This document shows, one piece after another, positions 1 through 64,000 of a stretch of DNA of 64,000 bases. The translations under genes and the position numbers were made by a program. Numbering within the stretch: the stretch's first letter is position 1; each line of letters opens with the position of its first letter. Origin of the DNA: Bacillota bacterium (GTDB lineage Bacteria; Bacillota; Bacilli; Paenibacillales; NBRC-103111); NCBI GenBank assembly GCA_023386955.1, contig JAEWIS010000061.1:62001-126000 (forward strand). Reading direction: 5' to 3'. The notes below the pieces were generated by a model. It ran no database searches. It had not been told where the DNA came from and was given only the letters and a program-made list of their open reading frames with translations.

Positions 1-637
1 TCACGATAAGCAGGAAATCATCCTCAAACAGGATGTTCAAGTCATGCCAATCCGGCTCCATTCCCAGCCGTTCCTTGGGAAACAGCCGCAGCTTCAGCAG
101 ATTGCCGCTTTTCTGGATGGCGTTATCCTGAAGGAACTTGCTTGCCATCTTGGGAGGCAAAGGAAGAAAACGCAGCATCGCCGATGCCGGGGCAGTGCCG
201 TATTGTTCCGGCAGACGGATCTCATACCACTCGCCCTTGCGGCGACCTGTGAGCGATAAAGCGCTGCCCGCTTCCGGACGCAGAGTGGGGGAGCCTTGAC
301 CGGCAGCTGCCGGGGATGCCCCGCGGCGCCGGTCGTAACCGGTTCCTGCAGCGGAAGGGCTGCGGCGCCCGTCACGCCCGCCTGCTCTTGGCCCGCGCTG
401 TCCTTCGGCTTCAGGCGATTGCCGTCCGTGGGCGGCTCCTGCCGCTGCTTGTCCGCCGCTGCGGTAGTCCGGGCTCCCGTAGGCGCTGCCCGGGGCTGCT
501 TGCCGTTGTCTCTTGCCCCGGCCTTCTTGTTGGTGCCGTTCGGCACCGCGGCGGGCAGGGCGGTTCTTATCGGATTGTTGTTTATGGGAAGAGGAGCCGG
601 ACCTGCGGCCGTTCTCCGGATTCCGTTTGTTTGCCAT
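1..637 (-). CDS. RluA-family pseudouridine synthase, N-terminal part (cut by window edge)
   Basis: The reading frame starts at an ATG whose complement lies at 635-637, preceded by AGGTGG about 8 bases upstream, and stays open to the left edge, giving 212 residues. The last visible residues, LNILFEDDFLLIV, match the segment that opens the catalytic domain of RluA-type enzymes, which convert uridine to pseudouridine in rRNA or tRNA. The segment before it (GEWYEIRLP, then FLQDNAIQKSGNLLKLRLF) resembles their N-terminal S4-like region. The first ~130 residues are low-complexity and rich in Arg, Gly, Gln and Ala, an unusual extension for this family. The catalytic Asp lies outside the window, so the exact subfamily cannot be named. 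The family call rests on a short but characteristic stretch. Confidence 0.75.
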   Translation of the reverse strand, partial: MANKRNPENGRRSGSSSHKQQSDKNRPARRGAERHQQEGRGKRQRQAAPGSAYGSPDYRSGGQAAAGAAHGRQSPEAEGQRGPRAGGRDGRRSPSAAGTGYDRRRGASPAAAGQGSPTLRPEAGSALSLTGRRKGEWYEIRLPEQYGTAPASAMLRFLPLPPKMASKFLQDNAIQKSGNLLKLRLFPKERLGMEPDWHDLNILFEDDFLLIV

Positions 638-799
638 GTGAAACCACCTGTTCTAGTGTGATAAGCTATTAAAAGCTACCTGTATCATGACATAATCCGC
701 GTCTGCATACAAGGTTTGGCTTCGGTTCCCATACACATGGTCGGCCTCTATCTGGGTTTTGGCCAGTAGAGCGTGTGTGTTTGCAGAGGAGTCTGGTCG

Positions 800-835
800 G
801 TTTATGGAGGTGCCCAGCAGTTTATGGAGGTGCCC
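800..835. repeat. Short direct repeat, 16 bp twice
   Basis: The 16-mer GTTTATGGAGGTGCCC occurs at 800-815 and again at 820-835, separated by four bases. It sits just left of the larger inverted repeat module. No gene covers it and no function is evident. Confidence 0.8.
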
Positions 836-838
836 GCT

Positions 839-1025
839 GTAACGGAACTATGCAGCTCTTAAACGCCTAATTCCCCTTTGTTGGCGCTCTAACGGAACTG
901 AGGCGCTGTTACAGGCACAATTTCGTCAATTGGAGCGTTCTGCAGCCTTTAAGAGTCACTGAGTTCCGTTAAAATTAAAAACCGCCCATTTTACCCGTCT
1001 AAAGGTCGCTGGGTTCCGTTACACT
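839..1025. repeat. Intergenic inverted repeat module (TAACGG type), copy 1
   Basis: The stretch between the pseudouridine synthase and catB holds no gene. Two forward units beginning TAACGGAACT start at about 840 and 890, and two reverse units ending AGTTCCGTTA or GGTTCCGTTA end at about 971 and 1021. Both spacings are 50 bp, and the arms can fold on each other. Similar modules lie at 24471-24704 and 51026-51212. Just right of it, at 1047-1084, a separate imperfect hairpin has CCCCGG/CCGCGGGG-like ends and an AAAAAT/ATTTTT core. Confidence 0.75.
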
Positions 1026-1161
1026 TCCCGGTATCGATCGACCTACCCCGGAAAAAATAGCTAAAACGATTTTTACCGCGGGGAAAGGATAGCTCCGGAG
1101 GCCAAAAGAGGGTAAGCTGAAAACGGAATAATACTAACCATCCAAAACGGGGGTTCATAAA

Positions 1162-1788
1162 ATGGCCAATGTGTTCGAGCACTGGACCAAAAGCTATGTG
1201 CTGAAGGATCATATCACCAACAAAAATATCATTGCAGGCGATTACTCGTATTACTCCGGGTTCTACCACCAGCAGCATTTTGAGGATTATTGCGTCCGTT
1301 ATTTGTCGCCTGACCGGGATGATGTGGACCGGCTTGTCATCGGCAGATATTGCTCCATCGGGTCCGGCGCTGTATTTATCATGTGCGGTAATCAGGGGCA
1401 CCGGATGGATTGGGTCACCACCTATCCGTTCTACTACACGCCGGATCTGTATGAGGGGGCGGAAAACGGCTATTTGGCCAAAGGTGATACGGTCATTGGC
1501 AATGATGTGTGGATCGGCACCGAGGCCATGATTATGCCCGGAATCACCATTGGGGACGGGGCGGTCATCGCCTCGCGTGCTGTGGTCACCAAGGATGTTC
1601 CGCCGTTTGCCGTAGTGGGCGGCAATCCGGCCAAGGTGATCCGGCAGCGCTTCAGTGACGAAGAGATCCAGCTTCTCCAGGAAACCAAGTGGTGGGAGAG
1701 AGACATCGAAACCGTAAAGACTCTGATTCCATTGCTGACGTCCAACAAGATCGAAGAGTTAGCCAATAAACTACGCAGCCTTACGTAA
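1162..1788 (+). CDS. catB: Type B chloramphenicol (xenobiotic) acetyltransferase
   Basis: The 208-residue product matches the CatB/Vat xenobiotic acetyltransferases, which move acetyl from acetyl-CoA to hydroxyl groups of drugs such as chloramphenicol or streptogramin A. Recognisable family segments are YSYYSGFYH near residue 30, [19 protein letters not shown] around 53-72, GNQGHRMDW near 78-86 with the catalytic His, and the left-handed beta-helix hexapeptide repeats [24 protein letters not shown]. The length is normal for the family. The SD is the G-rich run about 8 bases before ATG. The gene stands alone and ends in a hairpin. Substrate cannot be read from sequence; chromosomal homologues in soil bacilli are often of unproven activity. 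Confidence 0.9.
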
Positions 1789-1838
1789 AAATTCTGCCCC
1801 CTAGGGTGTGTCTTCAAACTCCGAGGGGAGCAGATTTT
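1787..1838 (+). terminator. Hairpin after catB
   Basis: A left arm reading AAATTCTGCCCCC starts at the catB stop codon and pairs imperfectly with GGGGAGCAGATTTT at 1825-1838. The T-run is short. It lies between two convergent genes and may serve both. Confidence 0.45.
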
Positions 1839-1904
1839 GGTGAATGTTCGTTCCAGGCAAGGCACTTTTGTGAAGGCGTACCGGGGGTACGTCTATCCCT
1901 CAGC

Positions 1905-2474
1905 TTACAAATATGTATTTAATTCTTGAATCAATTCTTGTTTATTGGTTTCAATATAATTAATTAGCTTGTCAAATACATTCTCTTCTTGTTGATACAA
2001 ATAAAAATTCTCAGATGCTTTTTCAATTTGGTCAATGATTTCAATATCGGTTATTCTATGTGTTTGCATAAAATTACTAATCTCATATTGATTCAGGCAT
2101 TGCAAATCATCATTCAGTAGCCTTGTATTAAGGCTATTGTTTTTAAGTATTTTTTTGATAGTTTTTAATGCATCAGCATCTTTATAAGCATTAATCCGTT
2201 CTAATATTTCTATCGTCTCTTTTATGTATTTGCCACTCGAATTCTCTAAAAACCCTAAAACTCCGTTCATATTTAACTCCGTATCGAGTTCTATAAGCAG
2301 TATGATGTCCAGTAAAAGTCTCGGTAGTTTGGGAAAGACCGCTTCATCTCTAAAATCATTGTTTTCATCATTATACAGATTTGAATACACATAATTAATC
2401 AACTCGTCTGCTGAGGTATTAGAAAGATCTCCGCTATTAGGTAATAATCTAAGTATTTGTTCTTTAAAAGTCAT
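1905..2474 (-). CDS. DMP19/DUF4375-like protein, orphan immunity type
   Basis: This 189-residue, cytoplasmic, all-helical-looking protein has no signal peptide. Its middle (LELDTELN-like segment, then GFLENSSGKYIKETIEILE at about 85-105) matches the DMP19/DUF4375 pattern, in which an 'N-S-S-G-x-Y' motif precedes an amphipathic helix. Members often occur near toxin-immunity or contact-dependent systems, but their molecular role is not settled. The SD is GGGAGGGC about 6 bases before ATG. It lies downstream of the SMI1/KNR4 gene on the same strand with an 87-base gap, so the two may be cotranscribed. The coding sequence is strikingly AT-rich beside its neighbours, which suggests recent acquisition. 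No toxin gene is adjacent. Confidence 0.65.
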   Translation of the reverse strand: MTFKEQILRLLPNSGDLSNTSADELINYVYSNLYNDENNDFRDEAVFPKLPRLLLDIILLIELDTELNMNGVLGFLENSSGKYIKETIEILERINAYKDADALKTIKKILKNNSLNTRLLNDDLQCLNQYEISNFMQTHRITDIEIIDQIEKASENFYLYQQEENVFDKLINYIETNKQELIQELNTYL

Positions 2475-2561
2475 TCTATTGCCCTCCCAAGAGTTATTTA
2501 AGATAGTGAGCGGCTTTGACCCAGGACCGGGTGGTATGCTTTCAAAATTCGGTATGAAACA

Positions 2562-3245
2562 TTATTTGCTTTTGCGCTTCTCTTTTTTCTTTTTCTCCTC
2601 GGCTTCTAATTTCTCCCGGGCTAATTTCATGCTTTCAATAAAACCCTCCCGCATGCTTTCTCTTACAATGACGGCACTAACCTTTTTTATTTCCGCTGCC
2701 TCTTCCATTCGCAGACTCCTGATAAAATCCATAAAAGAATCCGCTACAACGTAGAGGTTTTCCCAATAATCATCTATCGAGGTGATACCATTCAAATCCA
2801 TTTGCAGCATGATTTTTGCAGCCAGCTCATTTTCATGATCCCAATAGTAGATTCTTCCTTCCGCTGCTCCGCTTAATCCCATACAAATCAGATTCCCTGT
2901 AAGATCCGCAGCAATGGGTAAAAGGGATGACGGCATTCTTTCATAATAATCCTTCATATGTTGTTCCAGGCTATCAGATCCATCGACAGCAACCAAGAAT
3001 GAACCGAATGAAAGCATATTGTCCTTGTCCGCCCGCGGTACGGATTCTATCGCCCGATATTGAATATCGTATTCAGGCGAACCATTCTCATACAGCAAAA
3101 GGAAGTGCCTGTACAGCTCCGGAATAGACAGTTTATAGTGTTTTTCCAGCTTTTTAAGCCTTTTTTCATCAATCTTTTCCTCGCTTTGGGTAAATCCCAG
3201 TTTTGCCAATCGTTCAATCATTTCCGTTACAAGAAGCTCCGTCAT
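2562..3245 (-). CDS. SMI1/KNR4 (SUKH) domain protein
   Basis: A 227-residue protein is read from ATG at 3243-3245, where GGAGG lies 9 bases upstream; a longer upstream reading lacks a ribosome site and looks spurious. Residues ~20-70 (EEKIDEKRLKKLEKHYKLSIP, then PELYRHFLLLYENG) are the typical start of a SUKH/SMI1_KNR4 domain. ENLYVVADSFMDFIRSL near 170 is its typical end. SUKH proteins act as immunity proteins for secreted nuclease toxins, with other uses known. The C-terminus is a long Lys/Glu-rich helix ending KKKKEKRKSK. It precedes the DMP19-like gene, and both are poorer in GC than the flanks. Confidence 0.75.
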   Translation of the reverse strand: MTELLVTEMIERLAKLGFTQSEEKIDEKRLKKLEKHYKLSIPELYRHFLLLYENGSPEYDIQYRAIESVPRADKDNMLSFGSFLVAVDGSDSLEQHMKDYYERMPSSLLPIAADLTGNLICMGLSGAAEGRIYYWDHENELAAKIMLQMDLNGITSIDDYWENLYVVADSFMDFIRSLRMEEAAEIKKVSAVIVRESMREGFIESMKLAREKLEAEEKKKKEKRKSK

Positions 3246-3371
3246 TATCAATGTCCTCCAATTATTAACATATGTCCAGTATACGATTATCTGTGCAGCT
3301 TTGATAGATACGTTTCCTTTAAGCCAAAAATCTGATAGCGTCCAAATGGAAACAACCTGACGAAACAACGG

Positions 3372-3400
3372 TTGACATTCTGATGGCTTTGCGGTATAAC
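3372..3400 (+). promoter_or_regulatory. Sigma-A type promoter of ileS
   Basis: TTGACA at 3372-3377 and TATAAC at 3395-3400 are separated by 17 bases. Transcription would begin about 7 bases later, just before the T-box leader. Confidence 0.8.
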
Positions 3401-3435
3401 TGGCAATAATCAATATTTTTAAACTGATATAACAT

Positions 3436-3698
3436 TCAAATTCGCTGACGAGAACAAATAAGCTGTTGCCCGATCCCCAGAGAGTTGGCCCCGTGCTGAA
3501 AGCCAACGTTCAGGAAACAGCCGAATATCCTCTCCGAGAAGGAAGGCTGAACGAAAGTAAGCCGACCCGGAATCCCCGCCGTTACAAGGGCCGCGTATGA
3601 ACACGTACGCCGGAACAGCGCCGCACGGGCTTTTGATGCCAGCGGAACGAGGGTGGTAGCGCGAGAGCAATCTCGTCCCTTAGGGGACGGGATTTTTT
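3436..3698 (+). promoter_or_regulatory. T-box leader (Ile) of ileS
   Basis: The leader ahead of ileS has the conserved T-box sequence GAACGAGGGTGGTAGCGCG at about 3646-3664, followed by a terminator helix. Further upstream are stem I elements (AGAGAGTTGGCC and CTGAAAGCCAAC). The likely specifier is ATC at 3527-3529, inside CCGAATATCC, which matches isoleucine. Uncharged tRNA-Ile would pair with the specifier and the T-box and so prevent termination. The start boundary is approximate. Confidence 0.9.
3671..3698 (+). terminator. T-box regulated terminator
   Basis: TCTCGTCCC pairs with GGGACGGGA around a short loop and is followed by seven T. Its left arm overlaps the region that would pair in the antiterminator with the T-box bases. 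Confidence 0.85.
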
Positions 3699-3735
3699 TG
3701 TTTTCCGGCCAAAAAAAGAAAGGATGAGCATACAA

Positions 3736-6700
3736 ATGAAAACCGTCGATGTGAAGGAAAAGGCCCGGCAACGGGAATTGCGGGTGCTGGCGCAATGGCA
3801 GAAGGAGGATACCTTCAGCAGGTCCATCACCAACCGGCAGGGCAGCCCCCGGTTCGTGTTCTACGAAGGACCTCCTACCGCTAACGGCAAGCCCCATATC
3901 GGGCATGTGCTGGGACGTGTAATCAAGGATTTTATCGGCCGGTACAAAACCATGTCCGGTTACCAGGTCATCCGCAAGGCAGGCTGGGACACTCATGGGC
4001 TGCCGGTGGAGCTTGGAGTCCAGAAGCAGCTGGGCATCTCCGGCAAGCAGGAGATTGAGACGTACGGCGTCGCCCGATTTGTGGAGGATTGCAAAGCCAG
4101 TGTCTTCGAATACGAGCGCCAGTGGCGGGAGCTGACAGAGGCCATCGCCTATTGGACGGATTTGGATCATCCCTACGTCACCCTGGATAACGATTACATC
4201 GAAAGCGTCTGGCATCTTCTGTCCACCATCCACAAGAAGGGTTTGCTGTATAAGGGTCACCGGGTGAGCCCATATTGCCCCTGCTGCCAGACGACACTCA
4301 GCTCCCACGAGGTTGCCCAGGGGTATGAGGACGTTAAGGATTTGAGCGCTACCGTGAAGTTTCCCAGCAAGGAGAACGGGCTGGTATTCCTGGCCTGGAC
4401 CACCACCCCGTGGACGCTGCCCGGCAATATTGCTCTAGCGGTGAACAAGGACATGGATTATGCTCTTGCCCGCCAGCAGGGAGAAACCTACGTGGTCGCC
4501 TTGAATCTGGTGGAAAAGGTGCTGAAGACAGATTATGAGATTCTATCCGTGAAGAAGGGTGCGGAACTGGTAGGCATGGCCTACGAGCCTCCTTTTGACA
4601 GCATCAAAGGTGCAAACGGCTTCCGTGTGGTGGATGCGGATTATGTCAGCGACACCAGCGGCACCGGAATTGTGCACACCGCCCCGGCCCACGGCGAAGA
4701 GGATTACAGAACCGTCCAGAAGCATGGGCTGGACTTTCATAATGTGGTGGATACGGCCGGTCGGTATACAGCTCAGGTGGAGGAATTCCAGGGGCGTTTT
4801 GTAAAGGATTGCGATGTGGATGTGGTGCGTTATCTGGCCGAAAAGGGACTGCTGTACGCCAAGGAGCGCTACGAGCACAGCTACCCCTTCTGCTGGCGCT
4901 GCAAATCTCCCTTGCTCTACTACGCCACTGAAAGCTGGTTCATCCGGACCACGGCGGTGAAGGAGCAATTGATCGAGAATAACAGCCGCATCGAATGGTA
5001 TCCCGGCCACTTGAAGGAGGGGCGCTTCGGGCGTTTCCTGGAGGAGCTGGTGGATTGGAATATCAGCCGCAACCGGTATTGGGGAACGCCGCTGAATGTG
5101 TGGGTGTGCCCGGACTGCGGCAAGGAATCGGCGCCGGGCAGCCGCCGGGAGCTCCGGGAATGGGCTGCGGGGCCTGTGCCGGAGGAGTTGGAGCTGCACA
5201 AGCCTTATGTGGACGGAATTAAGCTGCGCTGCTCCTGCGGCGGGCTGATGGAACGGACCTCCGAGGTGATTGATGTCTGGTTTGACAGCGGGTCCATGCC
5301 TTTTGCCCAGTATCATTATCCGTTCGGCGATGGAGAAACCTTCCGGGAGCAATATCCCGCCGACATGATCTGTGAGGGGATTGACCAAACCCGGGGCTGG
5401 TTCTTCAGCCTGCTGGCCATCTCCACCCTGTATAACGGCCAGGCGCCGTACAAAGCGGTAATTTCCACCGGCCATGTGTTAGATGAGAACGGATTGAAGA
5501 TGTCCAAAAGCAAGGGCAATGTCATCGATCCGTGGGAAATCATCGAGGAATACGGGGCCGATGCCTTCCGCTGGGCGTTCCTGTCGGACAGCGCACCGTG
5601 GAGCAGCAAACGCTTCTCCCGCCAGATTGTGGCAGACGCTAAATCCAAGGTGGTGGATACCATCCAGAATGTCCATGCCTTCTATGCCCTGTACGCTTCC
5701 ATCGACGGCTACCGTCCGGAGGCTCATCTGGTAAAGCAGCCGAAGCATGATTTGGACCGGTGGATCCTCTCCCGGCTGAATACCCTGCTGCTTCAGGTGG
5801 AAAAAGGACTGGAGGCCAATGATTTCCTTAATCCCGCCCGGCTGATCGAAGCCTTCGTGGATGAGCTGAGCAACTGGTATCTGCGCCGCTCCCGGGAGCG
5901 TTTCTGGGCGGACGGCCTTCCAGAGGATAAGCTGGAGGCCTATCAGACCCTGCGGCAGGTGCTGCTGACTCTGGCCCGGATGACGGCTCCCTATATGCCA
6001 TTTTTGGCCGAGGAGCTGTACGGAAATCTGGGTGGGGAGGGAAGCGTTCATCTGGCGGATTATCCCCGCGGTGACGCTGCCCTGTCGGATTCCGGGCTGG
6101 AAGAGCAAATGGAAACCGTCCGTCAGGTGGTGGAGCTAGCCCGCAATATTCGCAATGAAACGGGACTCAAAACCCGGCAGCCCTTGTCCCGCCTGCTTCT
6201 CGTAATGGAACAGCCCTTGTCCGTGGATAGATTCGGCGCCATCATCCAAGAAGAGATCAACGTCAAGAAGATTCAGGTTTTGGAGGAGGATGCCGAAATG
6301 GTGGATCTGTCCTTCAAGCTCAATCTCAAGCTGGCAGGCAGAACCTATGGACCCTTGGTGGGACCAATCCAGCAGGCCTTGAAGTTGTTGGCAGGAGATA
6401 CGGCTCGCCAAACGTTGAAGGATGGTTTTGTTGAGGTGGTGGTGGAGGCGAGGACGGTCCGGTTATCCATGGAGGAGCTTCTCGTAGAAAAGAAGGCTAA
6501 GGACGGCTTAGCCTCCGCATCCGGCTATGGCATTACCGCGGCGCTGGATACAGCGCTGACCGCTGAGCTGATCGAAGAGGGCCTTGTCCGGGAGGTGGTG
6601 CGGATTATCCAGGATTACCGCAAGAAGCTGGAGCTTCCCATTGACAAAAGAGTGCTTTTGGTGATGGATGCAGGCCGGTCGCTGGCTTTGGCTTTGGAGC

Positions 6701-6816
6701 ATTTCGAGGGGGTGCTGCGGGAGAGTGTCCTGCTGTCCGGCATACGGTATGCCCGGGAGGATGGGATGGAGGAGTTTGCCGTAGGAGCGGATATGCTGCG
6801 GCTAAAATTGGAGTAG
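3736..6816 (+). CDS. ileS: Isoleucyl-tRNA synthetase, type 2 (long form)
   Basis: The enzyme charges tRNA-Ile with isoleucine in the cytoplasm. The HIGH motif (NGKPHIGHVLGR) is near residue 53 and KMSKS (GLKMSKSKGN) near 588. A CP1 editing domain with TTPWTLPGN lies between them, and an anticodon-binding domain begins around 660. The protein is about 1026 residues, longer than the ~920-residue Bacillus housekeeping form. Its C-terminus resembles the eukaryote-like type 2 IleRS rather than the zinc-finger end of type 1. An ATG at 3724 directly abuts AAAGAAAGG, so the ATG at 3736 is the more plausible start. It is under T-box control. Type 2 enzymes are often insensitive to mupirocin; whether a type 1 copy exists elsewhere is unknown. 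Confidence 0.95.
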   Translation: MKTVDVKEKARQRELRVLAQWQKEDTFSRSITNRQGSPRFVFYEGPPTANGKPHIGHVLGRVIKDFIGRYKTMSGYQVIRKAGWDTHGLPVELGVQKQLGISGKQEIETYGVARFVEDCKASVFEYERQWRELTEAIAYWTDLDHPYVTLDNDYIESVWHLLSTIHKKGLLYKGHRVSPYCPCCQTTLSSHEVAQGYEDVKDLSATVKFPSKENGLVFLAWTTTPWTLPGNIALAVNKDMDYALARQQGETYVVALNLVEKVLKTDYEILSVKKGAELVGMAYEPPFDSIKGANGFRVVDADYVSDTSGTGIVHTAPAHGEEDYRTVQKHGLDFHNVVDTAGRYTAQVEEFQGRFVKDCDVDVVRYLAEKGLLYAKERYEHSYPFCWRCKSPLLYYATESWFIRTTAVKEQLIENNSRIEWYPGHLKEGRFGRFLEELVDWNISRNRYWGTPLNVWVCPDCGKESAPGSRRELREWAAGPVPEELELHKPYVDGIKLRCSCGGLMERTSEVIDVWFDSGSMPFAQYHYPFGDGETFREQYPADMICEGIDQTRGWFFSLLAISTLYNGQAPYKAVISTGHVLDENGLKMSKSKGNVIDPWEIIEEYGADAFRWAFLSDSAPWSSKRFSRQIVADAKSKVVDTIQNVHAFYALYASIDGYRPEAHLVKQPKHDLDRWILSRLNTLLLQVEKGLEANDFLNPARLIEAFVDELSNWYLRRSRERFWADGLPEDKLEAYQTLRQVLLTLARMTAPYMPFLAEELYGNLGGEGSVHLADYPRGDAALSDSGLEEQMETVRQVVELARNIRNETGLKTRQPLSRLLLVMEQPLSVDRFGAIIQEEINVKKIQVLEEDAEMVDLSFKLNLKLAGRTYGPLVGPIQQALKLLAGDTARQTLKDGFVEVVVEARTVRLSMEELLVEKKAKDGLASASGYGITAALDTALTAELIEEGLVREVVRIIQDYRKKLELPIDKRVLLVMDAGRSLALALEHFEGVLRESVLLSGIRYAREDGMEEFAVGADMLRLKLE

Positions 6817-6901
6817 ACTTCCATTTTGGGAAGCTGTAAAATAGCGGGAAGGTTTATTCATAGAATTCTTAGATAGAATCGGTGGCGGGAGGTTGTTGTC
6901 G

Positions 6902-7738
6902 GTGATCAGATTGGCAAACAAGGATTATGGGAAGGCGGAGGAGGCGCTCCGCCGTCTGCCCATTAATACAATGTTCGCGCAGAGCGTGCTTCGGGAATGT
7001 GTGGACGGAGAGGTATACGCGGACCGGGAAACTGAGCCGGAGGCTTTTTATGTGGCGCATCCATACGGAATGGCACTGTTGTTCGGAAAGTCGGGCAGCA
7101 GCGAATTTGAGGAGGAGCTGGCCAAACGCCTGACCAATGCGGATGGAAGCCGGTCTAAGCCGGAATGGCTTCAGACGGAGCCGGAGGCGGGGTGGGACAT
7201 TGTGATGGGTTCGGTGATGCAGGCCCATCATGCGTTGTTGGCGGAAGCCGGACTGCCGGAGGATGGGGATCGGGCCATCTGGAAGAATACCCGGGTTAAC
7301 TTCCGTTTTGATCCCGCCAAGTATGAAGTGGCCAAACAAACCCACCTGCAACGGGAGCACAACATTGTGCGGACCACAGGAGAGCTGTTCCACCGGCAGC
7401 CTGGGGCGGTTGTGCCCCGCTTTTATTTCAGGAATGAGGAGCAATTCGTTAACGAGGGAGTTGGCTTCACGGCACTGAACGGAGGTGAGCCGGCGGCAAC
7501 GGCCTTCTCCGCCTTCCGCAACGAGACAAGGCTGGAGATCGGCATTGAAGCCTCGGAGGGTTTCCGCGGCAAGGGTTATGCCTTTGCGGTATGCTCGGCG
7601 CTGATCGATTATTGTCTGGAGAACGGCCTGGAGCCCGTCTGGTCCTGCCGCCTGGAGAACGATGCCTCATACCGTCTGGCCCAGAAGCTGGGTTTTGTAC
7701 CTACTTTGACACTTCCGTATTACCGGCTGCCCATGTAA
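6902..7738 (+). CDS. GNAT acetyltransferase (ZmaR-like family)
   Basis: The product of about 279 residues has a two-part layout. An N-terminal half has little similarity to classical GNAT. The C-terminal half carries the acetyl-CoA signature: IGIEASEGFRGKGYAFAV holds the R/Q-x-x-G-x-G/A loop, followed by ENDASYRLAQKLGF. This layout fits the GNAT_acetyltran family that includes the zwittermicin resistance protein ZmaR. I chose GTG at 6902 because GGGAGG lies 9 bases before it; TTG at 6893 sits too close. The gene follows ileS by 85 bases and could be read through from it. The substrate is unknown. Confidence 0.75.
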   Translation: MIRLANKDYGKAEEALRRLPINTMFAQSVLRECVDGEVYADRETEPEAFYVAHPYGMALLFGKSGSSEFEEELAKRLTNADGSRSKPEWLQTEPEAGWDIVMGSVMQAHHALLAEAGLPEDGDRAIWKNTRVNFRFDPAKYEVAKQTHLQREHNIVRTTGELFHRQPGAVVPRFYFRNEEQFVNEGVGFTALNGGEPAATAFSAFRNETRLEIGIEASEGFRGKGYAFAVCSALIDYCLENGLEPVWSCRLENDASYRLAQKLGFVPTLTLPYYRLPM

Positions 7739-7771
7739 GCATATGTCCATAGGAACATCCAACAAAAATGT

Positions 7772-7805
7772 AGACAGGCAGCAGCTATTGCTGTCTGTCT
7801 TTGTA
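7772..7805 (+). terminator. Terminator after the GNAT gene
   Basis: AGACAGGCAGCAG pairs with GCTGTCTGTCT around a CTATT loop, followed by a T-rich tail. Confidence 0.7.
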
Positions 7806-7819
7806 TGCGGAAATATCCA

Positions 7820-7850
7820 TTGACTTTGACGCTGCGTCAAGTGGTACTAT
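7820..7850 (+). promoter_or_regulatory. MerR-class promoter with operator in a 19-bp spacer
   Basis: TTGACT at 7820-7825 and TACTAT at 7845-7850 are 19 bases apart, longer than the usual 17. The spacer holds the palindrome TTGACGCTGCGTCAA at 7826-7840. An overlong spacer with the operator between the boxes is the hallmark of MerR-family control, so the downstream regulator probably controls itself. Confidence 0.8.
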
Positions 7851-7871
7851 TTTGATTATCGGGGAGGTGAA

Positions 7872-10550
7872 ATGAGCATGGAGCTGGTCAAGATCACCCA
7901 ACTGTCCCAAGAGCTGGGGCTTTCGTCCCGCACACTGCGTTATTACGAGCAGGCCGGCCTAGTCGAAAGTGTGCGACCGGAAAACGAGAAATACAGGTTC
8001 TATGTGCCAGAGGCCGTGGAGCGTCTCAAGCAGATTATAATCCTGCGCAAACTGCAGATACCCATTAAGGACATTTTGCGCATATACCAAAGCCAGGACA
8101 TGGGTGTTATTGTGGAGACGTTTGTGAACCGGATCAAAGCGATTGAAGAGGAAGTGATTGCACTTTCCGAACTGAAACGGATTGTCAACGAATTTTTGCA
8201 GACCATGATACGAAATGGGATCAAGCAAATATCTGTCCTGCCGCTGTTGTATGAGGAAATGGATAAACAGCTGAAAAACGTAGAAAAAAGTAATCCCGTA
8301 ACCTATGAGCAATTGTCCGATGTCAGTGAAAGACTCGAAAAGCCGGTTGATGTGCGGATTGTTGAATTGAAGCCTATGCGGGTTTTATCCTCCCTGCACA
8401 AAGAATCGGGGATTTCCGAGGTTGACGGTTTCTGGGATTGGCTGATCCAAAAGGGCATTCCGGCAGCAAAGCCCGGACAGCATATGCTCTTTGAATATCA
8501 GGACGATACGTACCAAACCATTGTGATCCGTACAATTCCCGAAAGCTTCGTCAATGATGGCCCTTATATAGACGACATATTTCACGGGGGGCTTTTTGCA
8601 GTTGGAAGCGTATATCTGGATGATGATATGAATACGGCCTTCCGGGGAATGATCCGCTATTTTGACGGCAATGCCTATTATGAAGTGGATTATATGCACG
8701 ATGGGAGACTGCGTCACGAGCCCCTTGTTGAATCAATTATTTCACCGGATGCCCAAAGGGAGAAGGTCGAATTGTTCCTGCCCGTCAAAAGCCGGGTACC
8801 AAACGCTGCCCTCTACGTCCCGAACCGTCGGGTGGAAGATATTTCACCAACTGAGATTGAAGAGGCAAACCCTGTTTTGTGGGGACGGGACATTCCGATG
8901 GACCAATTGCTCCCGATTCTTAACCCCCATTACCGTCTTACCGAATGGGGAGAAGCGGAGTACATCGCCTTTATTGATAAACGCCTCTTATCCACGGGGG
9001 TTGAGGTCAGAATTCCCTTCCGTGTCGATATCGAATTCCGTGTAGATGAAGCGAGCAGCCGGTTTGCTCACGGAAGTGATGAAGGGAGCATCCGCTTTCT
9101 TCACGGTAACCATACATACGGTATCAATATGGAGAACAATTCGGAAAGCGGGTTATCCAAACAAGCCATAAGCTTCAACCAGCCGGTTTTTGGGGATTAT
9201 TTTGTATTTCCACAGCTGGGCCGCATCCATCCGGATGAATACAATTGTGTGACATGGATTATCGGTGAAAAACATCTTGCTGTGATAATTAACGGCGAAA
9301 CAAGGTATTGTGGTGTGGATTTTCCCTACATGACAACGGACCTGCGGATACAGCCGGCTTATCCTGTTATCCTCGGCTCAAACGGCAACGGGAAACGGTA
9401 TTTCCGCAAGGTCCGGGTATCTCAGCTGAAGCATGCCTTTAAACCGAAAATAAAAGGAGGAGAGCTTGCCATGTTTACAAAACAAAGCAACAATCTTTTG
9501 CCCAACATCCATCCGCTGATCACCATGCATTACGGGGAGAACTATTGGTTTAACGGTTGTGCGAGGTATGTGATGGAATGTCTCGGAGAGCCCGATTACG
9601 ATTATTGGTTTTTTTCCGGGCTGACGGGGGATAATTTGGCTCAGGTTTATGCTCGCGACCGTTTCCGGGGGGATGGCGCAACGGATTATCAGGTGGGCAG
9701 CGGGGAAAAAGGGAGGTTCATCGAGGGGGTTTTTGCTGCATGCGGCTATGCCAGCACATTCGTCCCACAGAAGGATGTAAGGTCGAATCGGGACATGTAT
9801 CTGCAAACGCTGATGGCGTATATTGACAAGGGCAAACCTGTGATCCGGTATTTTTATGAATGGGGCGTTTTTGTCGGCTACGAGGATTATGGCAAAACCC
9901 TGCTTTATCTGACGGCAGATAAGCCTGAACCTGAGCGTATTCCCTTTGATAAGGTTTTTGCCTCCCCAGAGCGTTTTGGAGCGGAATCCAATGAGTGGAC
10001 AGACCTGCTTGGGTTTGGATGGTGTTTTGTAGGCGAAAAGAAGAATGAACCAGATCTTGGAATTATTTACCGGAATGTCATCATGGATATGCCTCGGCTT
10101 TTGACCATCCAAACCAAGGAATTCTGCTTCGGTGCCGAAGCATTCCGTTCTTGGGCAGACGAAATTGAGAATGGCCGGTTTGAAGGGATGAAACCCGAAG
10201 CATTTGATGATTGGGCCATGTACAAAATTTATGTATGCAATCTTGCAACCAATGGCAGCTGCCGCAGGTTTCTTGAAAGGGCCTTGGAGAAAAACCCGGA
10301 TATGACCTTTATTGCAGAGATCATCCAACAATACAAGCAGCTGGCTGTGTTATGGAACGGAAGCGATGGCCAGACCCGCCACCAAGGCGATTGTTTGGAA
10401 TCCCTTGGCGGCGGCTTTAATGTGACGCTGGAAGCTTTGACTCACATTGAAAAACGCAAAGCAATCGCGAACAAGATCCGGGAGTGTGCCGGCTGTATGT
10501 CCCGTGTGACCGAGATTCTGAACGAACACAGAAGTTATTTTAATCCTTGA
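7872..10550 (+). CDS. Giant MerR-type regulator fused to GyrI-like, LamG-like and C39-like domains
   Basis: The 892-residue protein opens with a MerR winged helix (residues ~5-75: SSRTLRYYEQAGL) and a dimer-forming helix to ~150. A GyrI-like effector-binding region spans ~157-312, ending VELFLPVKSR. Residues ~375-530 look like a beta-sandwich of the concanavalin/LamG kind (HTYGIN, VIINGETRYCGVDF). Residues ~545-830 resemble the C39-like/BtrH N-terminal papain fold, with NGCARYVMECLGEPDYDYWF near 560 placing a Cys where the nucleophile would be. Typical MerR proteins are 120-300 residues. The N-terminal call is firm; the last two domain calls are by pattern. A perfect SD plus ATG lies inside the gene at 9453-9473. 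It probably senses a small molecule and may act on it; no target gene is adjacent. Confidence 0.85.
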   Translation: MSMELVKITQLSQELGLSSRTLRYYEQAGLVESVRPENEKYRFYVPEAVERLKQIIILRKLQIPIKDILRIYQSQDMGVIVETFVNRIKAIEEEVIALSELKRIVNEFLQTMIRNGIKQISVLPLLYEEMDKQLKNVEKSNPVTYEQLSDVSERLEKPVDVRIVELKPMRVLSSLHKESGISEVDGFWDWLIQKGIPAAKPGQHMLFEYQDDTYQTIVIRTIPESFVNDGPYIDDIFHGGLFAVGSVYLDDDMNTAFRGMIRYFDGNAYYEVDYMHDGRLRHEPLVESIISPDAQREKVELFLPVKSRVPNAALYVPNRRVEDISPTEIEEANPVLWGRDIPMDQLLPILNPHYRLTEWGEAEYIAFIDKRLLSTGVEVRIPFRVDIEFRVDEASSRFAHGSDEGSIRFLHGNHTYGINMENNSESGLSKQAISFNQPVFGDYFVFPQLGRIHPDEYNCVTWIIGEKHLAVIINGETRYCGVDFPYMTTDLRIQPAYPVILGSNGNGKRYFRKVRVSQLKHAFKPKIKGGELAMFTKQSNNLLPNIHPLITMHYGENYWFNGCARYVMECLGEPDYDYWFFSGLTGDNLAQVYARDRFRGDGATDYQVGSGEKGRFIEGVFAACGYASTFVPQKDVRSNRDMYLQTLMAYIDKGKPVIRYFYEWGVFVGYEDYGKTLLYLTADKPEPERIPFDKVFASPERFGAESNEWTDLLGFGWCFVGEKKNEPDLGIIYRNVIMDMPRLLTIQTKEFCFGAEAFRSWADEIENGRFEGMKPEAFDDWAMYKIYVCNLATNGSCRRFLERALEKNPDMTFIAEIIQQYKQLAVLWNGSDGQTRHQGDCLESLGGGFNVTLEALTHIEKRKAIANKIRECAGCMSRVTEILNEHRSYFNP
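9453..9473 (+). promoter_or_regulatory. Internal ribosome binding site inside the MerR fusion gene
   Basis: AAAGGAGG at 9453-9460 stands 10 bases before an in-frame ATG at 9471, exactly at the junction between the LamG-like and C39-like domains. Translation from here would give a free C-terminal protein of about 359 residues. This is visible in the sequence; its use is inferred. Confidence 0.55.
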
Positions 10551-10591
10551 GCATATCGTGCAATTGTTTGGTACGTACAATTCCTACATAA

Positions 10592-10632
10592 AAGAAGCAA
10601 ATCCCCCACAACGGAGACTTGCTTCTTTTTTA
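10592..10632. terminator. Terminator between convergent MerR and ClC genes
   Basis: AAGAAGCAA at 10592-10600 pairs with TTGCTTCTT at 10619-10627, followed by a T-run on the + strand. It may work in both directions. Confidence 0.75.
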
Positions 10633-10656
10633 GTTTTGATATCGGTTGTGGGAGGG

Positions 10657-11991
10657 TCACTGTTCCCGTTTATTATTTTTGTCCCGTTTTCCGGCAGAAA
10701 GCATCCCGTTCAGCTGGCCCAAGGTAGCGCCGGGTATCAGCTCCAAGGGAAACTTGGCGCTGCCGATACGCTGGGAGGTGTAAATTCCCGTGTGACCCGA
10801 CACCAGATAACTGATCAGGCAGGCCATGAACATATACAAGGCGCCCTGTGAGCCGAACAGTTCGATGCCCATAATAAAGCAAGCGATGGGCGTATTGGCG
10901 GCTCCGCAGAATACGGCGATAAAGCCCAGTCCTGCTAAAAACGGAGCAGGCAGCTGCAGGAGCCCGGACAAGCTTTGGCCCAAGGTGGCCCCAATGGCGA
11001 ACAGCGGTGTCACTTCGCCACCTTGGAAGCCTGTCCCCAGAGTGATAGCGGTAAACAGCAGCTTCCAGGCAAAGGCGAAGAGCGCTGCACCGCCGCTGAA
11101 GGCGTCTTGAATCAGCGGGATGCCCAGTCCGAGGTAATCCCGGGTGCCAACTGCATATACCAGAATAATGACGGCGGTACCGCCGACGAAGCTTTTCAGC
11201 ATGGGGTTGGTGAGAAGGCGGGCGGACCATTTTTTGAGAAAGTGGGTGAGTTCACTGAATATCAGGCTCACCAGACCGAATATGACCGCCGCGGCAACAA
11301 CCTTACCTGCTACCGCCAAGGTAAGCTCCGGAACCGCTCCCATGCTGTAATGCAGATGGGGCACCCCCCAGAGGGCTGTGGTGGTCAGATGGCCCACCAG
11401 GCTGGCCACAAAGGCAGGAAGCAGCGCCTCATGGGAGATGAGGCCGATTGCCAGCACCTCCAGGCTGAAGACCGTTCCGGCCAACGGTGTGCCAAAAACG
11501 GAGCCGAAGCCGCCGCTGATGCCGCAGATCAGAAGAATCCTCCGGGTAGCTGGAGATACCCGCAGGAGCCGTCCGAAACCGTCGGCCAAGCTGCCGCCCA
11601 TCTGCACAGCGGTACCCTCCCGTCCGGCTGAGCCGCCGAAGAGGTGGGTAATCAGCGTCCCGGCCAATACCAAAGGGGCCATGCGAAGCGGAACCGCCTC
11701 CTGGCCGTTTTGGATTTGCTCAAGGATCAGATTATTGCCCTTGCCGCTGGTTTTGCCCGCCTTCAGGTAGAGAAGGCTGACCAGCGCCCCACCCAGCGGC
11801 AGCAGGAAAAGCAGCCAGCCGTGCTGCATCCTTAGATCGGTAACATAGCTCAAGGCTGTCAGAAAAAAAGCGGAGGCGGTGCCTGACAGAAGGCCCACTC
11901 CGCTGCCCAGAAGAAGCCATCGCCCCCATGAGCTCAGCATAGCGGCGGGTTTTAATTTTTGCGATTGTGCGTTCTGAAACAACTGTATCAT
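10657..11991 (-). CDS. CLC-F type fluoride/proton antiporter
   Basis: The 444-residue membrane protein has the ClC fold. The family's first selectivity motif, usually GSGIP, here reads GNNLI at residues 85-89. The gating motif reads GREGT at 123-127 instead of GREGP, and the third motif reads GFQGGEVTPLF. These variants define the CLC-F branch, which expels fluoride in exchange for protons. About ten hydrophobic helices are evident. The start at 11991 gives a short polar N-terminus. The gene is a single unit ending at a hairpin shared with the MerR gene. I looked upstream for a fluoride (crcB-type) riboswitch and saw none. Confidence 0.9.
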   Translation of the reverse strand: MIQLFQNAQSQKLKPAAMLSSWGRWLLLGSGVGLLSGTASAFFLTALSYVTDLRMQHGWLLFLLPLGGALVSLLYLKAGKTSGKGNNLILEQIQNGQEAVPLRMAPLVLAGTLITHLFGGSAGREGTAVQMGGSLADGFGRLLRVSPATRRILLICGISGGFGSVFGTPLAGTVFSLEVLAIGLISHEALLPAFVASLVGHLTTTALWGVPHLHYSMGAVPELTLAVAGKVVAAAVIFGLVSLIFSELTHFLKKWSARLLTNPMLKSFVGGTAVIILVYAVGTRDYLGLGIPLIQDAFSGGAALFAFAWKLLFTAITLGTGFQGGEVTPLFAIGATLGQSLSGLLQLPAPFLAGLGFIAVFCGAANTPIACFIMGIELFGSQGALYMFMACLISYLVSGHTGIYTSQRIGSAKFPLELIPGATLGQLNGMLSAGKRDKNNKREQ

Positions 11992-12229
11992 TTCCGTTCA
12001 CGGTTCCTTCCAAAGGTAACACTTGAGTATTGGGACTGATCTGGTAATGAATATTTATCCAGTATAACAAAAGAGGGGAGCCGGTTAAAGAAAGGAATTG
12101 CCTCATGTTTTGCACTTGTGGGCTTAAATAGATGGGACATTGTTTGTCCAATATCATGTTGGTATTAATGGATGTCCTCCGCAAGCGCATACATTACCTA
12201 TGCCTTCCCAATTTAAAGGAATGTGAGTG

Positions 12230-12451
12230 ATGCGCGCCATGGAGATCATTTGTTCGCAATGCAAGGAAAGGATACCGGAAGGATCATTGTCTTGCCGGTA
12301 TTGCGGAACAGTTGTGACTAAAGTCGGAGGAGCATCACCGCCGGCCGCAATAGCAGACGAAGTCAAGAAAAAGAGCTTGGCCGTGAAGCTGTGGCTTCCC
12401 GTTGTGATCGTGCTTGTGCTGGCCGTAGTGCTGGTGCTTGTCCTGAAATAA
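12230..12451 (+). CDS. Small zinc-ribbon membrane protein
   Basis: The product has about 73 residues. An N-terminal zinc ribbon has CSQC and, ten residues on, CRYC. After a short polar linker, the C-terminal ~20 residues (LWLPVVIVLVLAVVLVLVLK) form one membrane span. This gives a cytoplasmic zinc ribbon with a tail anchor. AAAGGA ends 9 bases before the ATG at 12230; a GTG at 12227 is the alternative start. It is a single-gene unit closed by a strong hairpin. The function is unknown; such zinc-ribbon/TM proteins are common in Paenibacillus. The 238 bases upstream hold a GGACA-N5-TGTCC dyad at 12135-12149 and no gene. Confidence 0.75.
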   Translation: MRAMEIICSQCKERIPEGSLSCRYCGTVVTKVGGASPPAAIADEVKKKSLAVKLWLPVVIVLVLAVVLVLVLK

Positions 12452-12479
12452 TCCGTCCGGTTCAACGGCGGCTGAACAA

Positions 12480-12528
12480 CCAATCCGGAGCAGGCGATAT
12501 GGCCTGGCTGGATTGGTTGTTTGTGTTT
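12480..12528 (+). terminator. Terminator after the zinc-ribbon gene
   Basis: CCAATCC and GGATTGG enclose an inner CAGGC/GCCTG stem, followed by a T-rich stretch. Confidence 0.85.
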
Positions 12529-12614
12529 AGGGGCAGGAAATGTAACGGCTTGCAAAATGGGATTGATTTTTCATGAACATTGTGGCAACGTGGAGATAGT
12601 CAGGAGGGAGCCCA

Positions 12615-14870
12615 TTGAACCACAGCTGGTATAACCGCTTGCTCATCTCATATATGCCGATTTTTATTATCGTCCCCAGCCTGCTGCTGGTTATTTTCTA
12701 TTTTGGCTCCGCCGAGCTGTCCCAGAAGGAGACGGCCAAGGCCAACGAAGTCTTTTCCCGGCAGGCGGTGCAATCCCTGGATTATTCCTTCCGTGCCATC
12801 AGCGAAATGATGAACCGGGAGATCATCTCCAATGAATTCGAGCCTTTTTTCTCCGATACCGGCAATCCCTATATTGCCGCCCACAACGCCTCCACCCGGT
12901 TGATCCAGCTGAAGCTGTCCAACCCGCTGATCGACTCCCTCTATTTGTACCGTTTATCTGATAAGGTAGTGCTGAGCCATCAATCCATCAGTCCCCTGGA
13001 GCAATTCTCTGATCGGGGCGTTATTGAACGGGCCGTAAACGGCCCTGTGCCCACCGGGTGGTCCGAGCCGAGAAACGCCGGGCCGTCGCCGGAGGTCTCC
13101 CATATGGTGGTTAGCCTCACCCGCAGTATCCCCCTCATTACCGGGGAGAAGGGGCTCATGGTGGTGAACGTGTCCGCGGATGCCCTGCGGAATCTCCTGC
13201 GGGACATGATCGGCAATGAAATCAGCTTCATCCATCTGTACGATGCCAACGGCCGTTTCCTGCTGGGCACCGAAAACGGACTTCAGGCCGAGGAAGGGGC
13301 TACTCTCATTCCTCCCAATCAGAAGCAGGAGCTGTCCCGGGTGGTGTCCACTTATACAGGCTGGCAGATCCGCAGCGGTATGGTAGGCGTTTCCTTCCTG
13401 CAGATCCTGCTGAAAATTTCGTTTATCTGGATCATCATGGTCATCCTCATCATCACTGTAGGACTGGGCTGGCTGGTGCTGGTTTCCCGCCGCAATTATA
13501 AGCCGGTAGCCACCATGATGCAGCGGATCAGCAGCATGACCGGCAAGCTGCTGCCCTCCCCGGCGCAGAAGACGGGCAATGATGAATTTTCCTATATCGA
13601 ATCCACCCTGAGTGAAATTATCCAGGCTTCGGACGAGTACCGGAAGCAGCAGAAGGAGGATATCATCTACAAACGGCGCCACTTTTTCCATGAGCTTCTG
13701 GAGGGGAGCAGAACAGTAACACGGGACGAGTGGAGGCTGGAGCTGCCGAAATACGGATTGGAGCCGGATTTCCGCCAGCTTGCCGTGGGGCTTCTGGAGA
13801 TCGACAGATTCACCGATTTCAGCCAGGCCTATACCCACAAAAGCCAGGAACTGCTGCGTTACGCGTTGGTGAATGCCCTCGGCGAGCTATGCCATAAACG
13901 CAGCCTGGCCGTATGGCCGGATTGGCTGTCCAATGGACAGATGGGAATGCTGTTTCTCATCACGGATACTACCCAAGGCCCGGATTTGGATAAAACCATT
14001 ATGGAGGTAGGCCAAGAACTCATCGTTTGGGTGGAGGCCAATCTGACCTTTACGGTAACCATGTCCTCCGGCGGCTTCGTTGCTGAGGTATCCGACATTT
14101 ACCGGTCCTATGATGATGCCATGGAGGCCATGAAATATAAGTCGGTACTGGGGCGTGGACGGTTCATCGGGCAGAAGGACATTGGCGTCAAATCCGATGC
14201 GGAGCTCTACAAAGGGCTGCAGACCATCCGATCCTTGGCCCAGACATACAGGCTGGGGGACCCCCAGTGGGAGGAGCAGTTCGAGGCGTTATTCGGTGAC
14301 CTGAAAACCGGACTGCTCTCCAGGGATGAATTAATGAACATCATGAATTATCTGGTGTACCACCTGTTCCGCGAAATGATGGAGCTGCCCCAGGAGATGC
14401 AGGAGATATGGCGCCAGGAGGCGGCTCCGGGCTTGAATGATGCACTGGAGCGTTTCGAAACCATGGAGGAGCTTCATGCCGACTTCAAGAAGCTGTTGGA
14501 GGACAATGCGAGGAAGCTCCGAATGCTCCGCCAAAGCAAGAGCAATCACAGTGTTATTCAGGAGGTTAAGCGGTACATCGAGGAGCATTATTCGGACCCG
14601 AACATGTCCTTATCCCTGATCGGTGAGCAGTTCCAGATTAGCACCAGCTATCTGAGCAGATTGTTCAAGGATGAGTTCGGCGAAAATTTTGTGGATTACC
14701 TGGCCCAGGTGAGGATCGGCCATGCCCAGCAGCTGCTGAAGGAAACCCGGGAGACCATCCATGAGGTTGCCAGCCGGGTGGGCTACACCAACTATATTTC
14801 CTTCAACCGGGCCTTCAAGAAGGTAACCTCCACCACGCCGGGGGAATACCGGAGCCAAGAAGGTGCGTAA
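12615..14870 (+). CDS. Membrane-bound AraC-family regulator (YesN-like with external sensor)
   Basis: The 751-residue protein has a membrane span near residues 10-30, an extracytoplasmic Cache-like sensor to about 265, a second span (ILLKISFIWIIMVILIITVG) to about 290, and a cytoplasmic linker. It ends in a double helix-turn-helix AraC domain (residues ~650-750: ISTSYLSRLFKDEFGENF and TIHEVASRVGYTNYISFNRAF, then TPGEYR). The TTG start is set by AGGAGGG 6 bases upstream. Such one-piece sensors typically control the neighbouring LplB/YtcP-type ABC operon, which starts 271 bases downstream behind a terminator. The ligand is probably an oligosaccharide or cell-surface glycan, by inference from the locus. 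Confidence 0.9.
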   Translation: MNHSWYNRLLISYMPIFIIVPSLLLVIFYFGSAELSQKETAKANEVFSRQAVQSLDYSFRAISEMMNREIISNEFEPFFSDTGNPYIAAHNASTRLIQLKLSNPLIDSLYLYRLSDKVVLSHQSISPLEQFSDRGVIERAVNGPVPTGWSEPRNAGPSPEVSHMVVSLTRSIPLITGEKGLMVVNVSADALRNLLRDMIGNEISFIHLYDANGRFLLGTENGLQAEEGATLIPPNQKQELSRVVSTYTGWQIRSGMVGVSFLQILLKISFIWIIMVILIITVGLGWLVLVSRRNYKPVATMMQRISSMTGKLLPSPAQKTGNDEFSYIESTLSEIIQASDEYRKQQKEDIIYKRRHFFHELLEGSRTVTRDEWRLELPKYGLEPDFRQLAVGLLEIDRFTDFSQAYTHKSQELLRYALVNALGELCHKRSLAVWPDWLSNGQMGMLFLITDTTQGPDLDKTIMEVGQELIVWVEANLTFTVTMSSGGFVAEVSDIYRSYDDAMEAMKYKSVLGRGRFIGQKDIGVKSDAELYKGLQTIRSLAQTYRLGDPQWEEQFEALFGDLKTGLLSRDELMNIMNYLVYHLFREMMELPQEMQEIWRQEAAPGLNDALERFETMEELHADFKKLLEDNARKLRMLRQSKSNHSVIQEVKRYIEEHYSDPNMSLSLIGEQFQISTSYLSRLFKDEFGENFVDYLAQVRIGHAQQLLKETRETIHEVASRVGYTNYISFNRAFKKVTSTTPGEYRSQEGA

Positions 14871-14878
14871 CAGCATAC

Positions 14879-14913
14879 AAGGATGGGATTGCGGAAGCGT
14901 CCCGTCCTTTTTT
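14879..14913 (+). terminator. Terminator after the AraC regulator
   Basis: AAGGATGGGA pairs with TCCCGTCCTT and is followed by TTTT, separating the regulator from the transporter operon. Confidence 0.85.
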
Positions 14914-14937
14914 ATTGGCATTCAAGAAATGATAGGG

Positions 14938-14963
14938 GTGCAAAATGTGAAAGGTTCTTGCAC
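14938..14963 (+). promoter_or_regulatory. Inverted repeat upstream of the ABC operon, possible AraC site
   Basis: GTGCAA and TTGCAC are separated by 14 bases in the non-coding stretch before the transporter operon. A weak promoter-like pair follows (TTGTCC at 15030, TTACAT at 15053, 17-base spacer). The placement suits a regulator site, but nothing in the motif proves it. Confidence 0.35.
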
Positions 14964-15141
14964 AAAAGCCAGCAGCGGCGCGGGTTTTCAGCCTATTCAA
15001 AAAGTGATAGCCTCCTCAAAAGCTGTCAATTGTCCGAAGCCCCCGGTTCAGGTTACATTGTGATTGCGGCTAGCCGGATCGGCTTCCCGGACCGGGCAGC
15101 CTGTTTGGCCGGCAATCGGTAACAAGACGGAGGTGAGTACG

Positions 15142-16101
15142 ATGAACGATATGGAAATCGCACAGACAAGCACAGGCCGCGGAACGGCGCCAAAACACAC
15201 CTTGTCCGGGCGGAGGCGGTGGATGCTGAACAAGCCCCTCATCGTCATGTTTTTGCCGGCAGTAATCTTTTTCGTTCTGTTCAAGTACGTTCCCATGCTG
15301 GGGATTGTAATCGCCTTCAAGGATTATAATTTCGCCGACGGCATCCTGCACAGCCCTTGGGTAGGATTGGGGAATTATGAGTATCTGTTTAATAACCCGA
15401 AAACACTGACCATCATCCGCAATACCCTGGTGTTAAGCTCCCTCACCGTATTCGTGGGCTTCCCGTTCCCCATCATTCTGGCGATCCTGCTGAATGAGGT
15501 ACGGAAATCCTGGTTCAAAAAATGGACGCAGACGCTTCTGTACCTGCCCCATTTTCTCAACTGGGTTATCGTGGGCGGTCTGGTGGTCATGGTCTTCTCC
15601 CTGGAGACCGGCATTGTGAACCATTGGGTGAGCAAGCTGACGGGAGAGGCGTATCCCTTTCTCTTTAAGGAAGGCTCATGGATTGCCATCTTCGTTGGCT
15701 CCGGGATTTGGAAAACGGCTGGCTGGTCGGCCATCATCTATCTGGCGGCCTTAACCTCCATCGATCCCAGCCTGTACGAAGCGGTGAATTTGGACGGGGC
15801 CAACAAATGGCAGCAAATCCGCCATATTACCCTTCCTGCGCTGCAGCCGACCATTGTTCTGATGTTTATCCTGAACATCGGCAATGTAATGGATGTGGGC
15901 TTCGACCAGGTTTATGTGCTGCAGAATTCCGTGGTCATCGGTGTAGCGGAGGTCATCAGCACTTGGAACTACAAGGTTGGTTTGGGCTCCGGCCAATTCA
16001 GCCACGCAACCGCTATGGGGCTCTTTGAATCCCTGATCGGTCTCACACTGGTGCTGGTGGTTAATACGATCGCCCGGCGTTATGACCGGGGATTGTGGTA
16101 G
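15142..16101 (+). CDS. Sugar ABC transporter permease, LplB family
   Basis: The 319-residue inner-membrane permease of a CUT1-type oligosaccharide importer has six hydrophobic spans and the ATPase-coupling EAA loop (YEAVNLDGANKWQQIRHITLP). Its N-terminus (MFLPAVIFFVLFKYVPMLG) is characteristic of the LplB/YteP group. The start at 15142 has GGAGG 8 bases upstream; reading further upstream would be unsupported. It precedes the second permease by 14 bases. No ATPase gene is present, as usual for this group, which shares a common MsmX-type ATPase. Confidence 0.92.
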   Translation: MNDMEIAQTSTGRGTAPKHTLSGRRRWMLNKPLIVMFLPAVIFFVLFKYVPMLGIVIAFKDYNFADGILHSPWVGLGNYEYLFNNPKTLTIIRNTLVLSSLTVFVGFPFPIILAILLNEVRKSWFKKWTQTLLYLPHFLNWVIVGGLVVMVFSLETGIVNHWVSKLTGEAYPFLFKEGSWIAIFVGSGIWKTAGWSAIIYLAALTSIDPSLYEAVNLDGANKWQQIRHITLPALQPTIVLMFILNIGNVMDVGFDQVYVLQNSVVIGVAEVISTWNYKVGLGSGQFSHATAMGLFESLIGLTLVLVVNTIARRYDRGLW

Positions 16102-16115
16102 GAGGGAGAAGAGGG

Positions 16116-16991
16116 ATGAGAATTTCCGCTGGAGAAAAAATATTTTATGCCATTAACTATCTAATTCTGTCGCTGGCTTCCCTAAGCTGCATCCTGCCCA
16201 TTCTCCACATCATATCGCTGTCCCTGAGCAGCGCCGAGTCCATTACGATGGGCCAGGTGGGGCTGTGGCCGGTAGAATTTACGGCAGAAGCGTACCGCAA
16301 GCTGGTCTCCGGCACCGATGTGCTGGGCGCCTTCCGCAACAGTGTGCTGATCACGCTGGTGGGTACCGCGCTTAATATGGTGTTTACTGTCTTGACAGCA
16401 TACCCTTTGTCCAAGCAATATTTTTATGCAAGACGGTTTTTTACTCTGGCGATTGTGTTTACCATGCTGTTTACGGCGGGGCTGATTCCCAACTACCTGC
16501 TGATCAAATCGCTGGGGCTGGTGAACACCTACGGGTCCTTGTGGCTGCCCGGACTGATCAGTGCGTATAATCTGCTCATTGTCCGGACCTTCTTCGAGAA
16601 TATTCCCGAGGAGCTGGAGGATGCGGCCCGGATCGACGGCTGCGGAGAATGGCGGCTGATTATCCAGATGGTGCTGCCCTTGTCCCTGCCGGTGATCGCC
16701 ACCATTGCACTGTTTTATGGAGTGGGCCATTGGAATGCCTTCTTCAATGTCCTGATCTACATTAACGATTCCTCCAAGTTTAACCTGTCCGTGCTGGTGC
16801 AAAATATGATCCGCAGTCAATCCCTCATGTCGGAGCTGGCCCAGCTGGATCCGGACGCCTTCCGGAACCTGACGCCGGAGGCGATCAAGTCGGCAGGCAT
16901 TATCGTCATGGTGCTGCCTATGCTCATTATCTATCCGTTCCTGCAGAAGTATTTTGTAAAAGGTGTGCTGATCGGCTCCATCAAGGGGTAA
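16116..16991 (+). CDS. Sugar ABC transporter permease, YtcP family
   Basis: The 291-residue partner permease has the EAA loop EELEDAARIDGCGEWRLI near residue 170 and a C-terminus ending KYFVKGVLIGSIKG, typical of the YtcP/YteP-associated group. GGAGGG overlaps the stop codon of the first permease and sits 9 bases before ATG, so the two are translated together. It forms the membrane channel with the LplB-like protein. Confidence 0.92.
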   Translation: MRISAGEKIFYAINYLILSLASLSCILPILHIISLSLSSAESITMGQVGLWPVEFTAEAYRKLVSGTDVLGAFRNSVLITLVGTALNMVFTVLTAYPLSKQYFYARRFFTLAIVFTMLFTAGLIPNYLLIKSLGLVNTYGSLWLPGLISAYNLLIVRTFFENIPEELEDAARIDGCGEWRLIIQMVLPLSLPVIATIALFYGVGHWNAFFNVLIYINDSSKFNLSVLVQNMIRSQSLMSELAQLDPDAFRNLTPEAIKSAGIIVMVLPMLIIYPFLQKYFVKGVLIGSIKG

Positions 16992-17035
16992 ACCCGCAAG
17001 GGTATCTATAAAACACACATTATGGAGGGGTTGCA

Positions 17036-18706
17036 ATGTCCAAACGGCGTATGAAAAAAGGAACTGTGCTTTCGGTAACGGCCGCCTTGTCACTGGTTAC
17101 AGTGCTGGCTGCCTGCTCCAGTGCCAAAGAGGAAACAGCCAAGGAAACCGATAAGCCGGCTGCCTCCGGCACAGCCGCTGCCACTACCCAGGCCTCGACA
17201 GCTCCGGCTAAACGCGGCAGCATCTCCGTGGCTATCTATGACCGGGGCCAGGTCCCGAAGGAAGAGGGCAGCTACACGGACAACCGCTGGACCAAGTGGA
17301 TCAACCAGAACGGCCCTGCGGATGTGAAGTTCGTTACCATTCCCCGGAACGAATCCCAGCAGAAGTACAGCATTCTCTTTGCCTCCGGCGAAGCGCCTGA
17401 TCTGGTACTGGAATTCGACAACGCCTTCATCAATACCCTGTGGTCCCAGAAGCAGCTGCTGCCCATCAATGACCTGATCGATAAACACAGCACGGAGTAC
17501 AAGAAAATTCTGGAGAAATTCCCGGCGATCAAAAAGCTGGCCACCAAACCCGACGGAAAGATGTATGAATTCGCCAAGGTGACCAAACCCGAGGTGCTGG
17601 GCACCATGGTCATCCGTAAGGATTGGCTGGATAAGCTGAACCTGAAGATCCCGGAAACCGTGGAGGAGCTGTACCAGGTGGCGGATGCCTTCGCCAATAA
17701 GGACCCGGACGGCAACGGCAAAAAGGATACCTTCGGCATCAACCTGAGCCAGTTTGCTTCGTATTATGTGGACGCCATGTTCCAAAACGAAATGTTCATC
17801 GTGGAGAACGGGGAGCTGATCCGTCAGTTTGACCGGATTAAGCCGGCCTACGAATTTAAGAAGAAGCTCTTCGATAACGGCATCGTGGATAAGGACTTCC
17901 TGTCCGACAAAAACGGGCAGAAGGCGGAGCAGGACTTTGCCAACGGCAAGCTGGGGATTTACCTGGCGTATACCAGCGTTGTCAGCAAAAACTTCGATAC
18001 CCTGAAGAAAAGCACCCCCGATGCAGTGATCGTGCCCATGGCCTTCCCGAAATCCCAATACGGGCAATTCGGACCTGATTTTAACCCGCCGCTGGCTCTG
18101 ACCGCCTCTGTGAATGCCAAAGCCAAGGACCCGCAGGCCGTTATGCAGTATGTGGACTTTATGGTAAAACCCTCGACGGTGGAGGTGTTCACCAACGGCA
18201 TTGAGAATGTGAACTATAAGAAGGACGCCACCGGCTGCCCGCAGCCTATCGATGCCGCCAAGAACAAAACCGAAATGGGCTACATCAACGACTATAAGAT
18301 GTTCATGCCGACCTATAACCTGCAGCAATGCACCATTGGCGGAAGATCGCCGCAATCCACGAACGCTGTGGATCAGGAATGGATCAAGATTGCCAAGGAG
18401 ATGGATAAACTGTATCTTGATCCTGCCCGTCCGCATCCCGGCTTCACTCATTCCAAGTTCCGTCCTTCCCTGGACAAGGACTTGAACACTATCTTCAACG
18501 ACGGCTGGAACAACATGAACGATATTATGGCCAAATCCGTGGTCAGCGGCAATTCCTACACGGTAGATCAAGGTGTGAAGGATGTAAAGGATGCCTGGGA
18601 TAAGGCAGGCGGTAAAAAGCTGGAGGACTGGTACAAAAACTGGTACAAGGAAAACAAGAGCAGCTGGATCTTTATGGATGAGCTGTACAAAATGAAATTC
18701 GACTGA
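17036..18706 (+). CDS. Extracellular sugar-binding lipoprotein of the ABC importer
   Basis: The 556-residue protein has a lipoprotein signal with lipobox LAAC near residue 27, a Thr/Ala-rich linker, and a family 1-type solute-binding fold of the LipO/YtcQ group. GGAGGGG precedes ATG by 6 bases. It follows both permeases, the usual order in these loci. It would be anchored on the outer face of the membrane and capture the oligosaccharide released by the surface enzymes. A hairpin without a T-run follows. Confidence 0.9.
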   Translation: MSKRRMKKGTVLSVTAALSLVTVLAACSSAKEETAKETDKPAASGTAAATTQASTAPAKRGSISVAIYDRGQVPKEEGSYTDNRWTKWINQNGPADVKFVTIPRNESQQKYSILFASGEAPDLVLEFDNAFINTLWSQKQLLPINDLIDKHSTEYKKILEKFPAIKKLATKPDGKMYEFAKVTKPEVLGTMVIRKDWLDKLNLKIPETVEELYQVADAFANKDPDGNGKKDTFGINLSQFASYYVDAMFQNEMFIVENGELIRQFDRIKPAYEFKKKLFDNGIVDKDFLSDKNGQKAEQDFANGKLGIYLAYTSVVSKNFDTLKKSTPDAVIVPMAFPKSQYGQFGPDFNPPLALTASVNAKAKDPQAVMQYVDFMVKPSTVEVFTNGIENVNYKKDATGCPQPIDAAKNKTEMGYINDYKMFMPTYNLQQCTIGGRSPQSTNAVDQEWIKIAKEMDKLYLDPARPHPGFTHSKFRPSLDKDLNTIFNDGWNNMNDIMAKSVVSGNSYTVDQGVKDVKDAWDKAGGKKLEDWYKNWYKENKSSWIFMDELYKMKFD

Positions 18707-18736
18707 CGTTTCCCATCCGTTCCCGCATTACAAGGT

Positions 18737-18770
18737 GCCGGCTTATTGCGCATATACCGCAAAAGCCGGC
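18737..18770 (+). terminator. Strong hairpin after the binding-protein gene
   Basis: GCCGGCTT and TTGCG pair with CGCAA and AAGCCGGC to form a long stem. No T-run follows, so it may stabilise or partly attenuate the message between the lipoprotein gene and the next gene rather than end it. Confidence 0.6.
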
Positions 18771-18839
18771 TCGCTTGCGGCATCAAATCACACCATGGCA
18801 TGACTCAGAACCTTTCAATATGAATAGGGAGAGTGGAAC

Positions 18840-21800
18840 ATGACCGATTTGAAACGGAGATTAAGCTTGATGTTAGCCGGCTGTCTGATTCTGACGGCTA
18901 TCCTGCCTGCGGGAGCTTTGGCTGAGGAGCCGGCTTCCGGCAGTATGGTCTATTCGGCTTCGGCTGGTTTCAGCGAGGTGCAGGGGCAGAATCAATGGAG
19001 CTACCAGCGGTTAGCCGGAGGCGTGTATAATGATCTGCCCCACTACGATACCGCCAACAAACGCTGGCAGCAGTCGGGGTCTTCGCCCATCTATCCTTGG
19101 GTGAAGGGAGGAGAGATGCATCCCGCCAATAACGGCGATGCTGTCCGCACCTGGACCTCTCCGGCCAAAGGAACCGTAGAAATCACCGGAGAGGTCCGGA
19201 AGGGGGATAATAACGGAGATGGTGTAAACGCTTCCATTAAACGGAATGGTACGGTCTTATGGAGCTCTTTAGTTTCGGGAAGCACACCGTTGGTACCTAG
19301 CGGGGTCAGCGGCATTGCTGTAGAGGCAGGGGATACCATCACATTCGAAATCAACCGAAACGGCAATTTGAATAATGATCACACCTTCTGGAATCCGGCG
19401 GTGCAGTTTACGTCCCAGCCTGTTGTGGTGGAGCAGGAGATTACACTTGCCGCTGCCGAGTCCGTCAACACCCGTGGAGGCAGCAGCGGTGGAGTGAACC
19501 ATGCGGCGACCAACCAAATGATGAAGGTCCCTGCCGCCAGCCCCGATCCGGCCGCCGGAACGGAATTTTGGGTCAAAGCCCGGATTCTGAACGGTTCTCC
19601 TGATCTGGTGAATACCCGGCACGGGTATCTAAAGTTTGATTTGTCTGCCTTCGACGGAGCTTCGTTGAACAGTGTCACCCTCCGGGTATACGGGAAGGAG
19701 GAGCTGACCAAGGATGTGCCGGTAACGGTCAGCGGGCTGTCGGGGTCAGCCTGGCAGGAGAGCACCCTTACGTGGAATAACGCCCCGGCGGAAGCGGGAA
19801 CCCCGCTGGGCACACAAACTATCCGCAGCATTGGCTGGTATGAGTATGATGTGACGACATTTGTTAACAATCGGCTGACAGCTGGCGAAGGCTCTGTTTC
19901 GTTCCGGATGACAGATAACAGCGCTGTGGACCTGAATGCCAAGTTCTTCTCCACCCGTGCTGCGGGTAACAGACCTGAGCTGGTAGTGAAAACAGGACAG
20001 CAGCCGGTAGTTTCTCCGGTTACAGCCCAGCCGCCCTCCGGCGCAGTGGCTGCCGGTACACAGATTCAGTTATCGACGCAAACCGTTGGAGCCGAAATCT
20101 ACTACACCTTGGACGGAAGCGATCCGGTGCTTGGAGGGACCTTGTATAGTGGCCCTTTTGGGTTGAACAGCGGAGCCACTGTACGGGCCTATGCCAAAAA
20201 GCAGGGCTGGACTCCTAGTCAGGCTGCCTCCTTCACGTATACCATGCTTCCCCAGGTGCCAAGCGGTGTCACCAACCTGCCGGACAGCTTCTATAACCGT
20301 CCCGGTCTGGAAGCCATGCCCCGCATTGATTACGCCTCCATGAAGGTGGCCAATGTCCGGGATTACGGTGCCACAGGGGATGGGGTCACTGACGATAAAG
20401 CCGCTTTTGATCTGGCTATCGACGCCTTGAATGCCCAGGGCGGGGGCGTGGTTTATATGCCCGCAGGCAAATACTTCTTCGCTCCTACACCCACCAACGG
20501 CACCACGCCGGAAAGCCGCCGCTTCTGGGACAGAACCGGGGCAAGAGCCTTGAACAATATCCATTTTGTCGGAGACGGGGAATCAACAGTTATCGTTTTC
20601 CGGAATCCCGGCATCTCATCCGTACCCAACGGGCAAACCTACAGCAACTCCGGCGGGGCTTATATGAGCGGACGCCCCTACGGCTGGCGGCTGGACGGCA
20701 CCAACTACTCCCTGCGGGGCTTCAGCACCTCTTGGACGCCGCGTATGGATATGCGCTCCATCAACGGACCGTACAATCTGGGCCTGTCCGGACAAAATAT
20801 CCAAGCCGTGAACCTGAATGTGGACCAAGGCGGCATCGGTATGGTGTTTTGGCAGAATACGCGGAACGTTTGGGCGGTGGGCAACGTTGTCCGCAATACG
20901 GGAGCCGACAGCATCCATTTTGCCAATACGGTGGATGTGGTGGCCGCATATAACTGGGTGGAAAACAGCAATGACGATGCGGTGGGTTTTGTATCCGACG
21001 CACCCGGGACCAACAATTGGCCGGTCTCCCAAAACAACTACGCCTTGTACAATACCATTATCAAAACACCCTGGGGCCGGGGCATCAGCGCCGGCGGCAT
21101 CGGTCATAAGCTGGAGAACAACTGGATCGAAAGCTCGCTGCTGTCCGGGATTTTTACCAACTCCCTTGGGCAGGCCGGGGAATCCGGGATACCGGTTCAG
21201 GATGTCTCCATCAAGGGGAATACCATTCTCCGCTCCGACCAGAATAACCGAGCCGATAACAACAACCGCAACAGCGGCGTGTATAAGGGCTCTGTGGTGC
21301 TCAACAACAACGCCACACGGGTGAACATTGAAAATAACAAGATTTACGGCAATCCGGGCAACGGTATCTTTTTCAGTGCGTGGAGCTCGGCTCTGCAGGG
21401 GAAAAATCTATCCGTCCGGAACAACCGGATTGAAGGCTCTCTTGAGAGCGCTGTGAAGATCAACGGCAATGCTGTGATCGACGGTTTGGAAATGACGGGC
21501 AATTCCTTCCTTGGAAATGCCAATAGCGTGCTCTTCGGCGGAACACTGAGGGGAACACTCACCTATTCGGGCAACCGGGTCTCTCAGCCTACGGTGCCAG
21601 TGCGGACCGGCTTTGACGTGGTGACGGATCAGGCGGAATATGTGGATCTTTATCAGACTCTTGGAAATGCCGCCAGTGAAACCGGATGGGCGGAAGCTCC
21701 GGCCGTATTGCCGGCAGGAAGCGGCCAAGAGATCAATGTGAGGACCTTCGGCGCCAAGGGTGACGGGGCTTCGGATGATACTCACGCCTTCCAGGCCGCG

Positions 21801-24302
21801 TTGGATGCGGTGCCCGCACAGGGCGGCAGCCTGTATGTGCCTGCCGGGGTTTACAAGCTGAGCCCGCAGACGGGTCAGGATAAGCTGGCCTTTACGGCCA
21901 TCGGGCATCACCTGGCTGTAAAAGCGAAAAGCAATCTGCGGATCCGCGGAGACGGGGACGGCAGTGTGCTGCGTTTTACCTCTGCCGAGCATCAGGGCTT
22001 GCGGCTTGCCGGAGTAACTGGCGCTTCTGTACAGGGCTTGAAGCTGGAGCTGGCGGAGCAGCCGTACCAGCGTCATAACCGGGCGCTCCTGGATCTGACC
22101 GGCAGCACGGGTGTGGCTGTAGATCATGTCACCGCGGTCAATTCCGGCGGTCCCGGTATTCTGGTGGACACCTCCACCCGAGTGTCAGTCAAGAACAGCA
22201 CGGTGACCAATGCGGGGACTGGTGGTGTGGAGATTCTGGCCAGCCGTCAGGTGTTCGTGGAGAATAATACGGTGCAGAACTCCCGGGATTCGGCGGTGCT
22301 GGTCAACAAGCTGGGGACCATCGGCCGGGAGCCCCAATATATCCGGATTGCCGGTAATCAGTTGGCTGGCTCTCGTGACCAGTCCGGCGTCAGTATTGCC
22401 AGCGGCAACCAGATTGAGGTAACAGGGAATACCATTACGGACACCCATCTGGCAGGTATCGCCGTGTACTATACCAGTGAAGCCTTCCATGCGGAGAAGG
22501 TGCGGATTCAGAACAACACGCTGACCCGGACCAACCAGGGCAGTTCCACGTACCACTACGGTGCCATTACGGTACTGCGCAGTATGAAGGGGGATCTGGT
22601 GATTTCCGGCAATACGGTGGATACGACTCCGTATTTCGGCATTGCCTTGGACCAAAGCACGCTGACCCGCCTGGAGCTGGGGCAAAATATCTTCCGTTCG
22701 CTGGGCAAGGAGCCGGTGCGGCAATTCAACACGACCATCTCCACGCAAGTGGATCTGGATAAGCTGGCCAATATCAAATCTATTGTTCCGAAGCTGGTGC
22801 AGCCGGGAGCCTGGCAGCATTGGGCGGTGGAGGTGGAGCTGGAGAACCGGAGCACCGTCCCCATCAGCGGGACGGCGGGTTTGGGGCCAACGGCTGAGTG
22901 GCCCCAGCCGGGAGCGGCGGTTCCTTTGGCCAGTCTGGCACCGGGAACGGCGGCGAAGCTGCTGCTGCCTGTGCCCCTACCCCCGGATACCCGCCGGGTA
23001 GAGCTGGAGGTGGTGGTGAACCTGGATACCGGGGTCCGGCAATCTGTGGTCCAGCCCGTGAATTTCCTGGCGGCGAAACGTGCGGTGTCATTGATCGTGC
23101 CGGATGGTGTGGTTGGCGGGGAATGGGCGGGAGCTATGCCCTTCCGGCTGGCGGAGGCTGCCCAATACAAGAATGTCAGCGGCGGCACGGTGCCTTGGGG
23201 CGGCGCAGATGATCTGAGCGCCGTGGGGTACACCCAATGGGACCAGGATAATCTTTACCTGGCTGCTGTAGTGAAGGACAATGTCCACCGCCAGGCCAGC
23301 TCCGACGGTGCTGCCTGGATGGGGGACAGCATCCAGTTTATGATCGACCACGGCCGGCTGGCTGGACCGGGCAGCGCCGGGTACACGGAGCTGTTGTTCG
23401 CCCGTTCGGATGCCGGGGATACGGTGAAGTGGCGGTGGTCGGGAGTTGCCGGCAAGCCGGTTGGTGCCCTGGCGGCAGCCCAGGCCTCCATTGTTCGCAA
23501 TGAAGCGGAGCGGACAACGGTTTATGAGGTGGCAGTGCCCTGGTCGGAGCTGCTGCCTGCGGGGGTTGCCATACCGGAAACGTTGGTAGGTTTCTCCTTC
23601 CTGGTGAATGATGATGACGGACCAGGGCGGCACGGCTGGCTGGAATATATGAGCGGCATCGGCACGGGCAAGAATCCCGCCCAGTTCGGTGAGCTGGTCC
23701 TTTCTCCCGCTGGTGGGCAGCCTCCGGGAGACAACGTTCCGCCGGTGATTACTCTGTTGGGCGCAGCGGAAATGGAGCTGGTGCAGGGGACAGCTTTTGT
23801 CGAGCCCGGATTTAGCGCCGTTGACGAAACCGACGGTGATTTAACCCCTGCTGTGGTGGTCACCGGCAGTGTGGATACCGCGGTCCCCGGGGAATACGTG
23901 CTGCAGTACAATGTCCGGGATCAGGCGGGCAACCAGGCGGTTGCTGTTGTCCGTACCGTCCGGGTGGTGGAAGCGCCGTATCCCTTCCTTCTGGAAGCGG
24001 TGGGCGGACTCCAGCGGGCCTCCGGGCTGTCTGCAACGGTACGTATCCACCGTGAAGACGGAGTACCTGCCCCTGCGGGCAACGCGGTGGTGGTGTTCCA
24101 GCTGATGAGGGGCACAACGCCGGTCAGCTACGTGGCCTCCAGCCAGTTATTTGACGGAGGCGAAGAGCTAACAGGCCACTTCGATGTAGCTGATCCCGGC
24201 AACAGCGCGTACACGGTCCATGTATTGATGCTGGACCGGCTGAACAGTGGCGGCGGCACGGGTATGCCTGTACCGTTATCTCCCAAGGTGGTGCTGGAGT
24301 AG
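18840..24302 (+). CDS. Secreted multidomain protein with two pectate-lyase-type beta-helices and CBM9
   Basis: The 1820-residue exported protein has a signal peptide (~28 residues) and a beta-rich region to ~195. A DNRLRE domain spans ~200-385 (LKFDLSAF, SLNSVTLRVYG, WYEYDVTTFV), followed by a chitobiase-like C-terminal repeat ~386-465 (YYTLDGSDP). Two right-handed beta-helix modules follow, each opening with the pectate lyase superfamily signature: NVRDYGATGDGVTDD near 502 and NVRTFGAKGDGASDD near 964. A CBM9-like sugar-binding domain spans ~1418-1625, a DUF5011-type Ig domain ~1631-1715, and a beta-rich tail ends it. Catalytic residues cannot be assigned with confidence. It probably binds and cleaves a polysaccharide outside the cell. 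No sorting signal or SLH domain is present; the next gene encodes the SLH protein. Confidence 0.85.
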   Translation: MTDLKRRLSLMLAGCLILTAILPAGALAEEPASGSMVYSASAGFSEVQGQNQWSYQRLAGGVYNDLPHYDTANKRWQQSGSSPIYPWVKGGEMHPANNGDAVRTWTSPAKGTVEITGEVRKGDNNGDGVNASIKRNGTVLWSSLVSGSTPLVPSGVSGIAVEAGDTITFEINRNGNLNNDHTFWNPAVQFTSQPVVVEQEITLAAAESVNTRGGSSGGVNHAATNQMMKVPAASPDPAAGTEFWVKARILNGSPDLVNTRHGYLKFDLSAFDGASLNSVTLRVYGKEELTKDVPVTVSGLSGSAWQESTLTWNNAPAEAGTPLGTQTIRSIGWYEYDVTTFVNNRLTAGEGSVSFRMTDNSAVDLNAKFFSTRAAGNRPELVVKTGQQPVVSPVTAQPPSGAVAAGTQIQLSTQTVGAEIYYTLDGSDPVLGGTLYSGPFGLNSGATVRAYAKKQGWTPSQAASFTYTMLPQVPSGVTNLPDSFYNRPGLEAMPRIDYASMKVANVRDYGATGDGVTDDKAAFDLAIDALNAQGGGVVYMPAGKYFFAPTPTNGTTPESRRFWDRTGARALNNIHFVGDGESTVIVFRNPGISSVPNGQTYSNSGGAYMSGRPYGWRLDGTNYSLRGFSTSWTPRMDMRSINGPYNLGLSGQNIQAVNLNVDQGGIGMVFWQNTRNVWAVGNVVRNTGADSIHFANTVDVVAAYNWVENSNDDAVGFVSDAPGTNNWPVSQNNYALYNTIIKTPWGRGISAGGIGHKLENNWIESSLLSGIFTNSLGQAGESGIPVQDVSIKGNTILRSDQNNRADNNNRNSGVYKGSVVLNNNATRVNIENNKIYGNPGNGIFFSAWSSALQGKNLSVRNNRIEGSLESAVKINGNAVIDGLEMTGNSFLGNANSVLFGGTLRGTLTYSGNRVSQPTVPVRTGFDVVTDQAEYVDLYQTLGNAASETGWAEAPAVLPAGSGQEINVRTFGAKGDGASDDTHAFQAALDAVPAQGGSLYVPAGVYKLSPQTGQDKLAFTAIGHHLAVKAKSNLRIRGDGDGSVLRFTSAEHQGLRLAGVTGASVQGLKLELAEQPYQRHNRALLDLTGSTGVAVDHVTAVNSGGPGILVDTSTRVSVKNSTVTNAGTGGVEILASRQVFVENNTVQNSRDSAVLVNKLGTIGREPQYIRIAGNQLAGSRDQSGVSIASGNQIEVTGNTITDTHLAGIAVYYTSEAFHAEKVRIQNNTLTRTNQGSSTYHYGAITVLRSMKGDLVISGNTVDTTPYFGIALDQSTLTRLELGQNIFRSLGKEPVRQFNTTISTQVDLDKLANIKSIVPKLVQPGAWQHWAVEVELENRSTVPISGTAGLGPTAEWPQPGAAVPLASLAPGTAAKLLLPVPLPPDTRRVELEVVVNLDTGVRQSVVQPVNFLAAKRAVSLIVPDGVVGGEWAGAMPFRLAEAAQYKNVSGGTVPWGGADDLSAVGYTQWDQDNLYLAAVVKDNVHRQASSDGAAWMGDSIQFMIDHGRLAGPGSAGYTELLFARSDAGDTVKWRWSGVAGKPVGALAAAQASIVRNEAERTTVYEVAVPWSELLPAGVAIPETLVGFSFLVNDDDGPGRHGWLEYMSGIGTGKNPAQFGELVLSPAGGQPPGDNVPPVITLLGAAEMELVQGTAFVEPGFSAVDETDGDLTPAVVVTGSVDTAVPGEYVLQYNVRDQAGNQAVAVVRTVRVVEAPYPFLLEAVGGLQRASGLSATVRIHREDGVPAPAGNAVVVFQLMRGTTPVSYVASSQLFDGGEELTGHFDVADPGNSAYTVHVLMLDRLNSGGGTGMPVPLSPKVVLE

Positions 24303-24470
24303 GCGAATGGGCTGGGGCACTGGTGAGAAATGGAGCATACTTCTGTAATTTCAGCGCCATGAAGGCAAGAAGGAGTATGAGGAAGTGGTGGGAAGCTGTA
24401 ACGGAACAGTATGCGGAAATTTGCGGGGAGAATAATGACGGAACAGGTGATGTAGACATTGATGCAGAGC

Positions 24471-24704
24471 TGTAACGTACTATATGGCGCTTAGAAGCTG
24501 AAATCGGCCCGTTGTGATGTGTAACGGAACTATATGGCGCTTAGAGGCTGAAAACGACCTGTTGTGATGTGTAACGGAACTGAGAGGCTCTTAAACCACA
24601 AATTTGCTCTTGAATGCCGACTTTTGGTGCGCTAAGGGCCTCTCAGTTCCGTAAGAAATCTGATTGGTGGATTTCGGGCCTCTAAGCGCTTGTGAGTTCC
24701 GTTA
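24471..24704. repeat. Intergenic inverted repeat module (TAACGG type), copy 2
   Basis: The 448 bases between two genes of the glycan locus hold three forward units starting near 24472, 24521 and 24571 (GTAACGGAACT, then GCGCTTAGAGGCTG) and two reverse units ending near 24653 and 24703 (GGCCTCTAAGCGC, then GAGTTCCGTTA). The period is 49-50 bp. Forward and reverse arms are complementary over long stretches. No gene is seen in 24303-24750. Confidence 0.85.
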
Positions 24705-24750
24705 GCGGATCTGGACTTTGCTAACACCACACTAGAGGGGAGGGGAAAAA

Positions 24751-26547
24751 GTGCGCGGATTTCTTATCGGGGCTGTGGCATTTGCAGCCGTGTTGACTTC
24801 AGCCGTCCCCGTTTCTGCAACGGGTTCTGCCTATATGCAGGCTTTATACTTCCCGGATACGACTTTGGCTCAACTGGATGTTTCAAGCATCCCAACTACG
24901 GTTTCAGCTCCACTTGATCCCTCAAACGTAACAGATGCGGCTTCCACTTCACTAATTTCAACTGACATCCCGGAAGCAGTTGCAGCCCAAGCCGTCACCC
25001 TGGAATCACCGGGCTCCCGGTACCCGGGTGAGGCAGTGACCATCCGGGGCAACGCAAGCCTCTCCCGGATTGTCGTTCAAATTCTCCGCCCCAACTTAAC
25101 GGTCCTTTGGACAGATGTGATGCCGCAAGACCGTTTTACCGCCGGGGTTCCGCTGACACTTCCTGCCGATGCGCCTAATGGCACCTATACCATCCTGGCC
25201 GGCTCCGGCACGCACCGCGCGGAAGCGGTGTTCCAGGTGGTAGAGCGATCCGTCGGCCAAGAAGAGCAGGAAGGGGAGGAGCCGGAGGAATCGGCACCAG
25301 CGCCTGAAACCGGGGAACCGGCTCCAACAGCTTCGCTCCATCAGCTTCCGGACGGCACAGCCGTGTTGAGCTTTAATCCGGAGAAGCCTGACGCAAGCGG
25401 ACTGGCTCAAGCCGTGATTCCTGCGGAGGCACTGGAGCAAGCCAAAGCCCTCAATGCCCGGTCCATCCGCTTGGAACCTATTATGCCGGAGGGCGCCACA
25501 GGGATTGAAGCTCTTCTGCCGGCTCAAGTATTGGCCAGTTGGCCGGCGGATACTCGCGTGGAGCTCCATACCGCCTTTGCCAAGGTAAGGATTCCTGCCG
25601 GTGAGCTGACAGGCAGCACTCCTGAGGAAACCAGCAAATTTTCCTTGAGCAAAATTTCCTTGTCAGTCAACCGCCTTTCCAATGCGCCGCAAGCTATCAC
25701 AACGTCCAGCCAGCTGGAGGCGGTGCGGAACAAACCCATTGTGGACATTTTACTGAAGCGCGATGGTCAGCCTGTGCACGCTATCTCAGCCAGAAACGGA
25801 ATAACTGTAGAGCTGCCCTATAGCCCTACCCAGGCAGAGCGTACCCATCCGGAAGCTCTGGTAGTCTGGTCCTTGATGCAGGAGAAGGACATGGTAAAGC
25901 CGGTTATTGACAGCAGATATGTTTCCAAAACCGGCTCCATCATCTTCCGCACCTCAAGCTTTGGCACTTTTGCAGCCGCGTACACACTGCGACTCTACGC
26001 GGATATGGAGAATGCACATTGGGCTAAAAGTCCGGTCGCGGCCTTGGCTGCCCGCGGAGTCATACAAGGAGTATCGGAGCGGGAGTTTGCACCGGACCGA
26101 CCCGTTACCCGCGCGGATTATGTGCTGCTCCTGATGAGGGCCTTCGAGCCGGCAGCGGGAGAACAACCAGACAAAACCTTTCGGGATGTCCCCGCCGAAG
26201 CGTACTATTACGAAGCGGTGGCTGCAGCACAAAGCCTGGGCATTGCAGAAGGGGACGGCCAAAATTTCCATCCGGAAGCAACCGTCACCCGGCAGGATAT
26301 GATGGTGCTGGCGGACCGTGTTATCCGCGCTGCCGGAGTCCGTCCGGCATCTTCGCCAACAACGCTGAACAGCTTCTCCGACCATACGCAGGTGGCGCCT
26401 TATGCCCAAGAAAGCATTGGCCGTCTTACGGAGCTGGGTGTGGTGCAAGGAACCGGCGGACAGCTGGAGCCTCTCCGGCCCACCACCCGGGCAGAGGCGG
26501 CGGCCCTGATTGACCGGCTCCTAACCCGGCTACAGCCGGAATCATAG
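24751..26547 (+). CDS. SLH-domain cell-surface protein
   Basis: The 598-residue exported protein starts at GTG behind a GGGGAGGGG ribosome site. It has a signal peptide ending near residue 24 (VSATG), a beta-rich middle with an acidic Pro/Glu linker near 175-190, and three C-terminal S-layer homology repeats over ~415-598 (HWAKSPVAALAARGVIQG; AYYYEAVAAAQSLGIAEG; PYAQESIGRLTELGVVQG). SLH domains bind pyruvylated wall polymer, so the protein is held on the cell surface. The middle domain is not recognised. Its place between the secreted beta-helix protein and the cytoplasmic enzymes suggests glycan capture at the wall. Confidence 0.9.
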   Translation: MRGFLIGAVAFAAVLTSAVPVSATGSAYMQALYFPDTTLAQLDVSSIPTTVSAPLDPSNVTDAASTSLISTDIPEAVAAQAVTLESPGSRYPGEAVTIRGNASLSRIVVQILRPNLTVLWTDVMPQDRFTAGVPLTLPADAPNGTYTILAGSGTHRAEAVFQVVERSVGQEEQEGEEPEESAPAPETGEPAPTASLHQLPDGTAVLSFNPEKPDASGLAQAVIPAEALEQAKALNARSIRLEPIMPEGATGIEALLPAQVLASWPADTRVELHTAFAKVRIPAGELTGSTPEETSKFSLSKISLSVNRLSNAPQAITTSSQLEAVRNKPIVDILLKRDGQPVHAISARNGITVELPYSPTQAERTHPEALVVWSLMQEKDMVKPVIDSRYVSKTGSIIFRTSSFGTFAAAYTLRLYADMENAHWAKSPVAALAARGVIQGVSEREFAPDRPVTRADYVLLLMRAFEPAAGEQPDKTFRDVPAEAYYYEAVAAAQSLGIAEGDGQNFHPEATVTRQDMMVLADRVIRAAGVRPASSPTTLNSFSDHTQVAPYAQESIGRLTELGVVQGTGGQLEPLRPTTRAEAAALIDRLLTRLQPES

Positions 26548-26622
26548 ACAAGGACAGGCCGGAGGAAGCGGTAAGCTGCCGCCCCCTCCCGGCCCAATCC
26601 GTTTGCAGGAGGGAGAGAAACC

Positions 26623-28947
26623 ATGGTGTTTTATGAGGATCAGAGATTGGAAGCCATCCGCCGCCAGATTAAGACCAACCCTATAATTGAAAAGGGCTGG
26701 CTCTTACTGAAGGCCGAATCAGCAGGTTTTGGCAGTGAAGACGTGCAGGAGGTGGCGCGGACCCAGAAGGACATGCAGGACAGGGTGCGGCAGTTTGGCG
26801 GCAACAAACGCTTTACCTTGGGCAATTATATCCGGGAGCAGGCCAAACGGGCCCATCATCTGGCTTTTTTGTACCGGATGAATGGGGGGGCGGAGCTGGC
26901 CCGGGGGATCAAGGAGCTGATTCTCCTGATCGGTAAGGAAGAAGCCTGGCTGTACCAGACCGGCTCGGGAAGGGCCTCCGATCTGTGGACGGCGGATATC
27001 GGGCTTCATCTTTCCCTGGCTTACGACTGCATCCGGGATACGTTAACCCATGAAGAGAAGCGCACCATCGAGGAGCAGCTGTACACCAAGGCTTTTCTGC
27101 CATTGTATACAGACTGGCTGGACCCCACCCGCAAAATCCATGCCCTGGATACCATGGGCCATAACTGGTGGATTGTCTGTGTGTCCGGAGCCGGAATGGT
27201 TTTATTGACCCTGGGGGATCAGACGGAGGGATACGCAGCTTACCTGCATACCATTACGGAGGGGCTGAAGGAGTGGTTTGCCTACCCCGGCAATGTGCTT
27301 CAGAACAAAAAAGCCAACTTCGGTCCCAACGGCGATTATATCGAAACCATGAGCTATCTGGATTATGCTCTGGGCAGCTTTATGGTGTTTGAGGATTTGT
27401 ACCGGCGTACGACGGGAGAAACCAGTCTGTTTATCCAGCCGCTCCTTAGCCGCATTCCAGACGCGTATCTGGAGACGGTATTCCATCTCAACGGAAAGCT
27501 GCACAGCTTTACCTTCGGCGATTCGGGAGCCCGCAACGGCAATGGGCATGTATGGCTGCGGCTGGCGGAAGAATGCGGCAGAGGGGACATGCTGGCTTTT
27601 TTCCTGGCGAATCTGGATTTCCCGGCGGGACCGCTGGAGCTGTTTTATTATCCTGAACACATGGAGCCTAAATTTCCGGAGCACCGGCCTGGGGTCTCCC
27701 TATTGACCCACAGCGGCTATGGCATGATCCGGGACGGGAAAGCGACGGAGGACGGCGGCACCCTTCTGGCGGTCAAAACCGGGGAAAGCTGGAACCATAA
27801 CCATCTGGATGTTGGCACCTTCATCCTCGTTAGCGGCGGCAGGGAATGGATTATGGATTCGGGCTATTGCGTCTATTCCAAACCGCTGTACAACGCGTAT
27901 TACCGCCAGTCCATGGCGCATAATGTGGTGCTGCTGGACGGGGAAGGCCAGCCTCCGGACATGATCGAATTCGGCACCAAATTCGAAGGGAGACTGCCTG
28001 CTTATCTGGACGCACCGGATTACCGCTACCTGTTGGCGGACTGCACGGGACCCTACATGAACCTGTACCACCGCTTTTACCGGCATTTTTTCCTGCTGGA
28101 CGGATATCTGATTATGGTGGACGATCTGTTTGCCAACCGGGAGGGAAGCTTCCAATGGCTGCTGCATTATAACGGCACTGCCGAATTGGAAGAGGAAACG
28201 TTTCATATTACCCCGGATGCCACAACTCCCAACGAAAGCAGCAGGCTGACGGTACGCCATCTATACCCGGAGTCGAAACAATACATCCGTGAGAAGGGTT
28301 ACTCTGCTGCTGCCCATCGGGGAACGGGACTGGAGGATATTTTTCCGGAGGCGGAATATATGAAGGTGAGTGCTGAAGGGGAGAACCGCCGAATCAAGTT
28401 TATCACCCTGTTCACCCTGCCTCAGGCACCCTCGGTGACGGTGGAAAAACAAGCCGACGGCCAATTTCAAACCTTCCGGTTAACGTATCCTGACGGACGG
28501 GTGCTGATGGTGCTGTGCAATCTCCATGCCGATGGCCGGGTGATGCATGATAACGCCCACGGGAGCTTCGCCGGAATCGAAACGGATGCGTTCTTAAGCA
28601 CGGCGCTCTACAGTCCGGAAGGGGAGCTGGAGCGGATCACCCTGCATAACGGCAGCTACTGGAAAAGCGGTGGGAATTGCCGGTTCAGCTCGTTATTAAA
28701 GGCGGATGCTTATATCGATTACCGGGACGGTCTTGCCATCCGGACCAGTCTGACGTCGGATGCTTGGTGTTATTTCGACTGCAGGAATGAAGGAGAGTCC
28801 GCTTTGTCAGCCAATGGATTTCTGAAGGACCCCATGTCCGGACTCTGGAAACGCCAGATGAAGCAAGGCCAGTCGTATGTCCGGTTGGAATCGCCACAAA
28901 ATCACACGCCTAACCCGGCAGAGGAGGTCCGCCATGTTTTGGACTGA
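26623..28947 (+). CDS. Heparinase II/III-like polysaccharide lyase family protein
   Basis: The 774-residue protein has an alpha-barrel N-terminal half (WWIVCVSGAGMVLL near 185) and the C-terminal heparinase II/III beta-sandwich. The latter is marked by GESWNHNHLDVGTFILVSGG around 387-406 and IMDSGY, with conserved His residues; RQSMAHNVVLLDG follows. There is no signal peptide, so it should act in the cytoplasm on imported uronic-acid-containing oligosaccharides, if it is a lyase. The SD is AGGAGGGAG before ATG. Its last 14 bases overlap the mannosidase gene, showing tight coupling. The exact polysaccharide lyase family cannot be told from motifs alone. Confidence 0.8.
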   Translation: MVFYEDQRLEAIRRQIKTNPIIEKGWLLLKAESAGFGSEDVQEVARTQKDMQDRVRQFGGNKRFTLGNYIREQAKRAHHLAFLYRMNGGAELARGIKELILLIGKEEAWLYQTGSGRASDLWTADIGLHLSLAYDCIRDTLTHEEKRTIEEQLYTKAFLPLYTDWLDPTRKIHALDTMGHNWWIVCVSGAGMVLLTLGDQTEGYAAYLHTITEGLKEWFAYPGNVLQNKKANFGPNGDYIETMSYLDYALGSFMVFEDLYRRTTGETSLFIQPLLSRIPDAYLETVFHLNGKLHSFTFGDSGARNGNGHVWLRLAEECGRGDMLAFFLANLDFPAGPLELFYYPEHMEPKFPEHRPGVSLLTHSGYGMIRDGKATEDGGTLLAVKTGESWNHNHLDVGTFILVSGGREWIMDSGYCVYSKPLYNAYYRQSMAHNVVLLDGEGQPPDMIEFGTKFEGRLPAYLDAPDYRYLLADCTGPYMNLYHRFYRHFFLLDGYLIMVDDLFANREGSFQWLLHYNGTAELEEETFHITPDATTPNESSRLTVRHLYPESKQYIREKGYSAAAHRGTGLEDIFPEAEYMKVSAEGENRRIKFITLFTLPQAPSVTVEKQADGQFQTFRLTYPDGRVLMVLCNLHADGRVMHDNAHGSFAGIETDAFLSTALYSPEGELERITLHNGSYWKSGGNCRFSSLLKADAYIDYRDGLAIRTSLTSDAWCYFDCRNEGESALSANGFLKDPMSGLWKRQMKQGQSYVRLESPQNHTPNPAEEVRHVLD

Positions 28948-31900
28948 AGAGAAATTGAAGCAGCGTATTGCTGAAATCGGGGAGCTGCGCTACCGGACCA
29001 TCACCCGTTTTGAAGTGCTGGAGATGCTGACGGATGAACTCGGGGAAATAGCTGCCGAACCTCCCAGCCAAGATACCTGGGAAACCCTGCAGCTGGGAGA
29101 CCGGTGGAGCGGCAGAGACCGCTATGTCTGGCTCAAGGTGGAGGCGCTGCTTCCTAAGCAATTGGCGGAGCACCGGCTGGTGGGGCGGTTCGATTTTGGC
29201 CGGACTCATCACGGCAATAGCCAGGGCTTCGAATCCCTGCTGTTCCTGAATGGCCGTCCGCTGCAAGGCGTGGACAGCAATCACCAGGAGGTATTCCTGG
29301 ATGAGCTGGCGGAACAACCGGTGCAGCTGATCTTCCGGCTGTGGTCCGGCCTGGAGGGCGGAGGTGTGCCCCAGCTTCAGATTCATGAGATCAAACGGGC
29401 AGAGCTCAGCTTCCTTCATAAGGCATCAGACGATCTGTATTATACCGCGCGGGCCGTCCGGGAAACCGTATCTGTGCTGCCGGACACGACTCCCGACAGA
29501 CAAGCGCTGCTGGCTCTGTTGAACCGTTCCCTAAACCGGGTGGACTGGTCCAAACCCGGCTCCGATGCCTATTACGGCTCTGTCGCGGAAGCGGCAGCGG
29601 CGCTCCGGGAAGGGCTGGAGCTGCTTCCCGCCAACCATCCCGTCACTGTTCGCTGTATCGGGCATACCCATATCGATGTGGCCTGGCTGTGGCGGCTGCG
29701 CCATACCCGGGAAAAAGCAGCACGCTCCTTTTCCACGGTGCTGCGCCTGATGGAGGAGTATCCGGAATATATCTTTTTGCAAACCCAGCCCCAATTGTAT
29801 GAATATATCAAAACGGACTACCCGGAACTGTACACGCAAATCGGTGAGCGCATCCGGGAGGGACGCTGGGAGGCAGGCGGCGCCATGTGGCTGGAGGCTG
29901 ACTGCAACCTAACCTCCGGCGAATCCCTGGTGCGGCAGATCTTGTTCGGTACCCGCTTCTTCCGGGAGGAATTCGGCGCAGAGTGCAAGTATCTCTGGCT
30001 GCCCGATGTGTTCGGGTACAGCTGGGCCCTGCCGCAGATTCTCCGCAAATCGGGCATCACTTCTTTTATGACCACGAAAATCAGCTGGAGCCAGTACAAC
30101 CGGATGCCCCATGACACCTTCGTCTGGAGGGGGATGGACGGCTCGGAGGTGCTGACCCATTTTATAACGACGCCTGAAATTGAGTTTCCCCACGAAACCT
30201 ACTACACCTATAACGGTTATGTGGTGCCCGAGACGCTGACCGGCATCTGGCGGAATTACCGGGACAAAGCCTGGAACGAGGAGCTGCTGCTCTGCTACGG
30301 CTTCGGGGACGGGGGCGGCGGTGTCAACCGGGATATGCTGGAGATGCGCCGCAGGCTGGACCGGATGCCGGGATTGCCCAAGGCTGTAACGGGTCGGGCG
30401 GACACCTTCTTCCAGGAGCTGGAGGAAAAAGCGGCGGGAACCGATCAATACGTGCATGTCTGGGACGGGGAGCTGTATCTGGAGAATCACCGGGGCACCT
30501 ACACCAGCCAGGCCTTTATTAAAAAGGCCAACCGGCGCTTTGAGCTGTCCCTGCGGGAAACGGAGCTGTGGTCGGTTTGGGCGGGAGTATTAAACTCAGG
30601 GGTATCTCTTAATCAAACCCAGGAGCAGTTGAACCGGGTTTGGAAAATCGTGCTTCGCAACCAGTTTCATGATATTATTCCCGGCTCCTCTATTGCGGAG
30701 GTATACGAGGACGCCCGGGTGGAGTATGCGGAAGCGGCACAACTGCTGGAGCAGGTGAAGCGGGAAACGGAGGCAGCCTTGCTAAGCGGCGGCGGTACAG
30801 CATCTGTTGCTGCCGATAGCGGCCGGGATACAGCCAGGGGCTTCACTGTGTGGAACAGCGCTTCCTGGCATCGGTCCGGGCTAGTAACCCTTGCGGCGGA
30901 TGACGGGCAAAGCACCGGCTGCTGGAGGCGGCCCGACCACTCCCCGCTGCAGGCCCAGTGGACGCCCGAGGGATGGCTGGTGGAGGTGGCGGATGCGCCT
31001 TCTTGCGGGTTCACGACCGTTTGGTATGAGCCGGAGGGTACGTCAGTGGAGACGGGCCACATTCCCTTTACCTTTAATGAGATAAGTCTGGAAACGCCGT
31101 TCTATGAACTGGAGTGGAACGAGGCTGGACAATTTACCCGTATCTATGATCGTCAACTAGGCAGAGAGGTGCTGTCTCCCGGCGCTTGTGGCAACCTGCT
31201 GCAGGTGTTTGAGGACAAACCCATGCAGTTCGATGCCTGGAATATTGACCTGTTCTACCAGGAGAAATCCCGCACGGTTACGGAGCTGCGGTCTGTCCGT
31301 CTTCAGGAGGCCGGTCCCCTGCGGGCGGTGGTTGCCTTCGAATGGGGGTATATGGATTCCGTGATCCGCCAGGAGCTGATTGTGTATGCCGGCAGCCGCC
31401 GGATGGATTTCCGGACGGCAGTAGATTGGAGGGAGCAGCACCAGCTGCTGAAGGCGGCCTTTCCCGTGGATATCCGTACAACGGAAGCTACGTATGACGT
31501 CCAGTTCGGCAATGTGAAGCGCCCGACCCACTGGAACACCAGCTGGGATTATGCCCGGTTCGAAAATGTAGGCCACCAGTGGGTGGATCTGTCGGAGCGC
31601 GGCTACGGCGTCAGCCTGCTGAACGATTGCAAATACGGCTACGATGTAAAGGAAAACGTGCTGCGCATCAGTCTGATTAAATCCGCCACCTATCCCGATC
31701 CGCAGGCGGATCAGGGAGAGCAACAGTTTACGTATTCCCTTTTGCCCCATCAGGGGGATTGGCTTAGTGGAGATACAGTCCGGGAGGCCTGGGATCTGAA
31801 TTGCCCCATGGTTGGGGCGGCCGGATTGCCGGAGGGAGAGGCAGGCTCCTTCATCTCCTTGTCCGCTGACCATGTTTGGATCGATGCGGTCAAAGCCGCC

Positions 31901-32113
31901 GAGGACGGAACCGGAATTATTCTCCGCCTGCATGAGTTTGCAGGACGCCGGGGACAGGTTGCTGTGCACACTGCATGCGAATTGGCCTCCTGGCAGGAGA
32001 CGGATCTGATGGAGCGTCCGGAGGGAGAGATGCAAACAGGCCTCATTCAGTTTCATATAAAACCCTATGAGATCAAAACCTTCTTACTCCGTTTGAAGGG
32101 GGGAGGGGCATGA
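28934..32113 (+). CDS. Alpha-mannosidase, GH38 family
   Basis: The 1059-residue cytoplasmic glycosidase shows the GH38 hallmarks. HTHIDVAWLW near residue 242 supplies zinc ligands, and WLPDVFGYSWALPQ near 355 carries the Asp nucleophile. ENHRGTYTSQA near 515 and the C-terminal beta domains complete the layout. It removes alpha-linked mannose from oligosaccharides. The ATG at 28934 has GAGGAGG upstream and lies inside the preceding gene; the stop overlaps the next gene's ATG as ATGA. No export signal is present. With the lyase-like neighbour it suggests a mannose- and uronate-containing glycan. Confidence 0.93.
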   Translation: MFWTEEKLKQRIAEIGELRYRTITRFEVLEMLTDELGEIAAEPPSQDTWETLQLGDRWSGRDRYVWLKVEALLPKQLAEHRLVGRFDFGRTHHGNSQGFESLLFLNGRPLQGVDSNHQEVFLDELAEQPVQLIFRLWSGLEGGGVPQLQIHEIKRAELSFLHKASDDLYYTARAVRETVSVLPDTTPDRQALLALLNRSLNRVDWSKPGSDAYYGSVAEAAAALREGLELLPANHPVTVRCIGHTHIDVAWLWRLRHTREKAARSFSTVLRLMEEYPEYIFLQTQPQLYEYIKTDYPELYTQIGERIREGRWEAGGAMWLEADCNLTSGESLVRQILFGTRFFREEFGAECKYLWLPDVFGYSWALPQILRKSGITSFMTTKISWSQYNRMPHDTFVWRGMDGSEVLTHFITTPEIEFPHETYYTYNGYVVPETLTGIWRNYRDKAWNEELLLCYGFGDGGGGVNRDMLEMRRRLDRMPGLPKAVTGRADTFFQELEEKAAGTDQYVHVWDGELYLENHRGTYTSQAFIKKANRRFELSLRETELWSVWAGVLNSGVSLNQTQEQLNRVWKIVLRNQFHDIIPGSSIAEVYEDARVEYAEAAQLLEQVKRETEAALLSGGGTASVAADSGRDTARGFTVWNSASWHRSGLVTLAADDGQSTGCWRRPDHSPLQAQWTPEGWLVEVADAPSCGFTTVWYEPEGTSVETGHIPFTFNEISLETPFYELEWNEAGQFTRIYDRQLGREVLSPGACGNLLQVFEDKPMQFDAWNIDLFYQEKSRTVTELRSVRLQEAGPLRAVVAFEWGYMDSVIRQELIVYAGSRRMDFRTAVDWREQHQLLKAAFPVDIRTTEATYDVQFGNVKRPTHWNTSWDYARFENVGHQWVDLSERGYGVSLLNDCKYGYDVKENVLRISLIKSATYPDPQADQGEQQFTYSLLPHQGDWLSGDTVREAWDLNCPMVGAAGLPEGEAGSFISLSADHVWIDAVKAAEDGTGIILRLHEFAGRRGQVAVHTACELASWQETDLMERPEGEMQTGLIQFHIKPYEIKTFLLRLKGGGA

Positions 32114-34851
32114 AGCCTAACCAACTGGAATGTATAGAAACAGATGTTCTGATAGCCGGTGGAGGCACCTCCGGCTGTCTGGCCGCTTTGGCTGCAGCTG
32201 AAGAAGGCGCCCGGGTGGTGTTGGTTGAAAGTGACAGTGCATTGGGCGGTGTCGCCACCAGAGGCGGCATTCACCGGTATTATTACGGTTCGGCGGGCGG
32301 GCTTCAGGAGCTGGTGGACCGCCGGACGGAGGAGATTGCCCGGGTGTTCGGAGGCAAAACTAAGGGTTTTCATCCGGAGGCCAAACGGGCAGCACTGAGC
32401 GCCTTGTGTGCGGAGCGGGGCGTACAGGTGTTTTTAAATACGGTGGTCAATGGTGTTGCGATGTCCGGTACAACCGTGTCCGGTGTCAGAGCCGCATCCC
32501 CGTGGGGGCAGCTCCGGATTACGGCCAAGGTTACTGTGGATTGTACGGGAAACGGCAGTGTTGTCCGTATGGCCGGAGGCACACTCCGCTACGGCCGGGA
32601 GCTGGACGGCATTTACCATAACTATTCCTATATCCCCCGGGGCCTGCAGAACGGTGTCCTGGGGTATGACAATCTGGACGCCGGCTGGGTGGATCCGTAT
32701 GATCCGTGGGATGTGACCCGGGCTTTCTTCCGCGGCCGTGAATGGGTGGCGGAGGCCTGCCGGCAGGGCAGCCGTTACTTCGGATTGTCTGCGATGCTTG
32801 GCCTTCGTGAAGGGGGACGGATCGAAGGGGACACAACCATCCGTCTGGCGGATTATATCGAGGATACTCCCTCGCCGGAGGTCATCACCCGGAGCTACTC
32901 CCATCTGGATAATCACGGCTTTGATACCGGCAACGAAAGCGGGTTCAGCCAGCTGTGGATCTCCGTATTGGGCCTGTTCACCAAAGGGCTGTGGTGCGAT
33001 ATCCCCTACGGCAGTCTGCTGCCCCGCGGCTTGGAGGGAATCCTGGTTGGCGGCCGCGCGTTATCCGTGGACCGGGATGTCTCCATGGGTGTCCGAATGC
33101 AAAAGGACATGCACAAGGTAGGAGAGGCGGCAGGTGTTGCAGCTGTCCTGAGCCTTCGTAACCGGGTGAGCCCAAGGAGCCTTGACCGGAGTGAGCTGCA
33201 GCAGCGGCTGGTGGAGCGCGGAGTATTGGAGCAGGGTGATCTGGAACGGAAGGATGGGCGCAATCTACGGTTTGCTCAAGAACCGCTTGCCCATATCCAT
33301 CCAAAGGAAATCCAGGCTGCGCCGGAGAGCCTCCTGCGTGATCTGATCCAAGCTTTAGGAACAGGAGAGGGCTGGAAGGCGGTTTGGCTGCTGGCCCATA
33401 AAGCCGGTCCCCGTGCGTCCGTGATCCGGGCGCTGACCGGGAAGCTGCAGGAGGACAGTCCGATTGAAGAAAGGATGATGGCCGCCATTACACTGTGCCT
33501 TATGGACAGTCATGAAGCGGTTCCCTTCCTGCTGGAGTTAATCGCATCCAAGGAAAAAACAAAGCTCAGCGATCATCCGAAGTGTGTTCCCTTTTGGGTG
33601 GCGGCATTTGTATTGCTGCGGCTCTTGAAGAGCAGAGCGGCATTACAGCAAGCTTTGAAGGCTCTGGAGGAAACAGAATCCTCCGTCATCCATACCTTTC
33701 TGCTGGATTATCTCTCGGTGCTGCTGCCGGATATGTCCCAGGATGAACAAAACCGGACGGCCTCAGTGCTATTCCGATACCTGCAGCGCACTGAACTGGG
33801 GGCGGACTACCTGATGCATGGCGAGCGGCCGGAATCCCTTCACTGGAGCTTGGAGCTGCGGGGAGCCATTCTCCTGAAAAGGTTGGGCCGCGAAGCCCCG
33901 GTACCGGATGTATGGCGGGAAGCAGAAGCTGATCCCCGGCGGTATGTGGGCCGGGCAGCCGAATATCTGCTGAACCCGGCATTAGCCAGCCGTGTTCACG
34001 CTTCACAAGAGATAAACCTGGGGGAATACGATGCCGCTGTAATCGGGGGCAGTGTGGCCGGAGTCGTGTGCGCCGCCAAGCTGGCCGGCCGGGGATTGCG
34101 CGTGGTGCTGGTGGAGAGCAGCGGAAGCCTGCTCACTGAAATCACCCGCGCCAGGCGGACGCAATGGTCCATCACGCCTCCAGCCTCCCCGGATTCCGCT
34201 TCCGGCCAGCTATTGCAGGCTTTGCTGAAGGCTGGTGCATACCGGAATGGGGAACTGGAGCCGGTTCTGGTCCAGCTGGCGGCAGACCGTTACATCCAGA
34301 GTTCCGGAACACTTGTTCTGTTCGAGGCGTTATATCAAGAAGCGGTTCCTGACCCGCAGGAACCGGGACATACGCTAATTTATTTGGCTTTAAAAAACGG
34401 TACAGGGACTTTACAGGTCCGACACGCCGTTTTCCACGGAAGCCCAATAGAGGCTCCCAAGCCGTCAGCGTCCTGTTTTACCCTGGCTGCAGTTCTTGTC
34501 GGGATGGTCGATCAACAGCCCTTCACCTGTGAATTGCCTGCTGTACAAGGAAATGTGACGGTGCAGCTGCGCCAGGGCTTTTATCCGGAGGAAGCTATTA
34601 TGGAACTGAGCTGGTATGGGGAAGGACTTTCATCGGAGGGAGCCGCTATGGCTTTCGTTGTAGAGGCGGTGAAAGAGCTTCGCAAGCTGGGCCGAATTCC
34701 GGAGGAGGCTTCATTGGCGTATATCGCTGATATCCCCTGGCAGGAGCCAAAAGTGGGGAATAATCGAGGTGTGGAACATTCGTTCTCATTGCAATCCCTT
34801 TTGCAAACGGGGGAGGATATGGCGGATCGAATATTAGGTCTGCCCAATTAA
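32110..34851 (+). CDS. FAD-dependent oxidoreductase with a second Rossmann FAD module
   Basis: The 913-residue protein begins with a FAD-binding Rossmann motif (VLIAGGGTSGCLAALAAAEE, ~13-32) and the rest of a FAD_oxidored domain. GILVGGRALSVDRDVSMGVR near 310-330 is the typical closing motif. Residues ~390-620 are helical, HEAT-like. At ~637 a second dinucleotide motif appears (AAVIGGSVAGVVCAAKLAG, then VVLVES), but the rest of that domain is shorter than a full oxidoreductase. It is coupled to the mannosidase by an ATGA overlap. FAD_oxidored proteins occur often in Gram-positive glycan loci, and a sugar-oxidising role is possible but unproved. The tandem layout is unusual. Confidence 0.8.
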   Translation: MKPNQLECIETDVLIAGGGTSGCLAALAAAEEGARVVLVESDSALGGVATRGGIHRYYYGSAGGLQELVDRRTEEIARVFGGKTKGFHPEAKRAALSALCAERGVQVFLNTVVNGVAMSGTTVSGVRAASPWGQLRITAKVTVDCTGNGSVVRMAGGTLRYGRELDGIYHNYSYIPRGLQNGVLGYDNLDAGWVDPYDPWDVTRAFFRGREWVAEACRQGSRYFGLSAMLGLREGGRIEGDTTIRLADYIEDTPSPEVITRSYSHLDNHGFDTGNESGFSQLWISVLGLFTKGLWCDIPYGSLLPRGLEGILVGGRALSVDRDVSMGVRMQKDMHKVGEAAGVAAVLSLRNRVSPRSLDRSELQQRLVERGVLEQGDLERKDGRNLRFAQEPLAHIHPKEIQAAPESLLRDLIQALGTGEGWKAVWLLAHKAGPRASVIRALTGKLQEDSPIEERMMAAITLCLMDSHEAVPFLLELIASKEKTKLSDHPKCVPFWVAAFVLLRLLKSRAALQQALKALEETESSVIHTFLLDYLSVLLPDMSQDEQNRTASVLFRYLQRTELGADYLMHGERPESLHWSLELRGAILLKRLGREAPVPDVWREAEADPRRYVGRAAEYLLNPALASRVHASQEINLGEYDAAVIGGSVAGVVCAAKLAGRGLRVVLVESSGSLLTEITRARRTQWSITPPASPDSASGQLLQALLKAGAYRNGELEPVLVQLAADRYIQSSGTLVLFEALYQEAVPDPQEPGHTLIYLALKNGTGTLQVRHAVFHGSPIEAPKPSASCFTLAAVLVGMVDQQPFTCELPAVQGNVTVQLRQGFYPEEAIMELSWYGEGLSSEGAAMAFVVEAVKELRKLGRIPEEASLAYIADIPWQEPKVGNNRGVEHSFSLQSLLQTGEDMADRILGLPN

Positions 34852-34865
34852 TCTTACTCAAGCAG

Positions 34866-34904
34866 GGAGTCTTCCATCTAATGGGAGACTCCTTATTGTT
34901 TCTC
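34866..34904 (+). terminator. Terminator of the glycan operon
   Basis: GGAGTCTTCC pairs with GGGAGACTCC around a 7-base loop, followed by a T-rich tail. Confidence 0.8.
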
Positions 34905-35099
34905 CCCATAAGCGGACAGAAGAGCCTCACTGCCTATAGGGGGGATTGCATCAGGCATATCCCTTAGTGCCGGAACTATGGAGGTTGTGATTCTGGTTTT
35001 GGCGGGGTTCGGCTTCCTGCTTTATCCGGCACGGCATGGATATAACGCTCCAGCCGGGGGACAATAAACCAACCTTGTCATTTCCGGGAGGAATGTATT

Positions 35100-36326
35100 A
35101 TGAATATGCAATCCGGCATTTATTATTGGCCAACCACCTACCCTGATGCCCCGTCGTATCCTGTTTTGGAGAGGGATGCCGAATGTGATGTGGCCATTAT
35201 CGGAGGGGGAAGCTCCGCGGCGCAATGTGCGTATTATCTGGCGGGGAAGGGTTTGTCCACCCTTGTTCTGGAAAAAGGAAGAGTAGGAAGCGGGAGCACC
35301 AGCACCAACACTGCTCTGATCCAATATTCCGGGGAGAAAATGTTTACCTCTTTGGCTCACACCTTCGGGGAGGCCTATACCGGGCGGCATCTCATGCTGC
35401 TGAAGGAAGCGATTGACGATATCGAAGCCGCCTCCAGTAAACTGGAGATGGATGTGGAGTTTCGCCGCAGGGATACCCTGTATGCCGCCAGCTGTCCGGA
35501 GGATGTGGAACGTTTGCATGCCGAATATACCTATATTAAAAGCCACGGGATCCAAATCGATTTCTGGAGCAAAAGCCAGGTGGAGGCCCATTACCCCTTC
35601 AGCCGTGAAGCCGCTATCTATTCCCATAATGACGGGGAACTGAATCCTTACAAGTACACCCATGGGTTATTTCAATATGCGGTTAAGCATGGTGTTCAGA
35701 TTTATGAATTTTCTGGAATGAACGGGCATCATGTTGACGAAAAGCTGAAGCGGACCGTCATATCGACAAAAACGGGGTATCACGTCAGCGCCCGATATGT
35801 TATATTTGCCGCGGGCTATGAAAATATGGATATCCGGAAGGAAAAACAGGCCTCCTTTGTCAGCACCTATACCGTCACCACCCAGCCTGTAGCGGATTTC
35901 TCCACCTGGTATAACCGGACGCTGCTCTGGGAAACCGCCCGGCCTTACATCTATATCCGGACCACGGTGGACAACCGTGTTATCATCGGCGGCCTGGATG
36001 ACAATACCTATTATCCGGAAGATCGGGACAGCAAGCTGATGCATAAAAAAAACCAGCTGATTGTAGAATTCAACAAGCTGTTCCCCACCATCCAGGTAGA
36101 GCCGGCTTATTATTGCGCCGCTTTTTATGGAGGAATTACTGACGGGCTGCCTATCATCGGCAAATATCCAGAGGTGCCGGGCAGCTATTTTCTGCTGGCG
36201 TACGGGGATAACGGCACCGTCTACAGCCAGCTGTTGGCCAAGAAAATCGTTCAGGAAATCGTGGAGGGCCACAGTCCCGACCTGGAGTTGTACCTGCAGG
36301 ACCGGCCTTTGCTTGTTCAGGTTTAG
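35100..36326 (+). CDS. FAD-dependent amine/amino-acid oxidase (DAO family)
   Basis: The 408-residue cytoplasmic flavoenzyme has the FAD-binding motif CDVAIIGGGSSAAQCAYYLA at ~29-48 and GSGSTSTNTALIQY at 64-77. Near the C-terminus is a DAO-type closing segment (AAFYGGITDGLPIIGK, then LLAYGDNGTVYSQLLA). It resembles gamma-glutamylputrescine oxidase-like proteins. GGGAGG precedes ATG by 8 bases. It forms a single unit closed by a strong terminator. Substrate is unknown; proximity to the glycan operon is probably incidental because a terminator separates them. Confidence 0.85.
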   Translation: MNMQSGIYYWPTTYPDAPSYPVLERDAECDVAIIGGGSSAAQCAYYLAGKGLSTLVLEKGRVGSGSTSTNTALIQYSGEKMFTSLAHTFGEAYTGRHLMLLKEAIDDIEAASSKLEMDVEFRRRDTLYAASCPEDVERLHAEYTYIKSHGIQIDFWSKSQVEAHYPFSREAAIYSHNDGELNPYKYTHGLFQYAVKHGVQIYEFSGMNGHHVDEKLKRTVISTKTGYHVSARYVIFAAGYENMDIRKEKQASFVSTYTVTTQPVADFSTWYNRTLLWETARPYIYIRTTVDNRVIIGGLDDNTYYPEDRDSKLMHKKNQLIVEFNKLFPTIQVEPAYYCAAFYGGITDGLPIIGKYPEVPGSYFLLAYGDNGTVYSQLLAKKIVQEIVEGHSPDLELYLQDRPLLVQV

Positions 36327-36341
36327 AAATGAACGTGTGAA

Positions 36342-36374
36342 AACAGCCCGATAATGGGCTGTTTTTTATTTTTT
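36342..36374 (+). terminator. Terminator after the DAO-family gene
   Basis: AACAGCCC pairs with GGGCTGTT around GATAAT, followed by a long T-run. Confidence 0.95.
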
Positions 36375-36430
36375 CAAAAAAAATGGAACTTTTTCCGGAT
36401 TTGGAATGTCTGTTTAGTGGAGGTGAGGCA

Positions 36431-36784
36431 GTGGGAGAGGACTACTGTCTGGTTTCAGGTGAATACAGCTTCTCCATAGAGGACAAAAGCCTCCTCAGCC
36501 AACTCAGCAAGGAGATGCTGGCCACTCTGTCGAAGGAGTTCCCTGAACCGTTGGGAAACAACTTGAATGATCTTGACCTTGGGCAGGATCAATCTCTGCA
36601 GGAAAAAAATGTGTTGTGGGAAGGGAAGGATCGTAGTACATTAAAAATCAATATATTCACTCCAGGGAGCCAGGGAAATAACCCAGACTTTATCCTGCAG
36701 ATCAAAAGCTCATCACCTCTCCCGGAACGGAAGAGTCTGCAGCCATATTCCTTATACGCGAGTAGAAAGAGGAGACAAGAATGA
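36431..36784 (+). CDS. Hypothetical protein coupled to an Xre regulator
   Basis: I do not recognise this 117-residue protein. The frame is open from an ATG at 36383, but that codon has no ribosome site and lies beside the terminator. A GTG at 36431 has GGAGGTGAG about 4 bases upstream and is the better start. The product is acidic in its first half (SIEDKSLLSQLSKEMLATL) and basic at its end (SRKRRQE). No membrane span or signal peptide is seen. Its stop overlaps the ATG of the small Xre gene by four bases, so the two are probably made together, perhaps as partners. Confidence 0.55.
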   Translation: MGEDYCLVSGEYSFSIEDKSLLSQLSKEMLATLSKEFPEPLGNNLNDLDLGQDQSLQEKNVLWEGKDRSTLKINIFTPGSQGNNPDFILQIKSSSPLPERKSLQPYSLYASRKRRQE

Positions 36785-36993
36785 CCTTCGGGCAAAAAAT
36801 CGAACAATTGCGCAAGCAGGAGAATATGACACTGCGCAAGCTGGCGGAAAAAAGCGGAATCAGCTATTCACTGATTCAATCCATGATCAAGGATGAGCGG
36901 GTGCCGACCCAAGAGGCGGTGCATTCGTTGGCCAGAGCCTTGCACTACGAGCATCCGGAAGAATTAATCCAATTAGCGGGATATGGAAGCTGA
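36781..36993 (+). CDS. Small Xre-family DNA-binding protein
   Basis: The 70-residue protein is almost entirely one Cro/CI helix-turn-helix: FGQKIEQLRKQENMTLRKLA, then EKSGISYSLIQSMIKDERVP and a closing helix. It has no ligand domain, so it may act as a dimer or with the upstream protein. It overlaps that gene by ATGA and is followed by the DUF1294 gene 25 bases on. Confidence 0.88.
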   Translation: MTFGQKIEQLRKQENMTLRKLAEKSGISYSLIQSMIKDERVPTQEAVHSLARALHYEHPEELIQLAGYGS

Positions 36994-37018
36994 TAGAAGG
37001 AGGGAGGGAGGGAGCAGC

Positions 37019-37303
37019 ATGTGGATCGCTGTTTGTGTCTATTTGTTGGTGATTAATATAGTCGGTTACGGATTTATGCGTTCGGATAAAGCCCGGGCCC
37101 GGAACAAAAAATACCGCATTCCGGAGCGGCAGCTGTTTATGACCGCCATATTGGGCGGATCGGTGGGAATATATACGGGCATGCATGTGCTTCGCCACAA
37201 AACCAAACATGCGTCCTTCTACATTGGGATTCCCGCCATACTTATCATCCAGGTGATTTTACTGGGATACATGCTGGGGAAGCTATTGGTGGAAACCGCA
37301 TAA
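37019..37303 (+). CDS. DUF1294 family small membrane protein
   Basis: The 94-residue integral membrane protein begins at ATG 37019, behind an extended GGAGGGAGGGAGGGAG ribosome site. A span lies at residues ~2-20, and the DUF1294 signature follows: SDKARARNKKYRIPERQLF, then ILGGSVGIYTGMHVLRHKTKH. A second span ends the protein. The family is widespread and of unknown function. It is probably cotranscribed with the two preceding genes. Confidence 0.88.
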   Translation: MWIAVCVYLLVINIVGYGFMRSDKARARNKKYRIPERQLFMTAILGGSVGIYTGMHVLRHKTKHASFYIGIPAILIIQVILLGYMLGKLLVETA

Positions 37304-37377
37304 TAAAAATGGGCAAGGTACCGGAGCAAAATCGTAGGCATATGATGGAGTATCTGTGAAGAAGGGAATGAAGCAAG

Positions 37378-37920
37378 ATGCAGGGTTTTTCCCAACCATC
37401 ATATGGTTACACATTTTATCCGTACGAAACTGTTTATTATCCGTACAAATATTCACATTATAATTATTACAATCATTATATGAATCGATCGAGTATGCCG
37501 GAGCATCCGATTACACTGCAGGATTATGGCAAGGAGCCTTTGGTCATCAACATCGAACAAGCGGCAGAACAAAATACCAACTATCGGACTACTTTGTGGA
37601 CTGGACAGCATTTTCAGGTCACCTTGATGAGTATTCCGGCCGGCAGTGATATTGGCTTGGAGGTTCATCCGGATACCGACCAGTTTATCCGGGTTGAAGA
37701 AGGTCAAGGGTTGGTTCAAATGGGAGATTCCAAGGAAGATCTGGATTTTCAATCCCAAGCGCACGAAGGCTACGCCATTATAATTCCTGCAGGAAAATGG
37801 CATAATTTAACTAATAACGGTGCAAAGCCGCTTAAGCTGTATGTGATTTATGCGCCGCCTCATCATCCGTTTGGTACGGTTCATCCGACCAAAGCGGCGG
37901 CAATGGCAGCTAATTCGTAA
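37378..37920 (+). CDS. Cupin-domain protein with tyrosine-rich N-terminus
   Basis: The 180-residue protein starts with ~45 residues very rich in Tyr, Pro and His (YYPYKYSHYNYYNHY). A cupin barrel follows, with motif 1 around GLEVHPDTDQFIRVEEGQG (~102-120) and motif 2 as IIPAGKWHNLTN (~147-158), giving a His/Glu/His metal site. The Tyr-rich leader recalls spore-coat or surface proteins of bacilli, so a spore-associated role is possible. The SD is AAGGGA before ATG. The 291 bases downstream hold only hairpins. Confidence 0.85.
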   Translation: MQGFSQPSYGYTFYPYETVYYPYKYSHYNYYNHYMNRSSMPEHPITLQDYGKEPLVINIEQAAEQNTNYRTTLWTGQHFQVTLMSIPAGSDIGLEVHPDTDQFIRVEEGQGLVQMGDSKEDLDFQSQAHEGYAIIIPAGKWHNLTNNGAKPLKLYVIYAPPHHPFGTVHPTKAAAMAANS

Positions 37921-38008
37921 TGTATTGCGGAGCAATTGAACATGAAGTCGTGAAGTAGGATCATTACAGGGTAAATAGGTTAACCTGAAAACAAACAGCT
38001 AAATAAAC

Positions 38009-38038
38009 AAGCCGGTGGCCATTATCGCTATCCGGCTT
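38009..38038 (+). terminator. Hairpin after the cupin gene
   Basis: AAGCCGG pairs with CCGGCTT around a 16-base loop. The tail is AT-rich but has no clean T-run. Confidence 0.55.
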
Positions 38039-38158
38039 ATATACTTTTACACAAAATTCGTATTTTATACAATAGTCCATATAGCGGGAAATACCTGCAG
38101 ATTCCCATAAATCACCGGATCTCTGTATCGCTACATAGTTTTGTGTCTCTGCATACTA

Positions 38159-38194
38159 AAGGATCTCCCGCCCAAAAGCATACGGGAAATCCTT
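38159..38194 (-). terminator. Hairpin after the orphan binding-protein gene
   Basis: Read on the minus strand, AAGGATTTCCCG pairs with CGGGAGATCCTT. It lies 18 bases past the stop codon of the lipoprotein gene and has no strong T-run. Confidence 0.55.
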
Positions 38195-38211
38195 CAATAT
38201 TTTTAATCCTA

Positions 38212-39729
38212 TTAACCATTAGAAGCTTTATACGAAGCCGTAAATTCTTCGATAATTTTGCTGCCGCCTTGATCCTGCCATTTTTTCACAGCGTCCTGGA
38301 ATCCTTTTTCATCTATTTTGCCGAGTATAAACTGGAATGTCGCATCCTTAATGATATCTCTAATCCGGGCACCCGATTCTGTATTGGTTTTCGAATCCAA
38401 GGGATTGGTTGGATCGGTAATGGCGAATTGAATGGCCTCATTGGTCAATTGATCCGCTTTTTCCGCTACCTGTCTTGCAAAATATTTGGGTTTCATATTG
38501 GTGGTTCGATTCAACGTAAACCCATAATAACTGGTGACTTCTTTTTCCAGAAGCTTCGTATCAGTGACCGGCAGTACCTTTCCGTCCTTTAGTGTATAGT
38601 GGGTCCCTTCTATGCCGTACACGAACAGGTTCGCAATTTCGGGATCAAACAATTTATCGCAGAAGGCAAGAATCTTCTTGAGCTCTGCTTCGGTTTTTAT
38701 AGTCGATTTCGGGAATAAAAGCGAACCATAGCTATTGGCTGACCAAATACCCGGTTTTCCGTTCACACCAACAATCTTATTCTCCACATCAAACTTGGCT
38801 TCTTTCACATTGGTCTGTGTTTTTTCCTCAATGGAGTTCACGTCTGGCATCGAGCCGATATACATTCCGGATTTACCCGTGTACATCAGGTTTTGCTGGT
38901 CTGTTTTGCTCGTTACCGGAAAATCCTGATTGATTAACCCTTCGTCCCGCAGCTTCTTGACGAACTTCATGGTATCAACGTAACCCTGCGTCATAAACTC
39001 AGGTACCAATTTACCGTCGATGACCCCCCAGTTATTAGGCGTTCCGAAGTATGAGCTCAACGTCTTGAATGAACCATAGACCAGATCGTTCCGGTCTGCT
39101 AACGGAATCGTCGACAACCCCGACTCTTTGAACTTCTTCAACATATTATAGATGTCATCAACAGACTTCGGGCTGGACAATCCAAGCTTATCTGCCCAAT
39201 CCTTACGGTAGATAATCCCCTGCCGTGTAAGCGGTGTCTCCTGATACAGCGAATAGATCTTTCCGTTGATCTTGATATTGTTCATTATATCCGGATTTAA
39301 TTTGCTCAAATTCGGATAATCCTTCAGGTAAGGGCCAATTTCCCAGAACAGATTGCCGTTGATTGACGCCCTTATACTGGTAAAGGAGTTATTATTCCCG
39401 ACATATAACATGTGCGGCAACGAACCTGTTGCCAGAGAAGCCTGAAGCTTTTCTCCGTACGAACCGTCCGGTACGAAAGTGAAGGTCAAATCCGTGTTGG
39501 TCTTTTCTTCAAGGATTTTCTCCAATTTGTCAGATGGGATTTCCGGGGTATTCAAAACCGTCATGATATTGATTTTGGTGGTTCCCTCTTGTGCCGGCTT
39601 GTCCGTATTTGATGAAGTAACCGCTTCCTTTCCTTCTCCGGAATCTTTTGATTGCGCGCATCCTGTTGCAAGTATAGCGGAAGCCAACAGGACGGTCCCC
39701 CATGCTTTTGCCCGTTTTTGATTCTTCAT
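38212..39729 (-). CDS. Orphan extracellular solute-binding lipoprotein
   Basis: The 505-residue lipoprotein has a signal ending in the lipobox ATGC near residue 24, followed by a family 1-type sugar-binding fold (GIIYRKDWADKLGLSSPKSV near 170). It resembles the LipO/YtcQ type that works with LplB/YtcP permeases. The ATG at 39729 is preferred over that at 39738, because the AAAGGA site abuts the first and lies 10 bases from the second. No permease or kinase gene is adjacent, so it either serves a distant transporter or shares one. Upstream (39740-39850) a TATAAT-like box is visible. Confidence 0.87.
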   Translation of the reverse strand: MKNQKRAKAWGTVLLASAILATGCAQSKDSGEGKEAVTSSNTDKPAQEGTTKINIMTVLNTPEIPSDKLEKILEEKTNTDLTFTFVPDGSYGEKLQASLATGSLPHMLYVGNNNSFTSIRASINGNLFWEIGPYLKDYPNLSKLNPDIMNNIKINGKIYSLYQETPLTRQGIIYRKDWADKLGLSSPKSVDDIYNMLKKFKESGLSTIPLADRNDLVYGSFKTLSSYFGTPNNWGVIDGKLVPEFMTQGYVDTMKFVKKLRDEGLINQDFPVTSKTDQQNLMYTGKSGMYIGSMPDVNSIEEKTQTNVKEAKFDVENKIVGVNGKPGIWSANSYGSLLFPKSTIKTEAELKKILAFCDKLFDPEIANLFVYGIEGTHYTLKDGKVLPVTDTKLLEKEVTSYYGFTLNRTTNMKPKYFARQVAEKADQLTNEAIQFAITDPTNPLDSKTNTESGARIRDIIKDATFQFILGKIDEKGFQDAVKKWQDQGGSKIIEEFTASYKASNG

Positions 39730-39849
39730 AGATGTCATTCCTTTCTTTTGATATCTATGGACATTATAGTTCTACCTTTGAGCTCCAAAAAGTAATTTCT
39801 TGCCCATTTGTGGTCAAAAATTGCTCATTTCTTGGCTTGGCCTAACTTC

Positions 39850-40452
39850 TTATTTAATCATCCATTCATCCTTCAATATGGCGTATTGATACGCATCATG
39901 CCATATCGGTTGTCCGTTTTCTGTCGTTCTGAAAAAAGCCGCTTTCTTGAAATGCCCTTCACGACGCATCTGCAGACGCTCCAATAATCTCCATGAGGCT
40001 GCATTTTCAGGATTACACAAGGCCATTACCCGGTGCGCACCCAATTCTTCGAATCCATATTTCAAGAGCCGTTGACAAGCCTCCGTGGCGTAGCCGTTTC
40101 CGTAAAAAGCCGGATTAAAGATGTAACCCAGCATCCAGGTCTTAAACTGTGCAGGTTCTTTTTGCTCAAAATAAACATGCCCGATCATTTTATTGGTTTC
40201 CTTCAGGCAAACAGCCCCGAAACGGTCTCCCTGTACGCGTTCCCTGGCGATCTTCCTGCAATCCTCTTCATTGCTTACCTCACCGGGTTCATATTTCAGC
40301 ACCTGCTCCTGGGATAAGTAATCGTGCAGATCGCTCCAGTCATTTTCCGAAAGGGGTCGAATCACAAGCCGTTCCGTTTCCATTACCATATGTGTAGTCA
40401 GCCTTTCTTTCCGCTTAAGCTGCTTATTTGGTGTACTTATGTATGGTTTCAT
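39850..40452 (-). CDS. GNAT acetyltransferase, RimJ/RimL type
   Basis: The protein of about 200 residues carries the ribosomal-protein acetyltransferase pattern: ETERLVIRPLSENDWSDLHD near the start, then GYIFNPAFYGNGYATEAC with the acetyl-CoA loop, and HRVMALCNPENAASWRLLE. It transfers acetyl from acetyl-CoA to an amine on a protein or small molecule. The ATG at 40452 is supported by GAGGGG 7 bases upstream, and that site lies inside the end of the preceding reading frame. An in-frame ATG nearer the conserved core is an alternative. Confidence 0.85.
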   Translation of the reverse strand: MKPYISTPNKQLKRKERLTTHMVMETERLVIRPLSENDWSDLHDYLSQEQVLKYEPGEVSNEEDCRKIARERVQGDRFGAVCLKETNKMIGHVYFEQKEPAQFKTWMLGYIFNPAFYGNGYATEACQRLLKYGFEELGAHRVMALCNPENAASWRLLERLQMRREGHFKKAAFFRTTENGQPIWHDAYQYAILKDEWMIK

Positions 40453-40630
40453 GGATGATCCCCTCGCAATTACGCCGGTACTCCACGTATTGTTCATGCC
40501 GTTGGGCGCTTTGGGAGTTGGGTTTTGTCGCTTTTATCGTATTCAGAACGGATTGTGCCTCTTCCACCGGCAGGTCGGACAAGTTGACGAAGGGGCCGAC
40601 GGTTTGATCAAAATAGTGATATAAGTACAT
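40424..40630 (-). pseudogene. Truncated copy of a conserved small Bacillales protein
   Basis: ATG at 40630 with GGAGGG 8 bases upstream opens a 68-residue frame: MYLYHYF, GPFVNLSDLPVEEAQ, YVEYRRNCE. This matches, from memory of the family, the first third of a widespread ~180-residue Bacillales protein. Here it stops at KYTK, before the expected continuation. The downstream GNAT gene uses a ribosome site within its end. It is either a truncated remnant or a short form kept as a leader. Confidence 0.5.
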
Positions 40631-40649
40631 GTGAACCACCCTCCATCCG

Positions 40650-41681
40650 TTAATAAAGCCGTTGATGAACTTCCCCCTCCGCGGTAACCTCTGTAAAGAT
40701 CCCCTCGGGCGTCAAAAGGCGCTTAGGCAAGGTGCGGCCATCATACAGCTCCCGAATGGCCTGCATTAGCCCAGGTCCCAGCATGGGATTACACTCCACC
40801 ACGCTGTTGATCCGTCCCCGGACCAGCTCCTCCAAGGCTCTTTTGGTCCCGTCCACCGAAACGATGATGATATCCTCACCGGGCCTGAGCCCGTATTCCT
40901 CCATCGCCTCCAATGCCCCTAATGCCATATCGTCATTATGGGCAAACAACACCTGGATCTGATTGCCCTGCCGCTGCAAAATTTCCCTCATGATCTTTTT
41001 TCCCTGATCGAAGGTAAAGTCGCCAAAGGCACTTTCCACAATCTCCATATCCGGTCTTTTCCCGATGACCTCCCGAAAGCCCCTTCCTCTGTCAATGGAC
41101 GGTGCGGAACCTTCGGTGCCCTTCAATTCTGCAATGCCGACAGGCCCTTTGTGACCAGCCAGCTTATCCAGCACATATTTGCCCGCCCGTTGTCCCTCCT
41201 GATAAAAATCCGACCCGATGAAGGTCAGATACAAGGCGGGATCCTCCACATCCATTAACCGGTCAATGATGATTACGGGAATACCGGCCTGCTTCACCTC
41301 CAGAAGAATAGGCTCCCAGCCCTGCTTCACAACAGGAGCAATGGCTATCACATCCACCTTCTTCTGAATGAAGGAACGGATGGCTTCAAACTGCTTCTCC
41401 TGAGACTGCTCCGCGTTGTTCAATTCCAGCCGGATGCCCGCTTCGTCCGCCGCCTGCTGGATGGAGCGAGTATTGGCCCTTCTCCAATCGCTCTCCGAGC
41501 CCAACTGGGAAAAACCCAAAGTAATGATACGTCCCTCCGGCGTCAATATAGCCAAAGGCTGCTCTCCCGCCCCAGCCGTGGCCCGAGTCTGATCGGAAAC
41601 ATGAGCCTTGTCCTCTGAACAGCCAATAAGAGCCGCAGCTATGCCAACGGAGAGAATAACTAGAATGAGAGTTTTGTACAA
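40650..41681 (-). CDS. YtfQ-like sugar-binding lipoprotein (second copy)
   Basis: The 343-residue lipoprotein has lipobox ALIGC near residue 21 and a periplasmic-binding-protein type I fold: TLGFSQLGSESDWRRANTRS, AIAPVVKQGWEP, LFAHNDDMALGA, VVECNPMLGPGLMQAI. These segments match YtfQ, the galactofuranose receptor. It is a paralogue of the gene at 49811-50845, which belongs to the transporter. It lies divergently from the kinase gene and shares its 157-base control region, so it is probably controlled by that system. It may feed the same permease with a different sugar specificity or act in sensing. Confidence 0.88.
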   Translation of the reverse strand: MYKTLILVILSVGIAAALIGCSEDKAHVSDQTRATAGAGEQPLAILTPEGRIITLGFSQLGSESDWRRANTRSIQQAADEAGIRLELNNAEQSQEKQFEAIRSFIQKKVDVIAIAPVVKQGWEPILLEVKQAGIPVIIIDRLMDVEDPALYLTFIGSDFYQEGQRAGKYVLDKLAGHKGPVGIAELKGTEGSAPSIDRGRGFREVIGKRPDMEIVESAFGDFTFDQGKKIMREILQRQGNQIQVLFAHNDDMALGALEAMEEYGLRPGEDIIIVSVDGTKRALEELVRGRINSVVECNPMLGPGLMQAIRELYDGRTLPKRLLTPEGIFTEVTAEGEVHQRLY

Positions 41682-41765
41682 CCGGGTCCCCCCTTTGAAT
41701 CACAACCACCATATAAATGTAAAACCGCAACAATTATAGCATAATTATACGTTTAATTCCTATGA

Positions 41766-41794
41766 TTGCGTTTTAAAATGGAATCGTTCATAAT
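41766..41794 (+). promoter_or_regulatory. Promoter of the kinase-regulator operon
   Basis: TTGCGT at 41766-41771 and CATAAT at 41789-41794 are 17 bases apart, inside the AT-rich divergent region. On the other strand TATAAT-like boxes point towards the YtfQ-like gene. Confidence 0.5.
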
Positions 41795-41838
41795 TTACTA
41801 GAGTAGTCTACTAATATTTACCTTAAGTGGGGTTTCAT

Positions 41839-43650
41839 ATGCTCACCATCTTTCGCCGGATAACCTCCAGCCTGCGCGGCAAGCTGCTCCTAATGTTTAT
41901 TTGCTTAACCTGCCTGCCCTTGATTAGCGTAGGGCTCATCTCTTACCAGAAATCGTACAACACGCTCCTGCAGAACAGCAAGTCCGCTACTCTGCTGCTG
42001 TCCGACCAGGTGATCCGGGACATGGATAATCTGTTCATGGAGACAAGAAAGCTGCTGGAGCTGGAGAAGAACCCCAGTGTGCTGCAGTTCCTTTTCTCCC
42101 AGAATGATACCTACCGGAACGCCAAGGATATTCTCAAAACCATGGGCTCCTACCGGCAAACCTACCAGAATGACAATGTGCTGAATGTCACTATGATTAA
42201 TACCTACGGCCGGGGCATCAGCGAGAGAAAAGGCGTGTTCCAGGTCAACCTCACTTCCATTTCCGGCCCCCCCTTTCAATCGCTCCTGAAGCAAACCGAT
42301 ACGGTATTGAATCTTCCTTCGTCGGGAGCATCTGCGCTGAGACCCTTGGACGGCTCCCGGTACAAGGATCATTACATCTCCATCGTATCCACCATTAAGC
42401 AGCGGGTGACGCATGAGGTGATCGGCTACATGATCATTGATCTCGACGACCGGACGGTGCAGCAATTTTGCGACCAAGTCACCATCGGAAAAAGCGGCTT
42501 TCTATATATTGTGGATGAAGCCGGCCGGCCGATTTTTAAACCTGCCGCATTGGCTGATAACGGGTTATTTCCCCAAGCGGAGGTCTTAGCTCCTATCATC
42601 CATGGGACGGAAAAGCACAGCATTGATACAACGTCTGGCAAACCCCGGTTTGTGTTCGCCAACCGCTCTCCGGTTACTGGCTGGAGCATCGTAGGAAGCG
42701 TTCCGCTGCAGGAAATTGTCTATGACGCCAATTCCATTCGGAAGCTGATTATTGTCAGTGTGGTGCTGAGCATTATTTTTGCCATTACCCTTCATTATTT
42801 TCTGACCAAACGCCTCACCCTGCCCCTCCATATTCTCAAAAAGAAGATGCAGCTGGCCGCCTCCGGCTTTCTGGAAGCCAAGGTAACCCCAACGGGCAAG
42901 GATGAGATCAGCGACCTGGGCAAAAGCTTCAATTCCATGATCGATAAAATCCGGACCTTGTTAGATCAGAGCATCCGGGAGCAGCGTGAGCTGAAGAAGG
43001 CGGATCTGCGCGCCCTGCAGGCCCAAATTCACCCCCACTTTTTGTACAATACGCTGGATTCTATCCTCTGGCTTGCCGAGGCCGGACGCAAGGAGCAGGT
43101 GATTCAGGTTGTGCTGGCCCTGTCCAGATTTTTCCGGATCGGCTTAAGCAAGGGCAAGGATTGGATCACGGTTGACAAGGAGCTGGAGCATCTGGAGAAC
43201 TATCTGATTATTCAACAGATCCGCTACCGGGACATCCTGGATTATGAAATTGATGTGGACGACAACATCCGCCATTTGCCCATTCTCAAGATGATTCTGC
43301 AGCCCCTGGTGGAGAATGCTCTGTACCACGGCCTGAAGAATAAGCGGGGCAAGGGCCAAATCCGGGTAAGCGGACACATCACCGCAAACCGGGAAATCCG
43401 GCTGGTGGTCGAAGACAACGGCAAGGGAATGCCCGAATCGAAGCTTGAGGAGCTGCGCGGCGAGCTGAGACAGCTTCAGATCCCGGAGAAGACGGAAAAT
43501 GAGGTGTCGGGGGGATTCGGGCTGCATAATGTGCACCAGAGAATTTGTTTGTATTACGGGGAAGCATACGGCGTCCTATTGGAGAGCAGGCCGACCCAAG
43601 GAACAAAGGTGACCGTCACGGTCCCGATCAGGCTGGAGGGAGATTGTTGA
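41839..43650 (+). CDS. YesM-type sensor histidine kinase
   Basis: The 603-residue membrane kinase has spans near residues 15-35 and 290-315. Between them is an extracytoplasmic Cache-type sensor. A HAMP segment follows, then the HisKA_6 domain with the phospho-accepting His in AQIHPHFLYNTLDSILWLAE and a HATPase_c domain (LVENALYHGLKN, VEDNGKGM, GGFGLHN). ATG at 41839 is preferred to GTG at 41827 because the only SD-like run, AAGTGGGG, sits between them. The stop overlaps the TTG start of the response regulator. It probably phosphorylates that regulator in response to a sugar, perhaps through the lipoprotein encoded third in the operon. Confidence 0.92.
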   Translation: MLTIFRRITSSLRGKLLLMFICLTCLPLISVGLISYQKSYNTLLQNSKSATLLLSDQVIRDMDNLFMETRKLLELEKNPSVLQFLFSQNDTYRNAKDILKTMGSYRQTYQNDNVLNVTMINTYGRGISERKGVFQVNLTSISGPPFQSLLKQTDTVLNLPSSGASALRPLDGSRYKDHYISIVSTIKQRVTHEVIGYMIIDLDDRTVQQFCDQVTIGKSGFLYIVDEAGRPIFKPAALADNGLFPQAEVLAPIIHGTEKHSIDTTSGKPRFVFANRSPVTGWSIVGSVPLQEIVYDANSIRKLIIVSVVLSIIFAITLHYFLTKRLTLPLHILKKKMQLAASGFLEAKVTPTGKDEISDLGKSFNSMIDKIRTLLDQSIREQRELKKADLRALQAQIHPHFLYNTLDSILWLAEAGRKEQVIQVVLALSRFFRIGLSKGKDWITVDKELEHLENYLIIQQIRYRDILDYEIDVDDNIRHLPILKMILQPLVENALYHGLKNKRGKGQIRVSGHITANREIRLVVEDNGKGMPESKLEELRGELRQLQIPEKTENEVSGGFGLHNVHQRICLYYGEAYGVLLESRPTQGTKVTVTVPIRLEGDC

Positions 43651-45266
43651 AGAAGATTCTGCTGGTGGATGATGAGATTGTGTTCCGGGAGACGATCCGT
43701 GACAGCATTGATTGGCGCACAGAAGGGTTTATGTATTGCGGCGATGCCCCCGACGGTGAAGTGGCGCTCCCTTTAATTGAGCAGCTGCTGCCGGATATTC
43801 TGATCACGGATATTGCCATGCCGTTTATGAACGGATTGGAGCTGTGCAGTATCGTGGTGAAACGGTTCCCCGCCATTAAAATCATTATTTTAAGCGGCCA
43901 CGGGGAGTTTGAGCATGCCCGGACAGCCCTGCGGATGGGGATTCAGGACTTCTGTCTGAAGCCCTTCTCCCAAGCTGAGCTCCTGGCAACCCTCCATCAG
44001 GTCAGTGCCGTTATTGACAAGGAACGGGATGAGCAGGCCAGAATCCGGCAATGGGAGCGCAAGGAATCCGGCCAGGCCCAGGCTTCCCGCCATAAGCTGC
44101 TGAATGATCTGTGCAGCGGCTTCATCACAACCGTAGAAGCGATGCACCTGAGCGCCACCCTGGATGTCAGTCTTATCGCCGCCTATTATAACGCAGTCAT
44201 TATCGATGCCGGGCGCACCTCCCCCTCCCCTCTGGAGGAACAGGAGCAGCAGCTATTGGATCAGATAAGCAGCTTGAAGGAAAACAGCCTTCTTTTGCAA
44301 TTCCAGAGAACAAAAACGGAAGCCGTCTGGATTCTCAAAGGGGACACGCTGGAGCAGCTCCAGTCGGAGCTATTGCCCTTCAAGGAGCTGCAAGCATCCA
44401 TTCCCGACAGCTCCTCCCTGTCCATGTCCATTGGCATCGGCTCTGTCCAGGACCGCCTCCAGCATGTGCATCTTACGTTTCTGGATGCTGCGGAGGATAT
44501 GCATTGGCGCAGACTCTCCAGACAAAACCGCCATGCCATGTGGGAGGATTCCAGGGGGCAGCTGGAGCCGGCGCTTTTTCTGGAAAGAGGCTGGTTCGTG
44601 AATTTCCTGAAGATGGGCACGCCCGCACAATTGTCCGCCTTCATCGAGGAGTATACGGTTGCCCTGAAAACCATCAATTGGCAAACCTCCTCCATCGGCT
44701 GTTACATTCTTAACGATCTGACCATTGAGGCCTTCCGCTCCGCCAAGGACATGTACCACCATGTGTCCGAACCGGACAACGTACTGACGCAGCTGCAGCA
44801 GGAGATTGGCTCCGTCCGCACATGGCAGGATTGCTGCGCATATCTGATCCGGCTGACTGAGCTGTTCTGGTCCTGGCGGAGCCGGATGGATAAATACAGC
44901 GACATGCTGATCAAGGTGAAGGATTTTATCGGGGGCCATTATGATCAAGACAGCATTTCCCTGCAGGATGCCGCTGATTATGTCAAGGTCAGCCCCAGCC
45001 ATCTGAGCAAGGTGTTCAGCCAGGAAACCGGTCAAACCTTCATTGAATATCTGACCCAGATCCGGATTGGGAAAGCTAAGGAGCTGCTTAAAGCCACCAC
45101 ATGGCGCTCATACGAAATTGCCCATCAGGTTGGGTACAGCGACGCCCATTATTTCTCCAATTTGTTCAAACGAATCACAGGGCAAACCACACGGGAGTTC
45201 AGGAAAAGCGATATTCAGGATGAGTTTCGGTTGAATCTGAAAGGAGAAAAGCTGCGTGAACGGTAA
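43647..45266 (+). CDS. YesN-type response regulator, AraC output
   Basis: The protein of about 539 residues has a receiver domain (KKILLVDDEIVF at the start, LPDILITDIAMPF with the phospho-Asp near residue 54, and Lys in FCLKPF near 105). A long middle region follows, and the C-terminal AraC domain carries VSPSHLSKVFSQETGQTFI and SYEIAHQVGYSDAHYFSNLFKRI. The TTG start overlaps the kinase stop, with GGAGGG 6 bases upstream; a longer upstream reading is not credible. It should activate sugar-uptake genes around it. Confidence 0.92.
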   Translation: MKKILLVDDEIVFRETIRDSIDWRTEGFMYCGDAPDGEVALPLIEQLLPDILITDIAMPFMNGLELCSIVVKRFPAIKIIILSGHGEFEHARTALRMGIQDFCLKPFSQAELLATLHQVSAVIDKERDEQARIRQWERKESGQAQASRHKLLNDLCSGFITTVEAMHLSATLDVSLIAAYYNAVIIDAGRTSPSPLEEQEQQLLDQISSLKENSLLLQFQRTKTEAVWILKGDTLEQLQSELLPFKELQASIPDSSSLSMSIGIGSVQDRLQHVHLTFLDAAEDMHWRRLSRQNRHAMWEDSRGQLEPALFLERGWFVNFLKMGTPAQLSAFIEEYTVALKTINWQTSSIGCYILNDLTIEAFRSAKDMYHHVSEPDNVLTQLQQEIGSVRTWQDCCAYLIRLTELFWSWRSRMDKYSDMLIKVKDFIGGHYDQDSISLQDAADYVKVSPSHLSKVFSQETGQTFIEYLTQIRIGKAKELLKATTWRSYEIAHQVGYSDAHYFSNLFKRITGQTTREFRKSDIQDEFRLNLKGEKLRER

Positions 45267-46233
45267 GTATGCAATCCTGCTATCGTTGTTATTATTGGCC
45301 CAGCTTCTATTGCCGGGATGCAAGGCTTCCTCTCCTTCCCCTGTGACGTCCTCCGGAGCATCAGCCATTCCCGTGCCAGAGGACGACGGGAATGCCGGTT
45401 TGCTTACCTTGGGCATCCTCTATCCGATGGCACATCCCTACTACGAGATGATTACCACACATATGGAGGAAAGCGCCAGACAGCACCGGGTCCGGTTGAT
45501 CGTCAAGGCGCCTGCGGAGCTGAATCTGGAGCAGCAGCTTCTGATGATGGAGAATATGATCCGGCAAAAGGTGGATGCCATCGCCATTAGCCCTATCGAC
45601 TCGGAGCAGCTTGCTCCCGTCATCGATAAGGCTGTCCAGCAGGGAATTCCGGTGATTTGCTTCGAAGCCGACGTCCCCTTAAGCAAGCGGGCAAGCTATA
45701 TCGGTTCGGATGCTTACCAGGAGGGCCGGCTGATGGGCGAAATGATCAACAGGCAGCTGAAAGGCAAGGGAATGATCATGATCCAGGGTGGCCTGGAGCA
45801 TTCCGTCCGGGAGCAAACCCGGCTGGACGGGATGCTGGCCTTTCTCAAGGCAAACACCAAGGTTCAAATTCTGGAGGTTCGTTACCATAACGGGCAAAGC
45901 GAGCTTGCCCTGGCGGAGCTGGAGACTATGATCGATGACCACCCCCACTTTGATGCGCTGGTTACCTTGGACATTATCTCCAGCTCTACATCCATCCTGG
46001 TATGGAAGGCCCAGGGTCTGAAGCGTTTCGCCTTCTCCTACGGCTTGACGCCTGAGGTAAAGGAAGCCCTGATTAACGGGCAAATTCATGCTGTCATATC
46101 GGAGAATGAGGAGCAGCTTGGGGAACGGATCATCGCCACTCTTTTGCAGGCCGCTGCGGGAACTGCCATTCCGGACTGGATCAATTCCCGTTTTCAGGAG
46201 GTCACCGGGCAGGACCTGGACGGTTCAACCTAA
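45256..46233 (+). CDS. Sugar-binding lipoprotein, likely receptor of the two-component system
   Basis: The 325-residue lipoprotein starts at GTG with AAAGGAG upstream, overlapping the regulator gene by 11 bases. Its lipobox LPGC is near residue 22, followed by a type I periplasmic-binding fold (LGILYPMAHPYYEMITTHME, AISPIDSEQLAPVIDKA, YIGSDAYQEGRLMGEMI). It is distinct from the two YtfQ-like proteins. Its position as the third gene of the kinase-regulator operon suggests that it presents bound sugar to the kinase, like the XylFII-LytS arrangement in clostridia. Its last four bases overlap the convergent permease gene. Confidence 0.85.
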   Translation: MNGKYAILLSLLLLAQLLLPGCKASSPSPVTSSGASAIPVPEDDGNAGLLTLGILYPMAHPYYEMITTHMEESARQHRVRLIVKAPAELNLEQQLLMMENMIRQKVDAIAISPIDSEQLAPVIDKAVQQGIPVICFEADVPLSKRASYIGSDAYQEGRLMGEMINRQLKGKGMIMIQGGLEHSVREQTRLDGMLAFLKANTKVQILEVRYHNGQSELALAELETMIDDHPHFDALVTLDIISSSTSILVWKAQGLKRFAFSYGLTPEVKEALINGQIHAVISENEEQLGERIIATLLQAAAGTAIPDWINSRFQEVTGQDLDGST

Positions 46234-47189
46234 TGCTCCGCCCATTTGCGCTCGCTCAGCACCTTCTGAAGCAGAATGAACAAAAACAGCAGAATCCCGA
46301 TGACAATTTTGGTCCACCAGGAGCTGAGCGTCCCCTCGAAGCTGATAATCGTTTGGATGACACCTTGAATCATCACTCCGAAGAAGGTTCCCGCAATATA
46401 CCCGACACCGCCGGTGAGAAGCGTCCCCCCAATGACAACCGCCGCGATGGCATCCAGCTCCATGCCCATGGCATGTAACCCGTAGCCGGACAGCATGTAG
46501 AAGGTAAACACCACCCCGGCCAGCGCGGAGCAGAAGCCGCTGAACATGTACACCCTAAGCTTGGTGCGGCCAACGGGCAACCCCATGAGCAATGCGGATT
46601 GCTCACTGCCCCCCAGGGCATAAGCGTTGCGCCCGAAGCGCGTATAATGGGCCAGGTAGATGCCAACCGCAACTACCGCAAGAGCAATCAGCACACTGAT
46701 GGAGATGAAATTCCCTCCCGGCAGACGGAGCTTGGTTTGGGCTGCCGTCCGGTAGAAGGCGTGATCGATGGTAATCGTATTAATGCTGATGATATAACAC
46801 AGCCCTCTGGCCAGAAACATGCCGGCTAAGGTGACAATGAAGGGCTGGATTTTGAAGTAATGAATCACTGCCCCCATCCCCCAGCCAAACAATGCGCCTG
46901 TTGCCAGCACCAGAGGGATCACCACCATAGGGGGCCAGCCGTGATTGACCAGCACAGCGGAAATCATAGTGGTTAATGCAATCATAGAGCCGACAGAGAG
47001 GTCGATTCCGCCCGTAATAATCACAAAGGTCATGCCCACTGCTGTGATGAGAAGAAAGGCATTGTCAATCAATAGATTCATTAGCACCTGGATGCTGAAG
47101 AACCCGGTGTACCGGAAGGAACCGACAGCGAATATAAGTGAAAATAAACCTACCGTTACCACTATTGGAAGATACTTCTTTTTAACCAT
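46230..47189 (-). CDS. yjfF: Sugar ABC transporter permease, YjfF type
   Basis: The 319-residue permease of the BPD_transp_2 (ribose/galactofuranose) family has about eight to ten spans. Family marks are TGGIDLSVGSMIALTTM near 58-74 and AVVIGGTLLTGGVGYIAGTFFG near 247-268. It is last in the ytfQ-ytfR-ytfT-yjfF order and overlaps ytfT by 8 bases. With YtfT it forms the membrane channel for a sugar such as galactofuranose. Confidence 0.9.
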   Translation of the reverse strand: MVKKKYLPIVVTVGLFSLIFAVGSFRYTGFFSIQVLMNLLIDNAFLLITAVGMTFVIITGGIDLSVGSMIALTTMISAVLVNHGWPPMVVIPLVLATGALFGWGMGAVIHYFKIQPFIVTLAGMFLARGLCYIISINTITIDHAFYRTAAQTKLRLPGGNFISISVLIALAVVAVGIYLAHYTRFGRNAYALGGSEQSALLMGLPVGRTKLRVYMFSGFCSALAGVVFTFYMLSGYGLHAMGMELDAIAAVVIGGTLLTGGVGYIAGTFFGVMIQGVIQTIISFEGTLSSWWTKIVIGILLFLFILLQKVLSERKWAEH

Positions 47190-48210
47190 GCTGCTTCACC
47201 TCCCGTTCAGCCGGATAATGCCTTGACCTCCAGCGGGCAACGAGGGTTAGCCGGAAGGTTTCCGATTGGATGAGACAAACAATGAGGACAACCAAAGCTT
47301 TGACAACCAGCGTAATCTCAGGAGGAACCCCGATCATGTAAATCGTCGTGGTTAAGGTTTGGATAATCAGCGCACCGACCAAGGTTCCAGCCAAATAGAA
47401 GCGTCCCCCGTTCAGAGAGGTGCCGCCGATCACTACCGCCAGAATCGCATCCAGCTCATACCACAGACCCGCGTTATTGCCGTCTGCGCTGGAAACGTTG
47501 GAGCTGAGAATTAAGCCGGCAATGCCAGCACATAAGCCGCAGAACATGTAGACGGCCAGCAGCACGGTTCTGGAACGGATACCCGCGAGCCGGCTGGCCA
47601 CGGGCTTACATCCCACCGACTCGATGAACAAACCAAGGGCTGTTCTGCGGGTGAACATTGAAGCCGCCAGGAATACAGTCACAACAATAAAGATGGAAAA
47701 CGGCAGCGTCGCCAATGAGCCCGCACCGATATACTTGTAGGGATTGTTGGAGATGGTAATAATCTGTCCGCTGGTAATCAGCTGGGCGATGCCGCGTCCG
47801 GCCACCATCAGAATCAGAGTGGCGATAATTGGCTGCATGCCTACCGCCGCAACCAAAAATCCGTTCCATAAACCCAGCACAACAGCCAGGACCAAGGCCA
47901 GAACAACCGCCGCCAGCATAAGGCTGAACGGGCTTCTCTCTCCCCCGTTGCTGATGGACAGACAGGCGATAGCCCCAGAGATGGCCACGATGGAGCCCAC
48001 AGACAAATCAATACCGGAGGTGGCGATGACCAGAGTCATTCCGATGGAAACAATAATCAGCGGGGAGCCAAAATTGAGAATATCAATTAGACTGCCGTAT
48101 AGATGCCCTTCTTTCATTTGAATGGAGAAAAAGTCAGGGGAATAAATCAGATTAAATAGCAGAAGCGTCCCTAATACCACGAATGGCCAAAACAAATGAT
48201 GCTTATGCAT
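47182..48210 (-). CDS. ytfT: Sugar ABC transporter permease, YtfT type
   Basis: The 342-residue permease is of the same family, with TSGIDLSVGSIVAISGAIAC near 64-83 and AVVIGGTSLNGGRFYLAGTL near 263-282. It overlaps the ATPase gene upstream by 8 bases and yjfF downstream by 8 bases, showing one tightly packed operon. Confidence 0.9.
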   Translation of the reverse strand: MHKHHLFWPFVVLGTLLLFNLIYSPDFFSIQMKEGHLYGSLIDILNFGSPLIIVSIGMTLVIATSGIDLSVGSIVAISGAIACLSISNGGERSPFSLMLAAVVLALVLAVVLGLWNGFLVAAVGMQPIIATLILMVAGRGIAQLITSGQIITISNNPYKYIGAGSLATLPFSIFIVVTVFLAASMFTRRTALGLFIESVGCKPVASRLAGIRSRTVLLAVYMFCGLCAGIAGLILSSNVSSADGNNAGLWYELDAILAVVIGGTSLNGGRFYLAGTLVGALIIQTLTTTIYMIGVPPEITLVVKALVVLIVCLIQSETFRLTLVARWRSRHYPAEREVKQHG

Positions 48211-49723
48211 TCTGGTTCCCTCCCGCTATGGCCTTCATCACATTGTGCTGGCTCATCTCGGAGCCCGTAATCTCTTTGACCATGTGACGGTCACGCAGTA
48301 CGATGATTTTCTCACTTACCCGGAGGACCTCCTCTAATTCGGAGGAGATAAACAGGACGGACATCCCATTCTGGGCAAGGGTGATAACCAGCTTCTGTAT
48401 CTCCGCCTTGGCTCCAATATCAATGCCTCGGGTGGGTTCATCCAGGATCAAAAGACCGGGCCGGGTCAGCAGCCACCGGGCCAGCAGCACCTTTTGCTGG
48501 TTGCCGCCGCTCAGATTCTTGATCAGCTGCTCGGGATTGGGGGGATTAATGTTCAGAGCCTGAATATATTCATCTGCGATCTCAACCTGCCGTATCCGAT
48601 TGATTTTCTTGAACCAGCCTTGGGATGCCTGGAGTGCCAGGATGATGTTCTCCCGAATGGTAAGCTCATCAATAATCCCTTCCGCTTTCCGGTTTTCCGG
48701 ACAAAAGGCGATGGAATGGTCGATGGCTTGTCTGGGTGTATTCAGCACTGTTTTTGCTCCCTTAATCTGTATCTCCCCGGAATCTGCCTTGTCCGCTGCG
48801 AAGAGGAGTCTGGCCAGCTCTGTTCTTCCCGACCCCAACAGGCCTGCAAGGCCTACCACCTCTCCCTGATGAATCGTAAGCTCCACCGGTTCGATAGCGC
48901 CCTTCCTGCCCAGATTCACCGCATGCAGTAAAACCTCAGACCGGCTTTGAACCGACTCCGGAGCCTTGGGCAGCTCCTCCAGCAGCTTCATATCCTTTCC
49001 GATCATCTTCGACACCAGATCTATCCGGGGCAGCTCCTTGGCCAGGTGCTCCCCTATTAATTCTCCGTTCCGAAGAATGGTTATCCGATCCGAAATTTCA
49101 TATACCTGGTCCAAAAAGTGGGTCACGAACAGAATTGCCAGCCCTTCATTCTTCAGGCGAGTCATAACAGAAAAAAGCTGCACGACCTCCCCCCGGTCGA
49201 GACTGGAGGTAGGTTCATCCAGAATGAGCACCTTGGCGGAGATACTGACGGCTCTGGCAATGGCAATCAGCTGCTGCACGGCCACAGAATAATGCTCCAG
49301 CGGCTGGGTAACATCGATCTCCAGATTTAACCGTTTCTTCAGCAGCTGCTCCGCATTGCGGTTCATGTCCTTCCATAGAATGCGGCCCCAGCGGCGCGGT
49401 TCACGCCCGATATAGATATTCTCCGCAACGGACAAATTGGGGCACAGGTTAATCTCCTGATACACCGTACTGATCCCCGCCTCCTGCGCATCATGCGGAC
49501 TGGAGATTCGGATGGGCGTGGAGTCCAGCTCCACTGTACCCTGATCAATGGAATATACCCCTGTCAGCACCTTGATTAACGTGGACTTACCTGCGCCATT
49601 CTCTCCCATCAGCGCATGAACCTCTCCGGCAAACAGCCGGAAGTCCACACCGGTAAGCGCCTTAACACCGGGAAATTCCTTATGAATCCCTTTCATGCTC
49701 AGCAATGGCTGCTGCTCCTTCAT
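48203..49723 (-). CDS. ytfR: Sugar ABC transporter ATPase with two nucleotide-binding domains, YtfR type
   Basis: The 506-residue ATPase has two ABC modules. The first has Walker A GENGAGKSTLIKVLTG near 37-52 and LDEPTSSLD. The second has GLLGSGRTEL, signature NLSGGNQQKV near 405 and Walker B LILDEPTRGID. Double-domain ATPases of this type energise ribose and galactofuranose importers. An intercistronic hairpin separates it from the receptor gene upstream, which probably lowers its output. Confidence 0.93.
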   Translation of the reverse strand: MKEQQPLLSMKGIHKEFPGVKALTGVDFRLFAGEVHALMGENGAGKSTLIKVLTGVYSIDQGTVELDSTPIRISSPHDAQEAGISTVYQEINLCPNLSVAENIYIGREPRRWGRILWKDMNRNAEQLLKKRLNLEIDVTQPLEHYSVAVQQLIAIARAVSISAKVLILDEPTSSLDRGEVVQLFSVMTRLKNEGLAILFVTHFLDQVYEISDRITILRNGELIGEHLAKELPRIDLVSKMIGKDMKLLEELPKAPESVQSRSEVLLHAVNLGRKGAIEPVELTIHQGEVVGLAGLLGSGRTELARLLFAADKADSGEIQIKGAKTVLNTPRQAIDHSIAFCPENRKAEGIIDELTIRENIILALQASQGWFKKINRIRQVEIADEYIQALNINPPNPEQLIKNLSGGNQQKVLLARWLLTRPGLLILDEPTRGIDIGAKAEIQKLVITLAQNGMSVLFISSELEEVLRVSEKIIVLRDRHMVKEITGSEMSQHNVMKAIAGGNQNA

Positions 49724-49743
49724 GTCCCTCTGTTCCTCCTCCC

Positions 49744-49795
49744 AAAAAAATCAGGCCGCCTATACGCTTGCCCAATTGTACAGAACGGCCCGATA
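49744..49795 (-). terminator. Hairpin between ytfQ and ytfR
   Basis: On the minus strand ATCGGGCCG pairs with CGGCCTGAT and is followed by TTTTTTT. Placed after the receptor gene, it would let more receptor than ATPase be made. Confidence 0.75.
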
Positions 49796-49810
49796 TTGGT
49801 TTAGCACCAC

Positions 49811-50845
49811 TTAATACTGGCGGTTAGGCAGCTCGCGTTTGGCATCCTCGGAGGTAAATACCCCTTCCTTGGTCACAATGCGCTTGGTCACTTCCTTGCC
49901 GTCCACCACATCCTTCACAGCCTGCATCAGCTGCGGTCCCAGAAGCGGGTTGCACTCCACAATGAAGTTGATCTTCCCTTCACTGGCTGCGACAAAACCA
50001 TCCTTCACGCCGTCAACCGAGATAATGATAATATCCTTCCCCGGCTTCAAGCCTGCTGCTTCAATGGCCTGGATAGCGCCCAATGCCATGTCGTCATTGT
50101 GGGCATAGAGCACATCAATTTTCTTTTGGGCCTTCAGGAAAGCCTGCATGACTTCCTTGCCCTTGGCCCGGGTGAAGTCCCCGGTTTGGGAGGCGATGAT
50201 CTTCAAATTGGGATTGGATTTGATGATCTCCTCAAACCCGGCCTTGCGGTCATTGGCCGGCGCCGAGCCGGTTGTGCCCTGCAGCTCCACAATGTTAACC
50301 TGCTCCTTGGCATCCTTATAGGTGTCCACCAGCCACTTGCCTGCACGGCGGCCCTCCTCTACAAAGTCGGAGCCGATGAAGGTTTTGTACAGAGAGGTGT
50401 CCTTGGAATCCACCGCCCGGTCAGTCAGAATGACGGGAATGCCGGCATCCTTGGCTTCCTTCAGTACCGTGTCCCAGCCGGATTCCACAACCGGAGAGAA
50501 GGCAATCACATCCACCTTCTGTTGGATGTAGTTGCGGATCGCTTTGATCTGGTTTTCCTGTTTTTGCTGGGCGTCGGAGAATTTCAGGTCAAAGCCGGCA
50601 TCCTTGGCCGCATCCTGAACCGACTTGGAGTTCGCCGTTCTCCAGCCGCTTTCTGCTCCTACCTGGGAAAAGCCCAGTGTAATTTTCTTGCCTGCGGCCG
50701 GCGCTTTGGTCGCTGCTGCAGCTTGTGTCGGTGCAGCTGAGGACTCGCCAGCGTTAGCCGGTTTGCTGTCTGAGCTGCCGCATGCCGCCGATAATAACAT
50801 AAGCACCGAAGCCATAAAAAGCCCTGCTGCCTTGATGGGTTTCAT
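49811..50845 (-). CDS. ytfQ: Galactofuranose-type sugar-binding lipoprotein
   Basis: The 344-residue lipoprotein has lipobox LSAAC near residue 22, an Ala/Thr-rich linker and the YtfQ fold (TLGFSQVGAESGWRTANSKS, FSPVVESGWDTVL, VLYAHNDDMALGAIQAI, IVECNPLLGPQLMQAV). It is first in the transporter operon with a GGGAGG ribosome site. It captures a sugar, by homology galactofuranose or a related one, for YtfRT-YjfF. A paralogue lies at 40650-41681. Confidence 0.92.
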   Translation of the reverse strand: MKPIKAAGLFMASVLMLLSAACGSSDSKPANAGESSAAPTQAAAATKAPAAGKKITLGFSQVGAESGWRTANSKSVQDAAKDAGFDLKFSDAQQKQENQIKAIRNYIQQKVDVIAFSPVVESGWDTVLKEAKDAGIPVILTDRAVDSKDTSLYKTFIGSDFVEEGRRAGKWLVDTYKDAKEQVNIVELQGTTGSAPANDRKAGFEEIIKSNPNLKIIASQTGDFTRAKGKEVMQAFLKAQKKIDVLYAHNDDMALGAIQAIEAAGLKPGKDIIIISVDGVKDGFVAASEGKINFIVECNPLLGPQLMQAVKDVVDGKEVTKRIVTKEGVFTSEDAKRELPNRQY

Positions 50846-50870
50846 AGTGAGGATTACCTCCCTTTTGGAT

Positions 50871-50884
50871 CACCATATCTGGTG
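50871..50884. promoter_or_regulatory. Palindrome in the ytfQ leader
   Basis: CACCATATCTGGTG is a near-perfect inverted repeat just upstream of the ytfQ ribosome site. It could be an operator or a leader hairpin; nothing further supports either. Confidence 0.35.
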
Positions 50885-51025
50885 TAGCTTCATAATAAAC
50901 CGCTTTCATAGGCATGTATACGGAGTTTCATATCCGTTTTTTTGCAAATTCTTGATGGAGATGATGCAGCCGCTTCCAAGAAGTGCGGTTTTTTTGTTGG
51001 AAAGTTGGATTTTCTTGTGAGAGCT

Positions 51026-51212
51026 TCTAACGAACGTATAAGCCTCTATTTTCGCGAAAACAGCCCTTCCCAAAATCTAACGGCGGCCACAGCCGCTATT
51101 TCGGTAAAATGTTCCTCCGGGAGGCCTTTTTGAGCCCAATAGCGTCTCCTGCTTCCGTTAGATTTTGCAGGACCCCGATTTGGGGCAAATAGCGGCTCTC
51201 ACCGCCGTTAGA
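51026..51212. repeat. Intergenic inverted repeat module (TAACGG type), copy 3
   Basis: The 476 bases between ytfQ and map hold no gene. Forward units start TCTAACG at 51026 and 51077; reverse units end CGTTAGA at about 51162 and 51212. The spacing is again 50-51 bp. The arms at 51077-51102 and 51187-51212 are complementary at 22 of 26 positions (TCTAACGGCGG and AGCCGCTATTT blocks). The core differs from the other two modules, but the layout is the same. Confidence 0.8.
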
Positions 51213-51267
51213 AATATAGCCTGCGGAGCTCAGTATCACTAGGGGCTGTGTTTGCCCCCGCAAACGC

Positions 51268-51290
51268 AAAAAAGCCGCATTTCTGCGGCT
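51268..51290 (-). terminator. Terminator of the tetR-map operon
   Basis: On the minus strand AGCCGCAGAAATGCGGCT forms a tight hairpin followed by six T. Confidence 0.92.
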
Positions 51291-51321
51291 GTGCGGACTG
51301 TAATTTGTGTGTGGTGCGGGT

Positions 51322-52071
51322 TTACTTTTGCTCCGTTAAAATAATCGGGCCCTCTGCCGTTACCGCGATGGTATGCTCGTACTGTGCGGATAACGAACCG
51401 TCTACGGTTCGGGCGGTCCATCCGTCGGCATCCACCTTCATGGCTGCTTTCCCCGCATTCAGCATGGGCTCGATGGTGAACACCATGCCTTCCTTCAGCC
51501 GGAAGCCTTTGCCCGGGTACCCCACATGGGGATAACTCGGCTCCTCATGCATCGCCCTTCCGACTCCATGGCCAAGCAGATCGCGCACCACGGAGAAGCC
51601 GTTTTGCTCGGCATGGGATTGAACCGCATGCATCACATCGCCGATCCGGTTTCCGGGAACCGCTTTTTCGATACCCCGATACAAACATTCCTTGGTCACC
51701 CGCATCAGCTTACGGGCTTCCTCCGATATCTCACCTACCGCATAACACCATGCCGAATCGCCGATCCACCCGTCCGCCTCCGCGACGATGTCAATTTTGA
51801 CAATATCACCCTCCTGCAGAGGCTTCCGGTTGGGAAACCCGTGGGCAATCACATCGTTGACTGATGCGCAGGTGGCAAACGGATAGCCGTTATAACCAAC
51901 GGTATACGCCCGGGCGTTATGTTCCTTCAGGAACCGCACGGCAAATGACTCGATCTCGTGGGTCGTAATCCCAGGCCGGATCATCCCGGCAATCGCCTGA
52001 TGGAACGCTGCAACGATGCCGCCCGCTTTTTTCATATCCTCAATCTCTGCTTTTGATTTCAGGATAACCAT
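51322..52071 (-). CDS. map: Methionine aminopeptidase, type I
   Basis: The 249-residue cytoplasmic metalloenzyme removes the initiator Met from nascent proteins. Metal ligands lie in VKIDIVAEADGWIGDSAW (two Asp near 93 and 104), GHGVGRAMHEEP (His near 167), FTIEPML (Glu near 200) and AQYEHTIAV (Glu near 231). It overlaps the end of the TetR gene by 13 bases, an unusual partner for map. Because map is usually in the ribosomal-protein cluster, this is probably an additional copy under separate control. Confidence 0.95.
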   Translation of the reverse strand: MVILKSKAEIEDMKKAGGIVAAFHQAIAGMIRPGITTHEIESFAVRFLKEHNARAYTVGYNGYPFATCASVNDVIAHGFPNRKPLQEGDIVKIDIVAEADGWIGDSAWCYAVGEISEEARKLMRVTKECLYRGIEKAVPGNRIGDVMHAVQSHAEQNGFSVVRDLLGHGVGRAMHEEPSYPHVGYPGKGFRLKEGMVFTIEPMLNAGKAAMKVDADGWTARTVDGSLSAQYEHTIAVTAEGPIILTEQK

Positions 52072-52679
52072 TCAAAACTCCCCTTCTGCTGTATGCCTGA
52101 AAAAATCATACTGACGATGCCGTCCACATCCATCTCATGGCGCATATTGTGATGGATGTTCAAGGCGGCGCACCCAACTAATGAGCCAAATATCTGATTC
52201 GCAGTTTTCTCCGGCGACGCATCAGACCCGGCTCCCTCCAGGATCATTCCCGCAAACGGCAGGTAAATCCGTTCCTGGAAATTCTCAAACAGCTTGATGA
52301 ACCGGTTCCCCGGGAAGTGATGGAAATTGTCCGCAACCGTTTTGAGCAGAATAAATACGGAAGGATCCTGAATACATGCCTTCAGGAGCAGTCTGGAGAA
52401 GGACGCTGCGCGCTTCAACGAATTCCCCTCGCCCGTCAAGACGGGAGCAACGGCCTCCTCCGTTCGAGCCAGGGCATCCCACAGCAAATCCTCAAGAAGC
52501 ATGTGCTTATTCTTATAATAATGATACACCGTTCCGTAACCCAGCTCCGCCTTCACGGCAACATCCCGGATCTCCAGATGAATGCCCTTCTCCAAATAGA
52601 TGTCTGCCGCCGCTTGCATAATTTGGCTCATCCGCATTTCCCGGATGGCATCATTCTGTTCCTTGGTACGAGGTGACAT
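52059..52679 (-). CDS. TetR-family repressor
   Basis: The 206-residue regulator has the N-terminal TetR helix-turn-helix (IMQAAADIYLEKG, then IRDVAVKAELGYGTVYHYYKN, residues ~20-57) and a helical ligand domain. It is first in a two-gene operon with map, overlapping it by 13 bases. A promoter with an inverted repeat in its spacer lies just upstream, suggesting self-repression. The ligand is unknown. Confidence 0.92.
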   Translation of the reverse strand: MSPRTKEQNDAIREMRMSQIMQAAADIYLEKGIHLEIRDVAVKAELGYGTVYHYYKNKHMLLEDLLWDALARTEEAVAPVLTGEGNSLKRAASFSRLLLKACIQDPSVFILLKTVADNFHHFPGNRFIKLFENFQERIYLPFAGMILEGAGSDASPEKTANQIFGSLVGCAALNIHHNMRHEMDVDGIVSMIFSGIQQKGSFEWLS

Positions 52680-52722
52680 AGCTCCTCCTTTTTTAGACCT
52701 GCGGTAATGTCAATGTAAAAAC

Positions 52723-52751
52723 AATATACCTCATTTAAAGGTGAGGATCAA
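52723..52751 (-). promoter_or_regulatory. Promoter and likely operator of the tetR-map operon
   Basis: On the minus strand TTGATC (52751-52746) and TATATT (52728-52723) are 17 bases apart. CCTCA and TGAGG at 52729-52746 form an inverted repeat filling the spacer, a fitting TetR site. Confidence 0.7.
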
Positions 52752-52833
52752 GTACCGTGTACGGATGAAGTGGAAACCCGTTCCTCCACCCTGCGTATAA
52801 AGCCCATACTTTATAACTGAAGGAGCGTTTTTT

Positions 52834-53150
52834 ATGATCGGCATTATCGATATTCTACTGTTATCATGGGTGTTGCTCCGATTTACGGTCAAGCAGCCCT
52901 TGTCCGTACTGGGTTACAAACCTGTTGGCGTGCTTACAGCAATTTGCATTTGCTTTATTCCTTGGAGTCGCCGTTTGTGTGGTTGTCCAATGGACAGAGT
53001 CCACCATCACCTCCGCAGGTTGGGAACTAAACTCCGGTTACCGGTGGTCTGATTTTTTGAAGGCCGGCTGGTGGAGCTTGAAGTCCGTGTGGTATGAGGA
53101 GCTGCTCTTCCGGGGGGCACTGCTTGTGCTGCTGATCCGCTGCTGCCCGC
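52834..53150 (+). pseudogene. CPBP (CAAX) membrane protease remnant, frameshifted and truncated
   Basis: ATG at 52834 with AAGGAG upstream opens MIGIIDILLLSWVLLRF and continues to GYKPVG. The protein-like sequence then moves to another frame near 52930 (LQQFAFALFLGVAVCVVVQW) and reaches the CPBP active-site motif WYEELLFRG near 53100. It is cut shortly after, beside a minus-strand terminator, so the later conserved His motifs are absent. Both a frame change and loss of the C-terminus mark it as broken. Intact members act in prenyl-protein processing or bacteriocin immunity. Confidence 0.75.
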
Positions 53151-53154
53151 CAAT

Positions 53155-53177
53155 AAAAAAGCCCGCTATACGCGGGC
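53155..53177 (-). terminator. Terminator of the MoxR/transglutaminase operon
   Basis: On the minus strand GCCCGCGTATAGCGGGC forms a hairpin followed by TTTTTT. Confidence 0.9.
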
Positions 53178-53185
53178 CCATCGAT

Positions 53186-53275
53186 TCACAGATTATAGAA
53201 TAATAGCAGGGCGATCATCAGAATCCCTGTCCAAAAGGCCGCCAGCATCCATTTCCTGTTATCATGCTTTAACAT
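53186..53275 (-). CDS. 29-residue single-span membrane peptide
   Basis: A very short frame begins at ATG 53275, inside the last codons of the transglutaminase gene (14-base overlap), and ends at 53186. Its peptide is MLKHDNRKWMLAAFWTGIL followed by MIALLLFYNL: a basic N-terminus, then one hydrophobic span. AAGGAGGA stands about 10 bases before ATG, and the operon terminator follows within 10 bases of the stop. The ribosome site, the overlap and the membrane-like composition argue that it is a real gene. No homologue is known to me. Confidence 0.6.
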   Translation of the reverse strand: MLKHDNRKWMLAAFWTGILMIALLLFYNL

Positions 53276-55517
53276 CGGTCTGAACTCCTCCTTTTTTCCA
53301 CCGCTCCCTGATTTCCTGCATCCTCATGGTCAGTGCGGTAAGCTCCTCTTCCGTAACCGGCAAATCACTGTACTTGGCTTTCTCAAACAGCAGCAGAAGT
53401 GATTCAACATCGTCCGGCGCTGCCCCATTCCCTTCATTGCCCCAACGCTGAACGGCTTCCCTTACGGTCTCATGCTCCTTGCGGGAATAGCCTCTGCGTC
53501 TGGCATCGCGCAGGAAACGCTCCACTTCCAGCAAAACCCGCCGGTTTGTATTCAAATGGCCGGTGGGGGGCCGGATGCTCCGCAAAAATGGGATGTGCCG
53601 CCGGAAAATCCAACTGAGGCTCAGAAGAAAGGCTGCTGCAGCCACACCTGCTGCTCCCCATCCAAGGAAGCTGCCCCGGCTATTATGGTCAGCAGCAGCT
53701 GAAGCCGGTTCAGCGGGATCAGGCTGCTCCGGTGCGCTGGACGCTTCCGGCTCTGTCGAAACCTCCGGCACCGGCTCCGCGGCCACATCCCCTTCCAAAC
53801 CATTAACTGGCAGAGAGAAGCCTGATGTCGGCTCGAACGGAAGCCAGCCGTACCCGGGAAAATAGGCCTCTACCCACGAATGGGCGTCGGAATTGCGGAC
53901 CAGATATTCTCCCTCCGCAACAGCTTCTCCCGGCGCAAATCCTTTGACCCAGCGGGAGGGAATGCCGATGGAGCGGAGCATCACCGCCATAGCGGTGGAG
54001 AAATAATCACAGTAGCCTTCCTTGATTTCAAACAGAAACCGGTCCACAAAGTCCTTGCTTTGGCCAGCATTCAAGTTAGGCGCAGTTGTATAGGGATACG
54101 CAGTTGCCAGATATTGCTCCAGCCGCTTTACCTTGTCGTAGAGGTCCTGCCCAGGGGCTGTTACCTGCAAGGCCAACTCTCTTACCCGGGCCGGGAGTGA
54201 CTCCGGAAGCGCCAGATATTCCTCCAGCCCGGCAGTGGCTTGGAGAGCCGCCGGGAGCTTGCGCAGATCCTCTTCCCTTACCACCGGGATCTTCGAGGTC
54301 AGGGTATAGGAAACCGGGTAAATCCGCTGGCTGCTCCCTGTCCATCTCAGTTCGGATAACCGCGGTGACCATTGCAGCAGAGATAAGTCTGCGCCCGGGC
54401 CATCGGTTGTGATGCTCCGCACCCTGTCAATGGCATACGCGCCGAAAAGCACCGGATATTCCTTTCCTACTTCAGCCATGGTAACCGTTTGGGTCACCTC
54501 CACCGTTTGGAGGCGGGAGGAATCCGACTCCCGCCCTGAGGCCACTGGCAGCCTGGCAGAGACAGGGGACAACAGCGCTTCACGCTCCACCTCACTGGTG
54601 ATCCACCCTTCCCCGGTATAACGGGAACGGGTTTCTCCGCGCCAATAGCTGCGTTGGGGTGAAACCACCGACATCACCGGCGTTTGATTCAAGGTCAGCT
54701 GTCCGCCCAGGGATGAATCATCCCGGCCATACCCCGAGACAGCACCTCCGCCGAGAGTAAAGATTGAGGAATTTCCGCCGGCGGATAAGAAGGAGCGGTT
54801 AGCTTGCAGGTTATTCCAGAGGGTATAGGGACCGGTTAACATTGGCCGGACATTGGGAGCCTGCATACCGAGAAATACCACAAGGATTAGAAGAATGGCC
54901 GCAGGCAGCGTAATAAAAGGGACATAACGGGAAACCTGCGGTCCGCCTTCCGGATTGTTTTTTTTCAATTCGGCAGCAAAACAGAGGATGGTAAGCAGCA
55001 GGCCGGAGAATATCACCGCCCCTGCCTCTCCCCGGAGATCAAGAGTGCCGACGGAATCACGGACCGCAAAAATAAACACAGTGACAACCAACGCACTGAT
55101 AACCAGCTTCTTTGTCTTCATCATGGTGAGCGCAAACAAGGTGATCAGCCATGCGGATAAAGCAAACCAGATGAAGGGCTCCAACGGAATAAAATTCTCT
55201 TGAATCAGCAGAACGGTGTCCGTAAGCTCCACCGGCTTCCGCCAGACAGGAGCATAGCCGGTCATATAGCCGGTAATCGTGAAAAGGAACGTTAGCTGCA
55301 GCACCTGCCGGAGCAGCCAAGGCAAAAAAACCAGCAGCTCGGTCAACACGGTGAAGAGGAGCGTCAGCTTAACAACCGTCACGGTTTCCGGCAGCCAAAC
55401 TCCCTCTTCCTTCTGCATCCATAGGACATACTGCAGGAGAAACAGACCCGTTAATACAATCGAAAGCCCTTCCGGCCAATTCCGCCATAAACTGTTCTTC
55501 CATCGCTGCTGTTTCAT
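53262..55517 (-). CDS. Transglutaminase-like membrane protein (TgpA type)
   Basis: The 751-residue protein has about six N-terminal spans (to ~residue 200), then an extracytoplasmic region with the transglutaminase core: Cys in EIKEGYCDYFSTAMAVMLRS near 500, His in RNSDAHSWVEAYFPG near 547, and Asp/Glu in FEPT. A Pro/Ala/Glu-rich linker, another span near 620 and a cytoplasmic DUF4129-like tail complete it. This is the TgpA/DUF3488 layout, which regularly accompanies MoxR and DUF58 genes. Its start overlaps the DUF58 gene by four bases. It may cross-link or cleave proteins outside the membrane. Confidence 0.9.
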   Translation of the reverse strand: MKQQRWKNSLWRNWPEGLSIVLTGLFLLQYVLWMQKEEGVWLPETVTVVKLTLLFTVLTELLVFLPWLLRQVLQLTFLFTITGYMTGYAPVWRKPVELTDTVLLIQENFIPLEPFIWFALSAWLITLFALTMMKTKKLVISALVVTVFIFAVRDSVGTLDLRGEAGAVIFSGLLLTILCFAAELKKNNPEGGPQVSRYVPFITLPAAILLILVVFLGMQAPNVRPMLTGPYTLWNNLQANRSFLSAGGNSSIFTLGGGAVSGYGRDDSSLGGQLTLNQTPVMSVVSPQRSYWRGETRSRYTGEGWITSEVEREALLSPVSARLPVASGRESDSSRLQTVEVTQTVTMAEVGKEYPVLFGAYAIDRVRSITTDGPGADLSLLQWSPRLSELRWTGSSQRIYPVSYTLTSKIPVVREEDLRKLPAALQATAGLEEYLALPESLPARVRELALQVTAPGQDLYDKVKRLEQYLATAYPYTTAPNLNAGQSKDFVDRFLFEIKEGYCDYFSTAMAVMLRSIGIPSRWVKGFAPGEAVAEGEYLVRNSDAHSWVEAYFPGYGWLPFEPTSGFSLPVNGLEGDVAAEPVPEVSTEPEASSAPEQPDPAEPASAAADHNSRGSFLGWGAAGVAAAAFLLSLSWIFRRHIPFLRSIRPPTGHLNTNRRVLLEVERFLRDARRRGYSRKEHETVREAVQRWGNEGNGAAPDDVESLLLLFEKAKYSDLPVTEEELTALTMRMQEIRERWKKGGVQTDVKA

Positions 55518-56788
55518 TTCATCCGGTCCTCCAATTCAAGAGCAAGCTCATCCAGCGATGGTATGGCATACCCCCATGCCCCTGCTGCCCGCAAGGGCCC
55601 GCTCCACTGCTCCCGGCCGGACTGAGCCACACCGGGGGCAATCCACATGTGGCAGCCGTTTATCCCACGCTGTTTGATCCAGGCCAAGGACCGGTTCATA
55701 GCTATGCCCGACTGCGGGGAGACAATAATCAGGAATATACCGGGGACAAGGACTCTTGCCCATTCCCGGAGCACCTCCATCAGAGGCAGCCCGCTGTCCG
55801 GTTCCACATCAATCAGATGGTTCGCGATTCCTTTTAAGTGGGCAGTGCCCGGCTTCGGCTCAATATAGGTGGAGCTTTTCCCTGCGGACAGAAGTCCCAC
55901 TGCCAGGCCCTGCCCGATGGTATAATCCGCAAGGGAAATGGCCGTGGAAACAGCCAGCTCCACATGTTCCCGGCTGGGATAGGCTTGTTTATCCCTGTCC
56001 AGGATGATCATCACCCGGGGGACAGCCTCCCGCTCGAATTCTCTTGTTTTCCAGGCGCCGGTTTTGGCGGTGGCATTCCAGTGAATGCGGGATAGTCTGT
56101 CTCCCGAGACAAACTCGCGCACTCCATTAGGCTGCATGGTTTCCCGGGGATAACGGGCCATTGCGGAAGAATGGCGGCCGCCTTGGAACATCCGGGTTAA
56201 TTGCTTCCATTCCCGGATATGCACCTTTTGCGGCAGCACTGCAATGGTATCCGTCAACTCGAAACGGCTGCGCTGCTGGAACAAGCCGAAGATATCTCCG
56301 GTTGTACATTCCGTATCTGCGAAGCTGTAGAACCCTCTCGCAAGCGGCGATGTCCGGTAGGTAACCTCCGTTCTCCGCTTCCAGCCGGGAACAAGTAAGG
56401 TTTCCACCGCTTCTTCTCCCCCGTCCCGGCGGACCAGCCGTTCCTTCACATGAAGGTAAGGGAGGGGCCAATACCCCGGAAGCTGCATCAGGAGGCTTAC
56501 GCTAAGAGGTGTCCCCGCTTCCATAAGAGTGTTATGGCCGGCGTCCGGGAAGGTCCGGACGATCCCCGCCCGTGAGATGCCGCTCCAGCGGCTGAATATC
56601 AGATAGAGACACACTGCGGCAACGATAATGAAAATCATGGCAGCAAGCTCGCCGCCCTGTATCAGCATAAAGAATAAACTGGAGATAAATATCAGAATAA
56701 CTCCGAATAAGCGGCCTGAAACAGGAATCCTTTTTCCCAACACGGATATTCTCCCTGCATGCTTTACCGGCTGCAGCCTTGCCATCAA
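55514..56788 (-). CDS. DUF58 (von Willebrand A-like) membrane protein
   Basis: The 424-residue protein has two hydrophobic spans near residues 30-65. A conserved DUF58 block follows (VREFVSGDRLSRIHWNATAKTG near 227-248, then VMIILDRDK). The MoxR-DUF58-TgpA order with four-base overlaps on both sides is a known conserved unit in which the MoxR ATPase is thought to act on the membrane partners. Confidence 0.9.
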   Translation of the reverse strand: MMARLQPVKHAGRISVLGKRIPVSGRLFGVILIFISSLFFMLIQGGELAAMIFIIVAAVCLYLIFSRWSGISRAGIVRTFPDAGHNTLMEAGTPLSVSLLMQLPGYWPLPYLHVKERLVRRDGGEEAVETLLVPGWKRRTEVTYRTSPLARGFYSFADTECTTGDIFGLFQQRSRFELTDTIAVLPQKVHIREWKQLTRMFQGGRHSSAMARYPRETMQPNGVREFVSGDRLSRIHWNATAKTGAWKTREFEREAVPRVMIILDRDKQAYPSREHVELAVSTAISLADYTIGQGLAVGLLSAGKSSTYIEPKPGTAHLKGIANHLIDVEPDSGLPLMEVLREWARVLVPGIFLIIVSPQSGIAMNRSLAWIKQRGINGCHMWIAPGVAQSGREQWSGPLRAAGAWGYAIPSLDELALELEDRMK

Positions 56789-57744
56789 CGTTCCACCCGG
56801 ACCGGAACCGGCACCCGCTGGAATATGGATTGAAACAAAGCATCCAAAGCGCCGCCGTCCATCCTTGCCTCGGGCTGGAGAATTAACCGGTGGCCGAATA
56901 CATAAGGAACCAGATATTTCACATCATCTGGCGTTACATAGGTGCGGCTGCGCAAATAAGCCAGTGCTTTGGCGGCCTGCAGCAGGGCGATGGTCGCCCG
57001 GGGACTGGCTCCTAAGAATACCGCTGTATGCTCCCTGGTTTCCCGGGACAAGTCAACCACGTAATCGGCAATGGCCTCATCCACATAAATCTGACTCACC
57101 CGTTTTTGAATATCCTGCAAACCCTCCATATCCAGGACCGGTTCAAGCCGGCTGACGGGATGGTTCGTGGTATGGGTGGACAGAATCATTTTTTCCGCTT
57201 CCCGGTCAGGGTAACCCAGACTAAGCTTCAGCATAAAACGGTCGAGCTGCGCCTCCGGCAGCACATAGGTGCCGTCAAAATCCACAGGGTTCTGTGTGGC
57301 CAGCAGCAGAAACGTCTCCGGCAGCCTGTGGGATTCTCCATCTACGGTCACATGATGCTCCTCCATGGCTTCGAACAAGGCGGATTGTGTCTTCGTAGAC
57401 GCACGGTTAATCTCGTCCACCAAGAGAATATGCGTAAACACCGGTCCCTGCCGGAACACAAAGGCCTCCAGCTTGGGATGATAAATCGATACTCCGGTAA
57501 TATCCGTCGGCAGTAGGTCCGGGTTGCATTGAATTCTCCGGAACTCTCCTTGTACGGATCTGGCCAGTGCTTTAATAAGAACGGTTTTCCCCGTTCCGGG
57601 CACATCCTCCAGCAGGACATGTCCCCCCGCCAGCACAGCTGTCAGAAGCAATTCGATTTCAGCGGCTTTGCCGAGAATACAAGCTTCCAAATTGGCCTTC
57701 AATTGCATCATCGTCAGCATATCCTTGGCAAACTTTGTTTCCAT
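56785..57744 (-). CDS. MoxR-family AAA ATPase
   Basis: The 319-residue ATPase has Walker A EDVPGTGKTVLIKALA near 46-61, Walker B HILLVDEINRASTKTQSAL near 105-123, and the MoxR block EEHHVTVDG, then ATQNPVDFDGTYVLPEAQLDRFM. It is first in the operon with DUF58 and the transglutaminase. MoxR proteins assist assembly of partner complexes at the membrane. An ATG at 57744 with an SD-like GGAG upstream is used. Confidence 0.95.
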   Translation of the reverse strand: METKFAKDMLTMMQLKANLEACILGKAAEIELLLTAVLAGGHVLLEDVPGTGKTVLIKALARSVQGEFRRIQCNPDLLPTDITGVSIYHPKLEAFVFRQGPVFTHILLVDEINRASTKTQSALFEAMEEHHVTVDGESHRLPETFLLLATQNPVDFDGTYVLPEAQLDRFMLKLSLGYPDREAEKMILSTHTTNHPVSRLEPVLDMEGLQDIQKRVSQIYVDEAIADYVVDLSRETREHTAVFLGASPRATIALLQAAKALAYLRSRTYVTPDDVKYLVPYVFGHRLILQPEARMDGGALDALFQSIFQRVPVPVRVER

Positions 57745-57778
57745 CGCTCCAGCTCCTCTTGGTGGACTTTTCTTTAAA

Positions 57779-57806
57779 ACAAAAGCAGCCGCCCGGGGCT
57801 GCTCGG
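57779..57806 (-). terminator. Terminator of the BlaI/BlaR1-like pair
   Basis: On the minus strand GAGCAGCCCCGGGCGGCTGCT forms a hairpin followed by TTTTGTTTT. It lies right after the M56 gene stop and ends before the MoxR gene. Position is accurate to a few bases. Confidence 0.8.
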
Positions 57807-57808
57807 AT

Positions 57809-59134
57809 TTACCGAATGATTTTGATGAAACCTTGGATTCCGTGAAGCGGCGTTTCCTGCTTATTGTAGAGGAACACGCAGTAGCTTCCCGCCTGTTCCT
57901 CTGTTATTTCCAATCCCTGTTTGGGCATGGCAAGCCAGGTTTCCTTGTGCTCCGAGCCGGTGTTATCCTGAAGGACAAGCTTGATCACAAAATCTTGACT
58001 GCCTGATTCCGTACGGATGTCATAACGGACCTTATCTCCGGCCTGCAGACTGTAGGTTCCAGCCATCGGTACCATCGCCCTGCCTTCCAAACGTTGTACA
58101 TCCACATCAATGATCTGTTTCTTCTTTTGCTTATAAAAGGATTCCTGCTTAGCTGTTCCTGCCACTATCTCTTGGTTTGCCGGGCTAAAGGCAAATACCA
58201 TTCTTGCCCCCATAATCACCACAAGCGCGAAACACAGCAGGGAAATGCCTGTTTTTTTGGGCGTATTGTCCATAATGCGGAAGATCCGGGTCCGGACACT
58301 GTTGCCCTCCCTGTAAAAATGAGTGGATAAGGAGGTTTGGAGCTTGGTTCCCCGTTTGATCAGACTGATGATGGTTTCACTGTACCGTTGGCGCTGCTCC
58401 AGGCTGGTTTCCCGGACAAGTCTCTCATCACAGGAGAGCTCACATTGCACTTCGATAGACTTGGCCATCACATATACAATAGGATTAAACCAATGGACGG
58501 CGGTCGTAACCAAAACCAGTGATTTATACCATAGATCATGCTGCTTATAGTGGATCAGCTCATGCCTGAATACAAAGGCCAGCTCGTCCGCATCCATGGG
58601 AAGAGCGGGCATTAAGATCATCGGGCGGAAAAAACCGACCATCATGGGACTGGTAATGAAGGAACAAGACACCAGCCGGACCTGCTTGCGGATGTTCATA
58701 TCCTCCTGTAAGGACTCCAAGAGCAATAAGGCTTTCGGATCGGTCACGTCCTCTCCCCAACGGTTGACCAAGCGCAGAAACCGCTGATGGCGCCAAACAT
58801 TGTACGCCAAAATCACCGCTGCGCCAATCCCCCAAACTCCTCCGATAATCCACCACAGCGGAATAGATGCCGCGTGTTGAATCCCGCCTGCCGCCAGATT
58901 GGCTTCCTCCATAACCGGAATAACGGGCAGTTCCGGTAGGGAAACAGGGAGAAGCTGATGCTGAAGCTTGGGCCAGAACGGCAAAATCCAACCCAAGATG
59001 ACGATGAGCCAGATATAATACAGCCATTTGGCCGAGTACCGTTTGGAAAGATAAGGTCCAGCCGCCAGGTAGCCTATGGATAAAACCGACATGACAGCAG
59101 AACTGCCCAATAAGGTTGCCAGGAAAGCCGGCAT
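57809..59134 (-). CDS. BlaR1/MecR1-like M56 membrane metalloprotease sensor
   Basis: The 441-residue protein has several N-terminal spans, a cytoplasmic M56 protease domain with the zinc motif HELIHYKQHD near 189 and CDERLV near 248, a last span near 300, and an external C-terminal domain of about 110 residues. True BlaR1 ends in a ~250-residue penicillin-binding domain with SxxK. Here the tail is a small beta-type domain (AGTYSLQAGDKVRYDIRTES, WLAMPKQGLEIT) without such a motif, so it should sense something other than beta-lactams. It follows blaI by one base. On signal it would cleave the repressor. Confidence 0.88.
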   Translation of the reverse strand: MPAFLATLLGSSAVMSVLSIGYLAAGPYLSKRYSAKWLYYIWLIVILGWILPFWPKLQHQLLPVSLPELPVIPVMEEANLAAGGIQHAASIPLWWIIGGVWGIGAAVILAYNVWRHQRFLRLVNRWGEDVTDPKALLLLESLQEDMNIRKQVRLVSCSFITSPMMVGFFRPMILMPALPMDADELAFVFRHELIHYKQHDLWYKSLVLVTTAVHWFNPIVYVMAKSIEVQCELSCDERLVRETSLEQRQRYSETIISLIKRGTKLQTSLSTHFYREGNSVRTRIFRIMDNTPKKTGISLLCFALVVIMGARMVFAFSPANQEIVAGTAKQESFYKQKKKQIIDVDVQRLEGRAMVPMAGTYSLQAGDKVRYDIRTESGSQDFVIKLVLQDNTGSEHKETWLAMPKQGLEITEEQAGSYCVFLYNKQETPLHGIQGFIKIIR

Positions 59135-59135
59135 A

Positions 59136-59504
59136 TCAGTCCCTCTTTTCCTTCAGCCATAGCATCAAATCATCCAGATCATGGTCATCAATCTTCTTGT
59201 CGTTATACAGCATAGCCACCAGACTTCTGAACGAATTCCCATGAAACCTGTCCATAAAATCCCCGGACTCGAACTTCAAATAATCTTCTCTGCCGATAAT
59301 CGGGAAATAGGTGCGTTCCTTACCGTTTTTTTCGGTACGGACAAACCCCCGCTGCACCAGCCTTACCATAAGCGTAATCACCGTTTGGGCCTTCCATGCC
59401 TTTTCCTTGCCCAACTGCTCCATAATTACACTTGTGGTAATCGGGGGTTCATTCGCCCATACCACCTTCATCACTTCAAACTCAGTATCCGGAAGCTTTT
59501 TCAT
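59136..59504 (-). CDS. BlaI/MecI-family repressor
   Basis: The 122-residue winged-helix repressor shows the family pattern: LPDTEFEVMKVVWANEPPIT, VIMEQLGKEKAWKAQTVITL and VRLVQRGFVRTEKNGKERTYFP. The cleavage-prone segment follows. It is paired with the M56 sensor and lies behind a promoter carrying TACA/TGTA dyads, so it probably represses its own operon. Usual length is ~125 residues. Confidence 0.93.
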   Translation of the reverse strand: MKKLPDTEFEVMKVVWANEPPITTSVIMEQLGKEKAWKAQTVITLMVRLVQRGFVRTEKNGKERTYFPIIGREDYLKFESGDFMDRFHGNSFRSLVAMLYNDKKIDDHDLDDLMLWLKEKRD

Positions 59505-59530
59505 GACCTCAACACAGAACCTCCATTTTC

Positions 59531-59578
59531 TACAACTGTCTGTATTGGTATTCTACATTTGTCTTACTTTGTTGTCAA
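59531..59578 (-). promoter_or_regulatory. Promoter and BlaI-type operators
   Basis: On the minus strand TTGACA (59578-59573) and TAGAAT (59555-59550) have a 17-base spacer. TACA-N6-TGTA lies at 59531-59544, and a second half-site pair, TACATTTGT, overlaps the -10 box. BlaI/MecI sites are built from TACA/TGTA. Confidence 0.75.
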
Positions 59579-59606
59579 CTTAACCGTGCCTGCCATTCAT
59601 CCCCTG

Positions 59607-61073
59607 TTACCGGAACAAAATCAGAATCTGGTTGGGACCGGTGCGCCGCAGTACGCGGTACCCGGTGTTGTCCGAAGGCATAGCCATACCCCGGCTGTCC
59701 GGACGGCAGTACCCGTTGGGTAAACATGCCCCGTTGTCGCGCACCAGGAGCTTGCCCAGCATGCCCACGGCAACCCATTCCTCCCTCCGGCTACGCGGCA
59801 TGTATTCCAATGCCGAATCCCAGGCCTGGTTCAGAACAGGGCGCCGAACCGACCGTTCAGGCACGGCGATCAAACCACGGGCATCGAATACGGGCGGTAT
59901 AATTACAATTTCGTACAGCGTTACTCCCCACTCGTCAGTCACAAACTTATCCTTCCAGCGCAGCTCCCCGCTGTCTGACAGGAAAGCCGGCTTGGCGCTG
60001 GTCACTCCGAGGATATAACCGTCCCTGTCATGTGCGGTGCGTACCTTATCCTCTTCCAGCGTCACAAAATACCCGGGGCCGATAGGCTGTCCGTCCGCCG
60101 TTTCGAACATCTCTGCATAATCGGCTGCAGGGCTGCTGACGGTACCGTCAATTTTTACATTGCCGTCGCTTAAGATTTTTGCGGCCAAGCCGGGTGTCCC
60201 TGCATCTGTTCCATTGGCCAGATACCAGGAATAGGAGAGCTCATTGGCGGATCCGAATTGACCCATCACGTGCACACCCTCCAGCAGGTTGGCATTGGTG
60301 GACTGCCCTTCTGTATGGGAAAAAAAACCGGATGCTACCGTGTTAACTCCTTCAGCGTGGGACGTAAATCCGCTGGCAGTATTAAGCGCCCCTTCCGCAT
60401 GGGCATTCTGGCCGGAGGCCACCGTCTGATTCCCTTCCGTATGGGACAGGTCCCCTGATGCTATGCTCAGTTGGCCCTCCGCATGGGCATAGATACCGCT
60501 GGCTGAGGTTTGGAAACCCTCCGCATGTGACGCACGGCCCGATGCCTGAGTGCCCTCTCCTTGGGAATGGGAGGATTGCCCGGTGGCGGAAGTCCCCTGC
60601 CCCTCTGCGTGGGCAGTGGTTCCGGAGGCAGACGAGTTTTCTCCTTCTGCATGGGAAGCAATCCCGGAGGCTATTGTCTGATTACCCTCCGCATGGGCAA
60701 ACAGGTTCATAGCGAACGTGTTGGAGCCTTCGGCGTGGGAAGCATTAAACAGCGCCTTCGCTCCAATTCCCTCGCTATGCGCCCCGGCCCCGGCCGCATT
60801 GGACATCAGCCCTTCCGCATGGGCTGCTGCCCCGGCGGCTACGGACAGATAACCCTCCGCATGTGCTGCAGTATTGGAGGCTACCGTATTGGAGCCCTCC
60901 GTATGGGAAGCATCCCCGCTTGCAAAGGTCTGGAACCCCTCCGCATGTGTGGAGCTCCCTTGGGCAAGTGTATTGGACCCCTCTGCCAGCGAGGCGGGCC
61001 CGGTGGCGCGGGTTTGAAACCCAAATGCCGTCGAACAGGTACCGGAGGCCGTCCGGTTGCATGGATCTGCCAT
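59607..61073 (-). CDS. YadA-head-repeat protein with peptidase G2 self-cleaving C-terminus
   Basis: The 488-residue protein starts at ATG 61073 behind GAGGGG. Residues ~20-265 are 17 tandem 14-residue units of the type HAEGxxTxASGxxS, as in trimeric YadA heads. The C-terminal ~200 residues (SSPAADYAEMFETADGQPIG, then WVAVGMLGKLLVRDNGACLP) match the peptidase G2 intramolecular chaperone/autocleavage domain found on phage appendages and some bacterial proteins. There is no signal peptide or membrane anchor. No phage genes are near, so it is probably a domesticated tail-spike or spore/surface fibre. It would trimerise and cut itself at the Ser of SSPAADYAE. Confidence 0.85.
   Translation of the reverse strand: MADPCNRTASGTCSTAFGFQTRATGPASLAEGSNTLAQGSSTHAEGFQTFASGDASHTEGSNTVASNTAAHAEGYLSVAAGAAAHAEGLMSNAAGAGAHSEGIGAKALFNASHAEGSNTFAMNLFAHAEGNQTIASGIASHAEGENSSASGTTAHAEGQGTSATGQSSHSQGEGTQASGRASHAEGFQTSASGIYAHAEGQLSIASGDLSHTEGNQTVASGQNAHAEGALNTASGFTSHAEGVNTVASGFFSHTEGQSTNANLLEGVHVMGQFGSANELSYSWYLANGTDAGTPGLAAKILSDGNVKIDGTVSSPAADYAEMFETADGQPIGPGYFVTLEEDKVRTAHDRDGYILGVTSAKPAFLSDSGELRWKDKFVTDEWGVTLYEIVIIPPVFDARGLIAVPERSVRRPVLNQAWDSALEYMPRSRREEWVAVGMLGKLLVRDNGACLPNGYCRPDSRGMAMPSDNTGYRVLRRTGPNQILILFR
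60290..61015 (-). repeat. 42-bp tandem repeats coding for YadA-head units
   Basis: Seventeen in-frame units of 42 bases encode the 14-residue repeats. They are diverged in DNA but keep frame and the HAEG/HTEG core. Confidence 0.85.
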
Positions 61074-61252
61074 AACCATCCCCTCTTTCATAAATTCTAT
61101 TTCTGCTATTCTATTGGTTTGCCGGTGAAGAGGAACGGCTAATCTACAATATTTGCGACAAATGTATTAACCGCCGCCAAGCCCGCGAATCCCTTTCTTT
61201 GCCATTGTTTATACTGAAGCCGAAGGATTCTATACGAGACGGAGGCATAAAC

Positions 61253-61420
61253 GTGACATACCGGGATTTTAGCCCTGCCGAGCTGGACGACACCGCTGTC
61301 GCAGCTCTCAAAAGCTTTGAAACCGAACTCAGCAGCAAGGCCCATCAAAACATTGTGCTGATTGCCTACACCGCCAATGGTAATGACCATGAGCAAAAGA
61401 CAGGCGGTATCAATAACTGA
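61253..61420 (+). CDS. Short hypothetical protein, 55 residues
   Basis: GTG at 61253 is preceded by GGAGG about 7 bases upstream, so the real product is shorter than the open frame from 61199. Its sequence (VTYRDFSPAELDDTAVAALK, then AHQNIVLIAYTANG) suggests one helix and a beta strand. Similar short 'VLIAY' proteins are common in bacilli, without known role. It is divergent from the YadA-like gene and ends at a terminator. Confidence 0.7.
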   Translation: MTYRDFSPAELDDTAVAALKSFETELSSKAHQNIVLIAYTANGNDHEQKTGGINN

Positions 61421-61435
61421 ACCTCGCGTATAAAC

Positions 61436-61470
61436 AAGGGACCCGCCTTATCTTTCCCGGCAGGTCCCTT
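61436..61470. terminator. Terminator between convergent genes
   Basis: AAGGGACC and CGCC pair with GGC and AGGTCCCTT. It serves the short + strand gene and perhaps the GH28-family gene on the minus strand. Confidence 0.75.
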
Positions 61471-61484
61471 GCGGTTTATTCGGT

Positions 61485-64000
61485 TTATTGGCCTCTTACC
61501 AAAGCATCATCAAAAACCACATCTACAGAGGTTGTCCGGAGGCCTACCTTGCCTGTTGTTAATTCGGTAACCGGATTGGTCCATTCCATTTTCAGCGCTC
61601 CATCCACATAGGCCTTGATGTTATTGCCTTGAACGGCTGCTTTAATGGAATACCACTGTTTTGGAGTAGCTGTGAAGGGAGTGCTGGATACAGTGGTCAA
61701 GGTTCCGTCCACACATTTGAAGAGCTCTAATGTGCTCGCGGAGGAATTGACCCGGTACATATAATAATTGTTGGCATCCTTGACCCGGAAAACAATCCCC
61801 GCATTCGCATTGGAAATGGGAAGCTTCACCTTGGCTTCGAACACATAATCCGTCCATACGCTGCCCGCGGTGATCAGAGCTGCTGCCGATGCCTTTTGGG
61901 CCAGCACCTTGCTGCCGTCTGTTTCCACGCTCCATGTTCCTCCGGAGGGAGTCCATCCTGCTGTATTGCCATCCTCGAAATTGTCGCTGAACAAGCTAAC
62001 TGTAAATCCGGGATTGGGCACAGGCTCATTTACATCCGTGATTTGGACCGTGAAGCTTTTCTCAACAAAGAGTCCGCCGGAATCCAGGCTTCTCACCCGG
62101 ATGCTGTAGCTGTTTTTGGCCTCGTAATCCGGCTTAATCCCCAGGATCAGAGATCCCTCAGATATAGTAAAACTGCCGTTGTCATTGTCCCCGTTGCCTG
62201 CCACCAGCGTATAGATAAAGCTTTCGCCAGAGTCCGGATCGGTGCTGGAGAATATGCCTACCATTCCTCCTGCCGTGGTGTTTTCGGGTACGCGGCTATT
62301 GGACAAGACGATGTTTACAGGCGCATGGTTAATGGCTCTCACAACAGCATCATCATATAGCACGTCCACAGAGGTTGTCCGGAAGCCCACCTTCCCAGAT
62401 GTCAATTCGGTAACCGGATTGGTCCAATCGGTTTTTAGGGCTCCGTCCACATAGGCTTTGATTGTATTCCCTTCTGCAACTGCCTTAAGGGTATACCACT
62501 GCTTCGGCACAGCTATAAAATCGGTGCTGGACACCATGGTCAAGGTTCCATTAATGCTTTTGTACAGCTCCAGAGTTTTGGCCGTTGAATTGATGCGGTA
62601 CATATAGTAGTTATTGGCATCCTTCACCCGGAAGGCAATACCCACATTGGCATTGGTGTAAGGCACCTGAACCTTGGCTTCAAAGGCATAATCCGTCCAG
62701 GCGCTGCCTGCCGTAATAAGCGCTGTCGTCAGAGCCTTCTGGGTTAACACCTTGGTGTCATCCGTAACCACATTCCAGGTGCCGCCGGCGGCCGTCCATC
62801 CGTTGGCATTTCCGTCTTCGAAATCGTCGCTGAACAATGGGGATTTGGAGTTAGCAATGATCACGTTTTTCACATTTTCGTTGGCGATGTTAATATTCAG
62901 GTCATCTATGCTTGTGGCAAGCTTGCCTCCGACATACACATCCGTGAACGTGACTCCATCAATGATCCCGCCGTTTGTGACATTCCCCGAAAGTCTGGAT
63001 TTTTGGCTTCCCGTTTCCCGGACGTTGACATTTCTGACCAGCACGCTGCTCACATTGCCGGAGGTGCTGGTGGACAAGCCCAGCCAATAATTCCCGAATT
63101 GATTAATGCCGACACGCTCGATATCGATATTCTCAAAGGTGATCCCCCTTGCCCAGCCTTCTTCGGGTAAAGTGTTGCTGGTATACCCGTGATCCACCAG
63201 CAGCGCTCTTGCGCTCTGATACACATACGAATTCCGGACGGTGACGCCGATCTGTGGTGTGCAGATGCCCATGCCGATCTTGAAGGCTACGCACCGGGTC
63301 CACGCGAAGCAATCCTCAAACACCACATTTTCCAGATGCTCGATGGCGCCCGGCCAGTCCTTGGACATGCCTTTTTGCGGCCAGGTTTTAGTGGAATAGG
63401 TGTCGTCATCCGATATAGCAATGGCATGCTTGACCAATACGTTCTGGCTTTCGTTAATGTCCAGGGCGTCATTCTCGATTTTGTACAAATCCTGGAAACC
63501 CTTGTAATTGGTAATGGTCACGTTATCGGAACGGACCACCATGAACATCCAGAACCCGGCGTCCCGCAGGATTAAACCGTCAAAGGTAAAATTGCTGGTT
63601 TGAATGGGAACCAGCAGATTATTCAGGAACCCTTCCCCCTGCTTATGGGTTGCCGGCGGAGCCGTCATTATACGCTCCCGCATTTCAATTCCTTTGCCGT
63701 CAATGGTTCCGCGTCCCCGTACCGTAATATTGCTGGAGTCCACAGCGGTCCGGATAAAATAGGTGCCGTCCGCATTGCGGGAATCCTTCCGAAAGTCATT
63801 CCGGTAGTCCTCACCCCTGCCGGTGCCGACAATAACGGCGCCTCCCGCCAAGTAGAAGGTTACATTGCTTTTTAACGTAAGATTGGCGCATTTATAGACG
63901 CCGGCCGGAATGAATACTGTGCCTCCGCCTGCCTGATTGGCATCGTCAATGGCCTTCTGGATAGCAGTAGTTGCCATTGCAGAACCCGTACTGTTGGCAT
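61485..64000 (-). CDS. GH28-family pectinase-like protein with two LamG-like domains (N-terminus cut by window)
   Basis: The frame stays open to the right edge and codes 837 residues here; the ATG at 63977 is internal. The beginning (ATTAIQKAIDDANQAGGGTV) is the usual start of a pectate-lyase/GH28 beta-helix. The catalytic region reads ENDALDI, SDDDTYSTK and FKIG, variants of the GH28 NTDG, DD and RIK motifs. After residue ~385 come a LamG/DUF1080-like domain, a cadherin-like domain (NSRVPENTTAGGMVGIFSS) and a second LamG-like domain nearly identical to the first. The upstream signal peptide is outside the window. It probably binds and cleaves a plant-type polysaccharide. Confidence 0.85.
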   Translation of the reverse strand, partial: ANSTGSAMATTAIQKAIDDANQAGGGTVFIPAGVYKCANLTLKSNVTFYLAGGAVIVGTGRGEDYRNDFRKDSRNADGTYFIRTAVDSSNITVRGRGTIDGKGIEMRERIMTAPPATHKQGEGFLNNLLVPIQTSNFTFDGLILRDAGFWMFMVVRSDNVTITNYKGFQDLYKIENDALDINESQNVLVKHAIAISDDDTYSTKTWPQKGMSKDWPGAIEHLENVVFEDCFAWTRCVAFKIGMGICTPQIGVTVRNSYVYQSARALLVDHGYTSNTLPEEGWARGITFENIDIERVGINQFGNYWLGLSTSTSGNVSSVLVRNVNVRETGSQKSRLSGNVTNGGIIDGVTFTDVYVGGKLATSIDDLNINIANENVKNVIIANSKSPLFSDDFEDGNANGWTAAGGTWNVVTDDTKVLTQKALTTALITAGSAWTDYAFEAKVQVPYTNANVGIAFRVKDANNYYMYRINSTAKTLELYKSINGTLTMVSSTDFIAVPKQWYTLKAVAEGNTIKAYVDGALKTDWTNPVTELTSGKVGFRTTSVDVLYDDAVVRAINHAPVNIVLSNSRVPENTTAGGMVGIFSSTDPDSGESFIYTLVAGNGDNDNGSFTISEGSLILGIKPDYEAKNSYSIRVRSLDSGGLFVEKSFTVQITDVNEPVPNPGFTVSLFSDNFEDGNTAGWTPSGGTWSVETDGSKVLAQKASAAALITAGSVWTDYVFEAKVKLPISNANAGIVFRVKDANNYYMYRVNSSASTLELFKCVDGTLTTVSSTPFTATPKQWYSIKAAVQGNNIKAYVDGALKMEWTNPVTELTTGKVGLRTTSVDVVFDDALVRGQ
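61490..62850 (-). repeat. Duplicated LamG-like coding segment
   Basis: Segments at about 61490-62000 and 62340-62850 encode near-identical domains (VKDANNYYMYR, WTNPVTEL, TTSVDV), separated by the cadherin-like domain. This looks like a recent internal duplication. Confidence 0.85.

Follow-up and report, generated by a model that had tools for sequence, protein, structure and literature searches.

The gene at 7878..10550 (+) of the window, the 64-kb stretch of DNA that was analysed as a whole, encodes a MerR-GyrI-LamG-BtrH-like regulator. Judged from its sequence and modelled structure, the fusion protein is rather probably a one-component regulator of the MerR-GyrI kind that works in the cytoplasm; it would act as a self-inducing ligand sensor and control mainly its own gene. 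By analogy, it is possibly also a ligand trap or sink, which is less sure than the sensor reading.

Domain architecture

The 892-aa protein has an N-terminal MerR winged HTH at residues 7-73 (7890..8090, +). The match to PF13411 scores 55.1 bits against a cut-off of 21.6 (E 8.5e-15) and is the only one in the protein above the Pfam cut-offs; PHROGs gave nothing beyond HTH matches. The predicted structure and fold search place a GyrI-like ligand-binding domain at residues 157-308 (8340..8795, +), a lectin/LamG-like beta-sandwich of concanavalin-like fold at residues 333-522 (8868..9437, +; best match 1oq1) and a BtrH-like domain at residues 536-890 (9477..10541, +). No Pfam GyrI-like or Cass2 match is found in the protein at E up to 1. 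As modelled, residues 157-308 are GyrI-like by fold and not by Pfam sequence family. A hydrophobic stretch is absent from the protein (maximum 19-residue mean 0.84).

A sequence-only reading of this DNA had proposed a MerR regulator with GyrI-like, LamG-like and C39-like domains. Structure prediction and fold search confirm the first three domains and their coordinates. The papain-like fold that it proposed is confirmed at residues 536-890, so the superfamily implied by "C39-like" holds. The family does not, since the full-length match is to BtrH-type acyltransferases.

Operator and gene neighbourhood

The fusion gene has a MerR-type operator/promoter at 7820..7850 (+), with TTGACT, a 19-bp spacer, the dyad TTGACGC-T-GCGTCAA and TACTAT. 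An over-long spacer holding a dyad is a feature of MerR promoters, and a 19-20-bp spacer with a dyad is found both at 7820-7850 and in the homologues. A sigma-70 scan limited to 16-18-bp spacers instead finds an overlapping 16-bp site at 7826-7853. The operator form TTGACN-TTGAC-N5-GTCAAGTG, with its 19-bp spacer, is deeply conserved. The element TTGACN-TTGACGnnnnGTCAAGTG(G/A)-TAnnnT lies directly upstream of 12/17 genes, with TGGACA as the -35 in one case. It precedes the L004 fusion with one mismatch, and in L006, L007 and L009 it precedes a 378-388-aa gene that stands before the fusion. L014 has another dyad.

Fourteen of the 15 fusion-bearing genomes carry the element at the fusion or the operon that contains it. 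When up to 2 mismatches are allowed, these genomes hold 21 sites, with 15 at fusions or their operons, four rows (three places) at other merR genes and two unassigned; the reversed control gave one. No operator at up to 2 mismatches accompanies a second copy of the fusion in G003, and the G013 fusion is also without one. Targets with more divergent operators would escape the scan, and the genomes are partly incomplete MAGs. A single copy of the element is present in the 64-kb window, even if 3 mismatches are tolerated, and shuffled sequences contain none. Of 104 genomes in the family of Gorillibacterium, three have a site when 1 mismatch is allowed. These are the three that carry the fusion, with one site each; the control has none listed. 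A looser scan matches 285/4000 random stretches from these loci, and 12/4000 with a strong dyad. Near-identical operators also lie upstream of other MerR-family genes, at L084:1501-1524 (310 aa), L086:1501-1524 (242 aa) and L089:1501-1524 (317 aa), which suggests that this branch of MerR proteins has an operator code in common and is autoregulated.

A survey of the neighbours of full-length homologues, as proposed in the sequence-only reading, shows no generally conserved neighbour in the loci scanned. Among the 10 upstream genes scanned, the 378-388-aa gene appears three times (L006, L007, L009), directly behind the operator. Its protein shows weak similarity to the BtrH-like domain over 93 columns (pairwise E 1.3e-6). 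This gene belongs to a 350-390-aa family without a Pfam match that heads the fusion operon (L006:8650-9801, L007:8636-9772, L009:8559-9725), and L007 has a second copy at 13139-14194. In L005 (8842-9909), the gene directly upstream of the fusion encodes a protein of 355 aa that carries a Cass2 domain and whose second half looks similar.

The window itself holds an AraC regulator with a Cache domain, an ABC permease, a solute-binding protein and an 1820-aa beta-helix protein (CBM96, CBM9) at 12615-24302, which form a probable polysaccharide-use cluster. A SMI1/KNR4 (SUKH) family protein is encoded at 2562-3506 (-). The fusion protein could be a glycan-utilisation regulator whose lectin-like domain senses an oligosaccharide and which controls nearby carbohydrate genes. 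The lectin/CBM-like sandwich, with 1oq1 as its best match, fits this explanation, as does the carbohydrate-type ABC cluster with its CBM96 beta-helix protein at 12.6-24.3 kb. However, the only operator in the window is at the fusion gene, the operator is found elsewhere almost only at fusions, and the neighbours in the 13 loci scanned have no common carbohydrate theme. This explanation is rather unlikely.

The C-terminal domain

By fold search and profile-profile comparison, the C-terminal domain is closer to the carrier-protein acyltransferases BtrH, CcbD, CtaG and AziU3 than to C39 peptidases. In the predicted structure the BtrH-type match spans the papain-like core plus the helical half. 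The profile-profile comparison supports homology to this type, with an E-value that refers to one pair and not to a database. The sequence profile of the stand-alone domain finds nothing in the PDB at E up to 10; therefore, the homology rests on the structure and the profile-profile comparison. No PF14399 match at E up to 1 is found in the 892-aa protein (P0001) or in 52 stand-alone members. Assignment as a C39 peptidase was rejected because the superfamily fits and the family features fail, with no Cys-His dyad and no His at 554-836.

The domain also occurs outside of the MerR fusion. Among the 120 matches listed for the domain, some of them fragments, it stands alone in 76 and is combined with the lectin-like domain in 34. 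In L020, L021 and L023 it lies directly behind an AraC-type HTH with no other recognised domain, and many further proteins of this kind are among the matches listed (120 of 1173). Behind the AraC HTH the BtrH-like domain occupies the place of a sensor, and it is therefore read as one. In the AraC protein adjoining the L010 fusion, the place behind the HTH holds a GyrI-type match that lies just under the cut-off. A Cass2 match reaches the cut-off in P0228, and a GyrI-like match in P0211 falls just short of it. L024:4795-7857 contains a stand-alone BtrH-like gene, then a GNAT-like/BtrH-like frame and then a BtrH-like frame, and is apparently interrupted.

A length-variable segment at residues 657-669 (9840..9878, +) ends at a Gly-Tyr motif, and the catalytic His of the relatives is absent here. 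In MerR rows, the stretch from 656 to the motif is 11 to 23 residues long, and its lengths peak at 13, 16 and 21. Asp114, Met128, Leu129 and His131 of CcbD are among the residues described as sugar-binding (PMC12945683), and by analogy these may correspond to the length-variable segment. Ligand binding by the fusion protein is plausible, and a glycan is one candidate.

The Cys motif picked out by the sequence-only reading is C563 (codon 9558..9560, +), which is at the place of the relatives' catalytic Cys and is shared by 114 of the 121 full-length proteins aligned. CcbD has a Cys-His-Glu triad and a ping-pong carrier-protein reaction (PMC12945683). The titles of CtaG mutant structures among the fold-search matches (C11A, H128A, D144N) point to a similar triad. 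A His six residues before a conserved Gly is found in 12/13 BtrH_N proteins, as read by eye from an alignment of 13 of 19 loci. The Gly-Tyr motif is nearly invariant in the domain family of the fusion protein, and a His six residues before it occurs in only 1/125 MerR-bearing rows, 0/77 AraC-bearing rows and 4/134 rows without a detected HTH. Thus, of the Cys-His-acid triad of BtrH_N, the Cys is present and the His is absent. The 892-aa protein has no His at all from residue 554 to 836.

Other His residues are found near this position. A His four residues before the motif (position 665) occurs in one MerR row, no AraC row and 13 rows without a detected HTH, a distribution that needs two changes on the tree. 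Some His in the segment before the motif is carried by 65/125 MerR rows, which, like the retained Cys, speaks against a dead domain. His547 is conserved upstream of C563 and was considered as an alternative base. It is probably not the partner of C563, because it is retained in 7/8 MerR rows without the Cys.

C563 is retained in 117/125 MerR, 104/134 HTH-less and 20/77 AraC rows, with a gap at this position in 4 HTH-less and 14 AraC rows. These counts come from a domain model that matched 336 of 343 proteins (7 unmatched), and metagenome fragments swell the HTH-less class. C563 changes 13 times on a tree built by a quick search on the 144 rows (of 316) that remained when these were thinned at 72% identity; 61/141 inner branches are open and there are long-branch warnings. 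Retention in the MerR rows exceeds what a dead enzyme would need, and the thiol may still have a role.

The sequence-only reading had suggested an enzyme coupled to a transcription switch in one chain. If the domain were an active acyltransferase, amidase or peptidase of the Cys type, processing the ligand by means of a displaced or non-canonical base, this would account for the retention of C563 in nearly invariant surroundings, for the full-length fold match to active enzymes and for the 13/336 rows with both His665 and C563. Papain-like enzymes with a displaced His exist (PMC10318531). However, the loss of the canonical His, the lack of any His at 554-836 in the window protein, the persistence of His547 where the Cys is gone and the repeated loss of C563 speak against an enzyme, which makes this explanation quite unlikely. 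By the features tested, the domain is neither an active BtrH acyltransferase nor a C39 peptidase.

Gene integrity and distribution

The ORF listed at 7872-10550 (+) is intact and encodes 892 aa with no internal stop. The GC3 across its domains is 0.52-0.63. The true start is probably at window 7878, which would give a protein of 890 aa, because the consensus N terminus of the homologues (MxLxKIT) corresponds to Met3 and the spacing of a GGAGG at about 7863-7867 is better for Met3 than for the listed start. The size, which had been noted as far outside the usual for MerR proteins, is real and belongs to one ORF.

Among 5.8 billion proteins searched, 450 homologues of the 892-aa protein were found. 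Each of the best 120 of the 450 aligns with at least 93% of the query, and the identities are 50-94%. An error of sequencing or assembly that joined separate genes, a concern that the sequence-only reading had raised, would explain a size unusual for MerR, but has a negligible probability because the same architecture recurs in all 120 listed homologues and is unbroken in 11 of the 13 genomes re-searched. Counts in the protein searches come from the best 120 of 450, 291 and 1173 matches and favour close relatives. The alignments used for folding contain 119 of the 120 listed homologues, with P0064 (1044 aa) left out.

The distribution of the fusion family is patchy. Named sources among the matches listed include Paenibacillus, Gorillibacterium, Desnuesiella, Lachnospiraceae, Oscillospiraceae and Clostridiaceae. 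The full fusion (E <=1e-200) is found in 3/104 genomes of the family of Gorillibacterium. The BtrH-like domain is found in 5/246 genomes of the order of Gorillibacterium and in 7/341 genomes of the class that includes the Lachnospiraceae MAG L009. These surveys scored at most 8 candidates per genome in the 104- and 246-genome sets and at most 6 in the 341-genome set, so that weak relatives may escape. Several relatives occur together in some genomes.

Proposed mechanism and comparison with known systems

In the proposed mechanism, a dimer of the fusion protein would bind the dyad in the over-long spacer of its own promoter. A ligand would bind to at least one of the three ligand-type domains. 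The ligand-bound protein would realign the promoter, as known MerR proteins do, and would then accumulate. Since sites of this operator are nearly confined to the fusion gene or its short operon, the output is probably the induced protein itself, which may trap the ligand. The BtrH-like domain would serve as a binding domain, with specificity set by the length-variable segment before the lost His. Because relatives of this domain join amino-sugar and peptide parts, a natural product bearing an amino-sugar or peptide is our guess for the ligand.

The regulators AlbA and STM3175 have a protective role as well, since they bind albicidin, and autoregulation of STM3175 is suggested, not more, in the same source (PMC10414762). 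With the sensor reading favoured and this precedent at hand, a self-inducing ligand sensor that is possibly also a trap is proposed. The ligand-trapping regulator has a further precedent in TipA. A wider and more tentative proposal is that the BtrH-type acyltransferase fold may have become a modular sensor for MerR and AraC regulators, whose HTH classes are unrelated, with the MerR form as a single-gene, self-inducing natural-product trap in which C563 perhaps captures the ligand covalently.

If true, this would be a new sensor domain for bacterial one-component regulators, derived from an antibiotic-assembling enzyme family. The conserved operator would be a direct reporter for a ligand search. 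If the ligand is trapped too, the fusions would be protection devices in Bacillota that are self-contained and autoinduced, and of whose domains Pfam recognises none but the HTH. No paper on MerR with BtrH, BtrH with CtaG, or a MerR-C39 peptidase fusion was found in the PMC literature, which leaves most subscription journals outside.

In C39 peptidases (PCAT1, ComA), the helical half is outside of the match, and the fusion protein has neither their catalytic His nor a transporter. The BtrH-type carrier-protein acyltransferases (BtrH, CcbD, CtaG, AziU3; PF14399) share the fold over the core and the helical half, with the Cys in place, but the fusion protein lacks the canonical His and a PF14399 match, and its domain is fused to MerR or AraC HTHs. 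Compared with the MerR-GyrI regulators BmrR, EcmrR and BrlR and with AlbA and STM3175, the fusion protein is three times longer, adds the lectin-like and BtrH-like domains and apparently targets mainly itself.
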